NCBI GenBank assembly: GCA_026982075.1
Contig: JALSHU010000091.1
Coordinates: 1 to 45,096 of the forward strand
Length of the DNA stretch: 45,096 nucleotides
Direction: 5' to 3'
Origin: Sulfurovum sp.
GTDB lineage: Bacteria > Campylobacterota > Campylobacteria > Campylobacterales > Sulfurovaceae
Shown: in pieces, positions 1-45,096 of the stretch
How the letters are laid out: each line of letters begins with the position of its first letter
Numbering within the stretch: position 1 is the first letter of the stretch
Position numbers and translations under genes: made by a program
The notes under the pieces: model-generated
The model's input: the letters and a program-made list of their open reading frames with translations, nothing else
Database searches by the model: none
Told to the model about the DNA's origin: nothing

Positions 1-104
1 CATGTTCCATCTGCATCTTTTACAGGCATTGGTAATGTCAATTTGTAATGTGTTCTTCTTTTTGCTGCTCTTGTGTGACTCACACGTCTCTTAGGTACTG
101 CCAT
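1..104 (-). CDS. rpmF: 50S ribosomal protein L32, 3' part cut off by window edge
   Basis: The first 34 codons are visible and begin [20 protein letters not shown], the typical basic N-terminus of bacterial L32, a small protein of the large ribosomal subunit. The ATG at 102-104 is preceded by AAGGA at good spacing. The C-terminal part, including any zinc-binding cysteines, lies beyond the left edge. The gene follows yceD by 15 bases, and yceD-rpmF is a widely conserved pair usually followed by plsX and fabH, which would lie outside this window. Confidence 0.95.
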
Positions 105-119
105 TTTATATCCTTAATG

Positions 120-494
120 TTAATATTCTATCTCAAACTCTTCATCATTTCCGTCACATTTGTCACAGTAATGGTAAGAACTTTCTATTGATGTAATTTC
201 ACTCTCTAGTATGTACAAAAGGTCAATTTTGCCATCTAAAAATTCAATTATATCTAAATCATCTTTATCTTCAGAAACCAAGTCACTTAACTTCAATCTT
301 AACTTAGTATCCATGTCATAGGTGTATGTGTCTCCACATCTATCACAGTCTAAGTCAAAACATCCGTTAAGTCTTGCATCTAAAGTGACTTGATGATAAC
401 CACTTTTTTGTAAAGTCCCCTCAAGCGTCACACCTTTTGAAGAGAGTTCAATGGGTTTTGCTGTGGAGCCTATTTTATCAAATACAATTACCAT
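120..494 (-). CDS. yceD: YceD/DUF177 family protein
   Basis: This 124-residue protein resembles the DUF177 (YceD) family, whose members are linked to accumulation of large-subunit rRNA and are usually encoded just before rpmF, as here. A CDRCG motif lies near residues 50-54 and a second pair, CDKC, lies close to the C-terminus (about residues 110-113). Four such cysteines could form a zinc site; that is inference. It lies 17 bases after ndk and 15 before rpmF, so it is probably cotranscribed with both. Overall identity is weak, so the family call rests on the cysteine motif, the length and the neighbour. Confidence 0.85.
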   Translation of the reverse strand: MVIVFDKIGSTAKPIELSSKGVTLEGTLQKSGYHQVTLDARLNGCFDLDCDRCGDTYTYDMDTKLRLKLSDLVSEDKDDLDIIEFLDGKIDLLYILESEITSIESSYHYCDKCDGNDEEFEIEY

Positions 495-511
495 AAAGGT
501 AATCCCTTACA

Positions 512-925
512 CTAATTTATTTCTCTTTGTGCAAAGAAGAAATTAATTTCATTTATTGCATTTTCAACAGAATCTGAACCATGTACTGCATTGGCATCAA
601 TACTGTCTGCAAAGTCTGCTCTAATAGTTCCCGCTTCAGCTTCTGCAGGGTTAGTAGCACCCATAAGGTCTCTATTTGTTTGCATTGCATTTTCACCTTC
701 AAGCACTGTTACAACAACTGGACCAGAAACCATAAACTCTACAAGATCTTTAAAGAAAGGTCTCTCAGCATGAACAGCATAAAATGCTTCAGCATCTACA
801 CGCGAAAGTCTAATCTTTTTCGTTGCTGCAATTCTAAGGTTAGCTGCTTCAAATCTAGCCAAAATTTGACCTACTACGTTTTTAGCTACTGCATCTGGTT
901 TGATGATTGATAATGTTTGTTCCAT
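512..925 (-). CDS. ndk: Nucleoside diphosphate kinase
   Basis: This is a full-length (137 aa) NDK, which transfers the gamma-phosphate of ATP to nucleoside diphosphates through a phosphohistidine in the cytoplasm. The N-terminus [13 protein letters not shown] is the family start, and the active-site histidine is H115 in the NAVHGSDS motif. Other family blocks ([29 protein letters not shown]) are all present. A good AGGA ribosome-binding site precedes the ATG at 923-925. It is followed closely by yceD and rpmF, and the fdx gene lies upstream behind a terminator-like hairpin. Confidence 0.98.
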
Positions 926-1044
926 GTTTAATTCCTAAACGATAATTTACTTCCAGTACTAAGACATAGAGAGTATTTGGGCGGAATTTTATCTAAAAAT
1001 ATATTAAAACAAGGTTAATTTTAGGGGGTGTTGTATATCTAACA

Positions 1045-1066
1045 AAGACTACCAAGAGGTAGTCTT
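1045..1066 (-). terminator. Stem-loop after fdx
   Basis: A perfect 9-bp inverted repeat (AAGACTACC / GGTAGTCTT) with a 4-base loop starts 16 bases past the fdx stop codon. Only a short, interrupted T-run follows on the minus strand, so termination may be partial and allow some read-through into ndk. Confidence 0.6.
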
Positions 1067-1081
1067 CTAAAATAGTAAATA

Positions 1082-1444
1082 TTAGTCTTCTACTACGTTT
1101 TTTCTAGCTGCTCTGTCTTCAAGTGAAATATCATCTCTCATTGGCATGTCAACATCCCAATTTTCAACACCATATTCTTCACCGTCAATATAGTTTCCAC
1201 CTTTAAAGTGTTCTTTATGTTCAGCAGTGAATGGCATATCCCAAGTAATACAACCCTCAGTTGGACATGCTTCAGCACATGCTGGAGAATCAAAGTGATC
1301 TACACACTCAACACATTTGTCAGGGTATACATAGTAATACTCTTCACCCGTTGGATTATCATCCTCATCTACAATTGCCTCTACTGGACATTCATCAATA
1401 CAAGCCGCACAGTTGATACATGTATCACCAATAATTACTGCCAT
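1082..1444 (-). CDS. fdx: 2[4Fe-4S] ferredoxin, Alvin-type
   Basis: This 120-residue ferredoxin carries two cluster motifs. Site one is C9-x2-C12-x2-C15-x3-C19-P. Site two is C44-x2-C47-x8-C56-x3-C60-P, in which the enlarged spacing between the second and third cysteines is typical of Allochromatium-type ferredoxins. It has an acidic C-terminal extension of about 55 residues. Such proteins are low-potential electron carriers; in Campylobacterota they serve pyruvate and 2-oxoglutarate oxidoreductases, and a role with the activase system at 33355-38264 is conceivable but only inferred. The gene has its own promoter-like sequence and ends at a hairpin before ndk. Confidence 0.95.
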   Translation of the reverse strand: MAVIIGDTCINCAACIDECPVEAIVDEDDNPTGEEYYYVYPDKCVECVDHFDSPACAEACPTEGCITWDMPFTAEHKEHFKGGNYIDGEEYGVENWDVDMPMRDDISLEDRAARKNVVED

Positions 1445-1475
1445 TTTTAAATCCTTTATGTTAATTTATAATTAA

Positions 1476-1484
1476 ACTATAGCA
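1476..1484 (-). promoter_or_regulatory. Extended -10 promoter for fdx
   Basis: On the minus strand this reads TGCTATAGT, a TGn extended -10 box, about 30 bases before the fdx start and preceded by T-runs, a pattern typical of housekeeping promoters in this phylum, where the -35 box is weak. Confidence 0.55.
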
Positions 1485-1594
1485 AAAAAACGTAAAAAAA
1501 TCTTTAATTTGAAAAGGTTTCATAATAAATATACTAAATATGTTCAAAACCCACCACAGCGGAACCTAAACAATATTGATAATGAATATACTTA

Positions 1595-2743
1595 TTATAT
1601 ATTCAAGTATTTTTTAATCTCTTCTACCCTGTCTGTTTTTTCCCATGCAAAACCTTCTTTTTCTCGTCCAAAGTGTCCATAGGCTGCTGTTTTACGATAA
1701 ATGGGTTTTAACAAATCAAGTGCTTCTATAATACCTTTAGGCGTAAGATTAAACAATGCTTCAATGCACTCTGTAATTTTTTCTTCTTCTACACTTCCTG
1801 TTCCATGTGTATTTACATAAATAGATACAGGTTTTGCAACACCTATGGCATAAGCCAGTTGTAGTGTTACTTTTTCACATACTCCTGCGGCAACAAGATT
1901 TTTAGCCACATATCTTGCTGCATATGCAGCTGAACGATCAACTTTTGTGGGATCTTTCCCTGAAAATGCACCACCACCATGAGGGCATGCACCCCCATAG
2001 GTATCAACTATAATTTTTCTACCCGTCAGTCCAGCATCTCCTTGGGGACCCCCAATGACAAAACGTCCTGTCGGATTAATATGATACACTATATCATCTG
2101 ACAGAAGTTCTGCAGGGATGACCGCTTTAATAACTTCTTCTAGTACTGCTTTTTGTACCTGTTCTAAAGAAACATTGTCATGATGTTGTGTCGATACAAC
2201 TATCGTATCTATGGCTACAGGTTTACCGTCTACATACTTCACTGAGACCTGTGCTTTCCCATCTGGTCGTAAAAATGGTACAGTCCCATTTTTACGCACT
2301 TCTGCCAATTTAGCTGTAAGTTTATGTGCCAAAGAAATTGGTAAAGGCATAAGCTCTGGTGTTTCTTTACACGCATAGCCAAACATCAATCCCTGATCTC
2401 CAGCACCAATTTCACCTGAAGCTTGATCTACACCTTGGTTAATATCTGGACTTTGTTCTCCAATACCATTAAGTACTCCTGCTGAACGATAGTCAAATCC
2501 ATACATAGCATCTGTGTACCCAATTTCTTTAATCACTTCTCTTGCTATCTCCTGCATTGGTGCATACGCTATTGTTTTTAGCTCTCCTGCAATCACACAA
2601 AATCCATTACTTACTAATGTTTCACAAGCCACTCTTGCTTGTGGATCTTTTTCAATGATATAGTCTAATATTGCATCAGAGATTTGGTCAGCCATTTTAT
2701 CTGGATGACCTTCTGTCACTGATTCACTTGTAAAAATGTACAT
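1595..2743 (-). CDS. metK: S-adenosylmethionine synthase
   Basis: MetK makes S-adenosylmethionine from methionine and ATP in the cytoplasm. The 382-residue protein has the family blocks in order: [16 protein letters not shown] near residue 12, [12 protein letters not shown] near 115, and the glycine-rich phosphate loop [16 protein letters not shown] around residues 255-270. Length is normal. The ATG at 2741-2743 follows AAGGA. It is flanked by a long inverted repeat on the dxs side and by a leader hairpin next to its own ribosome-binding site, so it is probably a single-gene unit. Confidence 0.98.
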
Positions 2744-2760
2744 TATAATCCTTGTTTTTT

Positions 2761-2781
2761 AAAATTAGCAAAGCCAATTTT
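2761..2781 (-). promoter_or_regulatory. Leader hairpin just upstream of metK
   Basis: On the minus-strand RNA, AAAATTGGC and GCTAATTTT pair over 9 bp with one G-U pair around a 3-base loop. The hairpin ends a few bases before the AAGGA ribosome-binding site. It does not resemble a SAM riboswitch that I know; function unproven. Confidence 0.35.
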
Positions 2782-2862
2782 TTTAATTTGTATCACTAAA
2801 GTCTTGCTTACGCTTCATATTTAGATTAAGAATTTATCTTTAATTATATTGTCCTCTGTCAC

Positions 2863-2903
2863 TGAACTTAAAAAAAAGATTATAAATCTTTTTTTTAAGT
2901 TCA
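2863..2903 (-). terminator. Perfect 18-bp inverted repeat after dxs
   Basis: Two 18-base arms (TGAACTT, eight A, GAT, and its exact reverse complement) flank a 5-base loop, 28 bases past the dxs stop. The descending arm carries eight T, so this is the likely intrinsic terminator of the lysA-to-dxs operon. Because it is symmetric it could also block transcription in the opposite direction. Confidence 0.7.
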
Positions 2904-2930
2904 ATTAAAGACACGCAAGATATGTATACC

Positions 2931-4733
2931 TTAAAGTATTTTTTTTGCCAATTGTTCTGGTAAGATACCCAAGCTCTCTTCTACCAATTTCGTATTACCA
3001 TGTGTAATAAACTTATCCGTATATTCAAAAGTAGTCACATTCACATCTGGTATTTTCTGTTCACTTAAGAACTCTAAAAGTGCTGAACCTACACCACCTT
3101 TTGCAGCTGAATCAGAAAAAACATACCATTTCTTATATGTATCGCTTAAGCCTCTCAACATATCTTCATCTAAAGGTTTTACAAAACGTAAATCTAAAAT
3201 AGCTACTTTTTTATCTAACAATGCTGCTGTCTGTTCTGCGCGTCCAACTCCATTACCATAACCAATAAACAAAATCTCTTCACCCTCTTCTAGAAGGACA
3301 GATTTTCCTAGTTCAAACGCTGGACTTTGTCTCTCTTTAGCCAAAAATGCTCCTCTAGGGTATCTAAATGCACAAGGACGCGTATAGTCTTTAGCAAATG
3401 CCATACAGAGTTTCATAGTTGTCTCATTATAAGGTGCAAGTAAAGTCATATTTGGAATACCTCTCAAATAAGAAATATCAAAAGCCCCTTGATGCGTTTC
3501 ACCATCTTCTCCCACGATACCAGCTCTATCCATCGCAAATGCCACACCTAAGTCCATCAGTGCAATATCGTGAATCACTTGATCAAACCCACGTTGTAAA
3601 AAAGTAGAGTAGATAGTACAAAATGGTTTAAATCCTTCTTTTGCCAAAGGTCCCATAGATGTCACTGCGTGCTGTTCTGCAATGGCAACATCCCAAAAAC
3701 GTTCAGGGTATTTTTCTATAACAGCAGTCATCCCGGTTCCAGTTGGCATTGCAGCTGTTACCCCTACTACCTTTTCATCTTTATCTGCAAGTTCAATTAA
3801 GGTTTCTGAAAAAATAGCTGTAGCAGCTTTTGCACCATTTTTTTTAGGTGCAATACCTGTCTTCAAATCAAACGCACTTACCCCATGCCAATGTTCTTTG
3901 GTACCCTCAGCAATTTCATAGCCTTTACCTTTGGTTGTTTGTGCATGTATAATCACCGGTTTTTTTAATGCTTTGGCTACTTCCATTGTTTCTATCAATG
4001 ACTCAATATCATGTCCATTCACCGGTCCTATGTATTCAATACCCATCTCTTCAAATAAGATTCCAGGCGTAATAAGTTTAAAGGACTCCTCAAATCTTTT
4101 TGCCATATAAGAAGCACTTTCAGGTAAATGTTCTAAAACCACTTCCACTTTACCTTTAAATTTCTGATAAAATGATCCAGCCATGGTTTGAGAAAGTAAT
4201 TTAGATATGGCGCCAATAGGTTTTGCAATACTCATTTCGTTGTCATTCAACAGTATGACTACAGGATACTTTCTATCACCCAATTCATTCAAAGCTTCAT
4301 ACACCATACCTGCAGACATACTACCATCACCGATAAATGCTACGGGTACTCTCTCTTCTCCCTTAAGAGCTATCGCCTTTGCTGCACCTACGGCCAGAGA
4401 AATAGATGTGGAACTATGCCCCGCTACATAATAATCATATTTTGACTCTTTGGGCTTGGTATACCCACAAAGACCATCAAACTTCCGTAATGTATCAAAA
4501 TCATCCCACCTTCCTGTGAGTAATTTATGTGCATACGCTTGATGACTTACATCAAAAATAAAAGGATCATTTTCCACATCAAATACTCTATGCATTGCTA
4601 CAATAAGATCAGTAGCTCCCATCGTTGAAGAGAGGTGTCCACCATTTTTACTCACTGTATCTAATATTTTCTGTCTAATATCTGCCGCTAGGGTATGTAG
4701 TTCTTCTATGGAGCATGTTTTAATATCCATCAT
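2931..4733 (-). CDS. dxs: 1-deoxy-D-xylulose-5-phosphate synthase
   Basis: Dxs condenses pyruvate and glyceraldehyde 3-phosphate, using thiamine diphosphate, in the first step of the MEP isoprenoid pathway; its product also feeds thiamine and pyridoxal synthesis. The 600-residue protein has the Dxs features in order: an N-terminal GHLSSTMGATDL block, the thiamine-diphosphate motif beginning GDGSMSAG (about residue 136), a central transketolase domain with EDGETHQGAFD, and a C-terminal transketolase domain. It lies 10 bases after a small ORF that is itself coupled to hisC. In C. jejuni dxs follows fliH; here the fli genes are missing. Confidence 0.97.
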   Translation of the reverse strand: MMDIKTCSIEELHTLAADIRQKILDTVSKNGGHLSSTMGATDLIVAMHRVFDVENDPFIFDVSHQAYAHKLLTGRWDDFDTLRKFDGLCGYTKPKESKYDYYVAGHSSTSISLAVGAAKAIALKGEERVPVAFIGDGSMSAGMVYEALNELGDRKYPVVILLNDNEMSIAKPIGAISKLLSQTMAGSFYQKFKGKVEVVLEHLPESASYMAKRFEESFKLITPGILFEEMGIEYIGPVNGHDIESLIETMEVAKALKKPVIIHAQTTKGKGYEIAEGTKEHWHGVSAFDLKTGIAPKKNGAKAATAIFSETLIELADKDEKVVGVTAAMPTGTGMTAVIEKYPERFWDVAIAEQHAVTSMGPLAKEGFKPFCTIYSTFLQRGFDQVIHDIALMDLGVAFAMDRAGIVGEDGETHQGAFDISYLRGIPNMTLLAPYNETTMKLCMAFAKDYTRPCAFRYPRGAFLAKERQSPAFELGKSVLLEEGEEILFIGYGNGVGRAEQTAALLDKKVAILDLRFVKPLDEDMLRGLSDTYKKWYVFSDSAAKGGVGSALLEFLSEQKIPDVNVTTFEYTDKFITHGNTKLVEESLGILPEQLAKKIL

Positions 4734-4743
4734 TTCAACTCTT

Positions 4744-4950
4744 TTATTTTAAATATTCATTCAGTAATTTTTTACTAAAAATAATTTGTGTATCATCATA
4801 AGATAAACCTAATACATCAGCTATTTGCTTTAACTCTTTTTTACTTACTTTTTTCATACTACCATGCATCTCTTTATTTTGAATGAAATTATTTAAAATA
4901 AAAGGTTTTATTTCCACTTCGGAACTTTTAACCACTTCTACCTTTTTCAT
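4744..4950 (-). CDS. Small protein of unknown function between hisC and dxs
   Basis: This is a 68-codon ORF, lysine-rich with a mixed charged composition and no signal peptide or membrane segment. Its ATG overlaps the hisC stop by 4 bases (ATGA) and its own stop is 10 bases before dxs, so it looks like a translated, coupled operon member. The second half ([19 protein letters not shown]) looks like a short helical or helix-turn-helix-like segment, but I recognise no family. It occupies the place where fliF-fliG-fliH lie in flagellated relatives, so it could be a degraded fliH remnant or an unrelated gene. Confidence 0.6.
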
Positions 4951-6041
4951 GATAAAAGTTCCAAAAAATGTTTAAAGAAAATATCATTTTGTTTCTGTGT
5001 TCCTATTGTAATACGAATAGCATTCATTCCATAGGATTCTAAATTTCTTATGATAACCCCACGTTTTAACAATGCATCTGCTATAGTAGTTGAATCTTTA
5101 CTCTCATCAAATAAATAGGTAATAAAGTTTGTATAACTCTCTATATAAGTAAATCCATTTTCTATAGCAAAACTTTCATAACGTTTTATCTGTTCTTTAT
5201 GTAAACAGATAGACTCTTCTACAAAATGCTCATCTTTACATGCTTCAATTGCAGCAACAAGTGAAAGTGTAGAAATATTAAATGGCGGACGCATTTTGTA
5301 TAACTCTTCTATTATCGCTGGCTGTGCGATACCATATCCGACACGCATACCACCCAAGCCATATGCTTTTGAAAATGTCCCTAAATAAATAACATTTTCA
5401 AAACCTAGAAGTTCTTGTGGTGTAATTGCATATTTTTTATCTTTGGCGATTGCATATTCCATATAGGCACCATCCACGACTATAAGGGTTTCTTTATCTA
5501 CAGCATTAATAATCTCTAACACCGTTTCTTTAGATGTGGCATCACCTGTTGGATTATTTGGAGTACAAAGATAAATTATTTTTGGTTTATACATTCTGTA
5601 TGCTTCCATAAATTCATCATATTTATGCTCATAACTGGCTGTTCTATAAATTTTTGCTCCCATTTGTTTTGCATAAATTTCATACATAGCAAAGGTCACC
5701 GCAGACATCAGTACTGAAGTATTTTCATTCAATAGTGCACGAGAAATAAATTCTAATACTTGATCAGACCCCGCACCGATAATAATATTTTCTTCTTGTA
5801 CCAAATATTTTTCAGCCAAAGCATTTTTAAGTTCAAACATAGAATCATCCGGATACAAATGTGCTCTTGCAGCATTAGCGATAATAGCTTTTTGTACTGC
5901 AGGACTTGTACCTATAGGATTTTCATTCGATGCGAGCTTGACAACCTCTTCTGTAGCTATACCAAATTCACGTACCACAAGTTCTATAGGTTTACCTGCT
6001 TCATACGTCTTAATGTTCTGTAAAACCTTATTATATTTCAC
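4947..6041 (-). CDS. hisC: Histidinol-phosphate aminotransferase
   Basis: HisC is a PLP-dependent class I/II aminotransferase that converts imidazole-acetol phosphate to histidinol phosphate; in this phylum it is often adjacent to pheA and may also serve aromatic amino-acid transamination (inference). The 364-residue protein shows the SNENPIG start block, CTPNNPTGD (about 159-167), D190 and Y193 near the cofactor, the Schiff-base lysine K225 in [10 protein letters not shown], and the arginine of the GMRVGY block. It is 32 bases after pheA and overlaps the next small ORF by 4 bases. Confidence 0.95.
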
Positions 6042-6073
6042 TACTATCTGCTCCCTATTGTATGCTATGTATC

Positions 6074-7132
6074 TTATACATCATCGGTCTCTTTAACATA
6101 AGAGCCCAATATTTTAATTTCACCACTTAGTTTTTCTAAGATAGGTTTAATTTTTGCATCATCTTGATGTCCATGAAATTCAATAAAGAAAATAGACTTA
6201 CCTTCTACAATATGAGATTTTATCTTTGTCAAATTCACATTGGCTTCTTCAAAGTAATTGAGAAACTTCACTAATGCACCCGGTGTATTTGAGAGTCGCA
6301 CCAACATAGATGTTTTGTCATTACCTGAAATAGCATTTTCAAAATTAGAAATAATAAAGAAACGTGTTCTGTTATTGGTATTGTCTTCAACATTTTCAAA
6401 ACGTATAGGTAGATTATAAAGTTTTGCTGCAATGGAGGGGCAAAGTGCTGCAGCATTTTCATCCTTAGATGCTAACTTCGCTGCTTTTGCCGTGGATTCC
6501 ACAGGTACCAGCTCCGCATTATCCAAACCCAAATCTTGTAAAAACTTACGACACTGTCCAAATGCAATATCTTTTGAATACACTTTCGTCACTTTTTTAT
6601 AATCATCACAGAGTGTTGCAAAAGCAAAATGCACATCTATCATGACTTCAGCAATAATTTTTAAATTATATTCATCAAGACAATGTATCGTATCACTAAC
6701 AATCCCATTGGATGAGTTTTCTATAGGTATCACACCAAATTTCGCTATACCTTTATCGACTGCACGAAAAATGCCTTCTATAGAATAGATAGGTAGATAT
6801 TCAGACAATGCACCAAATTTACTCTCAGCTGCTTGATGGGTGAAGCTTGCCTCTGGACCTAAAAATGCAACACCTTCTGGTAACTCAAGGTTTCTAGCAA
6901 CGGCAAACATCTCTAGAAACAATGCATCAATCGCTTCGTCTGTTAATTTACCTTGATTCTGACTTTTCAGACGATTTAAAATGGCTTGTTCCCTCTCAGG
7001 GCGATAGATAGGTGCACCTGTTGTATTTTTGAGTTCACCTACTTGATGTACCAACTCCATACGTTCATTATAGAGTTTTAAAAGTGTATCATCAATGCTG
7101 TCTATTTTATATCTTAGCTCATCTAAAGTCAT
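6074..7132 (-). CDS. pheA: Bifunctional chorismate mutase / prephenate dehydratase
   Basis: PheA converts chorismate to prephenate and then to phenylpyruvate, on the route to phenylalanine. Residues 1-85 form an AroQ-type chorismate mutase ([19 protein letters not shown]). Residues 86-265 are the prephenate dehydratase domain with [12 protein letters not shown] and the catalytic TRF at 256-258. Residues 272-350 are an ACT regulatory domain. The ACT GALV motif is intact (285-288), but the usual ESRP phenylalanine-binding motif reads KSHI at 305-308, which may alter feedback control. It is 9 bases after lysA and 32 before hisC. Confidence 0.96.
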
Positions 7133-7141
7133 TCTAAACCT

Positions 7142-8350
7142 TTATTGTAAATACTCTAATTCCAATTGTATCTGATCCTCATAAGTCTCACGTTTACGGA
7201 TTAGCCTATCTTTGCCTTTTTCAATTGCTACTTCGGCTGGTTTTGCACGTGTATTATAATTGCTAGCCATTGTAAAGCCATATGCTCCTGCAGAGTGTAC
7301 CACAATAAGATCATTATGTTTTAAAGGAGGAAGAGATACATCCTTGCCAAAGAAATCACCACTTTCACAAACGGGACCAACTACATCTGCTGGTGTTTTC
7401 TCTCCTTCTATTTGTACCGCTTCTATCTTATGGTATGCATTGTATAAGCTTGGGCGGATAAGATCATTCATACCACCATCTACAATCACAAACCGTTTAC
7501 CATCATTATTTTTTTCATACAACACTTTGGTAAAAAATGCTCCAGCATTTGCAACCATATAACGTCCGGGTTCACAAAGAAGCGTTAGGTCAAGTCCTTT
7601 TGTAGCTTCAAATATCACTTGTGTATAATCTTTTGCAGCAATCGTGACTTCATCATCATACACCACACCGATTCCCCCACCTACATCAAAAAATCTGATA
7701 TCAATTTTAATGGCTTTAAGTGAACGTACCAAGTCTGAAACGATTAAAGCCGATTCACGAATGGGAGAAAGGTTTGTTAACTGTGACCCAATGTGAAAAT
7801 GAATCCCTACAGGATTGAGATGTTCAGATTTATTGGCATAAATATACATACGTTTTGCCATGTCTATCTCTACACCAAACTTATTTTCATGCAAACCTGT
7901 AGAAATATATGGATGTGTTTGAGGATCAATATTTGGATTAACACGTATAGAAATACGTGCTTCTTTACCAAGGTCACGTGCTACCATTTCCACACGCTTC
8001 ATCTCTGCTTCGGATTCTAAGTTAATCAACAAAATATCTTTTTCTAAAGCCTCACGTATTTCATCATCACGTTTCCCCACTCCAGAGAAAATAATTTTAT
8101 ACTTATCCACTCCTGCTGTGAGTGCACGATTTACTTCTCCTATACTCACACAGTCTGCACCTGCACCTAACTTTGCAAGATGTGCAATAACCGAAAGATT
8201 TGAGTTTGCTTTTACGGCATAATTCACAATTGATTTTTTGCCTGAAAAGGCCTCTTTGAGTGTTTTATATCTATTTTCAATATAATCAAAATCATAAACA
8301 TACAATGGCGTACCATATTTATCTGCCAATGCTTTTGTATCAATGTTCAT
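7142..8350 (-). CDS. lysA: Diaminopimelate decarboxylase
   Basis: LysA is a PLP-dependent fold-III decarboxylase that makes L-lysine from meso-diaminopimelate. The 402-residue protein contains the PLP lysine K47 in NYAVKAN, the HFHIGSQ block, the GGGIGV phosphate-binding loop, EPGRY, and the CESGD cysteine motif supplied across the dimer interface. Length is normal. It probably begins the lysA-pheA-hisC-ORF-dxs operon, and the spacing to pheA is 9 bases. The HAD-hydrolase gene that I recall between lysA and pheA in C. jejuni is absent. Confidence 0.97.
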   Translation of the reverse strand: MNIDTKALADKYGTPLYVYDFDYIENRYKTLKEAFSGKKSIVNYAVKANSNLSVIAHLAKLGAGADCVSIGEVNRALTAGVDKYKIIFSGVGKRDDEIREALEKDILLINLESEAEMKRVEMVARDLGKEARISIRVNPNIDPQTHPYISTGLHENKFGVEIDMAKRMYIYANKSEHLNPVGIHFHIGSQLTNLSPIRESALIVSDLVRSLKAIKIDIRFFDVGGGIGVVYDDEVTIAAKDYTQVIFEATKGLDLTLLCEPGRYMVANAGAFFTKVLYEKNNDGKRFVIVDGGMNDLIRPSLYNAYHKIEAVQIEGEKTPADVVGPVCESGDFFGKDVSLPPLKHNDLIVVHSAGAYGFTMASNYNTRAKPAEVAIEKGKDRLIRKRETYEDQIQLELEYLQ

Positions 8351-8419
8351 TTATTATCCTAATTTTCTCTTGGTATGTGAGTCTATTTTAGGGTGATTTT
8401 ATCTAAAAGTTAATTAAAA

Positions 8420-8440
8420 TGTAGGATGTATCAATCTACA
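8420..8440 (-). terminator. Weak stem-loop after the LptG-like gene
   Basis: On the minus strand TGTAGAT pairs with a bulged ATCCTACA around a short loop, followed by a T-rich stretch (TTTTAATTAACTTTT). It lies just after the LptG-like stop and probably ends the rplY-pth-lptG unit. Confidence 0.4.
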
Positions 8441-8445
8441 GGGTA

Positions 8446-9528
8446 TTAAACAATGTTATACTCATCAGTAAAATAAACATACAATGCATAAAACCACAAA
8501 AGGACAATGGGTAAAATGGCTGTCACTTCTGGGAGTAAAACCCCATTGGAACCTATTTGATTTAATCCAAATAGTACACCCCAAATTACAAATGTCGCAC
8601 CTAGTGAAAGTGCCGTAACAAGACCTAGGTTCATCATTCTTGCATGAAAAGGCAACTTAAAAAAGAGTATCAAAAGTAATGCCAGTGCAAACAAAGGAAC
8701 TACTACTTTATCATAAAAAGATGCTCTAATTTTATCAGAATTAAGATGCTGTGTATTCAAAAGTTTCCAAGTGTTATATGCATCCACAATATTTAAAGCT
8801 TTACCTTCATAAAGAGACTCTATAATCTTGGGTTTATACCCCTTAAGTGTCCTAATACTCGCTTTATGCTCTAAAAGATATTTAAATATTTCACCCTTTT
8901 TATACACATGTGTTTTTACAATCGCATCCTTAGCATGCCACTCCTGCCCATCAAATAGCGCATAAGGTGCAGAAAGTGTATATCTTACCTGATATCCTTC
9001 CACTTTAAAAATAGTCATATCTTCAATCTTTTTTTCTATGGGATCGAGTTTTTTAATATACACAAAGGTATCATTATATTTAAAAAAAAGATCGTTCACA
9101 TCATAAGCATGAAGTTCATTTTTAAGTAAAAAACCTGCTTTGTCTTTGGCATAAGAAAATTCTGTTGTATGTAAAAATGTGAAAAAGGCATATGTAAGTG
9201 TTGCCACTGTAAACAAAGGGAGTACAAGCTTTTTTTTATTATAGCCAAATGCATGTAGTGCACCCATAGTATTATTTTTTACCAAAAATAACTTTGTCAT
9301 GATTAAGGCAAAGACTATTGCTAGAGGATAAAGTAGTCCCAAGGCCTCTTGCCACATATAATAAATATATAGTATTTTGTAGTTTCCAGAGACATCCAAC
9401 TCTTGTATATGTTGAAAATAATCAATCGCTGCAAATGCAAACGAGAGCCCAAACAATATGGTAAAAAGGTTTTTACCATAGAGTATTGCCAAATAAGAAA
9501 AATGAAGTGATGGTCTGAGCATACTCAT
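8446..9528 (-). CDS. LptF/LptG family permease (YjgP/YjgQ)
   Basis: This 360-residue inner-membrane protein has hydrophobic segments near residues 20-36, 52-80 and 95-115, a soluble periplasmic domain (about 120-265), and three more segments from about 270 to the end. That six-helix layout with a central beta-rich domain is the LptF/LptG family, which forms the permease of the ATP-driven lipopolysaccharide exporter. The start ATG overlaps the pth stop by 4 bases, so the two are translationally coupled. Campylobacterota have such a gene next to pth. I cannot tell LptF from LptG by eye. Confidence 0.85.
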   Translation of the reverse strand: MSMLRPSLHFSYLAILYGKNLFTILFGLSFAFAAIDYFQHIQELDVSGNYKILYIYYMWQEALGLLYPLAIVFALIMTKLFLVKNNTMGALHAFGYNKKKLVLPLFTVATLTYAFFTFLHTTEFSYAKDKAGFLLKNELHAYDVNDLFFKYNDTFVYIKKLDPIEKKIEDMTIFKVEGYQVRYTLSAPYALFDGQEWHAKDAIVKTHVYKKGEIFKYLLEHKASIRTLKGYKPKIIESLYEGKALNIVDAYNTWKLLNTQHLNSDKIRASFYDKVVVPLFALALLLILFFKLPFHARMMNLGLVTALSLGATFVIWGVLFGLNQIGSNGVLLPEVTAILPIVLLWFYALYVYFTDEYNIV

Positions 9529-10097
9529 TTTTTCAAGCCATGTATGGACTTAAGACTACATGTTGATTTTACGACATTTACATCTTCTGATAAAAGTAGT
9601 TTACAGGCATTTGAGACATGTGTAATCAATCTATCTAATAGAACACGCTCATCTGAGGAGAAGTTATGTAAAACATACTCAGCCACTTGCGACTTATGTT
9701 CTGGTTTTCCTACACCTATTCTAACACGTAGGTATTCTTTTGTAATATGGGTATCTAGTGATCTTAACCCATTATGTCCACCATGTCCACCACCTCTTTT
9801 AAACCGTACAGCACCAAAAGGTAAATCAATATCATCATGAATAACAATAATATCTTCTACCTCTACTTTAAAAAATTGTTTCACAAGCTGTACTGATTTA
9901 CCCGATAGATTCATAAATGTAGTAGGTTTTAAAAAAAGTGTATTGGAAGAACGATAAAGTTTACCGTGAAAAGAAGTTTTGCTTATATCTCGAGCTCCAA
10001 AGTCATTGACAAGCTTATCAATGACTTTAAAGCCAATATTGTGACGTGTTTCTTCATATTGTGATCCTGGATTACCTAGACCAACAAAAAGTGTCAT
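9525..10097 (-). CDS. pth: Peptidyl-tRNA hydrolase
   Basis: Pth releases peptides from prematurely dissociated peptidyl-tRNA. The 190-residue protein has the family motifs: FVGLGNPGSQYEETRHNIGF with catalytic H19, FLKPTTFMNLSG, the HDDIDLPFG block containing the catalytic aspartate, and the glycine-rich GGGHGGHNGLRS. It lies 10 bases after rplY and overlaps the LptG-like start by 4 bases. The same rplY-pth-permease order is found in C. jejuni. Confidence 0.97.
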   Translation of the reverse strand: MTLFVGLGNPGSQYEETRHNIGFKVIDKLVNDFGARDISKTSFHGKLYRSSNTLFLKPTTFMNLSGKSVQLVKQFFKVEVEDIIVIHDDIDLPFGAVRFKRGGGHGGHNGLRSLDTHITKEYLRVRIGVGKPEHKSQVAEYVLHNFSSDERVLLDRLITHVSNACKLLLSEDVNVVKSTCSLKSIHGLKK

Positions 10098-10107
10098 AAT
10101 ACAGTTA

Positions 10108-10644
10108 TTATTTGGCTTTGATTACACCACAGATAGCTACATCTGGTCTGTCCATCAATTTACAATCAGCAGGAACATCAATATCTCTCACAAGAATTGA
10201 AGCATCTCTCTCTAATGGCTCAACATCAAGATCAAATTTAGCAGGCATATTTTCAATAGCACCTCTTACTTTTAATCTTTTTTTAGACATAACCAAAACA
10301 CCTTTGTTTTTGAGACCAATAGGTGTTCCGTGAGTAATTACTGGTACCAAAAAGTTTGTTACTTGTCCTGGTACTGTGACTCTGAGATCTACATGTTTTG
10401 CATCACCATTGACTGGGTGTAATTGATATTCTTGAATGACTACATTTAACTCTGTGTCTCCAATTTTTACTGGAAATGCGAGGTTCTCCTTATTTCTAAC
10501 TGCTCTTACAAATTCACCACGTTTAAACGCAGCTTGAATATTTTCAACACCATTTGCATATAAATTTGCAGTTAGATAACCATCTCTTCTAAGCTGTTTT
10601 GCTGTACGCTTGCCGATACTCTCTCTAACGATACCTTCTAACAT
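10108..10644 (-). CDS. rplY: 50S ribosomal protein L25 (general stress protein Ctc type)
   Basis: L25 binds 5S rRNA in the large subunit. At 178 residues it is the long Ctc/TL5 form: an N-terminal L25 domain (RESIGKRTAKQLRRDGYLTANLYANG) and a C-terminal beta-barrel domain from about residue 95. The ATG follows AAGGA. A long leader with a hairpin lies upstream, which may be regulatory. It heads the rplY-pth-lptG unit. Confidence 0.96.
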   Translation of the reverse strand: MLEGIVRESIGKRTAKQLRRDGYLTANLYANGVENIQAAFKRGEFVRAVRNKENLAFPVKIGDTELNVVIQEYQLHPVNGDAKHVDLRVTVPGQVTNFLVPVITHGTPIGLKNKGVLVMSKKRLKVRGAIENMPAKFDLDVEPLERDASILVRDIDVPADCKLMDRPDVAICGVIKAK

Positions 10645-10676
10645 TGTTGTTCCTTATAAAATAATTCTCAGTATAC

Positions 10677-10699
10677 AGGTAAAAGTAAAACTTCTACCT
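10677..10699 (-). promoter_or_regulatory. Hairpin in the rplY leader
   Basis: On the minus-strand RNA AGGTAGAAGT and ACTTTTACCT pair over 10 bp (one G-U) around a 3-base loop, 32 bases before the rplY start. There is no T-run after it, so I favour a leader structure over a pilT terminator, although the latter is possible. Confidence 0.35.
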
Positions 10700-10762
10700 A
10701 CTCCTTCTTATCACAGTTTAGCCCTGTAAACTTTTAAGAAATAGTCAGGAAATGAGACGCGA

Positions 10763-10768
10763 ATTATA
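10763..10768 (-). promoter_or_regulatory. -10 box for rplY
   Basis: TATAAT on the minus strand, placing the transcription start about 110 bases before rplY and giving it an unusually long leader for this compact genome. Confidence 0.45.
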
Positions 10769-10797
10769 TCGAGTTTACATTAAAATACTCTTTGTAA

Positions 10798-11958
10798 CTA
10801 ATAGTCCTCTTTATTTTTTTCCTCATCCTCATCTTTAAAAGCAAAAACATCATCTCTCGTATCTTCAACGCGTTCTTTGACGATAGCTCCTTTACCTACA
10901 CCATCCATTTTAAGCTTCATATCTGCAGGATTTGTAGCATATTCCAGTGTGACTTCTTCAGAAATACGTCCATCACGTAAAAGATCTAAAAGTGCCTGAT
11001 CAAAGGTCTGTGTTCCATAAATTTCTTTACCTTCAAACAATGCATCAGGTATCTCATAATCACGATTTCCCATAATCAACTGTTCGATTCTTGCTGTTTT
11101 TTTCAGTACTTCAATCGCAGCTGCTCTACCACCTTTTTTAGTAGGTATGAGTCTTTGGGAAATAACCCCTTCAAGGACTGAAGCCAACGAACTTCTAATC
11201 CTATTTTGTTCTTCTTTTCCAAACATACCAATAATTCTATCTACTGTCTCTTTTGCATCAAGTGTGTGTAACGTGGAAAATACCAAGTGACCAGTATTTG
11301 CAGCATGAAGTGCGATATCTATAGTTTCCAAATCCCTCATTTCCCCAACAAGTATAATATCAGGGTCTTCCCTTAAAGCGGCTCTAAGAGCATCAGAAAA
11401 AGAATGAGTGTCTTGCCCGATAGCACGTTGATTGATAAGACATCCTCTGTCTTTATGTATAAACTCAATCGGATCTTCTACTGTAATAATATGTTTTTTC
11501 GTTTCTCGGTTAATTTTATCAATCAACGCTGCAAGTGTTGTAGATTTCCCAGAACCTGTGACTCCCGTTACCAATACTAGCCCACGGTGGATATCTGTAA
11601 AACTATTAATCACTTCTGGTAATTGTAATTCTTCCAAAGTTGCAATTTTGACTGGTATGATACGAAAAACTGCAGAAAGTCCATCCATTTGGTGAAAGAA
11701 ATTCACCCTAAAACGATGTTCATCACCTAAAACATAAGTAAAGTCAAGATTTTTATCTTCTTTCAGTTTGTCATATTGCTGAGAGCTGGTGATAGTTCTT
11801 GCAATCTCATCAACCATCTCTGCACTCAATGCATCTTTACCTAACATTTTTAGAATACCATCAACACGTACTCTCACAATAGCACCTGATTTTAAGTGAA
11901 GGTCAGAACCTTTATTGCTAATCATTGTTCTTAGATAAAGTTTAAGTTTTTCTTCCAC
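10798..11958 (-). CDS. pilT: Type IV pilus retraction ATPase, PilT family
   Basis: This hexameric ATPase would depolymerise type IV pili for twitching, DNA uptake or adhesion. The 386-residue protein shows an N-terminal PAS-like domain starting with GSDLHLKSG, the Walker A motif GVTGSGKST (about residue 134), the Asp box (TVEDPIEFIH), the Walker B region with GEMRDLET, and the His box STLHTLDA. The C-terminus is acidic (DEDEEKNKEDY) and I do not see the AIRNLIRE motif of classical PilT, so PilU is possible. It is the last gene of the clpS-clpA-aat-tal-pilT run, 12 bases after tal. No other pilus genes are in the window. Confidence 0.9.
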   Translation of the reverse strand: MEEKLKLYLRTMISNKGSDLHLKSGAIVRVRVDGILKMLGKDALSAEMVDEIARTITSSQQYDKLKEDKNLDFTYVLGDEHRFRVNFFHQMDGLSAVFRIIPVKIATLEELQLPEVINSFTDIHRGLVLVTGVTGSGKSTTLAALIDKINRETKKHIITVEDPIEFIHKDRGCLINQRAIGQDTHSFSDALRAALREDPDIILVGEMRDLETIDIALHAANTGHLVFSTLHTLDAKETVDRIIGMFGKEEQNRIRSSLASVLEGVISQRLIPTKKGGRAAAIEVLKKTARIEQLIMGNRDYEIPDALFEGKEIYGTQTFDQALLDLLRDGRISEEVTLEYATNPADMKLKMDGVGKGAIVKERVEDTRDDVFAFKDEDEEKNKEDY

Positions 11959-11970
11959 AATATATCCCTT

Positions 11971-12963
11971 TTATAAACTATCTAACATCTCTTGAAACGC
12001 TTTTTCAAAAGCCTCAAGTCCTTCTTTTAAAAGCTGTGCATATACTGCATCCATATCAAAACCATTGTCTGATAACTTTGTAAAGTATCCATTTATGACA
12101 TGTTCTTCCAGAGGTAGTCTAGCTACTGATGCTGCCTGCGATATATATGCTTCAATGGTTCCTAAAGGCGCTGTATTCACACTATGCCCTGCTAAGAGTT
12201 CCCTCATATAATAGTCCGCTTCCAAAGCATCACCCTTTACACCTGTGCTTGCAAATAATGTACGTATGTTGGGCTTATTGCAAGCTTCCACCAAATTGTA
12301 AATTTTAGCTGCATTGTAGATACCTGTTTTAGAAACATCCATTCCTTCGGCAGCCAAATCTTTATCAAGTAAGCGATCAAAACGGCTTACAAACACAGAT
12401 ATAACAGCATTGACTTTACCTTCATTATGCTCTTCAAATATGGCTATACCTTTTTGCATGGCTTTAATACATTTATGTGCCTGTTTTGGTGAGAAAATCA
12501 ATGTTGCATTGACTGATATACCTAAACTCAAAAGTTCTGTCATAGCAGCATATCCTGCCTCTGTTGCGGGTACTTTGATCATAACATTAGGTTCATTGAT
12601 AGCTTTAAAAAGTCTTTTACCCTCTTCTATGGTGCCTTGTGTATTGTTAGACAAAAAAGGATCCACTTCTATTGAAATATACCCATCGTTATCATTATCA
12701 TATACTGTTCGTAATGCTTGCGCTGCGGTACGAATATCTTCAATAGCCAAAGCTTCATATTTTTCTTTTGGACTTTTTCCAACAAAACTTTCCAATTGTT
12801 CCTTATAGGCTGGAGAGGAAGTAATTGCTGAAGCAAAGATAGACGGATTGCTTGTTGCTCCATTGATAATACCTTTTTTGACTAACATAGAAAATTCATT
12901 TTTCAGATAGTCTCTCTCTATAAAATCTAACCATAATGAGAAACTTATCTCTTTATTTACCAT
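11971..12963 (-). CDS. tal: Transaldolase
   Basis: Transaldolase moves a three-carbon dihydroxyacetone unit between sugar phosphates in the non-oxidative pentose phosphate pathway. The 330-residue protein has NGATSNPSIF near residue 34, the catalytic Schiff-base lysine K130 in MIKVPATEAG, and VNATLIFS shortly after. It belongs to the longer bacterial Tal type used by Campylobacterota. It lies 17 bases after aat and 12 before pilT, so it probably shares their transcript. Confidence 0.95.
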   Translation of the reverse strand: MVNKEISFSLWLDFIERDYLKNEFSMLVKKGIINGATSNPSIFASAITSSPAYKEQLESFVGKSPKEKYEALAIEDIRTAAQALRTVYDNDNDGYISIEVDPFLSNNTQGTIEEGKRLFKAINEPNVMIKVPATEAGYAAMTELLSLGISVNATLIFSPKQAHKCIKAMQKGIAIFEEHNEGKVNAVISVFVSRFDRLLDKDLAAEGMDVSKTGIYNAAKIYNLVEACNKPNIRTLFASTGVKGDALEADYYMRELLAGHSVNTAPLGTIEAYISQAASVARLPLEEHVINGYFTKLSDNGFDMDAVYAQLLKEGLEAFEKAFQEMLDSL

Positions 12964-12980
12964 TCTTTTATCCCTTAAAT

Positions 12981-13772
12981 TTAAATACCTTGAAGTGATT
13001 TTCTATCTGTTGCCAAATCAAGTGTTTTTTCATCTTCTGTAAACATCTCATAAGTCCATTTAAACTCTTTCCAAGTACCACTGTCAGTAGGTTTCGTTAG
13101 TGCAATCTCTAAAGCATCAAGATAATCATTTCTATCTATCGTTTGAGCACCTAAACTTATCATATGGTCTGTTTTCATTTGACAATCTATAAAATCATAA
13201 CCTCTACTCCCTAAAACATCACTTAGTGCTTTAAATGCCACCTTGGATGCATCAGATACCAAAGAAAACTTTGATTCTCCAAAAAAAGCTCTTCCCAAGG
13301 CAATCCCGTAAAGTCCTCCTACCAATTTTCCCTCTTTATGCACTTCTATGCTATGTGCAAACCCTTCATGATGTAAACGTGTATATGCTTCAATCATCTC
13401 AGGAACTATCCATGATGAGCTTTCACCTTTTCTTGATATGGAAGCACAGTATGCAATCACATCAGAAAAATGTTCATCAAAAGTCACAGAGAACTTTCCA
13501 GAACGTAATACCCTTCTAAAAGACTTGCGTACCTTAAACTTATCAGGATACAGAATAAGTCTTGGATTTGGAGACCACCAAAGAATAGGATCATATTTAC
13601 CATACCAAGGGAAAATACCTTTTTGGTAAGCAAGCAACAAGCGAGGAGAAGAGAGATCCCCCCCATATGCTAAAAGTCCTTCATCTGATGCCTCTCTGGG
13701 ATCAGGAAATGTAGGTGTACAGTGCTCTGAAGAAGGCTTACAATCATTTTCTTCATCAATCATTAAAGCCAT
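12981..13772 (-). CDS. aat: Leucyl/phenylalanyl-tRNA-protein transferase
   Basis: Aat attaches Leu or Phe from charged tRNA to proteins with N-terminal Arg or Lys, marking them for ClpS-ClpA-ClpP degradation. The 263-residue protein has the family core FPDPREASDEGLLAYGGDLS, KGIFPWY, WWSPNPR and the acetyltransferase-like C-terminal block (GGLYGIALGRAFFGESKFS). The ATG at 13770-13772 gives about 20 residues before the conserved core; a second in-frame ATG lies 9 bases inside. It is 29 bases after clpA, completing a clpS-clpA-aat N-degron cluster. Confidence 0.96.
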   Translation of the reverse strand: MALMIDEENDCKPSSEHCTPTFPDPREASDEGLLAYGGDLSSPRLLLAYQKGIFPWYGKYDPILWWSPNPRLILYPDKFKVRKSFRRVLRSGKFSVTFDEHFSDVIAYCASISRKGESSSWIVPEMIEAYTRLHHEGFAHSIEVHKEGKLVGGLYGIALGRAFFGESKFSLVSDASKVAFKALSDVLGSRGYDFIDCQMKTDHMISLGAQTIDRNDYLDALEIALTKPTDSGTWKEFKWTYEMFTEDEKTLDLATDRKSLQGI

Positions 13773-13801
13773 CGCCTTTTCTTTTTTAGACTACTTGTGA
13801 A

Positions 13802-16006
13802 CTATTTAGTTTTTTTATTCTCAAACGAAAACACTAATTTATCATTCTTATAGCTTACACTGACGGATCCACCTTTTTTAAGTTTACCAAAGAGTATCTC
13901 ATCGGTCAATGCACCTTTAATCTTTTGATCGATAACACGTGCAATATGTCTTGCACCATAACGCTCATCATAGCCTTCTTTGGCTAAATACTCTTTGGCT
14001 TTTTTGCCTAATTTCACTTTAATATCTTTAGATTTAAGCAATATATTTAACTTGTCTAACTCTCTATCTACTATCACAACCAAAGCATCTAGTCCAAGAG
14101 CATTAAATTCTACAATACCACTTAAACGGTTTCTAAACTCAGGAGAGAAAAATGCTGCCAATGCTTTATCTGTCTTCATCGAGTTATCTTTATTGAACCC
14201 CATCACATTGGCCTCTTTCGTACCAATATTCGATGTCATAATAAGAATCACATTTTTAAAGTCACTTACCACTCCGTTATTGTCAGTAAGTTTTGCTCCA
14301 TCCATCACTTGAAGCAGGATATTCATAATGTCAGGATGTGCTTTTTCTATCTCATCTAAAAGTAACACCGTATGTGGATGTTTTTTAATCATCTCGGTCA
14401 GCAACCCACCTTGTTCATAACCAACATACCCTGGAGGTGCTCCCACCAAGCGACTGATTGCATGTGGTTCCATATATTCAGACATATCGATACGTTCAAA
14501 ATGTACATGCAGTGTTTTTGCAAGTTGCGTTGCCAAGGCTGTTTTACCTACACCTGTAGGTCCTACAAATAAAAATGATCCTATTGGTCTGTCCTCACCA
14601 TTGAGCCCAGCATAAGAACGTTTAATTGCAGTAGAAAGTACCTGTATTGCCTCATCCTGTCCAATAATATGGTTAGACAAATCTTTTTCAAGCACTTTAA
14701 GTTTTTTCGTATCATCTGTTCCTATCACTGTTGAAGGAAGTTTCATAATCTTGGCAACACTTTCCTCAATATCCTTACTTTGTACCTCTACATCTTCGAT
14801 GCCTTTAAGCATAAAGTGTGCACCCACTTCATCAATGATATCCATTGCTTTATCCGGGAGAAAACGCTCATGCAGATATTTTACCGATAAATCAATGGCA
14901 GACTGCAACGCTTCATCTGTAAAAGTAATGTGATGATAATCTTCATACTTATGTTGAATACCTTTTAAAATAATAAATGTATCTTCGATACTTGGTTCTT
15001 CTACATCTATCTTTGCAAATCTACGGCTAAGTGCTTTGTCTTTATCAAAAAAGTTTCTATACTCAGCATAGGTTGTAGCACCGATACACTTTAAATCACC
15101 TCGTGCAAGAGCAGGTTTCAATAAGTTAGAAGCATCCATACTTCCACCACTTGTAGCCCCTGCACCTACCATCGTATGAATCTCATCGATAAATAAAATC
15201 GCATCATCCTTTTTCGATAATTCATTAATAATGCCTTTGAGACGTTTCTCAAAATCACCTCTGTATTTGGTACCTGCAACCAAAGCACCCATATCCAAGG
15301 CGAAGACTTTTGAATTTTGGATGACCTCAGGCACATCACCTTCTGAAATCCTAAGTGCAAGTCCTTCTGCTATAGCCGTTTTACCCACACCTGGTTCACC
15401 CACAAGCAATGGGTTGTTTTTCTTACGACGACAAAGTGTCTGCATCACACGTTCAATCTCACTGACACGTCCTACAACAGGGTCTATTTTTCCTGTTTTA
15501 GCAAGACTTACAAGCTCCATGGTAAACTTATCTAAAAATGTTTCTTTCTCTTTATCTTTTTCTTCTTTGTTCACAGGGGTTCTTGTTTCATAACGATGAG
15601 AAATCACTTCTAGGATATCCACACGTTCAATCCCCTCTTTTTTCATCAAATACACTGCATAAGAGTGTTCTTGCATGAAAATTGCAGCCAACATGTCGCC
15701 TATACTCGCTTCTGTTCTTCCCGATGAATGTATTTGCGTCATCATGTCATTAATCACTCTTGAAAGTGCCACCGTTTCAAATGGCTCAACTGATTCTTTT
15801 AATGAAGGAATCGTTTTTGTAATATGTTCTACAATCCCTGCTTCAAGTGCTACTAAGTCCGCGTTCAGTGATGAGAGTATTTCTATACCTGCTTCAGATT
15901 TTACCACAGTTAAAAATATATGCTCTACGGTCAAATATTCATGTCTATTTTCTTTTGCATATGCTACTGCTTGCTTAAATACATCATTAAGTGCTATACT
16001 AATCAT
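13802..16006 (-). CDS. clpA: ATP-dependent Clp protease ATP-binding subunit ClpA
   Basis: ClpA unfolds substrates and feeds them to ClpP. The 734-residue protein has a Clp N-domain (1-145), a first AAA+ module with Walker [10 protein letters not shown] (about 205) and a second with [11 protein letters not shown] (about 485). It lacks the long coiled-coil middle domain of ClpB. At the place of the E. coli ClpA IGL loop that docks on ClpP it carries MGF (in NVMGFNKDN), a conservative hydrophobic-Gly-hydrophobic variant. It is 15 bases after clpS and 29 before aat. Confidence 0.97.
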
Positions 16007-16021
16007 AATTATCCTTTAATT

Positions 16022-16321
16022 CTACGAATCTTCTTCTATTGTGGCTAGAAGAGGAAACTCATTTTGTTTTGCTTTTTGTTTTACTTGTTGTGCTTTGGTT
16101 TGTGCTATTTCAAAACTGTATATACCACAAATGGCTTTGCCATGCTCATGTATTTGAAACATAATCTGTTCTGCATGTGCATTACTTTTGTGAAATACAT
16201 CTATAAGTATTTCAACAACAAAGTCCATACTCGTGTAATCATCATTGTGCAATAGCACTTTAAACATTTGTGGTTCTTCCAGCTCTAAGGCGGTATCTAG
16301 CTCTTCTTTAAACTTTGGCAT
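16022..16321 (-). CDS. clpS: ClpS adaptor protein
   Basis: ClpS recognises N-degron residues (Leu, Phe, Tyr, Trp) and delivers substrates to ClpA. The 99-residue protein has the ligand-pocket block LLHNDDYTSMDFVVEIL and the HEHGKAICGIYSFEIA block. It is the first gene of the clpS-clpA-aat-tal-pilT run. A GAGGA sequence lies rather far (about 13 bases) before the ATG, but no nearer start fits. Confidence 0.96.
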   Translation of the reverse strand: MPKFKEELDTALELEEPQMFKVLLHNDDYTSMDFVVEILIDVFHKSNAHAEQIMFQIHEHGKAICGIYSFEIAQTKAQQVKQKAKQNEFPLLATIEEDS

Positions 16322-16361
16322 ATTGTGTTAAAATTTCCTCATTATTAATTTTATAGTTTCT

Positions 16362-16367
16362 ATTATA
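16362..16367 (-). promoter_or_regulatory. -10 box for clpS operon
   Basis: TATAAT on the minus strand after a T-run, about 40 bases before clpS, inside the 68-base divergent region shared with bioD. Confidence 0.5.
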
Positions 16368-16389
16368 CAAAAAAAATGGAGAAATGCAA

Positions 16390-17028
16390 ATGCAATCACT
16401 TTTCATCACTGCTACAAATACAAATGTAGGAAAAACACACACCACAATACAACTTATTGAGGCTTTTTCTGCCCAAGGTTTCAGTGTCGGTGTATTTAAG
16501 CCTATAGAAACAGGTGTAACAGACAAACCACTTGATGCCACTATACTCCTAAAAGCTTGCCAAAAGGTAAATAAGAATTTTCAAAACTTCCAACCTGAGG
16601 ATATCACAGCCTATACTTTTCCTTTACCTGCCGCACCTTTTTGTGCAGATATTGACAGTACCATTAATCTTCAACACATCATAGACAAACATGAAAAACT
16701 CTCAAAACTCTGTGATATTCTTTTGGTTGAAGGAGCAGGGGGGCTCATGGTTCCCATCACCAAAGAGTATATGATGATTAACTTAATCAAAGAATTGGAA
16801 GCAAAAACCCTCTTGGTAACACCAAGTAGACTAGGTTGTATCAATGACACGCTACTTTCTATTTTGTCCTTAAAAACCTTTGATATAGATTTTGACTGGT
16901 GTGTAAATGTATATGAGGATAAAAATGGCTTTAAAGAGGTAACACAACCTTATTATGATGCGGTATTCCCTCAGTGGTGGAGTGTTGAATCTGGCTTAAA
17001 AAGGTTTATTAGTACCTATACGATATAA
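16390..17028 (+). CDS. bioD: Dethiobiotin synthetase
   Basis: BioD makes dethiobiotin from 7,8-diaminopelargonate, CO2 and ATP. The protein shows the P-loop ATNTNVGKTHT, the KPIETGV substrate block and LLVEGAGGLMVPI. I place the start at the second ATG (16390): GGAGAA directly abuts the first ATG at 16384, leaving no spacer, whereas 16390 has normal spacing. That gives 212 residues. Other bio genes are not nearby. It is followed after 43 bases by pyrB. Confidence 0.92.
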   Translation: MQSLFITATNTNVGKTHTTIQLIEAFSAQGFSVGVFKPIETGVTDKPLDATILLKACQKVNKNFQNFQPEDITAYTFPLPAAPFCADIDSTINLQHIIDKHEKLSKLCDILLVEGAGGLMVPITKEYMMINLIKELEAKTLLVTPSRLGCINDTLLSILSLKTFDIDFDWCVNVYEDKNGFKEVTQPYYDAVFPQWWSVESGLKRFISTYTI

Positions 17029-17071
17029 TCACAACATTAATTAAGTCCGAACCCCACCAAGGATAATCACT

Positions 17072-17950
17072 ATGCAGCACCTCGTAGATACCAACAACTT
17101 TTCTGATGCACAAATAGCACAACTACTTGCAGATGCGAAAAGTTTTAAAGCACATCGCCCGCCACATCTCCTTCACAATAAATTGCTCATTACACTGTTT
17201 TTTGAAGCGTCTACAAGAACACGTTCTTCTTTTGAAGTAGCCGCTAAACGTCTAGGTGCGGCTGTTGTACATCTTGACCCGTCTAGATCTTCAGCTAAGA
17301 AAGGTGAGAGTTTGGAAGATACGTTTGCAAATCTTTGTGCCATGGAACCTGATGGAGTCATTGTCAGACATGCCAAAAATGAAACCCCACAAATGCTTGC
17401 AGATATGCAAACCACATCCGTCATCAATGCAGGTGCAGGAAACTATGCGCATCCTACACAAGCGCTACTAGACCTCTTTACCATGGTAGAACATTTTGGT
17501 GGAGAGGTCAAAGGAAAAACCATCGCTATCGTGGGGGACATAGTAAGTTCACGTGTGGCAAGCTCTGGCATACGACTACTTACACGTATGGGTATGAATG
17601 TACTGCTTGTTGCCCCTGATCAGTTTATGCCAAAAAGTAATTTGCCACAGTATGAAAACTTAGAAGATATACTCGATGAAGTGGATGTCATTATGAGTTT
17701 ACGTGCACAATTAGAACGTCATGAAACAGAAATTTTTGAAGACTATAATGACTATAAAAAACAGTATTGCATCACAAAAGAACGTATGCAAGACAGAGAT
17801 ATAGTACTCCTCCATCCAGGTCCTGTGATGAGAAATATTGATATCTCAGATGAGATGTTAACAGACCCAAGATGTAAAGTACTTACACAGGTAAAAAATG
17901 GTGTCTTTATGCGGATGGCTATTTTAAAATTATTACTACTTGATTCATAA
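17072..17950 (+). CDS. pyrB: Aspartate carbamoyltransferase, catalytic subunit
   Basis: PyrB joins carbamoyl phosphate and aspartate in pyrimidine synthesis. The 292-residue protein has the carbamoyl-phosphate motif FEASTRTRSSFE (about residues 49-60), the HPTQALLDL block and LLHPGPVMRN near the C-terminus, distinguishing it from ArgF at 24546. AAGGA lies 8 bases before the ATG. No pyrI regulatory-subunit gene is adjacent. Confidence 0.97.
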   Translation: MQHLVDTNNFSDAQIAQLLADAKSFKAHRPPHLLHNKLLITLFFEASTRTRSSFEVAAKRLGAAVVHLDPSRSSAKKGESLEDTFANLCAMEPDGVIVRHAKNETPQMLADMQTTSVINAGAGNYAHPTQALLDLFTMVEHFGGEVKGKTIAIVGDIVSSRVASSGIRLLTRMGMNVLLVAPDQFMPKSNLPQYENLEDILDEVDVIMSLRAQLERHETEIFEDYNDYKKQYCITKERMQDRDIVLLHPGPVMRNIDISDEMLTDPRCKVLTQVKNGVFMRMAILKLLLLDS

Positions 17951-17973
17951 TATATGTTAATTCTAGGACAGTA

Positions 17974-18945
17974 ATGCATTGGCGCAATAAAGAAAATGGC
18001 TTTGCACATATCACAACATTGGGACAACAACGCAATCCATTTCTTTTTATCATATCTTATGAACAAAACAAAATTTTTGTCCAAACCCTTAATGATTTAG
18101 ATAATGATATATTCTACAAACTGGAAGATTGGCGTAACTATCCTGTTAAAAAAAGAAATAAAATATGTCATTTTTCAAAAAACCCTGTAGATTTTTCTAC
18201 CTACAAAAATGCGTTAGATACGGTGTTGGAAAAAATACGTTCAGGCAATACCTATTTACTTAATCTAACATTTAGCACTCCCATAGAAACAAATTATTCA
18301 CTCAAAGAAATCTTCACCTACGCCAAAGCCAAATATAAACTCTATTATAAAAATGAGTTTATCTGTTTTTCTCCAGAGCGTTTTGTGGATATAGAGGGGA
18401 ATACTATAGCAACCTACCCCATGAAAGGAACCATAGATGCAAACATCCCTCAGGCTGAAGAAAAGATACTTTCAGATGATAAAGAGATGGCAGAACATGT
18501 AATGATAGTAGATTTAATGCGTAATGACTTGGGTATTATAGGCTCTGAAGTCAAAGTAGAGAATTTTCGCTATGTTGAAAAGATTAAAGCTGGTAAAAAA
18601 GAGTTACTTCAAGTAAGCTCCAAAATCACTGCAAAACTCCCTAATCACTGGAGAGATGATATAGGTACACTCCTTTCACAAATTTTACCTGCTGGGTCTA
18701 TCACCGGAACACCTAAGAAAAGTACTGTAGGCATCATAAAAGATATAGAGAACTTTGACAGAGGATTTTATACAGGTGTGTTTGGGGTATTTGATGGAGA
18801 GTCTTTACGCTCGGGGGTGATGATACGATTCATTGAACAAGAAAATGGCAAGCTTTACTATAAAAGTGGTGGGGGGATTACTCTAGATTCTGATGCCAAA
18901 AGTGAATACCAAGAGCTTATAGATAAAATATATTTGCCATTTTAA
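17974..18945 (+). CDS. pabB: Aminodeoxychorismate synthase component I, short form
   Basis: PabB converts chorismate and ammonia to 4-amino-4-deoxychorismate for folate synthesis. The 323-residue protein is essentially only the chorismate-binding domain: SGNTYLLNLTFSTP (90-103), YPMKGTID with the ADC-synthase lysine K151 (TrpE has Ala here), DLMRNDLG (180-187), and LPAGSITGTPKKST (238-251). It lacks most of the N-terminal domain of the roughly 450-residue E. coli protein, a form I associate with Campylobacterota. The ATG has AGGA at 17965-17968. No pabA or pabC gene is adjacent. It lies 23 bases after pyrB. Confidence 0.92.
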   Translation: MHWRNKENGFAHITTLGQQRNPFLFIISYEQNKIFVQTLNDLDNDIFYKLEDWRNYPVKKRNKICHFSKNPVDFSTYKNALDTVLEKIRSGNTYLLNLTFSTPIETNYSLKEIFTYAKAKYKLYYKNEFICFSPERFVDIEGNTIATYPMKGTIDANIPQAEEKILSDDKEMAEHVMIVDLMRNDLGIIGSEVKVENFRYVEKIKAGKKELLQVSSKITAKLPNHWRDDIGTLLSQILPAGSITGTPKKSTVGIIKDIENFDRGFYTGVFGVFDGESLRSGVMIRFIEQENGKLYYKSGGGITLDSDAKSEYQELIDKIYLPF

Positions 18946-18956
18946 AACAATTAGTG

Positions 18957-18962
18957 TAAAAT
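18957..18962 (+). promoter_or_regulatory. -10 box for the Glu-rich protein gene
   Basis: TAAAAT in a GTAAAATAATCC context that is repeated almost exactly before hemB; 28 bases before the start codon. Confidence 0.4.
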
Positions 18963-18990
18963 AATCCCAATCCATATCAAAAGGTTATCT

Positions 18991-19338
18991 ATGAAAAAGC
19001 TTGCTTTCACACTCTTTTCTTTATTGTTTGTGCTGCAAACATCACTTCTTTCAGAAGATGAAGTTGAGCGCTTAAAGGTACCTCAAGAAGAACATGCTTC
19101 ACAGAATATAATCCCTGAAGAAGCGGAACGCCAAGAGGAACCTGAACATGAGGAGCATATAGAAGAACAAAAAGAGACACCCAATACCCCTGAATCTATA
19201 GAAGAGCATCAAGAAACAGACATACCAGAAGACGCTTCTAAAACACCCGCATTAACAGAAGCAGAAAGAGAAGCACATGAAGCTGAAGAAGCTGAACTAC
19301 GAGAAGCTGGCATCGGAGAAGAACCCATCCCTGAATAA
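18991..19338 (+). CDS. Exported glutamate-rich low-complexity protein, unknown function
   Basis: This 115-residue protein starts with a clear signal peptide (MKKLAFTLFSLLFVLQTSLLS), with cleavage likely near residue 21, and no lipobox cysteine. The rest is almost all Glu, Ala, Pro, Thr, His and Gln, with many EE, EH and AE steps, strongly acidic and probably disordered in the periplasm. I recognise no domain. AAAGG precedes the ATG. It is 45 bases after pabB, with its own -10-like sequence, and converges with the lipoprotein gene at only 3 bases distance. Acidic exported proteins can bind metals or cations, but nothing here shows that. Confidence 0.75.
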   Translation: MKKLAFTLFSLLFVLQTSLLSEDEVERLKVPQEEHASQNIIPEEAERQEEPEHEEHIEEQKETPNTPESIEEHQETDIPEDASKTPALTEAEREAHEAEEAELREAGIGEEPIPE

Positions 19339-19341
19339 AAC

Positions 19342-19875
19342 TTAAGGGGAGAAACACTCTCTTTTTCTTCTATGCTTCCATTGATATAATGTATCTTCCT
19401 TCAGTTTAGAAAAGTATAAGTTACCCGAATCTCTCCAAGGATCAATAAGGATACCATCTTCTACACTGCAATCATTTTTTGTAACTATGACCAAAGCATT
19501 ATGCTCAAAAAAATACTCTCCTATATCAGCACCCACCAAATGAAAAGAGAAATGAACATATTTTTTTTCATGTAAATAAAGATAAAGCGCATCACTCCAA
19601 TGGTAACAAAGTCCTTTTTCCTTTACCCCAACATTGACTAAGAAATTATGCCATAAAGCTGGTTTTGTCAGTTCAAATTCCTTTGTCAAATGTCCAGTTT
19701 TATCGAAAATGTCTTTTGAAAGTTGTAGGCTTTCACCTCTTGGTATACTCGTATCTAATCCCTGTAATAATACTGTAAGTTGATGGAGTTGTCTCTCTTG
19801 CACCTCTACTGGTTTAACAGAACAACCATAAAGTAAAGAAATGTAGAGTAGATACTTAAAATAGTATCTGTACAT
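19342..19875 (-). CDS. Lipoprotein with a possible Cys-His-Asp hydrolase triad, unknown
   Basis: I place the start at the ATG at 19873-19875 because it gives a compact lipoprotein signal ending in LLYGC (lipid-modified C18); an upstream in-frame start at 19902 would add nine residues. The mature part has GLCYHWSDALYLYL (C90), then FFEHNALVI (H125) and ILIDPWRDSG (D145). This order and the surrounding sequence resemble papain-like or transglutaminase-like cysteine hydrolases, but I do not recognise a named family. The start overlaps the rhomboid gene end by 20 bases, so the two are coupled. Function is inference. Confidence 0.7.
   Translation of the reverse strand: MYRYYFKYLLYISLLYGCSVKPVEVQERQLHQLTVLLQGLDTSIPRGESLQLSKDIFDKTGHLTKEFELTKPALWHNFLVNVGVKEKGLCYHWSDALYLYLHEKKYVHFSFHLVGADIGEYFFEHNALVIVTKNDCSVEDGILIDPWRDSGNLYFSKLKEDTLYQWKHRRKRECFSP
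19344..19366 (+). terminator. Weak terminator between convergent genes
   Basis: AAGGGGAGA and TCTCTTTTT can pair over 9 bp with three G-U pairs around a 5-base loop, just after the Glu-rich protein gene. It overlaps the 3' end of the lipoprotein gene on the other strand. Confidence 0.35.
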
Positions 19876-20536
19876 AATATGTAGGTAAATATGCACTGAC
19901 AAGCATGCTAAGAAGCACCATCAACACACTGAATACCCCTAACCATATTTGCTTTTTAGAAATCATAAACCCTCCTACAATACCAACCAACAAACCACCT
20001 ATATGTGCTGTCATATCTATGGAAGGAATAGACAGGCCTATCACAATATTAATAGCGATGATAATGGCAAAATCTTTCATGAAAGCTTTGGTATGTTCCT
20101 GTATCTGTCCTCTATGTGCTAGAAAAAATCCTGCCAATGCCCCAAAAACACCAAAAATAGCTCCTGAAGCGCCTACACCTACACTTTGAGGATGTACATA
20201 TAGTGATGCCAAACCACCTAAAATACCAGAAAAAAAATAGATACTTAGATATGATTGTGTATTAAAGTATTGTTCCAGTCCTCGTCCTATAAGATACAGT
20301 GAAAACATATTCATCAGCAGATGGGTCATACCTCCATGTAGGAACATCGCAGTGCCAAGTCTCCACCACTCACCCTCTATCACAGTATAGGGACCAAACA
20401 AGGCACCCATATTTACCAATGTCTCCATATCCATATCTACAAAATTCTGACTCAAAACAGAAGTGATTAGATAAATGAAAACATTTACTCCGATTAACGT
20501 GTAAGTAATTTTATATCTTTGAAAATCACTTATCAT
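19856..20536 (-). CDS. Rhomboid family intramembrane serine protease
   Basis: This 226-residue protein has at least six hydrophobic helices. The rhomboid catalytic dyad is present: S124 in GASGAIFG and H178 in TAHIGGLLVG, with the supporting FLHGGMTHLLMNM block (H67, H72, N76) in the second helix region. Rhomboids cleave transmembrane substrates within the inner membrane. It lies 3 bases after the 126-residue unknown gene and overlaps the lipoprotein gene by 20 bases. The substrate is unknown. Confidence 0.93.
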   Translation of the reverse strand: MISDFQRYKITYTLIGVNVFIYLITSVLSQNFVDMDMETLVNMGALFGPYTVIEGEWWRLGTAMFLHGGMTHLLMNMFSLYLIGRGLEQYFNTQSYLSIYFFSGILGGLASLYVHPQSVGVGASGAIFGVFGALAGFFLAHRGQIQEHTKAFMKDFAIIIAINIVIGLSIPSIDMTAHIGGLLVGIVGGFMISKKQIWLGVFSVLMVLLSMLVSAYLPTYYVQILF

Positions 20537-20539
20537 GAA

Positions 20540-20920
20540 TTAACATATCGCAGCGGTAAAAATAACACCATCTATCCCAGAGCGGGCAATTTTAGCTATC
20601 TCTTTTTCATCATGGATAAGCACTAAAACCCGTGTATCAAATAGGTATTCTTGTGCAATGGGGTGGATAATGAGTGCATCATCCTCTTCACATACCATGT
20701 ATACTGCTCCTAATGCATTGGCAAAGATAGCCTCCTTGAGTGAATTAACCGTTACTGCAAAAGGTATATGATTCTCCTTGCAATACTGTGCCAAATCATG
20801 TGAATCTACAATAGGTTCAAGCAGAACAATTTCTTCTGCTTGTGTTTTTTTGATATCTTCTTGTGCAAATATCTTACAAAACTTTTTACTTTCTATCCAT
20901 GGATGACCTACTATTATCAT
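20540..20920 (-). CDS. Conserved protein of unknown function
   Basis: This 126-residue cytoplasmic protein begins MIIVGHPWIESKKFCKIF and ends GIDGVIFTAAIC. Alternating hydrophobic strands and helices (IVLLEPI, PFAVTV, AVYMVC, VLVLIHD) suggest an alpha/beta fold, perhaps part of a barrel. No catalytic motif is evident. It lies between the PP0621-like gene and the rhomboid gene in a tight run. I recognise no named family. Confidence 0.8.
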   Translation of the reverse strand: MIIVGHPWIESKKFCKIFAQEDIKKTQAEEIVLLEPIVDSHDLAQYCKENHIPFAVTVNSLKEAIFANALGAVYMVCEEDDALIIHPIAQEYLFDTRVLVLIHDEKEIAKIARSGIDGVIFTAAIC

Positions 20921-20938
20921 ATTACCTTCCTTTTTGTT

Positions 20939-21151
20939 TTATTTTGTACATTCATTTGAACAATAATATTTACCATGCAAGATGATACTCTCTTTGACTG
21001 TCACGTATGTACTGCATTTTGCACATTCAACCAACGTATCTTCATCAAGTTTTTTCTCATGAGGACTTCTACCTATTTTTGGAAACCTACCCCCAAAAAA
21101 TTTATAGATAAGTAGCCCTACTATTGCAAATATAAGTAATTTTAAAATCAA
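20939..21151 (-). CDS. PP0621-family small membrane-anchored zinc-ribbon protein
   Basis: This 70-residue protein has one N-terminal membrane helix ([19 protein letters not shown]) and a C-terminal metal-binding ribbon with C43-x2-C46 and C64-x3-C68 ([16 protein letters not shown]). This pattern matches PP0621-type proteins, whose role is not established. The ATG overlaps the rsmG stop by 4 bases, so it is coupled to rsmG. Confidence 0.85.
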
Positions 21152-21738
21152 TTTGTCCCTTTGATATATAAGTAGTTTCGTTGGTTTTTTTGTACTATAT
21201 CATAATCTAACTGATGCTGAACATCTGCCACCTCATCAAAAACCCGTGAACCTTTATAAAAAAGATACTCTGTTTTTTTATCACTTATTTTTTTTGTCAA
21301 ATCAAGTAATAACTTGGTGTTTGTTACTGCCCGGGAGGTAATGAGTCCAAAAGGTGTATGTTCTACAAACTCAACACGTTTAGCTTCTACTTTAATGTTA
21401 AAAATTTCTAAATCGATACAGGCATATTTTAAAAATGAGACACGTTTTTTAAGTGGTTCGGCTAAAACCACTTCCGTATTGGGTAATGCAATAGCAAGTG
21501 CCAAACCAGGAAAACCAGCACCAGTTCCCACATCCAGAAGTGTTTTAGGCTTGGCTATAAAACTTAAAGGATACAAGGAATCAACGATATTTATATAGAT
21601 AGCATCTATACTTTTGGCTCCGGTGAGATTATGTATCTGATTCCACTCATGTAAAAGTGATGCAAAGTTTTCTAATTTTTCTATAATCTCGCTTGAGAGA
21701 TGTATGCCCTCTTTATCCAAATACTGTGATAAGTTCAT
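21148..21738 (-). CDS. rsmG: 16S rRNA (guanine527-N7)-methyltransferase
   Basis: RsmG (GidB) methylates G527 of 16S rRNA using SAM. The 196-residue protein has the SAM-binding motif [20 protein letters not shown], the acidic motif [12 protein letters not shown], and the ITSRAVTN motif typical of the family. The start overlaps the ribA stop by 1 base (TAATG), and its own stop overlaps the next ATG by 4 bases. Confidence 0.96.
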
Positions 21739-22307
21739 TAAAGCATATGCCCCATTTGGTTTTTCTTTACATTAAGGTAATCTTCATTGTATTTGTTCGG
21801 GGTAATTTGTATAGGAAGACGCTCTACTATCTCTATACTTCCAAGACTTTCAAGTTTACGTGGGTTATTTGTCAGTAGTCTTAGTTTTGACACTTCTAAG
21901 TACTTTAAGATGAATTCTACGATTTCATAGGTACGTTCATCGGCTTTAAAGCCTAACTGATGGTTCGCTTCTATGGTATCAAAGCCTTTGTCTTGAAGTG
22001 CATAGGCATTGATCTTGTTCAGTAGACCTATGTTACGTCCTTCTTGCCGATGGTAGATGATAATCCCACCCTCTTTTGCAATGGTCTTCATGGCAAAATC
22101 AAGCTGCTCTCCACAGTCACATTTTACAGATCCCAATACATCTCCTGTGAGACACTCAGAGTGTACACGCACCACAGGAGTATCAGAAAGTGCATCTGTG
22201 AAAATAGCCAAATGTTCTTTCTCTTTTTCATCTTTAAATGCTTGAATGCTAAAGGTGCCATGTTTAGTTGGTAAAGTTGCTACTTGTGATATCTCTATAC
22301 TATTCAT
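21738..22307 (-). CDS. ribA: GTP cyclohydrolase II
   Basis: RibA opens GTP to start riboflavin synthesis. Zinc ligands are in [17 protein letters not shown], followed by [11 protein letters not shown] and the C-terminal [13 protein letters not shown] choose the ATG at 22305-22307, giving 189 residues; the only longer option is a TTG at 22326-22328 which falls inside an AT-rich tandem repeat. It is the stand-alone enzyme, without a RibB domain. Divergent from hemB. Confidence 0.94.
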
Positions 22308-22326
22308 GTAATTATTATACTCAAAC

Positions 22327-22359
22327 AATTAATAGTTAATAATTAATAGTTAATAATTA
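22327..22359. repeat. Tandem repeat in the ribA-hemB divergent region
   Basis: The 14-base unit AATTAATAGTTAAT is repeated exactly twice and then partially (AATTA). It lies between the divergent ribA and hemB starts, immediately upstream of the hemB -10 box. Confidence 0.8.
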
Positions 22360-22362
22360 TTG

Positions 22363-22368
22363 TAAAAT
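22363..22368 (+). promoter_or_regulatory. -10 box for hemB
   Basis: TAAAAT within TTGTAAAATAATCCAAT, 27 bases before the hemB start; nearly the same sequence precedes the Glu-rich protein gene. Confidence 0.45.
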
Positions 22369-22395
22369 AATCCAATTACTTTAAGAAGGCTAGCA

Positions 22396-23364
22396 ATGTT
22401 CGCACGTTTTAGAAGAAAAAGAATAAACCCCATCTTGAGAGATTTACTCCAAGAGACTCACTTATCTGTCAATGACTTCATCTACCCACTCTTTGCCAAA
22501 AATGGCTCTAACATCAAAGAAGAGGTAGCCTCTATGCCGGGTGTCTTCCAGATGAGCATCGACGAGATAGTCAAAGAGTGTGATGTACTTAAAGAGTTAG
22601 GCATAAAATCTATCATCCTTTTTGGTATCCCTGATGTCAAAGATTCGGTAGGAAGTGACGCGATGTGTGAGCATGGTATCATTGCAGAGACTATTCGTCA
22701 AGTAAAAGCATCACACCCTGACATATTTGTTGTCACAGACTTGTGTTTTTGTGAGTACACAGACCACGGTCATTGCGGTGTAATAGACCCTGTACTAGAA
22801 ACAGTTGACAATGACATTACACTTGACAACCTGAGTAAACAAGCAGTAGTCCATGCCAAAGCAGGTGCAGACATGATAGCACCAAGTGGCATGATGGATG
22901 GGATGATACAAGCTATCAGAGGAGGACTTGATGCGGCAGGCTTTGGAAACCTCCCTGTCATGAGCTACTCTACCAAATTTGCCTCAGCATACTACGGTCC
23001 ATTTCGTGATGTAGCAGAGTCTAGCCCAGGCAAGGGTGACAGAAAAAGCTACCAAATGAACCCAGCTAACCGCAACGAAGCCATAGCCGAGTCTGTAGCA
23101 GACGAACGTGAAGGAGCAGACATCCTCATGGTTAAACCTGCACTAGCATACATGGATATCATTAGAGACGTAAAAAACAACACTACCTTACCACTAGCAG
23201 TATATAATGTAAGTGGCGAATACAGTATGCTCAAAATGGCTGCCAAAGCAGGTGTCATAGACTATGATGCGGTGATGATGGAAACATTGCTAGGCTTTAA
23301 ACGTGCGGGAGCGGATATTATTATTACGTATCATGCGAAGGAAGCAGCACAGTTACTTCAATAG
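22396..23364 (+). CDS. hemB: Porphobilinogen synthase (delta-aminolevulinic acid dehydratase)
   Basis: HemB condenses two 5-aminolevulinate molecules to porphobilinogen for heme and siroheme. The 322-residue protein has the zinc-type cysteine cluster DLCFCEYTDHGHC (rather than the Asp-rich magnesium type), APSGMMDGM, and two active-site lysines in TKFASAYYGPF and MVKPALAYMD. AAGAAGG lies 6 bases before the ATG. The argF-hemB-ribA-rsmG neighbourhood is conserved in relatives. Confidence 0.98.
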   Translation: MFARFRRKRINPILRDLLQETHLSVNDFIYPLFAKNGSNIKEEVASMPGVFQMSIDEIVKECDVLKELGIKSIILFGIPDVKDSVGSDAMCEHGIIAETIRQVKASHPDIFVVTDLCFCEYTDHGHCGVIDPVLETVDNDITLDNLSKQAVVHAKAGADMIAPSGMMDGMIQAIRGGLDAAGFGNLPVMSYSTKFASAYYGPFRDVAESSPGKGDRKSYQMNPANRNEAIAESVADEREGADILMVKPALAYMDIIRDVKNNTTLPLAVYNVSGEYSMLKMAAKAGVIDYDAVMMETLLGFKRAGADIIITYHAKEAAQLLQ

Positions 23365-23366
23365 GT

Positions 23367-23384
23367 ATAGGCATTATTGCCTAT
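23367..23384. terminator. Stem-loop between convergent hemB and DUF393 gene
   Basis: ATAGGCA and TGCCTAT form a perfect 7-bp stem with a 4-base loop right after the hemB stop. No T-run follows, so it is a weak terminator candidate. Confidence 0.4.
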
Positions 23385-23411
23385 TCAAATAAAATAGATG
23401 ATTATAAATCC

Positions 23412-23798
23412 CTACTCCAAAAATCTACTTTTATTTTTTTCACTTGGCATCATGCAAACATCTCGTCTACCAAAAATACGATAACGATATTTGGCAATGT
23501 ATTTATATATAAAATCACGTATTGTTTTGGGAATGTACTTAAAAATAGTCAAATATTTCCATCTGCCATCTAAATATTTTGTTATCTCTATGACTGCGTC
23601 ACTATAGGTGAAAAAAGTTTCTCCTTGTATAAACACAATACTGTCTACATCTTCCAGCTTATGTTTTTTTAGCAATGCTTTTCCAAAGTCTGACTGTAAG
23701 GAGGCAAAATAGAAATACGCATTTGTATCATATCGAATGATGAACTCAACAGCGGATGAACATACATTACAAACCCCATCAAACATAATAATATTCAT
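23412..23798 (-). CDS. DCC-family thiol-disulfide oxidoreductase (DUF393)
   Basis: This 128-residue protein begins with FDGVCNVCSSAVEFIIRYD, the D-x2-C-x2-C motif that names the DCC family, followed by the FASLQSDFG block and a C-terminal RYRIFGRRDVC segment. The fold is expected to be thioredoxin-like with redox activity; substrates are unknown. It follows the DUF6714-like gene by 9 bases. Confidence 0.88.
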   Translation of the reverse strand: MNIIMFDGVCNVCSSAVEFIIRYDTNAYFYFASLQSDFGKALLKKHKLEDVDSIVFIQGETFFTYSDAVIEITKYLDGRWKYLTIFKYIPKTIRDFIYKYIAKYRYRIFGRRDVCMMPSEKNKSRFLE

Positions 23799-23807
23799 AT
23801 AAACTCT

Positions 23808-24287
23808 TTAAAGATACTCTCCCCATACCTTCTCCAAAGCATTACGTGCAGACTCAACATCTACCCATTCGCCACCAACTTCTGTCATAAACTGTAAAAA
23901 TTGAGCGATGACTCTTTTTTGTTCTGGGGTGTATAAATCTTTTTTATCTACACCTAAACCACCTGCTTCTAACACATAAATGGTAGAGTCTATGGAAAAT
24001 GAACCTTCTTTATAGTGCTTGATGATATATGTCATGTATGCAGGTAATGCCCATTTAATACCTGCTGAATCCATGTAATACATCACATCAGAATAAGAAG
24101 AAAGGTATTTATCTTGTATATCCGTCCACTCTGTCCACCACATTCTGTCTAGGTTTCGTCCTTTTTGGATAAGTACGTCTCTTTGTTGTAGTTCTATGCG
24201 GTCTGCCTGGTTGATGCCTATACCATCTTTTAGCAGTACGTCTTTAAAGGCTGTTTGAATTTCTTCAAGTAGTTGTTCTTTGTCCAT
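23808..24287 (-). CDS. DUF6714-like protein of unknown function
   Basis: This 159-residue soluble protein has a central block, TDIQDKYLSSYSDVMYYMDS followed by a PAYM segment, that resembles the DUF6714 family, which has no known function. GAGGAG lies about 12 bases before the ATG. It leads a two-gene unit with the DCC protein and is divergent from argF across about 258 bases of AT-rich sequence in which I see only promoter-like elements. Confidence 0.7.
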   Translation of the reverse strand: MDKEQLLEEIQTAFKDVLLKDGIGINQADRIELQQRDVLIQKGRNLDRMWWTEWTDIQDKYLSSYSDVMYYMDSAGIKWALPAYMTYIIKHYKEGSFSIDSTIYVLEAGGLGVDKKDLYTPEQKRVIAQFLQFMTEVGGEWVDVESARNALEKVWGEYL

Positions 24288-24490
24288 ATTGTCTTGTATC
24301 TCCTCTGGATTGTCTATCTCTTCTTATATATCATTATATGTTAATACCACATTAAAAACATAGTCATACAGTATCCCCTACCCGCGATAGCAAAAGAACA
24401 CAAATTAAATGTAAAATAATATGTTTACGCACAAAGACCCCTATTTTATCATTATAGCGTGCAAAGCCACTATTAATTTCAACCCTTTTA

Positions 24491-24499
24491 TGTTAAAAT
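24491..24499 (+). promoter_or_regulatory. Extended -10 promoter for argF
   Basis: TGTTAAAAT, an extended -10 box about 47 bases before the argF start. The rest of the 24288-24545 gap is AT-rich and shows no ORF or convincing structure. Confidence 0.45.
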
Positions 24500-24545
24500 G
24501 GTTTCTTTAATTTTACATTAAAGCTTAATGTATGAGGATAGTCCT

Positions 24546-25472
24546 ATGAGACATTTTTTAACCCTGAAAGATTTCACTAAAGAAGAAATCTTAGAGATGA
24601 TAACGCTTGCACAGAAGATAAAACTACAAACCAAACAACGTAAATTTGTACCCTACATGGAAAAACAAACGCTTGGTATGATATTTGAAAAGTCTTCTAC
24701 ACGTACCCGTGTGAGCTTCGAAGCAGGTATCTACCAGCTTGGTGGAGTGGGGTTGTTTTTGTCTAGTAATGACATACAACTAGGGCGTGGTGAACCTATG
24801 AAAGACACAGCCAGAGTCATTAGCCGTATGGTAGATATGGTGATGATACGCACTTTTGAACACACTAAACTTGAAGAGTTTGCTTCTTTTTCAAAAGTAC
24901 CGGTCATTAACGGACTTACAGACTCTTATCATCCTGTACAACTGATGACTGACTACCTTACTATGATAGAGTTTGGGAAAGACAAGAACCCTGTAGTTGC
25001 GTACATAGGTGATGGTAACAACATGACACACTCCTGGCTTATGCTTGCCGCTAAACTTGGTTTTGAGCTTAGAGTTGCTACACCACAAGGGTATGAGTGC
25101 GAAATAGATATCATCATGGATGCGTTAGAAATAGCCAAAGAAAGTGGTGCAACAATCACCTTTGGAAATGACCCTAAAGAGGCAGTCAAAGGCTGTGATG
25201 TTGTCACTACCGACACATGGGTATCGATGGGTCAAGAAGATGAAAAAGAAGTGCGTATGAAAGCCTTTGAAGGGTACATAGTAGATGAGATGCTCATGTC
25301 ACATGCAAAAGATGATGCTATTTTCTTACATTGTTTACCTGCTTATAGAGGGTATGAAGTGAGTGAAGAGACTTTTGAAAAACATGAAGAAGTGATTTTC
25401 ACTGAGGCTGAAAACAGACTACATGCCCAAAAAGGTATCATGGTTTGGTTAGATAATCAAAGAAAAGATTGA
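24546..25472 (+). CDS. argF: Ornithine carbamoyltransferase
   Basis: ArgF forms citrulline from ornithine and carbamoyl phosphate in arginine synthesis. Motifs: [14 protein letters not shown] for carbamoyl phosphate, and [10 protein letters not shown], whose HCLP cysteine marks ornithine transcarbamylases. I set the start at the ATG at 24546, which has GAGGA at 24534-24538 with 7-base spacing, giving 308 residues; the earlier ATG at 24528 would place that Shine-Dalgarno inside the gene. Followed after 31 bases by a Fe-S protein. Confidence 0.96.
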
Positions 25473-25503
25473 CTTTTTATAAAAGAACGGATATAAACAT
25501 AGA

Positions 25504-26808
25504 ATGAGCAAACAACCAGAAGATATTTTTAACTTTAGCGAAACGAGTGATGACTGTATAAAATGTGGGAAATGTATCCCCGTTTGTACCATACATCAAG
25601 TAAATCCTGATGAAACAACTTCCCCTCGTGGTTTTATAGATTTACTTGGTGCCTACCAGCAAGGTCATTTAGAACTAGACAAAAATGCCAAAGATATTTT
25701 TGAGTCATGTTTCCTATGTACCAACTGTGTGGACGTTTGTCCCAACTCTCTTGCAACAGATATGGTCATAGAAGAAGTACGTGCTGACATCGCCGATAAA
25801 TTTGGTATTGCATGGTTCAAGCGTGGATTTTTCTTCTTACTCCGTAACCGTAAGATTATGGATTTTGTCATGAAGATGGGCTTTATGTTTAAAACCTGTG
25901 CTCTAGCCAATGACCCTAAAGACAGAGGGTTAAAAGCAAGATTTTCTCTTCCAATGATAAAAAAAGGCAGACTACTTCCTTCTATGGCAAAAACCTCTTT
26001 TTTAAATAGCTACCCAGAAGAGATACCTGCACCTATACAAGAAGAAAAGAATACCCGTATCGCCTTATTTATCGGTTGCCTTGCCAACTATAATTATATT
26101 GGGATAGGTGACAGTCTTGTAGAGATACTTGCAAAACTCAACATTGATGTTTTTATTCCTAAAAAACAGTTATGCTGTGGTGCCCCTGCTTACTTTACAG
26201 GTGATGTAGGCTCTGTAGAATATATGACAAAAAAAAATATAGAATATTTTGAAAGTTTTATGGATGATTGTGATGCCATGCTTATACCCGAAGCTACCTG
26301 TTCTGCTATGATAAAGCATGACTGGCAAGTCTTTTTTAAGAACCATGATATGCCAGAGTGGGAAGCCCGAGCTAAAAAAGTAGCTGAGAAAATCTATATG
26401 GCAACTGCATGGTTAGATGATAATACTCACTTAAAAGAGATGCTTCTGGAAAATGGAAAAGCATTTGATGAAGTTGTTACCTACCATGACCCCTGTCATG
26501 CCAGAAAAGTACAAGGTATTTATGAGCAACCCCGTAATTTGCTTTCTGCAAATTATCCGATGGTTGAGATGTCTGATCCGAACCGATGTTGTGGTTTTGG
26601 TGGGGTCACGTTACAAACAGAAAAGTTTCATTTTGCAGAAGCTGCTGGTAAACCAAAAGCAGCCATGATTAAAGAGACACAAGCGCACTATGTAAGTGCA
26701 GAATGTTCAGCCTGTCGTATGCAGCTCTCTGAAGCATTAAACAATGCCCAAGTAGAGACTATTTTTAAAAATCCCCTTGAGCTTATCGCAGAAGGTTTAA
26801 AAAAGTAA
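25504..26808 (+). CDS. GlcF-like (Fe-S)-binding protein, CCG-domain oxidoreductase subunit
   Basis: This 434-residue protein has two N-terminal [4Fe-4S] motifs, C18-x2-C21-x2-C24-x3-C28 and C69-x2-C72-x2-C75-x3-C79, followed by two CCG domains ending in LCCGAPAYF and NRCCGFGG. The layout matches the iron-sulfur subunit of glycolate or lactate oxidases and related quinone-linked complexes. No FAD-binding GlcD-type partner is adjacent, so the substrate is unknown. It follows argF, possibly on the same transcript, and ends at a strong terminator. Confidence 0.88.
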   Translation: MSKQPEDIFNFSETSDDCIKCGKCIPVCTIHQVNPDETTSPRGFIDLLGAYQQGHLELDKNAKDIFESCFLCTNCVDVCPNSLATDMVIEEVRADIADKFGIAWFKRGFFFLLRNRKIMDFVMKMGFMFKTCALANDPKDRGLKARFSLPMIKKGRLLPSMAKTSFLNSYPEEIPAPIQEEKNTRIALFIGCLANYNYIGIGDSLVEILAKLNIDVFIPKKQLCCGAPAYFTGDVGSVEYMTKKNIEYFESFMDDCDAMLIPEATCSAMIKHDWQVFFKNHDMPEWEARAKKVAEKIYMATAWLDDNTHLKEMLLENGKAFDEVVTYHDPCHARKVQGIYEQPRNLLSANYPMVEMSDPNRCCGFGGVTLQTEKFHFAEAAGKPKAAMIKETQAHYVSAECSACRMQLSEALNNAQVETIFKNPLELIAEGLKK

Positions 26809-26815
26809 CCAATGT

Positions 26816-26838
26816 CTTTACTGCTTACCGCAGTAAAG
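26816..26838 (+). terminator. Strong intrinsic terminator after the Fe-S protein gene
   Basis: CTTTACTGC and GCAGTAAAG form a perfect 9-bp stem with a TTACC loop, followed by TATTTTTTT. It also contains the stop codon of the convergent histidine kinase gene in its loop. Confidence 0.85.
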
Positions 26839-28069
26839 TATTTTTTTGTGGTACTAAAATAAAAATATTTTTTTTATCTTCATGCTTATACCTTAGACTA
26901 ACCCCTATTTTTTCTAAAATACTATGTACAATATATAGTCCCAAACCAAAACCCGAACTTCTCTTTTCTGCTTGTGAAAATGGCTCGGTATAATATGACA
27001 GAGGATGTTCCAAAGCATTTCCTTTGGAAACAACTTCTATCAAACCATGATTTGTTTGCACAACCACACTCTTTTCCTCTCCATACTTCATCCCGTTATC
27101 AATCAAGTTTTTTAGTACCAAGGCCATAAGTTTTTTATCGGTAGTCAATCCCATATCTTCAATGCTTATTTCTATTTTTGCATTCTGAGCCATCAAAAGC
27201 TCCTGACTCTCTTTTACGATTTCACTCAACATCACATATTCAAAATTTGCCTCAAAACTTTGTGCTGTAACACGTTCTAGTTCAGCAAGTTCAGAGATAA
27301 GTTCATTCATCCGTTCAAAAGCCCTTACAAGCACTTTTTTAGTACTTTCATCTTCTAGCATTTCTACTACAATACGCCCTTTGGTAATAGGCGTTTTAAG
27401 TTCATGCATCAAGTTTCGCATAAAAAGGTTTTTAGAGCGGCTTAGCTCATTAATATGTACAATAGCATCATCAAAGCTTTTTGCAATTTTACCGATCTCA
27501 TCATCATATAAATATGTAATGCGTGTCTGCATATCACCTTTGGCAAATCTTTGTATCTGTTTATGCAATTTTTTTAAAGGTGAAAGTTTTTTTAAGACAG
27601 CTAAATAGAGCAAAAGTAACAATGCAATAAGAAAAATACCTATACCTACTGCATATTCAAAGTTATAACTCTCAGACCTGTTGTCTTTAAGCATCAGATT
27701 ATAGCCCATACGTTGGATATATATATAGTGTGCATCTTCTATATCAAATACTCGAACTTGCCCTACTGAAGAACCTCCAGAAAAAACTGTTTTACCTTTT
27801 TTTTCTATCTTTTTTCGAATACGTTTTATTTCTTGAGATGAAAGAGGTAAAAGTAAATGTTCTTCATAGAGTTTTTTTAATGCTTCTTTATTTGAACTTT
27901 GTTGTAGGTTTGAAAGAAAAGTAATAGAAATAAGCTGATATCGCTTGAACTCTTCAATTTTTTGGCGATCTTTATCCCAAGATAAAAAAAGTAAAAAGGT
28001 GGCAATCAAAATAGCAGTTGCCACAGAAAAAAGAATATGAATAAACGTTGTTACAGATAAGTTTTTCAT
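26825..28069 (-). CDS. Sensor histidine kinase, ArsS-type
   Basis: This 414-residue membrane kinase has membrane helices near 8-29 and 138-160, a periplasmic sensor region of about 105 residues, a HAMP domain (about 161-212), the phosphorylated H222 in the H-box NLMHELKTPITKGR, an N-box near LVLKNLIDNGMKYG and the G-box SGFGLGLYIVHSI. The NLMHELKTPITKG sequence is characteristic of ArsS-like kinases of Helicobacter and Campylobacter, where ArsS responds to acid; the signal here is not known. Its start overlaps the response-regulator stop by 4 bases. Confidence 0.92.
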   Translation of the reverse strand: MKNLSVTTFIHILFSVATAILIATFLLFLSWDKDRQKIEEFKRYQLISITFLSNLQQSSNKEALKKLYEEHLLLPLSSQEIKRIRKKIEKKGKTVFSGGSSVGQVRVFDIEDAHYIYIQRMGYNLMLKDNRSESYNFEYAVGIGIFLIALLLLLYLAVLKKLSPLKKLHKQIQRFAKGDMQTRITYLYDDEIGKIAKSFDDAIVHINELSRSKNLFMRNLMHELKTPITKGRIVVEMLEDESTKKVLVRAFERMNELISELAELERVTAQSFEANFEYVMLSEIVKESQELLMAQNAKIEISIEDMGLTTDKKLMALVLKNLIDNGMKYGEEKSVVVQTNHGLIEVVSKGNALEHPLSYYTEPFSQAEKRSSGFGLGLYIVHSILEKIGVSLRYKHEDKKNIFILVPQKNTLLR

Positions 28070-28743
28070 ACGCGGTCAGTTAAGAGATATCCAACACCAC
28101 GAATAGGTTTAATATAGATATTATTGGGATCAATTTTTGCTATTTTTTGCCGTATTCGAGAAATAATCACATCAATGTTTTTAATCGAACTATCATCATC
28201 TATATGTTCACTCTCATAAAGAAGCTGTTCTCGGGAGACTGAACCATTTTTATGTTGAATCAACATATGTAAAATATCATATTCCGCAGCAGTAAGTTCT
28301 AAAGAATCGCCTTTAAACAGTATTTCCCGTGCATTGCTGTCAATGACAAAAAGTTCTTCTTTTTTAACTACTTTTTCTTCAGCACTTGTGGTACGTCTTA
28401 AAATAGTTTTGATACGTGTCACAAGCTCTCTAGGGTCATATGGCTTTGGCATATAATCATCTGCACCTCTTTCCATACCTATAACTTTATCGGTGATATC
28501 ATCTCTTGCAGAAGAGATAATAATAGGAATATTAGAAAGTTCACGTATTTTAGGTATCACTTCCAAACCATCCATGCCAGGTAAGGTTAAATCTAAAATA
28601 ATCAGATCAAATTCATGTTGTGTTAGAAGAGAAAGCCCTATAAAAGGATCTTCCGCACCAATCACTTCCATATCATATTTGGTAAGATAATTGGTTAAGA
28701 TGAGTGCCAACTCTGGGTCATCTTCTATAATGAGTATTTTAAT
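28066..28743 (-). CDS. OmpR-family response regulator with an AUU (or AUC) start
   Basis: The receiver domain reads M(AUU)KILIIEDDPEL, with acidic residues E7, D8 and D9, phosphoacceptor D51 (LIILDLTLPGMDG) and the MPKPYDP lysine; the C-terminal half is an OmpR winged helix (ELTAAEYDILHML, RGVGYLL). The first conventional start, a TTG at 28708-28710, would remove the first beta strand and its acidic residues. Between an in-frame TAG at 28789-28791 and that TTG there is no ATG, GTG or TTG. AAAGGA at 28753-28758 sits 9 bases before ATT (28741-28743) and 6 before ATC (28744-28746). I chose ATT, giving 225 residues. Paired with the ArsS-type kinase. Confidence 0.88.
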   Translation of the reverse strand: MKILIIEDDPELALILTNYLTKYDMEVIGAEDPFIGLSLLTQHEFDLIILDLTLPGMDGLEVIPKIRELSNIPIIISSARDDITDKVIGMERGADDYMPKPYDPRELVTRIKTILRRTTSAEEKVVKKEELFVIDSNAREILFKGDSLELTAAEYDILHMLIQHKNGSVSREQLLYESEHIDDDSSIKNIDVIISRIRQKIAKIDPNNIYIKPIRGVGYLLTDRV

Positions 28744-28806
28744 GATGTGAAATCCTTTGTGTGTACTATATGTAATTTTAAAACAATACTATTAATTGTA
28801 GGTAAA

Positions 28807-29826
28807 TCATTTTTCACTATAATCCAAATAGACTTTTGTGATGGCTATCAAAAATGAAGTAATCGCAGGTCCCAAAATCATGCCCCAAAATCCATACGTA
28901 CTCATACCTGCAATAATAGAAAAAAATATGACCAATGAATTAATCTGTATGGTGCTTTTGAGGAAATCTTCTTTTATGACTCGAATAATCATTGGCTTAA
29001 TAAAAGTATCTGCAATGATCGAAATCATAAGCACAGAATAGGTAGCGAGGATAATCGCTGTTTGTGAATCTATTTTTGTCCATGCATATAGTGATACTGG
29101 TGCCCACACGATAATACCTCCAATCACAGGAACCAAGGAAGCAAAACCATAAATTACACCAAACAATAGACCATTGAATCCAAAATAACTCATGATGATA
29201 CCAAATAGAAAGCCTTCAAAAATAGCAGTGACAATGATAGAATAAAAAACCACTTCCATCGTTGCAGAGACCTCTTGCATCATACGTGTTCCTTTTGCCG
29301 AAGAGACAGGCAAGAGTGCTAAGATGACATCAAAAAAACGATTTCCATAATAATTGATAAAAAAATAAAAAATAACTACAAAAAACATATTTTTCATAAA
29401 TCCAAAACCTGCTTCACCCGCAAGCGTCAAGTACGTTGTTGATTGGTTAATATAATGTGTGATTTTTACATCACTCAGGTATTGTGTACTTAATCTCTCT
29501 AAAAAAGGTATCTCTTCAGCAAACTTTTTAACTGTATTCACTGTGTCCCGAATACCTGTACTGTCAATTTCTGATATATATTCAACCCCTGTTGTAGCCA
29601 TATAGACAATAGGAGCGAATAAAAGTAAAGTCATGAGTGTAGTGGAAATAGCTGCTGAAATATGTGCAGAGTGTGTATAGTCTACCAGTTTTTTTGTCAA
29701 GTTAAACGTTGCCATAGTCAGCAACATTGCTACAACCAATGAAAGTACAAAAGGTTTATAAACAGAATATGCTCCCATCAATGCCATGATAAACAAGGCG
29801 GTAATCATTAAAGAACTTTTACTCAT
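28807..29826 (-). CDS. AI-2E family transporter (PerM/YdiK family)
   Basis: This membrane protein has about eight hydrophobic segments and a central amphipathic region, matching the AI-2E transporter/PerM superfamily, which includes small-molecule and ion exporters with poorly known substrates. I place the start at the ATG at 29824-29826 ([12 protein letters not shown]), giving 339 residues and an 8-base overlap with the ruvB end; a start at 29886 would add 20 residues deep inside ruvB. Glycine-rich blocks SLVPVIGG and GLLFGVIYG are typical. Confidence 0.88.
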
Positions 29827-30829
29827 CAAAAAGACCATCCTTGCGTCCAGAAAGTTTAAAATGTTCATAAGATTTTTGCGTGGCAATCCGCCCTCTCGCA
29901 GTTCTTTCTATATAGCCATTGGCAATAAGATACGGCTCTAATACATCTTCGATTGTACCTTCATCTTCACTAAGTGCAGCACCAATGGTACTTAAGCCCA
30001 TAGGTTTATTTTTTGCACAGACCAATAATTCAAGCAGTTGAATATCTTGTTCATCAAAACCAAGACTGTTCACCCCTAACTCATCCAAGGCATATTTTGC
30101 TCTTTTCAATGTAATGTTTGTTTCATCTTCTACCTCAGCAAAATCACGTACGCGTTTTAATAAACGCAGTGCTATCCTTGGTGTCCCACGACTACGTTTT
30201 GCCATTTCAACTGCAGCATCTTTTTGTGCAATTTTTTCTAATTTATGAGAAGCTTGTATCACAATTTTTGCTAATTCTTTTGGTGTATAAAACTGCATTC
30301 TAAAATGCATACCAAAACGTTCTCTAAGTGGATTTGAGAGCATGCCCGCTCTAGTAGTTGCACCAATGAGCGTAAAACGGGGCAAATCTATTTTAACTGT
30401 TTGTGCAGCAGGTCCCGAACCAATGATGATATCTAGCCTGAAATCTTCCATTGCAGGATAGAGTATCTCTTCTATGGCTGGGCTCATCCGATGTATTTCG
30501 TCTATAAAAAGAATGTCTCCTTCTTCTATGTTTGTAAGAAGTGCTGCCAAGTCTCCTGCTTTTTCTATCATGGGTGCAGCTGTGGTTTTAATATTTGCCC
30601 CCATTTCTGTAGAAATGATATTGGCAATTGTGGTTTTACCTAAACCAGGGGGTCCAAAAAACAATATATGGTCTAACGCTTCATTTCTTTTTTTACTTGC
30701 TTCTATAAAAACTTTAAGATTTTTCTTAATTTTTTCCTGTCCAATATACTCATCCCATGAATTTGGACGTAACGTTACTTCATACGAAACTTCTTCATCA
30801 AAACGTTCAATCTCAACCATACGTTCCAT
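29819..30829 (-). CDS. ruvB: Holliday junction branch migration helicase RuvB
   Basis: RuvB is the hexameric AAA+ motor that drives branch migration with RuvA. The 336-residue protein has [13 protein letters not shown], Walker [12 protein letters not shown], Walker [10 protein letters not shown], sensor 1 [10 protein letters not shown], the arginine finger region RERFG, and the C-terminal winged helix with [13 protein letters not shown] and [17 protein letters not shown]. The start overlaps the panB stop by 1 base; a second ATG lies 9 bases inside. Confidence 0.98.
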
Positions 30830-31641
30830 TAATAAGTATATTCCTCACTGGGAAATTCTCGTCCTTTTACTTCATTTCGGTATTGCTCCAAGCCCTTGCG
30901 AATATCTTTTGCACCATCAAAATACTGTTTTACAAATTTTGGCTTAAATGATTCAAAGAAACCAAACATATCTGACCATACGAGTACCTGTCCATCCGTT
31001 ACATTACCTGCACCTATGCCAATTGTAGGTATTGATACGGCTTCAGTAATAGCTTTGGCAGCTTCTATTTTTACACCTTCAACAACAATAGCAAAAACAC
31101 CTGCCTTTTCTAATGCTTTTGCATCTTCTATCAAAGCATCTATATCTTCTTGATCTTTTCCACGTATTTTATAGCCACCTTCACTGCGTAAAAACTGTGG
31201 CATGAGTCCTATATGTCCAAGTACAGCAATGGAATTTTTCGTTAAGGCTTCAACAATATGTGCCCGCTCTTTCCCGCCTTCTATTTTTACTGCTTGTGCT
31301 GATGTCTCTTGATAACATCTGGTAGCATTTTTCACAGCCAGTTTCGCTGTCGTGTATGAACCAAAAGGCATATCAAAGACAATCAATGGCAACTTTGCAC
31401 CGTTACAAACTGCCTTAGTATGATAAATCATTTGATCCATCGTTGCAGAAAGGGTGTCTTCTTCACCCAAAAAACTCATATTTAAACTATCTCCTACAAG
31501 TATCATCTCTACTTCGCCATCAAAAAGCTGTGCAAAAAGTGCATCATAAGCCGTTACCATAGTGATAGGTTCAACACCTTTCATTCTGGAAATTGTAGTT
31601 AAAGTTACTTTTTTTTCTATCTTGGGGGTGTGAATACTCAT
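30829..31641 (-). CDS. panB: 3-methyl-2-oxobutanoate hydroxymethyltransferase
   Basis: PanB makes ketopantoate for pantothenate and CoA synthesis. The 270-residue protein has [14 protein letters not shown], the metal-binding [24 protein letters not shown], the KIEGG block, HIGLMPQ and the [15 protein letters not shown] motif. It leads the panB-ruvB-AI-2E run and is divergent from trpA. Confidence 0.97.
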
Positions 31642-31680
31642 CTTATCCTACTAACATTACCCAATAATAGATGGGTTAAA

Positions 31681-31686
31681 ATTATA
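31681..31686 (-). promoter_or_regulatory. -10 box for panB
   Basis: TATAAT on the minus strand, about 40 bases before panB, in the divergent region with trpA. Confidence 0.45.
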
Positions 31687-31704
31687 TTTTTACTCATTTT
31701 ATCA

Positions 31705-31710
31705 TATAAT
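31705..31710 (+). promoter_or_regulatory. -10 box for trpA
   Basis: TATAAT on the plus strand, about 30 bases before the TTG start of trpA. Confidence 0.45.
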
Positions 31711-31739
31711 ATTGAAAATATATTACATAAGAAGAAATA

Positions 31740-32480
31740 TTGAAAAAATTAGTTGCTTACATTACCACTGGATACCCCTCTTTAGACTTTACAGTTGATG
31801 CTGCTCTTGCTTTAGCTGAAGCTGGTGTAGATACCTTAGAACTAGGTATGCCTTTTTCAGACCCCGTAGCTGATGGTCCTGTCATCGAGGCAGCGAATCT
31901 TAAAGCCTTACAAAATGGTTTTAAACTCGCTCATCTATTTGAAGCCTCACAAAAAATAGCCCCACATATAGATACCCTTTGGATGGGTTATTTCAATCCT
32001 TTTTATCATAAAGGTATGGACAACTTTATAGCCAAAGCCAAAGAAACTGGGGTCAAGGGTTTTATTATCCCAGATTTGCCTCTGGAAGAAGCAAAGCCTT
32101 ATAAACCTGCTATTGAAGCCGCTAACTTAAGCCTCATAGACTTCATCGCACCTACAGATACAGAAGCACGTATCAAAGACATAGTCACCGATGCTAAAAA
32201 GTTCATCTATCTGGTAGCCTACGCCGGTATTACCGGTGCGGGGAAGAGTGAGGATCTACAGCCTATCATTCATAACATTAAAAAATACTCAGATACGCCA
32301 GTATATGTAGGCTTTGGGGTAGATCAAACCACAGCTAACGAAAAAGCCAAAGGCGTAGATGGTGTGATTGTCGGTTCTGCTTTTGTAAAGGTATTACTTG
32401 ATGAACGTCTCTCCAATACACAAAAGATTCGCAAAATATCTTCCATTGCAAAAGAGATAAAAGAAAAAATAAACACTTAA
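31740..32480 (+). CDS. trpA: Tryptophan synthase alpha chain
   Basis: TrpA cleaves indole-glycerol phosphate to indole and glyceraldehyde 3-phosphate. The 246-residue protein has the catalytic residues E34 and D45 in LELGMPFSDPVADGP, plus VGFGVDQ and GVIVGSAFV at the phosphate site. The start is TTG: an in-frame TAA at 31728-31730 leaves no ATG or GTG option, so the protein is about 15-20 residues shorter at the N-terminus than E. coli TrpA. trpB and the rest of the pathway are not adjacent. Confidence 0.94.
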   Translation: MKKLVAYITTGYPSLDFTVDAALALAEAGVDTLELGMPFSDPVADGPVIEAANLKALQNGFKLAHLFEASQKIAPHIDTLWMGYFNPFYHKGMDNFIAKAKETGVKGFIIPDLPLEEAKPYKPAIEAANLSLIDFIAPTDTEARIKDIVTDAKKFIYLVAYAGITGAGKSEDLQPIIHNIKKYSDTPVYVGFGVDQTTANEKAKGVDGVIVGSAFVKVLLDERLSNTQKIRKISSIAKEIKEKINT

Positions 32481-32515
32481 GCTATGTAGCTAAAAGCCTG
32501 TTAAAGTATTTAGAG

Positions 32516-32521
32516 TATAAT
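32516..32521 (+). promoter_or_regulatory. -10 box for lgt
   Basis: TATAAT in the 70-base gap between trpA and lgt, 30 bases before the lgt start, suggesting lgt and the following two genes have their own promoter. Confidence 0.45.
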
Positions 32522-32550
32522 TCTCTTAATTAAAAACAAGGCTATCATCT

Positions 32551-33345
32551 ATGGAACACTTTGTCTGGAACATTGACCCCACTCTTTTACATCTAGGTCC
32601 ACTTGAACTTCGCTGGTACGGACTTCTTTTTGTAGGTTCCTTTTTTCTTGGTGCACTCATACTTAACTGGATATATAAACGTGAAGCTAAAGATCCCGTT
32701 GTGATTGAAACATTACTCATATATCTTATGGTTGGTGCAGTCATTGGCTCTCGTTTGGTTCATACTCTTTTTTATGAACCCGAGTTCTATCTTTCTCATC
32801 CTTTAGAAATACTTTACGTGTGGAAAGGTGGCTTAGCAAGCCATGGTGGCTTGCTGGGCGTACTTATTGCTTTATATATCTTTGCAAAACGTTACAATGA
32901 ATCGTATATGTGGATTGTCTCACGTGTGGCTATACCTGGCGCCTTGACTGCTGCATTTGTTCGTTTTGGAAACCTTTTCAACTCTGAGATTCTTGGTAAA
33001 CCCAGTGAAGTACCATGGGCTATTGTTTTTGAACGTATAGACCTTATACCACGTCATCCTGTTCAGCTCTATGAAGCCTTTGCTTATTTGACAATACTAC
33101 TGTTTCTTGTAACGTTATATCGTAAAGTCACCCCTGAGTTTGCAACAAGAATACTTCCTGGAACATTTTTGTTTTTAGTTTTTACTGCACGTTTCTTCAT
33201 AGAATATACGAAAACAAGACAGGCTGCCTATACCACGGATCTTCCTTTTAGTACAGGTCAACTGTTAAGCATACCTTTTATTTTAATTGGTATAGTGTGG
33301 ATAATATGGGCATTCATAAATAAGAATAAGGCAAGCCAAAAATAA
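32551..33345 (+). CDS. lgt: Prolipoprotein diacylglyceryl transferase
   Basis: Lgt attaches diacylglycerol from phosphatidylglycerol to the lipobox cysteine of prelipoproteins in the inner membrane. The 264-residue protein has multiple membrane helices and the family motifs LRWYGLLFVGSF, WKGGLASHGGLLG (catalytic histidine region), and the signature RFGNLFNSEILGKPS, followed by RHPVQLYEA. It precedes the activase gene by 9 bases, so the two are probably cotranscribed. Lipoproteins such as the one at 19342 would be its substrates. Confidence 0.96.
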   Translation: MEHFVWNIDPTLLHLGPLELRWYGLLFVGSFFLGALILNWIYKREAKDPVVIETLLIYLMVGAVIGSRLVHTLFYEPEFYLSHPLEILYVWKGGLASHGGLLGVLIALYIFAKRYNESYMWIVSRVAIPGALTAAFVRFGNLFNSEILGKPSEVPWAIVFERIDLIPRHPVQLYEAFAYLTILLFLVTLYRKVTPEFATRILPGTFLFLVFTARFFIEYTKTRQAAYTTDLPFSTGQLLSIPFILIGIVWIIWAFINKNKASQK

Positions 33346-33354
33346 AGGTCTTTT

Positions 33355-36300
33355 ATGACTCAAATAATGATAGAAAAATATGCTTTGGGCATAGATATCG
33401 GTTCTACCACAGTCAAATATGTAGTATGTGACAGTCACTTCAATATTTGTGCTAAAGCCTATACTGCACACGATACCAAACAAGCACCTACCCTTTTACG
33501 TCTTTTAGAAGAGCTCTCCCAAACACACCCCGATATTTACAACAAAATAGATAAAGTCTATATCACAGGTTCTGGTGCATCGCGCATTGCTCCAACTATC
33601 AATGCCCGTTTTGTACAAGAGGTAAATGCAGTCGTACTCGCTGTTGAGCATAACCACCCAGATGTAAGAGCCGTGGTGGAACTTGGTGGACAAGATGCCA
33701 AAATCATCCACTTTAAACAAAGCGAAGATGGGAAAAAATCAGTCCTCACCTCTATGAATGACAAGTGTGCTTCAGGTACAGGCGCTACCATAGAAAAATG
33801 TACTATGAAAGTTGGTATGGAAAGTGCTGATGTGCAAAAACTTACATTTCAAACGGATAAACTTCACCATGTTGCAGCAAAATGTGGTGTCTTTGCAGAA
33901 ACAGACATTGTAAATCTTGTCAAAACTTCTGTACCCAGTGACGAAATCATGAACTCCTTGGCTGACGCCATTGTCATGCAAAATCTCACAGTGCTCACAA
34001 GAGGAAATACACTTATGCCAAATGTGTTACTCTTAGGTGGTCCCAATACCTACTTACCTTTTTTACAAGAGTGTTGGCGTATGCGTATTGCAGAAATATG
34101 GGATGAACGTGGTGTACCCTATGATAAAAATAACATCAACGCACTTATCAATGTACCTGAAAATGCGCAATATTATGCTGCCCTAGGTGCAGTTATATTT
34201 GGTGAAGGTGAAGCAAACAACGATAAACCTTTTACTGGACTCATACAACTAAAAACCATGGTCGACACTGGAGGTATGACACAAAATGACAACAATGATA
34301 CGCCACTTGTCAGTAGCCCAGAAGAGCTACAAGCCTTTAAAGATGCCTATACCATCAAACCTTTTATACCACCTGTACTTACAGAGAAAACAACTTGTTT
34401 TTTAGGGATTGATGGGGGATCTACTTCTTCAAAAGCAGTACTTTGTGATGAAGAGGGTGAACTGCTTTTAAAAGTCTATCAACTCTCAGGTGGTAACCCG
34501 ATAGAAGACACCTTGGAACTCTTAGAAAAAATCAAAGCACAAGACCCTCATGGGCACTATGATATCAAAGGACTAGGCGTCACAGGATATGCCGCTGAAG
34601 TTTTAGGTGGTGCCTTGAATGCAGATGCAAATATCATTGAGACTATCGCTCATATGCGGTCTGCACAAAAAGCTTTTGGAGAGAGTATCAATGTCATTTG
34701 TGACATAGGTGGACAGGATATTAAAGTGCTTTTTATGGAAAATGGTATGATGAAAAATTTCCGTCTTTCCAACCAATGTTCTGCAGGTAATGGCACACTT
34801 CTCCAAAGTATGGCAAAACAATTTGGGGTTCCAGTAGAAGAATTTGCAGATGTTGCCTTTGCTGCCAAACAGGCTCCTTTGTTTAACTATGGGTGTGCAG
34901 TGTTTTTAGATACCGACAGAGTCAACTTCCAAAAAGAAGGATACAGTAAAGAAGAACTTTTTGCAGGTATCTCAAAAGTGCTTCCTAAAAATGTTTGGCA
35001 ATACGTAGTACAAGCACCTAACTTGGCCGCATTTGGTGACCACTTTGTGCTTCAAGGGGGTACGCAATACAACCAAGCAGCACTCAAAGCACAAGTAGAT
35101 TATATTAAAGACAAGGTCCCACATGCCATAGTAGATGTGCATCCTCACCCTGGTGAAGCAGGTGCCTATGGTGCAGCGATAGAAGCAAAAGATGTAGTAA
35201 GACAACGTGGATATGCGACTTTTGTCGGTATGGATGAAGCATTACAAATGACATATACTTCAAGAACAGATGAGAGCACACGATGTACCTTTTGTAGTAT
35301 CAACTGCTCACGTACGTTTATTGATACGCAAACACCTTCTTCCAAATCGGTACGTTACATTGCAGGATTTTCCTGTGAAGAAGGTACTGTTGAATCCCAT
35401 GAAGCCTTGAAACTTCTTAAAGACTCAAGAAAAGATTTGCAAAAAAATATCCCTAATCTTGTCAAAAAAGAGTCGTATGCTCTGTTTGCGCCTACCTATG
35501 ATTTAGAAGAAAAACCAACGGCCTTCACGCAAATAGAAGAACAAAAAGTCAAAGTGACACTAGGGGGATGGGGTCCAACCTTACGTAAAAAAGTGAGTAG
35601 AAGCTTTCAGCTAAGTTCAGCAGAACAGTTAGCCCACAGAAAAGAGATCAAAGTAGCCATACCCAAAGTACTTAATGTGTATTCCCTTGCACCATTTCTG
35701 CGCACTTATCTTGAAGCCTTAGACCTTAGTCCTATGAATATTGTATTTTCAGGATTTTCCAATGAAGACATGTTCCTAGAGGGTGCTAAGTATGGTTCTG
35801 TTGACTCATGTTACCCTGCAAAAGTTGCACAATCCCATGTCTATTCTTTACTTTTTGACAAGAAATATGTTCGTAAAAACTTTGACCATATTTGGTTTCC
35901 TGCAGTCACCGAATTACCAGGCTATGTCAAACATACGATGGGGCAAACTTCATGTCCCATTGTCTCAGGAACCCCTAAAGTGGTTTACTCAGCATTTACA
36001 AAAGAAAAAAACCTTTTTGAAATCGCCCAAGTAAATTACGTAGAAAATGCCCTGAATTTTGATAACCCAAATTTACTCAAAAAACAACTTTTTTCTACAT
36101 GGAAGGATCTCTTACACATGAGTGAAGATGAAAATAACTGGGCGGTGGAACAGGCTTGGAAAGCCCTAGCTAAAAATGATGCAGACATCATGAAAGAAGG
36201 AAGAGAAATACTTGACAATGCTGTCAAAAATAATGAAGTGGTCATATTGTTACTTGCTCGTCCATATCATTCTGACCCTGGTATGAATCATGAAGTATTA

Positions 36301-36762
36301 GATGAATTTCAGTCTTTAGGGTTTAAAACCCTCTCTATGCGTGCCATCCCTAAAGATACTAAGTATCTCTCTCAATATTTTAAACATGATATCTCTCACG
36401 GTTCAGTAGAGTCTGCCTATGACATTCGTGATGTTTGGGCAGAAAATTTCTCTACAAACTCTGCCCAAAAAGTCTGGGCGGCCAAGTTTGCCGCCCGCCA
36501 TCCAAATGTAGCTGTACTTGACCTAAGTAGTTTCAAATGTGGACATGATGCACCTACATATGCTATTATAGACAAGATACTTGGTGCTTCACGTACCCCT
36601 CACCTTACCTTGCATGATATAGATGCAAACAAACCAGGTGGGTCCATAAAAATACGGGTCAAAACTTTTGCTTACACACTCGATCAGTATAAACAAACAC
36701 TGATAAACCCTTATAAAAAGGAGCATATCAGCCTCACACAAAAAGAAGGAGTAACAGTATGA
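33355..36762 (+). CDS. Tandem BadF/BcrA-type acyl-CoA dehydratase activase fused to DUF2229 domain
   Basis: This 1135-residue protein has two actin-like ATPase activase modules. Module one (about 9-285) has GIDIGSTTVK and the cluster cysteines C138 (NDKCASGTG) and C177 (AAKCGVFAETD). Module two (about 347-610) has GIDGGSTSSK, C475 (NQCSAGNG) and C514 (NYGCAVFLDTD). In known activases each subunit of a homodimer gives two cysteines to one shared [4Fe-4S] cluster, so this fusion could form the pair within one chain. Residues 644-651 hold C-x2-C-x3-C, and a DUF2229/HgdB-like region follows (CYPAK at C819, C867, LLARPYH near 967, C1062). It overlaps the next gene by 4 bases. The substrate is unknown. 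Confidence 0.9.
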   Translation: MTQIMIEKYALGIDIGSTTVKYVVCDSHFNICAKAYTAHDTKQAPTLLRLLEELSQTHPDIYNKIDKVYITGSGASRIAPTINARFVQEVNAVVLAVEHNHPDVRAVVELGGQDAKIIHFKQSEDGKKSVLTSMNDKCASGTGATIEKCTMKVGMESADVQKLTFQTDKLHHVAAKCGVFAETDIVNLVKTSVPSDEIMNSLADAIVMQNLTVLTRGNTLMPNVLLLGGPNTYLPFLQECWRMRIAEIWDERGVPYDKNNINALINVPENAQYYAALGAVIFGEGEANNDKPFTGLIQLKTMVDTGGMTQNDNNDTPLVSSPEELQAFKDAYTIKPFIPPVLTEKTTCFLGIDGGSTSSKAVLCDEEGELLLKVYQLSGGNPIEDTLELLEKIKAQDPHGHYDIKGLGVTGYAAEVLGGALNADANIIETIAHMRSAQKAFGESINVICDIGGQDIKVLFMENGMMKNFRLSNQCSAGNGTLLQSMAKQFGVPVEEFADVAFAAKQAPLFNYGCAVFLDTDRVNFQKEGYSKEELFAGISKVLPKNVWQYVVQAPNLAAFGDHFVLQGGTQYNQAALKAQVDYIKDKVPHAIVDVHPHPGEAGAYGAAIEAKDVVRQRGYATFVGMDEALQMTYTSRTDESTRCTFCSINCSRTFIDTQTPSSKSVRYIAGFSCEEGTVESHEALKLLKDSRKDLQKNIPNLVKKESYALFAPTYDLEEKPTAFTQIEEQKVKVTLGGWGPTLRKKVSRSFQLSSAEQLAHRKEIKVAIPKVLNVYSLAPFLRTYLEALDLSPMNIVFSGFSNEDMFLEGAKYGSVDSCYPAKVAQSHVYSLLFDKKYVRKNFDHIWFPAVTELPGYVKHTMGQTSCPIVSGTPKVVYSAFTKEKNLFEIAQVNYVENALNFDNPNLLKKQLFSTWKDLLHMSEDENNWAVEQAWKALAKNDADIMKEGREILDNAVKNNEVVILLLARPYHSDPGMNHEVLDEFQSLGFKTLSMRAIPKDTKYLSQYFKHDISHGSVESAYDIRDVWAENFSTNSAQKVWAAKFAARHPNVAVLDLSSFKCGHDAPTYAIIDKILGASRTPHLTLHDIDANKPGGSIKIRVKTFAYTLDQYKQTLINPYKKEHISLTQKEGVTV

Positions 36763-38264
36763 GTATCACATGTAGTACAGTTAAAATGACTGATAAAAAT
36801 GGTGACCTTAACTTTATCAACCAAGAAGCAACACAATGGCAAGAGTCCCCAAAGGAGACTATAGAATATGCCCCTAAAGACGAAACTATTATGCTTGTAG
36901 GTGGTCTTACCATTTTACAAGACAAACTTATAGAAACAGCACTACATTCCATAGGTGAAAATTTTGTTGCACTTCCAAACCCTGATTTTGAATCCTTTCA
37001 AACAGGTAAAGCTTTTGGGAATCGAGGACAATGTAATCCTACTTATTTTACAGTTGGGAATCTTGTCAAGTATTTGCAAAACCTACGTGATAAAGAAGGG
37101 ATGTCATCTGAAGAGATAGTCCAAAAATATGTCTTTGTAACTGCTGGAGGATGTGGGCCATGCAGATTTGGTATGTATATTACGGAATATAAAAAAGCCT
37201 TGCGTGATGCAGGTTTTGATGGCTTACGTATCACCAGTTTTGAACATGATAAAGGTATCTTTCAAAGCGAAGATGATGAAGAGAGCATCCTTAATCTCAG
37301 TCCAAAATTTTTCATTACACTCATTAAGGCTGTCATCATTGGTGACATCATGAATATTTTAGGCTATAAGATGCGCCCTTACGAAGTACATGCTGGTGAT
37401 GTAGATAAAGCCATGGAAGCGTGTAGAATACAAATTTCACATGCTTTTATGGCAAAAAAGAATCTCACAAAAACACTATGGTATTGCCGAAATATTTTAG
37501 AAAAAGTAGAGCTTAACCGCTTACAACCCAAAGCCAAAGTGATGGTAATGGGTGAATTTTGGGCAGCGATGACAGAAGGCGATGGGAACTATAATTTACA
37601 TAGATTTTTAGAAGCTGAAGGTGCAGAGTGTATCCCCCAACCTATCATCAACCGTTTGTTACTCAGTATTTGGGAGGCAGAACGCAGAGTACAGAAAAAA
37701 GAAGAACTTGCAACCCAAACAGAAAAAAAAGTAGATTTTTCAAATGTCAAGAGTCGCATACTTATTAAACTAGCCAAAATAGCTGTCAAAGCACACTTTG
37801 GTATGTATGCAAAAGCCATAGGTCTACATGATTATGCAATTCCAAATATGGAAAAGTTGGCTGCAATCAGTGAAGAATATTATACGCTTGATTGTGAAGG
37901 AGGAGAAGGGCACTTAGAAGTGGCACACCTCATAGAATCAGTCAAAGAGAACCTTTCACACCTTACCATCTCAGTGAAACCTTTTGGATGCATGCCATCT
38001 TCAGCTGTAAGTGATGGCGTACAGTCTTTGGTAACAAGCCGTTTTCCTTCAGCAAACTTTTTAGCCATAGAAACATCAGGAGAAGGTGCAGCAAACTTTT
38101 ATAGCCGTGTACAAATGGCTCTGTTTAAAGCAAAACAGTCAGCAAAAGAAGAGTTTGAATCACTGACTATACCTGAGACTATGCCTAAAAAAATACACAA
38201 CTATCTTTACCAACCTCATAGTAATAAGGCTGGCTCAGCTGCAAAACTGGTAGCGAGCCTATAA
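36759..38264 (+). CDS. 2-hydroxyacyl-CoA dehydratase-like component (C-terminal half of the DUF2229 system)
   Basis: This 501-residue protein has the cysteine motifs of the HgdB/DUF2229-associated family: GQCNPTYF (C92), GGCGPCRFGMY (C132, C135) and KPFGCMPSS (C411), which are candidate Fe-S ligands. Related large proteins often carry activase modules and this part in one chain; here the gene is split with an ATGA overlap, implying tight coupling and a complex. Family enzymes use ATP-driven single-electron transfer for dehydration of 2-hydroxyacyl-CoA, benzoyl-CoA reduction, or double-cubane-cluster chemistry. No CoA transferase or dehydratase alpha/beta pair is adjacent, so the reaction is unknown. 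Its end overlaps the convergent biotin carboxylase gene by 6 bases. Confidence 0.88.
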   Translation: MSITCSTVKMTDKNGDLNFINQEATQWQESPKETIEYAPKDETIMLVGGLTILQDKLIETALHSIGENFVALPNPDFESFQTGKAFGNRGQCNPTYFTVGNLVKYLQNLRDKEGMSSEEIVQKYVFVTAGGCGPCRFGMYITEYKKALRDAGFDGLRITSFEHDKGIFQSEDDEESILNLSPKFFITLIKAVIIGDIMNILGYKMRPYEVHAGDVDKAMEACRIQISHAFMAKKNLTKTLWYCRNILEKVELNRLQPKAKVMVMGEFWAAMTEGDGNYNLHRFLEAEGAECIPQPIINRLLLSIWEAERRVQKKEELATQTEKKVDFSNVKSRILIKLAKIAVKAHFGMYAKAIGLHDYAIPNMEKLAAISEEYYTLDCEGGEGHLEVAHLIESVKENLSHLTISVKPFGCMPSSAVSDGVQSLVTSRFPSANFLAIETSGEGAANFYSRVQMALFKAKQSAKEEFESLTIPETMPKKIHNYLYQPHSNKAGSAAKLVASL

Positions 38265-39719
38265 GAAATCACCCTTATCAGAAACCAAACCTTTTTGCAT
38301 CAACTTTGAGAAAAAGGATTTTACACCTTTCTTTTCTCCCGTGGAAGGTGCAACTTTATGTAACAATGCAAATGCATCCACACGTTCATCAAGAAATGAA
38401 GTATCAAACTTACCTGCAATAAAATCATCATCGTTCACAATATCTTTATGCAATGAGATATTGGTTGTAATGCCTTCAATGGAATACTCATCTAATGCAC
38501 GTCTTGCTTTTTTCACCACACCTTCCCAATCTAATGCCCAAACAATCAACTTGCCCACCATAGAGTCATAATTGGGTGGTATAGTGTATCCACTGTAAAT
38601 ACTTGTATCTAAACGTACACCAGGTCCCCCTGGTGTGAGGTATTCACCCACAGTACCAAATGATGGCATAAAGTTATTAAGTGGATCTTCTGCATTAATA
38701 CGGAACTCAATAGCATACCCTCTAAAACTTATCTCTTCTTGCAAGAAGTGGAGTTTATCTCCCTCAGCTAATTGAATCATACGTTGGATGATATCTACAC
38801 CAGAAGTAATCTCAGTCACCGGATGCTCCACTTGCACACGGGTATTCATCTCTATAAAAAAGATATTATCTGCTTCATCTACTAAAAACTCCATGGTACC
38901 CACACTCTCATATCCTAAACGGTACACTGCTTTAGTTGAAATACGATAAATTTCTTTTCTAACAGCTGGATTTAAAAGGGGGGAAGGAGAAATTTCTATT
39001 ACCTTTTGATGACGTCTTTGAATAGAACAGTCCCTCTCTCCAAGATGCACTACATTGCCATATTGGTCTGCAATAACCTGAACCTCTATATGCCTAGGAT
39101 TTTCTACAAATTTTTCTACAAACATTTCAGCATTACCAAAATATTTTTGAGACTCTGCTGCTGCTGCATCAAAAAGACTTTTAAACTCTTTTTCTTCTCT
39201 TACGATTCGCATACCACGACCACCGCCACCAAAAGCAGCTTTTATCATCACTGGAAAACCAATCTTTTTAGAGATTTCCTGTGCCTCTTTAATATCTGTA
39301 ATAGGGGTCTCTGTCCCTTCAATGACTGGTACACCTATCGCTCTCATTGCATTTTTTGAAGCAATTTTATCTCCAAAAAGTTCAATGTGTTCTGCTTTTG
39401 GTCCAATGAAAACAATGCCATTATTATCACATGCCTTTGCAAAATCTGCACTTTCGGAAAGGAAACCATATCCTGGATGTATAGCATCACATTTATTCTC
39501 TTTTGCAATCTGAATAATATTTTGATAATCCAAATATACTTCTACCGGATGTCCTTCAAGCTCGATAGACATATCAGCTTTTTTAACCCATACACCGTCA
39601 ATGTCAACTTTAGAGTGTATGACCACACTAAAGATCTCTAGTTCTTTACATGCTCTGATAATACGAAGTGCTATCTCACCACGATTGGCAATGAGGATTT
39701 TTTTGATTTTTTTAACCAT
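38259..39719 (-). CDS. Biotin carboxylase subunit (AccC/PycA family)
   Basis: This ATP-grasp enzyme carboxylates biotin on a carrier protein. The 486-residue protein has ILIANRGEIALRIIRACKEL, HPGYGFLSESADFA, the glycine loop AAFGGGGRGMR, ERDCSIQRRHQKVIE and EMNTRVQVEHPVTE, the full catalytic set. It is about 35-40 residues longer at the C-terminus than E. coli AccC, close to the length of stand-alone pyruvate carboxylase subunit A of Campylobacter, so PycA is as likely as AccC. No carboxyltransferase or biotin carrier gene is adjacent to decide it. Confidence 0.93.
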   Translation of the reverse strand: MVKKIKKILIANRGEIALRIIRACKELEIFSVVIHSKVDIDGVWVKKADMSIELEGHPVEVYLDYQNIIQIAKENKCDAIHPGYGFLSESADFAKACDNNGIVFIGPKAEHIELFGDKIASKNAMRAIGVPVIEGTETPITDIKEAQEISKKIGFPVMIKAAFGGGGRGMRIVREEKEFKSLFDAAAAESQKYFGNAEMFVEKFVENPRHIEVQVIADQYGNVVHLGERDCSIQRRHQKVIEISPSPLLNPAVRKEIYRISTKAVYRLGYESVGTMEFLVDEADNIFFIEMNTRVQVEHPVTEITSGVDIIQRMIQLAEGDKLHFLQEEISFRGYAIEFRINAEDPLNNFMPSFGTVGEYLTPGGPGVRLDTSIYSGYTIPPNYDSMVGKLIVWALDWEGVVKKARRALDEYSIEGITTNISLHKDIVNDDDFIAGKFDTSFLDERVDAFALLHKVAPSTGEKKGVKSFFSKLMQKGLVSDKGDFL

Positions 39720-39785
39720 AATTCAAGTCCTTATTATTTTATAAGACATTATATGTAATTTAAAAAACTTATTCTACACTATTTT

Positions 39786-39794
39786 TGGTATAAT
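39786..39794 (+). promoter_or_regulatory. Extended -10 promoter for the AraC-type regulator
   Basis: TGGTATAAT is a full extended -10 box, giving a leader of about 35-40 bases. It overlaps the Fur-box-like sequence at 39788-39802. Confidence 0.6.
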
Positions 39795-39802
39795 TATTAT
39801 CA
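39788..39802 (+). promoter_or_regulatory. Fur-box-like sequence
   Basis: GTATAATTATTATCA matches the 7-1-7 Fur consensus TGATAATnATTATCA at all but the first two positions. In such AT-rich DNA chance matches are common. Confidence 0.3.
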
Positions 39803-39837
39803 ATTATTAATAATAAAGTTATCTAAAGTTGGTATTT

Positions 39838-40713
39838 ATGAAACGTAAGACCTTAGAAAAGAAAACAAATATCTCTAATGATTTGATGTATTACATCTAT
39901 ACACATATTGATACAGATATCAATTTAGATGAAGTAGCATCTACTTTTGGAATCAATAAATTTTATATGCATAAGATTTTTAAAGAAATTTTTGGACGTA
40001 ATATTTATGAGACTATTAAATCTGTACGGTTACAAAAAGCTTCCACTCTCCTACTTACCAACCACTACTCAACCATATCAGATATTGCTCTTTCTTGTGG
40101 GTACAGTTCCCAAACTTCATTTATTCGTGTTTTTAAAGAACGTTTTTCTATGACTCCCAAACAATGGCGTCAAGGAGGAGATAAAAAATATTCACAAAAA
40201 CTACTTCTTACTTCACCTTATGCAAGTATCTCTACAGTATCCTTTGAAGCACTTATCCCTGATATCGTAAAAATGCCAGCGATGCGTGCCTATTATATAC
40301 GACACAGAGGCTATGAAGAAAATATACGTACCACATGGCAAAAAATACAAGCTTGGATTTTTTCTCATGATACAGAAGCATATACTATGATTTCACTCTT
40401 TCATGACAATCCAGCAGTCACACCTCTTTCTGAGTGTCAACATGTGGCTTGTCTGGTACTTGAAGAAAACCTCAATGAAGCAGATACAAGACTCCCTCAA
40501 CTCTCTATTTCAAAAGGTGTTTATGCAAAATTTGATATAGAAGGCCAAAGAGGAGACCTTCTCAGATTTATACACTGGGTATATCATGAATGGCTTCCAA
40601 AAAGTGACTATGAAACCACTACAAAACCGCCCTATGCTATCTATCGAAAGAACCATCATTTAAGTGAAGATGGAGGGTTTGAAATGAGCTTTTATCTTTC
40701 TATAACCTTTTAA
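39838..40713 (+). CDS. AraC-family regulator with GyrI-like effector domain
   Basis: The N-terminal half (about 10-110) is an AraC DNA-binding domain with two helix-turn-helix units (LDEVASTFGINKFYMHKIFK and ISDIALSCGYSSQTSFIRVFK, ending MTPKQWR). The C-terminal half (about 140-291) resembles GyrI/SoxS-Rob-like effector-binding domains, which sense small hydrophobic molecules. I use the ATG at 39838, giving 291 residues; a TTG at 39829 would add three. The stop overlaps the convergent symporter gene by 4 bases. The effector and targets are unknown. Confidence 0.92.
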   Translation: MKRKTLEKKTNISNDLMYYIYTHIDTDINLDEVASTFGINKFYMHKIFKEIFGRNIYETIKSVRLQKASTLLLTNHYSTISDIALSCGYSSQTSFIRVFKERFSMTPKQWRQGGDKKYSQKLLLTSPYASISTVSFEALIPDIVKMPAMRAYYIRHRGYEENIRTTWQKIQAWIFSHDTEAYTMISLFHDNPAVTPLSECQHVACLVLEENLNEADTRLPQLSISKGVYAKFDIEGQRGDLLRFIHWVYHEWLPKSDYETTTKPPYAIYRKNHHLSEDGGFEMSFYLSITF

Positions 40714-42038
40714 GACTCTTCTATTTTATGCACAACTTTAGCTAAGGTGTCTTCACTTTGTTCATCAATCTCTAACGCTTGAACCAAACCAGCATTTACA
40801 TCTTCAAATATTGCTAAATCTATCTCATCTTCACTTTTCGCAACCACACATGTCACTACTGCATCTCCTGTGACATTAACAGCGGTACGTATCATGTCAA
40901 GTAATCTGTCAACACCTAAAATAAGCCCTATCCCCTCTACTGGCAACCCAACCTGTACAAAAACCATAGAGAGCATGATAAGCCCTACTCCTGGTACACC
41001 AGCGGTACCTATAGAAGCTAAGACAGACATCATTATAACGGTTAGATAACCACCTATGCCTAATTCTATACCATATAGATTTGATATAAATACAGTAGCA
41101 ACACCCTGCATAATAGCTGTACCATCCATATTAATAGTCGCACCAAAAGGAACAGTAAAAGAGGCAACTGAGTTGTCAATACCCATACGTTTGGTTACTG
41201 TTCTCAATGTCACAGGAATAGTTGCATTAGAACTCGCAGTAGAAAATGCAAAAATTTGTGCATCACGTATTTTATTTAAAAAAATGCTTATGTTCAATTT
41301 GGAAAAAAGTTTCAGTAACACCATAAGTGTCCCAAAAAGATGAAATAACAATGCAACAATTAACACTACAACATACACAACTAACTGGGCTAACAAATCA
41401 AACCCTAGCTCAGCTACTGCCTTAGCCAAAAGTGCAAAAACTGCATAAGGTGCTATAGACATCACAATATTTACCATATGCATCATAGCTTCATTCATCA
41501 CCTCTATACCTTCAGCAATATTTTGCGCTTTTTTCCCCACCATAAGCAATGAAATGCCTAAGAGTATAGAAAAGAAAATAATCTGAAGCATATTGCCCGA
41601 TGCAAATGCATGTATCACATTACCTGGTATGATATTCACAAGTACATCTGAAATAGGCGGTGCCTCTTTCCCTGTAAATGATGCACCAGTTACAGTCGAA
41701 GCAGTAAAAAAAGGTATGACTATGGCAGCAAAACTTATAGCTACAGCTATGGCTATGGCTGTAGTCAGCATGTAAAGTCCAAAAGACTTTAATCCCACTG
41801 ACCCTAGTTTTCTAATGTCTCCTATGCCAAGTACTCCTGAGATTAAAGAGAAAAAAACCAAGGGAACTACCAACATTTTCAGCGCAGTAATAAACATTGT
41901 TCCTATAATATAAAAAAGTCCGCCCACAATGTATTCATGGGTCAACCCACCCTCAACATTTATACCGCTAAGATTAATCAGCAACCCGACAAGAATACCC
42001 AATGCCATTGCCAAAAGTACTTTGCTTGTAAGTGTCAT
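40710..42038 (-). CDS. Dicarboxylate/amino acid:cation symporter (glutamate/aspartate type)
   Basis: This 442-residue membrane protein belongs to the DAACS (SLC1-like) family: the serine-rich hairpin STASSNATIPVTLRT, the NMDGTA motif in the seventh helix, and DRLLDMIRTAVNVTGD in the eighth, whose arginine and NVTGD sequence favour acidic amino acids over the C4-dicarboxylates of DctA. Such proteins import substrate with Na+ or H+. The start overlaps the modC stop by 4 bases (ATGA), so it is translationally coupled to the molybdate operon, an unusual pairing. Confidence 0.92.
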   Translation of the reverse strand: MTLTSKVLLAMALGILVGLLINLSGINVEGGLTHEYIVGGLFYIIGTMFITALKMLVVPLVFFSLISGVLGIGDIRKLGSVGLKSFGLYMLTTAIAIAVAISFAAIVIPFFTASTVTGASFTGKEAPPISDVLVNIIPGNVIHAFASGNMLQIIFFSILLGISLLMVGKKAQNIAEGIEVMNEAMMHMVNIVMSIAPYAVFALLAKAVAELGFDLLAQLVVYVVVLIVALLFHLFGTLMVLLKLFSKLNISIFLNKIRDAQIFAFSTASSNATIPVTLRTVTKRMGIDNSVASFTVPFGATINMDGTAIMQGVATVFISNLYGIELGIGGYLTVIMMSVLASIGTAGVPGVGLIMLSMVFVQVGLPVEGIGLILGVDRLLDMIRTAVNVTGDAVVTCVVAKSEDEIDLAIFEDVNAGLVQALEIDEQSEDTLAKVVHKIEES

Positions 42039-42838
42039 AGATAAACTCCATTAAGTGTAATCTGTATATGTTGTCCTATGTATACATCAGAGTTAACTTC
42101 AACTTCTAACAACTTTCCTGCAACATAAACTGTAGCCATCACTTTATCAGATTTCTCTTCAAGTTCCAATACCTCAACAGAGCAATACTTATCGTTTGCA
42201 AGCCATAGCTGTCTGGCTGTGCCATCTTGAATAATCTTACCTTGTTCCAATACTAAAACCCTAGAACTTAATGCAAACACATCATGGATATCATGGCTTA
42301 CCATGATGGTTGTTGTGCCAAAACGTTCATGCAAACGTTTAATTTCATGTTGTAGTTTACTTCGCATCGAAAAATCAAGAGATGAAAGAGGTTCATCCAT
42401 AAGTAAAAGTTTAGGTTTCTTCATCATCGCGCGACAAAGACTCACACGCTGTTTTTGTCCTCCACTAAGCCTTGCAACATTTCTCTGTCTCAAACTACTC
42501 ATCTCAGTGAGTTCCAATAATTCGCAAGCCAATGCTTGGTCATTCTGTACAAAAAATAAATTTTCTTCTACTGTCATATTATCAAAAAGAGCATAATCTT
42601 GAAAAACAAAACCTATCTCTCTTTGTTGTGGAGGCATATTTTCCCAAGAGTTACCCTCTACAAGTATCTTTCCTTTTGCATGCTCCAAACCTGCCAAAAT
42701 TCTTAACAATGTTGTTTTCCCTGCGCCACTCTCACCCATAAGGGCAACAAATTCTCCTTTTTGTATCTGCAAATTAATATCCAATGCCATAACACCTTGT
42801 GAACCGTGTAGTTGTTTATGTATGTTTATATCTATCAT
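42035..42838 (-). CDS. modC: Molybdate ABC transporter ATP-binding protein
   Basis: This is the ATPase of the molybdate importer. The 267-residue protein has Walker A GESGAGKTT, the Q-loop VFQDYALF, the ABC signature LSGGQKQR, Walker B LLLMDEPLSSLD and the switch histidine in VSHD. The C-terminal part (about 210-267) is short and may be a single Mop/TOBE-like segment, less than the usual E. coli ModC tail. It overlaps modB by 1 base (TAATG) and the symporter by 4. Confidence 0.93.
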   Translation of the reverse strand: MIDINIHKQLHGSQGVMALDINLQIQKGEFVALMGESGAGKTTLLRILAGLEHAKGKILVEGNSWENMPPQQREIGFVFQDYALFDNMTVEENLFFVQNDQALACELLELTEMSSLRQRNVARLSGGQKQRVSLCRAMMKKPKLLLMDEPLSSLDFSMRSKLQHEIKRLHERFGTTTIMVSHDIHDVFALSSRVLVLEQGKIIQDGTARQLWLANDKYCSVEVLELEEKSDKVMATVYVAGKLLEVEVNSDVYIGQHIQITLNGVYL

Positions 42839-43515
42839 TAAAGCAAACCTATTTTGGTTTTTTGCTTCTGGTTAAACATATACACTGCCAATAAAACACA
42901 AAAGCTCATAGCCACCATAATAGCTGCATAAATATGTGCCTGTCCATATTCCATAATCTCTACCATTTCATAGATAGCCACAGATGCTACCTTGGTTTCA
43001 CCAGGTATACTGCCCCCTATCATAAGTACCACCCCAAACTCGCCTACTGTGTGTGCAAAAGTGATAATAAATGCTGTCACAAGAGAAGGTTTAACATTAG
43101 GAAGTGCCACATTTAGTACTGTTTGAAATTTACTTTTCCCTGCAAGGTATGCAGCTTCTAACATATGTTTATTAAGTGTTTCAAAGCCACTTTGTAAAGG
43201 TTGAACCATAAAAGGCAAAGAGTAAAAACAAGAAGCCACAACAAGTCCCGTGAACGAAAAAACCAATTTTACACCAAAAATATCTTCTAAAAAACTACCC
43301 AATGCAGAGCTTGGAGAGAGTACCACCAATAAATAAAATCCTAACACTGAAGGGGGAAGCACGATAGGAAGTGCAGTAACCGCCTCAAAGAAAGGTTTAC
43401 TTTTGGACGTAGTTTGAGAAAGCCACCAAGCAAATGGTAATGCTAGAACAAACAATATCAGCGTAGTTAAACCAGCCAATTTAAAAGAGAGCCAAAAAGG
43501 AGCAAAATCTATCAT
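42838..43515 (-). CDS. modB: Molybdate ABC transporter permease
   Basis: This 225-residue inner-membrane permease has about five to six helices. The EAA loop contacting ModC is EAAYLAGKSKFQTVLNVALP, and GEFGVVLMIGGSIPGET is the typical ModB block. Overlaps of 4 bases with modA and 1 base with modC show tight coupling. Confidence 0.95.
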   Translation of the reverse strand: MIDFAPFWLSFKLAGLTTLILFVLALPFAWWLSQTTSKSKPFFEAVTALPIVLPPSVLGFYLLVVLSPSSALGSFLEDIFGVKLVFSFTGLVVASCFYSLPFMVQPLQSGFETLNKHMLEAAYLAGKSKFQTVLNVALPNVKPSLVTAFIITFAHTVGEFGVVLMIGGSIPGETKVASVAIYEMVEIMEYGQAHIYAAIMVAMSFCVLLAVYMFNQKQKTKIGLL

Positions 43516-44258
43516 AGTACTTTGTACCCAAATGATTTCAAAATTTCTTTTGCCTTAGCACCCAACATAAAATCATAAAAAGCCTTCACCTCATTATTAC
43601 CCTCTCCTGACTTAAGCATAACCATTCCCTGGTCTATAGGTGTGTATAAATTCTCTTCAAGCTCTACCCAATGTATAGCTTCATGAAAATGATGCATATG
43701 TGGAGAAAAAAGAGATGATTTGGCAATGATACCTATATCTACTACCGTAGTAATATAAGTGACTGTTTGAGAGACAGACTCACCATAAACCAATTTATGT
43801 CGAAGTTTTTCATAAAGTTTTGCATTTACTAACGCTTCTTTGGCTGCTGCTCCATAAGGTGCAGTTTTAGGATTGGCAATGGCTATTTTGTGGATATCTG
43901 AATCTTCCAACACCTGTATGCTTCCATTATAATCCCTCTTTTTTTTAGATAACACTACCAATGCCCCCCGTGCATACACTATCGGTTTACTCACTGTCAG
44001 GTTCTCATGATACAACATATCAGGATACTCCATGTTTGCAGACATAAAAATATCAAAAGGTGCACCATATTTAATTTGTGCGCTAAGTTTTCCAGAACTA
44101 CCAAGAATAATATTCACTTTTGTATTTGGATGGGTCTCATGAAATGCCTTGATTAATGGTTCTATCGCATACCCTACATTTGCAGCTACTGCTACAGTTA
44201 TATCGGTTGCACCTAAAGTGATGCAACTCCATAGGACAAGTACAATATATTTTTTCAT
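43512..44258 (-). CDS. modA: Molybdate-binding periplasmic protein
   Basis: This 248-residue protein has a signal peptide (MKKYIVLVLWSCITLGA), then VAVAANVGYAIEPL, GSSGKLSAQIKYGAPFDIFMSANMEYP and YARGALVVLS, which are characteristic of ModA and contain the oxyanion-binding serines. It captures molybdate (perhaps tungstate) in the periplasm for ModBC. It lies 4 bases after modE. Confidence 0.95.
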   Translation of the reverse strand: MKKYIVLVLWSCITLGATDITVAVAANVGYAIEPLIKAFHETHPNTKVNIILGSSGKLSAQIKYGAPFDIFMSANMEYPDMLYHENLTVSKPIVYARGALVVLSKKKRDYNGSIQVLEDSDIHKIAIANPKTAPYGAAAKEALVNAKLYEKLRHKLVYGESVSQTVTYITTVVDIGIIAKSSLFSPHMHHFHEAIHWVELEENLYTPIDQGMVMLKSGEGNNEVKAFYDFMLGAKAKEILKSFGYKVL

Positions 44259-44262
44259 TTGT

Positions 44263-45039
44263 TTATCTTCCTATCAATATATCTTGAGGGTCTATCCAAA
44301 GTCCCACACGTATATCTTCATTCAAGTCTTTGGTTTTCTCTGTTGACATTACAGACACAACTCTAAAGTTACTACCCACATCAACCACAATTTTACTCAA
44401 GCCCTTATCACTTTGTATGTTCTCTATAAATCCTTCTATTTGCGGATCTGTGCCTTGTATTTGGCAACTTAGTCTTCGACAATGAATGGCATTTGACTTG
44501 ATGATGGCAAGCACTTCACTACCTACTTCCAAGCTTAAATTCTCTGCTGCTTCTCTTGTAATATGAGACTGTAAAAAAAATCCATTTTTTAATTGAAGCG
44601 AAAGGATACATCCCACTTCACCATAATCAATATTTGTCACAATGGCATACCACTGGTTTCGAGCAGATATCTGTAAAGTAAACCTTTTAATGGTTTTAAA
44701 TTCTCCACTTCCTATATCTGTCAGTTCTGATAATCTAGCTAAAAAACGTGCGTGTTCTTCCTTTAGCAAAGCATAATTTTTAAGTAATATCTCTCCATAG
44801 TCTGTAATGGTTGTACCACCACCATCTTTGCCTCCTGTCTCTCTATATACGATGGGTTCGGGAGAAAGAGAATTCATAATATCTACTGCTTCCCATGCAC
44901 TTTTATAACTCATTGGCACAGCTTTGGCTGCTTTAGAAATGGAACCATGTTTTTGAATCGCATGCAACAATACAATACGCTTTTCTAGCAAAAAAGGTTT
45001 ACCTAACATTTCCAAAGTCAAGGCAGAGGTTAGCTTCAT
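44263..45039 (-). CDS. modE: Molybdate-responsive transcriptional regulator
   Basis: This 258-residue regulator has the ModE N-terminal winged helix (LLHAIQKHGSISKAAKAVPMSYKSAWEAVDIMN, then TGGKDGGGTTIT) and a C-terminal region with molbindin (Mop) repeats beginning near ARNQWYAIVTNIDYGE and again near RVVSVMSTEK. Molybdate binding causes it to bind operators and repress transporter genes. AAGGA precedes the ATG. A palindrome immediately upstream is the likely operator. It heads modE-modA-modB-modC-symporter. Confidence 0.94.
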   Translation of the reverse strand: MKLTSALTLEMLGKPFLLEKRIVLLHAIQKHGSISKAAKAVPMSYKSAWEAVDIMNSLSPEPIVYRETGGKDGGGTTITDYGEILLKNYALLKEEHARFLARLSELTDIGSGEFKTIKRFTLQISARNQWYAIVTNIDYGEVGCILSLQLKNGFFLQSHITREAAENLSLEVGSEVLAIIKSNAIHCRRLSCQIQGTDPQIEGFIENIQSDKGLSKIVVDVGSNFRVVSVMSTEKTKDLNEDIRVGLWIDPQDILIGR

Positions 45040-45045
45040 AAAAAT

Positions 45046-45069
45046 CCTTATATACTAAACTATATAACG
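45046..45069 (-). promoter_or_regulatory. Predicted ModE operator
   Basis: CCTTATATA-CTAAAC-TATATAACG is a 9-base inverted repeat with one mismatch and a 6-base spacer. It resembles the TATAT-rich ModE sites known from E. coli. It covers the modE ribosome-binding site and lies just after the -10 box, a position suited to repression. Confidence 0.7.
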
Positions 45070-45080
45070 AAAATATTATC

Positions 45081-45086
45081 ATTATA
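45081..45086 (-). promoter_or_regulatory. -10 box for the mod operon
   Basis: TATAAT on the minus strand, 42 bases before modE and directly upstream of the predicted operator. Confidence 0.55.
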
Positions 45087-45096
45087 TACCTTAATA

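Follow-up and report, generated by a model that had tools for sequence, protein, structure and literature searches.

The window analysed here, a stretch of 45,096 nucleotides from Sulfurovum sp., carries two overlapping genes on the forward strand. ORF1 (positions 33355 to 36762; 1135 residues) comprises a tandem activase, a four-cysteine linker and a DUF2229 half, and ORF2 (36759 to 38264; 501 residues) is predicted to be a second half with a HAD/BCR fold, at exactly the coordinates of the initial annotation. Stop and start codons overlap by 4 bp in an ATGA sequence (36759 to 36762, forward strand), an arrangement typical of translational coupling; the same -4 spacing is seen in about half of the relatives, with spacings of up to +193 in the others. 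Both are real genes under strong purifying selection (dN/dS ~0.03-0.08 for pairs with estimable dS). Directly upstream lies lgt (32551 to 33345, forward strand), and the order lgt-ORF1-ORF2 is kept down to ~55% identity. The lgt gene is possibly co-transcribed with the pair, and the trpA-lgt synteny in Sulfurovum may reflect mere slow rearrangement. The genes around ORF1-ORF2 are housekeeping only (trpA, lgt, panB, ruvB, accC), with no CoA ligase or transferase in the neighborhood. Reading a pathway from the gene neighborhood was rejected, since other Campylobacterota loci, judged by eye from translations, are flanked by unrelated housekeeping genes.

Profile searches of ORF1 recover two BcrAD_BadFG/TIGR00241 modules and one DUF2229 region, all above curated cut-offs. 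The activase models PF01869/TIGR00241 score 226 and 211 bits and delimit module 1 (residues 9 to 290; 33379 to 34224) and module 2 (residues 348 to 616; 34396 to 35202), both on the forward strand, placing them in the HgdC/BcrAD-type family. C138 (33766-33768) and C177 (33883-33885) of module 1 align with the cluster cysteines of MbdP, a subunit of 3-methylbenzoyl-CoA reductase, and C475 (34777-34779) and C514 (34894-34896) of module 2 with those of HadI/HgdC (4eht/1hux). All four are conserved in 67/67 homologues (47 Sulfurovum-type pairs and 20 distant homologues), giving two cluster cysteines per module as initially annotated. The module 2 fold matches the HadI/HgdC/MbdQ activases with Z scores of 24.5-26.0. 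No activase other than the ORF1 modules is present in the genome.

In a module tree, modules 1 and 2 form separate clades, and the sequences indicate that they arose by one duplication predating the split between Sulfurovum and the other lineages. A three-gene system in Monoglobus pectinilyticus (WP_102365312, WP_102365311, and WP_102365310) resembles that of Sulfurovum in having a DUF2229 half, an ORF2-like half and an activase with a C-terminal CxxCxxxC...C, but its activase is free and unduplicated. Because this single activase carries the same C-terminal motif, the tandem probably takes the place of two dimerising activases. Together with the module tree, it supports the earlier proposal that the two proteins are an ATP-driven electron-transfer device of the HgdC/BcrAD superfamily in which the activase modules dimerise within one chain, a pairing predicted from sequence. 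The linker following the activases holds a CxxCxxxC-x22-C motif (C644, C647, C651, and C674; 35284 to 35376, forward strand) that the initial annotation did not single out. Conserved in 67/67 homologues, it is a probable additional metal site, with [4Fe-4S] the suggested type.

The DUF2229 half (residues 766 to 1117; 35650 to 36705, forward strand; PF09989) contains C819, C867, and C1062, along with an RPYHxDPxxNH signature (residues 969 to 979; 36259 to 36291, forward strand) found in 67/67 homologues. Its invariant Y971, H972, D974, and H979 (67/67) make it a candidate acid/base site. The three motifs previously assigned to the second protein are all present in ORF2, namely CNPTYF (C92, position 37032), GGCGPC (C132, 37152, and C135, 37161), and GCMPS (C411, 37989), all on the forward strand; C92, C135, and C411 occur in 67/67 homologues and C132 in 50/67. 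ORF2 has no match among Pfam, NCBIfam, or PDB sequences, and a profile gave no usable match to PDB sequences. The ten best PDB fold matches of its AlphaFold model (pLDDT 80) are all BCR-I, HAD, or DCCP proteins, covering residues ~37-468 with a best Z score of 10.3. Z scores are higher for the relay subunits HadC/BzdN/MbdN and for DCCP (8.9-10.3) than for the catalytic subunits HadB/BzdO (6.3-6.7); the cluster loops are low-confidence parts of the predicted models. The DUF2229 and ORF2 family profiles align with each other (hhalign E 5e-7), with C819-C92 and C867-C135 in register, indicating that the two families are paralogues. Compared by profile alone, the DUF2229 half is most likely a HAD/BCR-like half. 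The initial annotation described ORF2 as a coupled second protein, but ORF2 is not merely coupled: it and the DUF2229 half are paralogous halves that together are most likely the electron acceptor itself.

Fourteen cysteines are invariant in all 67 homologues: two in each activase module, four in the linker, three in the DUF2229 half (C819/C867/C1062), and three in ORF2 (C92/C135/C411). The resulting layout of two acceptor halves with three cysteines each, for which clusters are predicted, resembles that of 2-hydroxyacyl-CoA dehydratase. In 2-hydroxyisocaproyl-CoA dehydratase (HadI/HadBC; 4eht, 3o3m), the activase fold and cluster cysteines are as in ORF1, each acceptor half likewise has three cysteines, and the smaller HadBC subunit is the best fold match of ORF2. 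However, HadI is a separate activator without the four-cysteine linker, and ORF2 has no detectable sequence match to HadBC. The class I benzoyl-CoA reductases BzdNO and MbdONPQ (8s02, 9gai) match in fold and combine two paralogous acceptor subunits with two activase subunits, as in ORF1-ORF2.

Of the families named for a profile search in the initial annotation, DUF2229 and BcrAD_BadFG score above cut-off, whereas HGD-D (PF06050) has no match among the window proteins. The halves of the three-gene homologue reach 37.5 and 28.4 bits (cut-off, 28.4), and this homologue (P0003) matches both PF09989 and HGD-D. Direct hhalign comparison of either half with a small HGD-D alignment (seven proteins) gives matches too weak to build on. 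The genome contains no HGD-D gene, and an external HGD-D acceptor was rejected for this reason. Among 40 good Sulfurovum genomes, DUF2229 is present in 31 and HGD-D in 4. As ORF1 supplies the only activases and HGD-D is missing from the genome and scarce in the genus, an external acceptor of this family is not needed, and the DUF2229/ORF2 pair is most likely the acceptor.

To our knowledge, few biological systems push electrons to extremely low potential with ATP: nitrogenase-like enzymes, BCR-I, HAD, and DCCP. In the superfamily of HgdC/HgdB, BcrABCD, and double-cubane-cluster proteins, ATP hydrolysis pushes single electrons to very low potential. We propose, with a probability of roughly 60%, that ORF1 and ORF2 form a self-contained reductase that transfers single electrons at the expense of ATP and follows the plan of 2-hydroxyacyl-CoA dehydratase or class I benzoyl-CoA reductase. 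The activase modules would pair within one chain around one [4Fe-4S] cluster, held by two cysteines from each. Electrons would enter from reduced ferredoxin, perhaps via a second [4Fe-4S] cluster in the CxxCxxxC...C linker; the genome has two 2-oxoacid:ferredoxin-oxidoreductase-type genes, a possible source of reduced ferredoxin. ATP binding and hydrolysis, as known for the superfamily, would then drive the electron onto a pseudo-symmetric partner made of the DUF2229 half and ORF2, in which the three cysteines of each half would suit one site-differentiated [4Fe-4S] cluster. ORF2 probably relays the electron and the DUF2229 half probably carries out the catalysis; in the latter, K823, H828, H972, D974, and H979 are possible proton donors for a radical reduction or elimination that would act on a small molecule. 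The target had been left open for want of pathway genes nearby, in agreement with the housekeeping surroundings and the genome without HGD-D, and no reaction is assigned to the system in the sources searched. Because the contexts are housekeeping and no CoA-ester pathway lies nearby, a general metabolite or repair reaction is a better candidate than the fermentation of amino acids or the degradation of aromatic compounds.

Alternatively, the system could be a maturase or reactivase: like corrinoid reductive activases, it would spend ATP on reducing or rebuilding a metal site in a different protein, and the DUF2229 half and ORF2 would relay electrons to this client instead of converting a small molecule themselves. 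Variable housekeeping neighborhoods without a pathway would fit this role, but no client gene travels with the system. The ORF1 activases do score on the methanogenesis-marker-15 model, below cut-off, and the family occurs in fermenters, host-associated bacteria, and chemolithotrophs; yet the acceptor halves retain the HAD/BCR architecture together with invariant polar residues, as would be expected if they catalysed a reaction themselves, and we consider this role unlikely. Database names and the common fold family suggest an ordinary 2-hydroxyacyl-CoA dehydratase or benzoyl-CoA reductase with a CoA ester as substrate. This is quite improbable given the absence of HGD-D from the genome, a neighborhood without CoA ligase or transferase, the ~10-13% identity to solved dehydratase subunits, and NCBIfam BCR equivalog scores far under cut-off (BcrA, 117 versus 578 bits; BcrD, 90 versus 313).

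A DCCP-type reductase, with an [8Fe-9S] cluster acting on small molecules such as acetylene, azide, or hydrazine, is very improbable. DCCP with DCCP-R (6eno, 7yyl, 7yzm) matches the fold of ORF2, where it is among the best matches, and of the activases, but in DCCP each monomer of the homodimer holds a double cubane (PMC11971306), and the activase is a separate protein, unlike in ORF1. An [8Fe-9S] cluster needs six cysteines in one subunit, as in BzdN (Cys36/73/100/263/293/327; PMC11971306). Because each half here has three invariant cysteines, and at most four at cluster positions (in Sulfurovum-type ORF2), we rejected the double cubane that the initial annotation had raised. An ATP-assisted sulphur-transfer or desulphuration enzyme whose site is [4Fe-5S]-like, along the lines of TudS, would suit Sulfurovum as a sulphur-metabolising genus but is hardly credible, since the same family occurs in Listeria, Collinsella, and Fusobacterium, hosts without sulphur lithotrophy. 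TudS is moreover a one-domain superfamily member with a [4Fe-5S] site (PMC11971306) and has no activase.

The proposed reductase looks like a complete, compact ATP-driven system, strongly conserved in a chemolithotroph genus and also found in host-associated bacteria. ORF1 is conserved genus-wide in Sulfurovum. The anatomy lends itself to experiment: the operon has two genes and occurs once per genome, no other activase competes with it in the cell, and candidate residues for the relay and catalytic sites can be named. Outside Sulfurovum, the tandem-activase/DUF2229 architecture is annotated in fused or split form at ~27% identity, as one chain of ~1450-1590 residues in Haliovirga, Listeria, and Collinsella and as 975 plus 404 residues in Fusobacterium. 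A related gene with a DUF2229 match is also present in Lactococcus lactis. These relatives share the order activase-activase-CxxCxxxC..C-DUF2229-HAD-like half, the 14 invariant cysteines, and RPYHxDPxxNH, which place ORF1-ORF2 in the same family; the signature is largely absent from the three-gene homologue. We found no functional study of DUF2229/COG3580/COG3581 in the literature searched, no characterised relative in searchable sources, and no fused relative in scans of viral contigs. According to a selenium co-occurrence paper, the selenium genes of Slackia have an activase and HGD-D subunits nearby, with no link to ORF1-ORF2. The pair looks like part of a widespread, unstudied branch of the family to which benzoyl-CoA reductase belongs. 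More tentatively, it may represent an uncharacterised class of ATP-driven super-reductase, spanning at least four phyla, in which a catalytic half with its own signature (K823, H828, and RPYHxDPxxNH) at a three-cysteine [4Fe-4S] cluster would carry out radical chemistry at very low potential, with a common metabolite and not a catabolic CoA ester as its substrate, fed in sulphur-oxidising Sulfurovum autotrophs by low-potential ferredoxin.

Within this architecture, Sulfurovum has a deeply diverged form, split into two genes. Module 2 has N479 where relatives have cysteine, and the 501-residue ORF2 carries an N-terminal extension, inserts, and C132, with GGCGPC in place of the GGGC of most relatives. 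This fourth cysteine of Sulfurovum-type ORF2 could close the open site of ORF2.

The gene pair ORF1 (33355-36762; 1,135 aa) and ORF2 (36759-38264; 501 aa) is a deep two-gene version of an uncharacterised family in the superfamily of class I benzoyl-CoA reductases (BCR-I), 2-hydroxyacyl-CoA dehydratases (HAD), and double-cubane cluster proteins (DCCP); to date, this version is seen in Sulfurovum and its near relatives. Re-reading the window sequence reproduced the positions of both ORFs from the initial annotation exactly, with the ORF2 start on an ATGA overlap. Profile searches of ORF1 detect a pair of modules of the BadF/BadG/BcrA/BcrD ATPase family, at 226 bits against a cut-off of 31.5, and a single DUF2229 domain, at 150 bits against 29.4; ORF2 matches no Pfam or NCBIfam model and no sequence of a solved structure. 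The window assembly belongs to the genus Sulfurovum, and the closest relatives carry that name (98% and 95% identity for ORF1 and ORF2, the latter compared over the part present in the related locus L042). Across relatives, the nonsynonymous rate of the pair lies far below the synonymous rate (dN, 0.01 to 0.24; dS, 0.3 to saturation), indicating that the pair is real and maintained.

In an alignment of 67 rows, 47 of them Sulfurovum-type pairs and the other 20 distant homologues, 14 cysteines are invariant: C138 and C177 in activase module 1, C475 and C514 in module 2, C644, C647, C651, and C674 in the linker, C819, C867, and C1062 in the DUF2229 half of ORF1, and C92, C135, and C411 in ORF2. 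The activase cysteines named initially (C138/C177 and C475/C514) align with the corresponding residues of HadI/HgdC and MbdP; the four-cysteine linker motif was absent from that list and is added here.

A Monoglobus plasmid carries a three-gene version, with one gene each for the DUF2229 half, the ORF2-like half, and an unduplicated activase. The CxxCxxxC...C motif of the ORF1 linker recurs at the C-terminus of this activase but in 0 of 7 ordinary HAD/BCR/DCCP-type activases examined. A module tree separates the 29 first modules from the 29 second modules without exception (supports of 100/99 and 100/98 for the two groups), and within each group the Sulfurovum rows make up one side. The Monoglobus activase groups with the tandem family rather than with ordinary activases; long branches meet in this tree, which leaves the exact joins unsure. 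Together, the tree and the single activase suggest that one old duplication gave both modules, and the tandem would most simply be a stand-in for the activase dimer.

The predicted model of ORF2 (pLDDT, 80; pTM, 0.83) matches, over residues ~37 to 468, the smaller HadBC subunit, MbdN, DCCP, and BzdN (Z, 8.9 to 10.3) and the catalytic subunits HadB (Z, 6.7) and BzdO (Z, 6.3), with chains assigned to subunits by chain length and molecule name. These proteins fill the ten best fold rows; the next is unrelated (Z, 6.0) and covers part of the model. Foldseek matches ORF2 to the same superfamily (E, 1e-4 to 6e-2). Further, the DUF2229 and ORF2 profiles align (probability, 92; E, 5e-7), placing C819 on C92 and C867 on C135. 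Pfam DUF2229 is matched by 9 of 18 ORF2-family members, and each Monoglobus three-gene half matches both DUF2229 and HGD-D. Thus, ORF2 and DUF2229 with the segment to residue 1117 are paralogous halves of a probable HAD/BCR-like acceptor. Genome-wide profile searches of the window genome found no HGD-D protein and no activase beyond the ORF1 modules, so the ORF1 activase most likely uses this pair of halves as its acceptor.

In BzdNO, six cysteines of one subunit ligate a double cubane, and three of the other (Cys95, Cys128, and Cys380) hold the catalytic [4Fe-4S]-OH2 cluster (PMC11971306). Both halves of the present pair keep three invariant cysteines each, in comparable order (92, 135, and 411 in ORF2). 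This count speaks for two putative [4Fe-4S] sites, one per half, as in HAD, and against a double cubane; the initial interpretation of an ATP-driven electron-transfer device holds in outline, its double-cubane link being unsupported. C132, present in 50 of 67 rows (the Sulfurovum form and a few others), forms a CxxC with C135 and could close the ORF2 site, as would be expected of a relay. In the DUF2229 half, K823, H828, Y971, H972, D974, and H979 are kept in all 67 rows, whereas the Monoglobus version lacks most of the RPYHxDPxxNH part. Judged by sequence, the DUF2229 half is more likely the catalytic one.

We infer the cofactors, the pairing of modules and of halves, the catalytic half, and the direction of electron flow as follows. 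Reduced ferredoxin would deliver one electron, perhaps through a linker cluster, to a cluster between the activase modules; ATP would push it to the acceptor, where ORF2 would pass it on to an open cluster of the DUF2229 half for a radical reduction or elimination. Possible sources of the reduced ferredoxin in the window genome are two encoded 2-oxoacid oxidoreductase subunits of the POR_N type. Aromatic degradation and amino-acid fermentation are unlikely roles, since no such genes accompany the pair and its neighbours are housekeeping genes that differ between lineages.

The DUF2229 gene occurs, usually as a single copy, in 54 of 78 genus genomes (31 of 40 good genomes), and the order trpA-lgt-ORF1-ORF2 is kept in relatives down to ~55% identity. 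In deep-branching relatives, a second lgt-like gene (L041:10405-11187, L047:10449-11226, L040:8619-9399, and L045:5710-6483; 44 to 48% identity to the window lgt) lies downstream of the ORF2 homologue, so that the pair has lgt on both sides in some relatives. The ORF2 homologue at L045:4273-5709 (57% identity) has no adjoining ORF1 and follows an ORF of 727 aa whose start is signal-like, suggesting a rearrangement or assembly join.

Across Campylobacterota, DUF2229 occurs in 30 of 298 genomes, patchily outside Sulfurovum, in three shapes: a single chain of 1,430 to 1,490 aa, a split of ~1,000 plus 430 aa, and the Sulfurovum-type split of 1,135 plus 501 aa. The first two shapes also appear in Fusobacteriota, Bacillota, and Actinomycetota records labelled "acyl-CoA dehydratase activase" or "2-hydroxyacyl-CoA dehydratase". 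The split tandem-activase/DUF2229 architecture proposed initially is thus confirmed but was already annotated elsewhere, though uncharacterised; the literature searched, mostly outside subscription journals, yielded no description of what the family does. The forms from these three phyla share ~27% identity with the Sulfurovum form, which is the most divergent branch among those compared.

DUF2229 genes of two other Campylobacterota (L105, G105:C1:340112-340534; L094, G289:C13:172747-173388) contain internal stops and are probably decaying copies. Phage-labelled records with a fused tandem-activase gene (L132 and L133 [OR846627 and LT985590], PQ520273, OR848391, and OR846824) are most likely bacterial DNA. 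Thermus composti, a control genome, has a match to DUF2229 and none to PF01869, possibly reflecting a DUF2229 half that works without an activase. HGD-D was found in 7 of 78 Sulfurovum genomes. A Sulfurovum mangrovi plasmid (L110:3574-8804) encodes a classic HGD-D protein with one activase; their neighbours are two 4Fe-4S binding proteins, TonB receptors, and an RND transporter. The genus thus has a second ATP-driven system, distinct from ORF1-ORF2.
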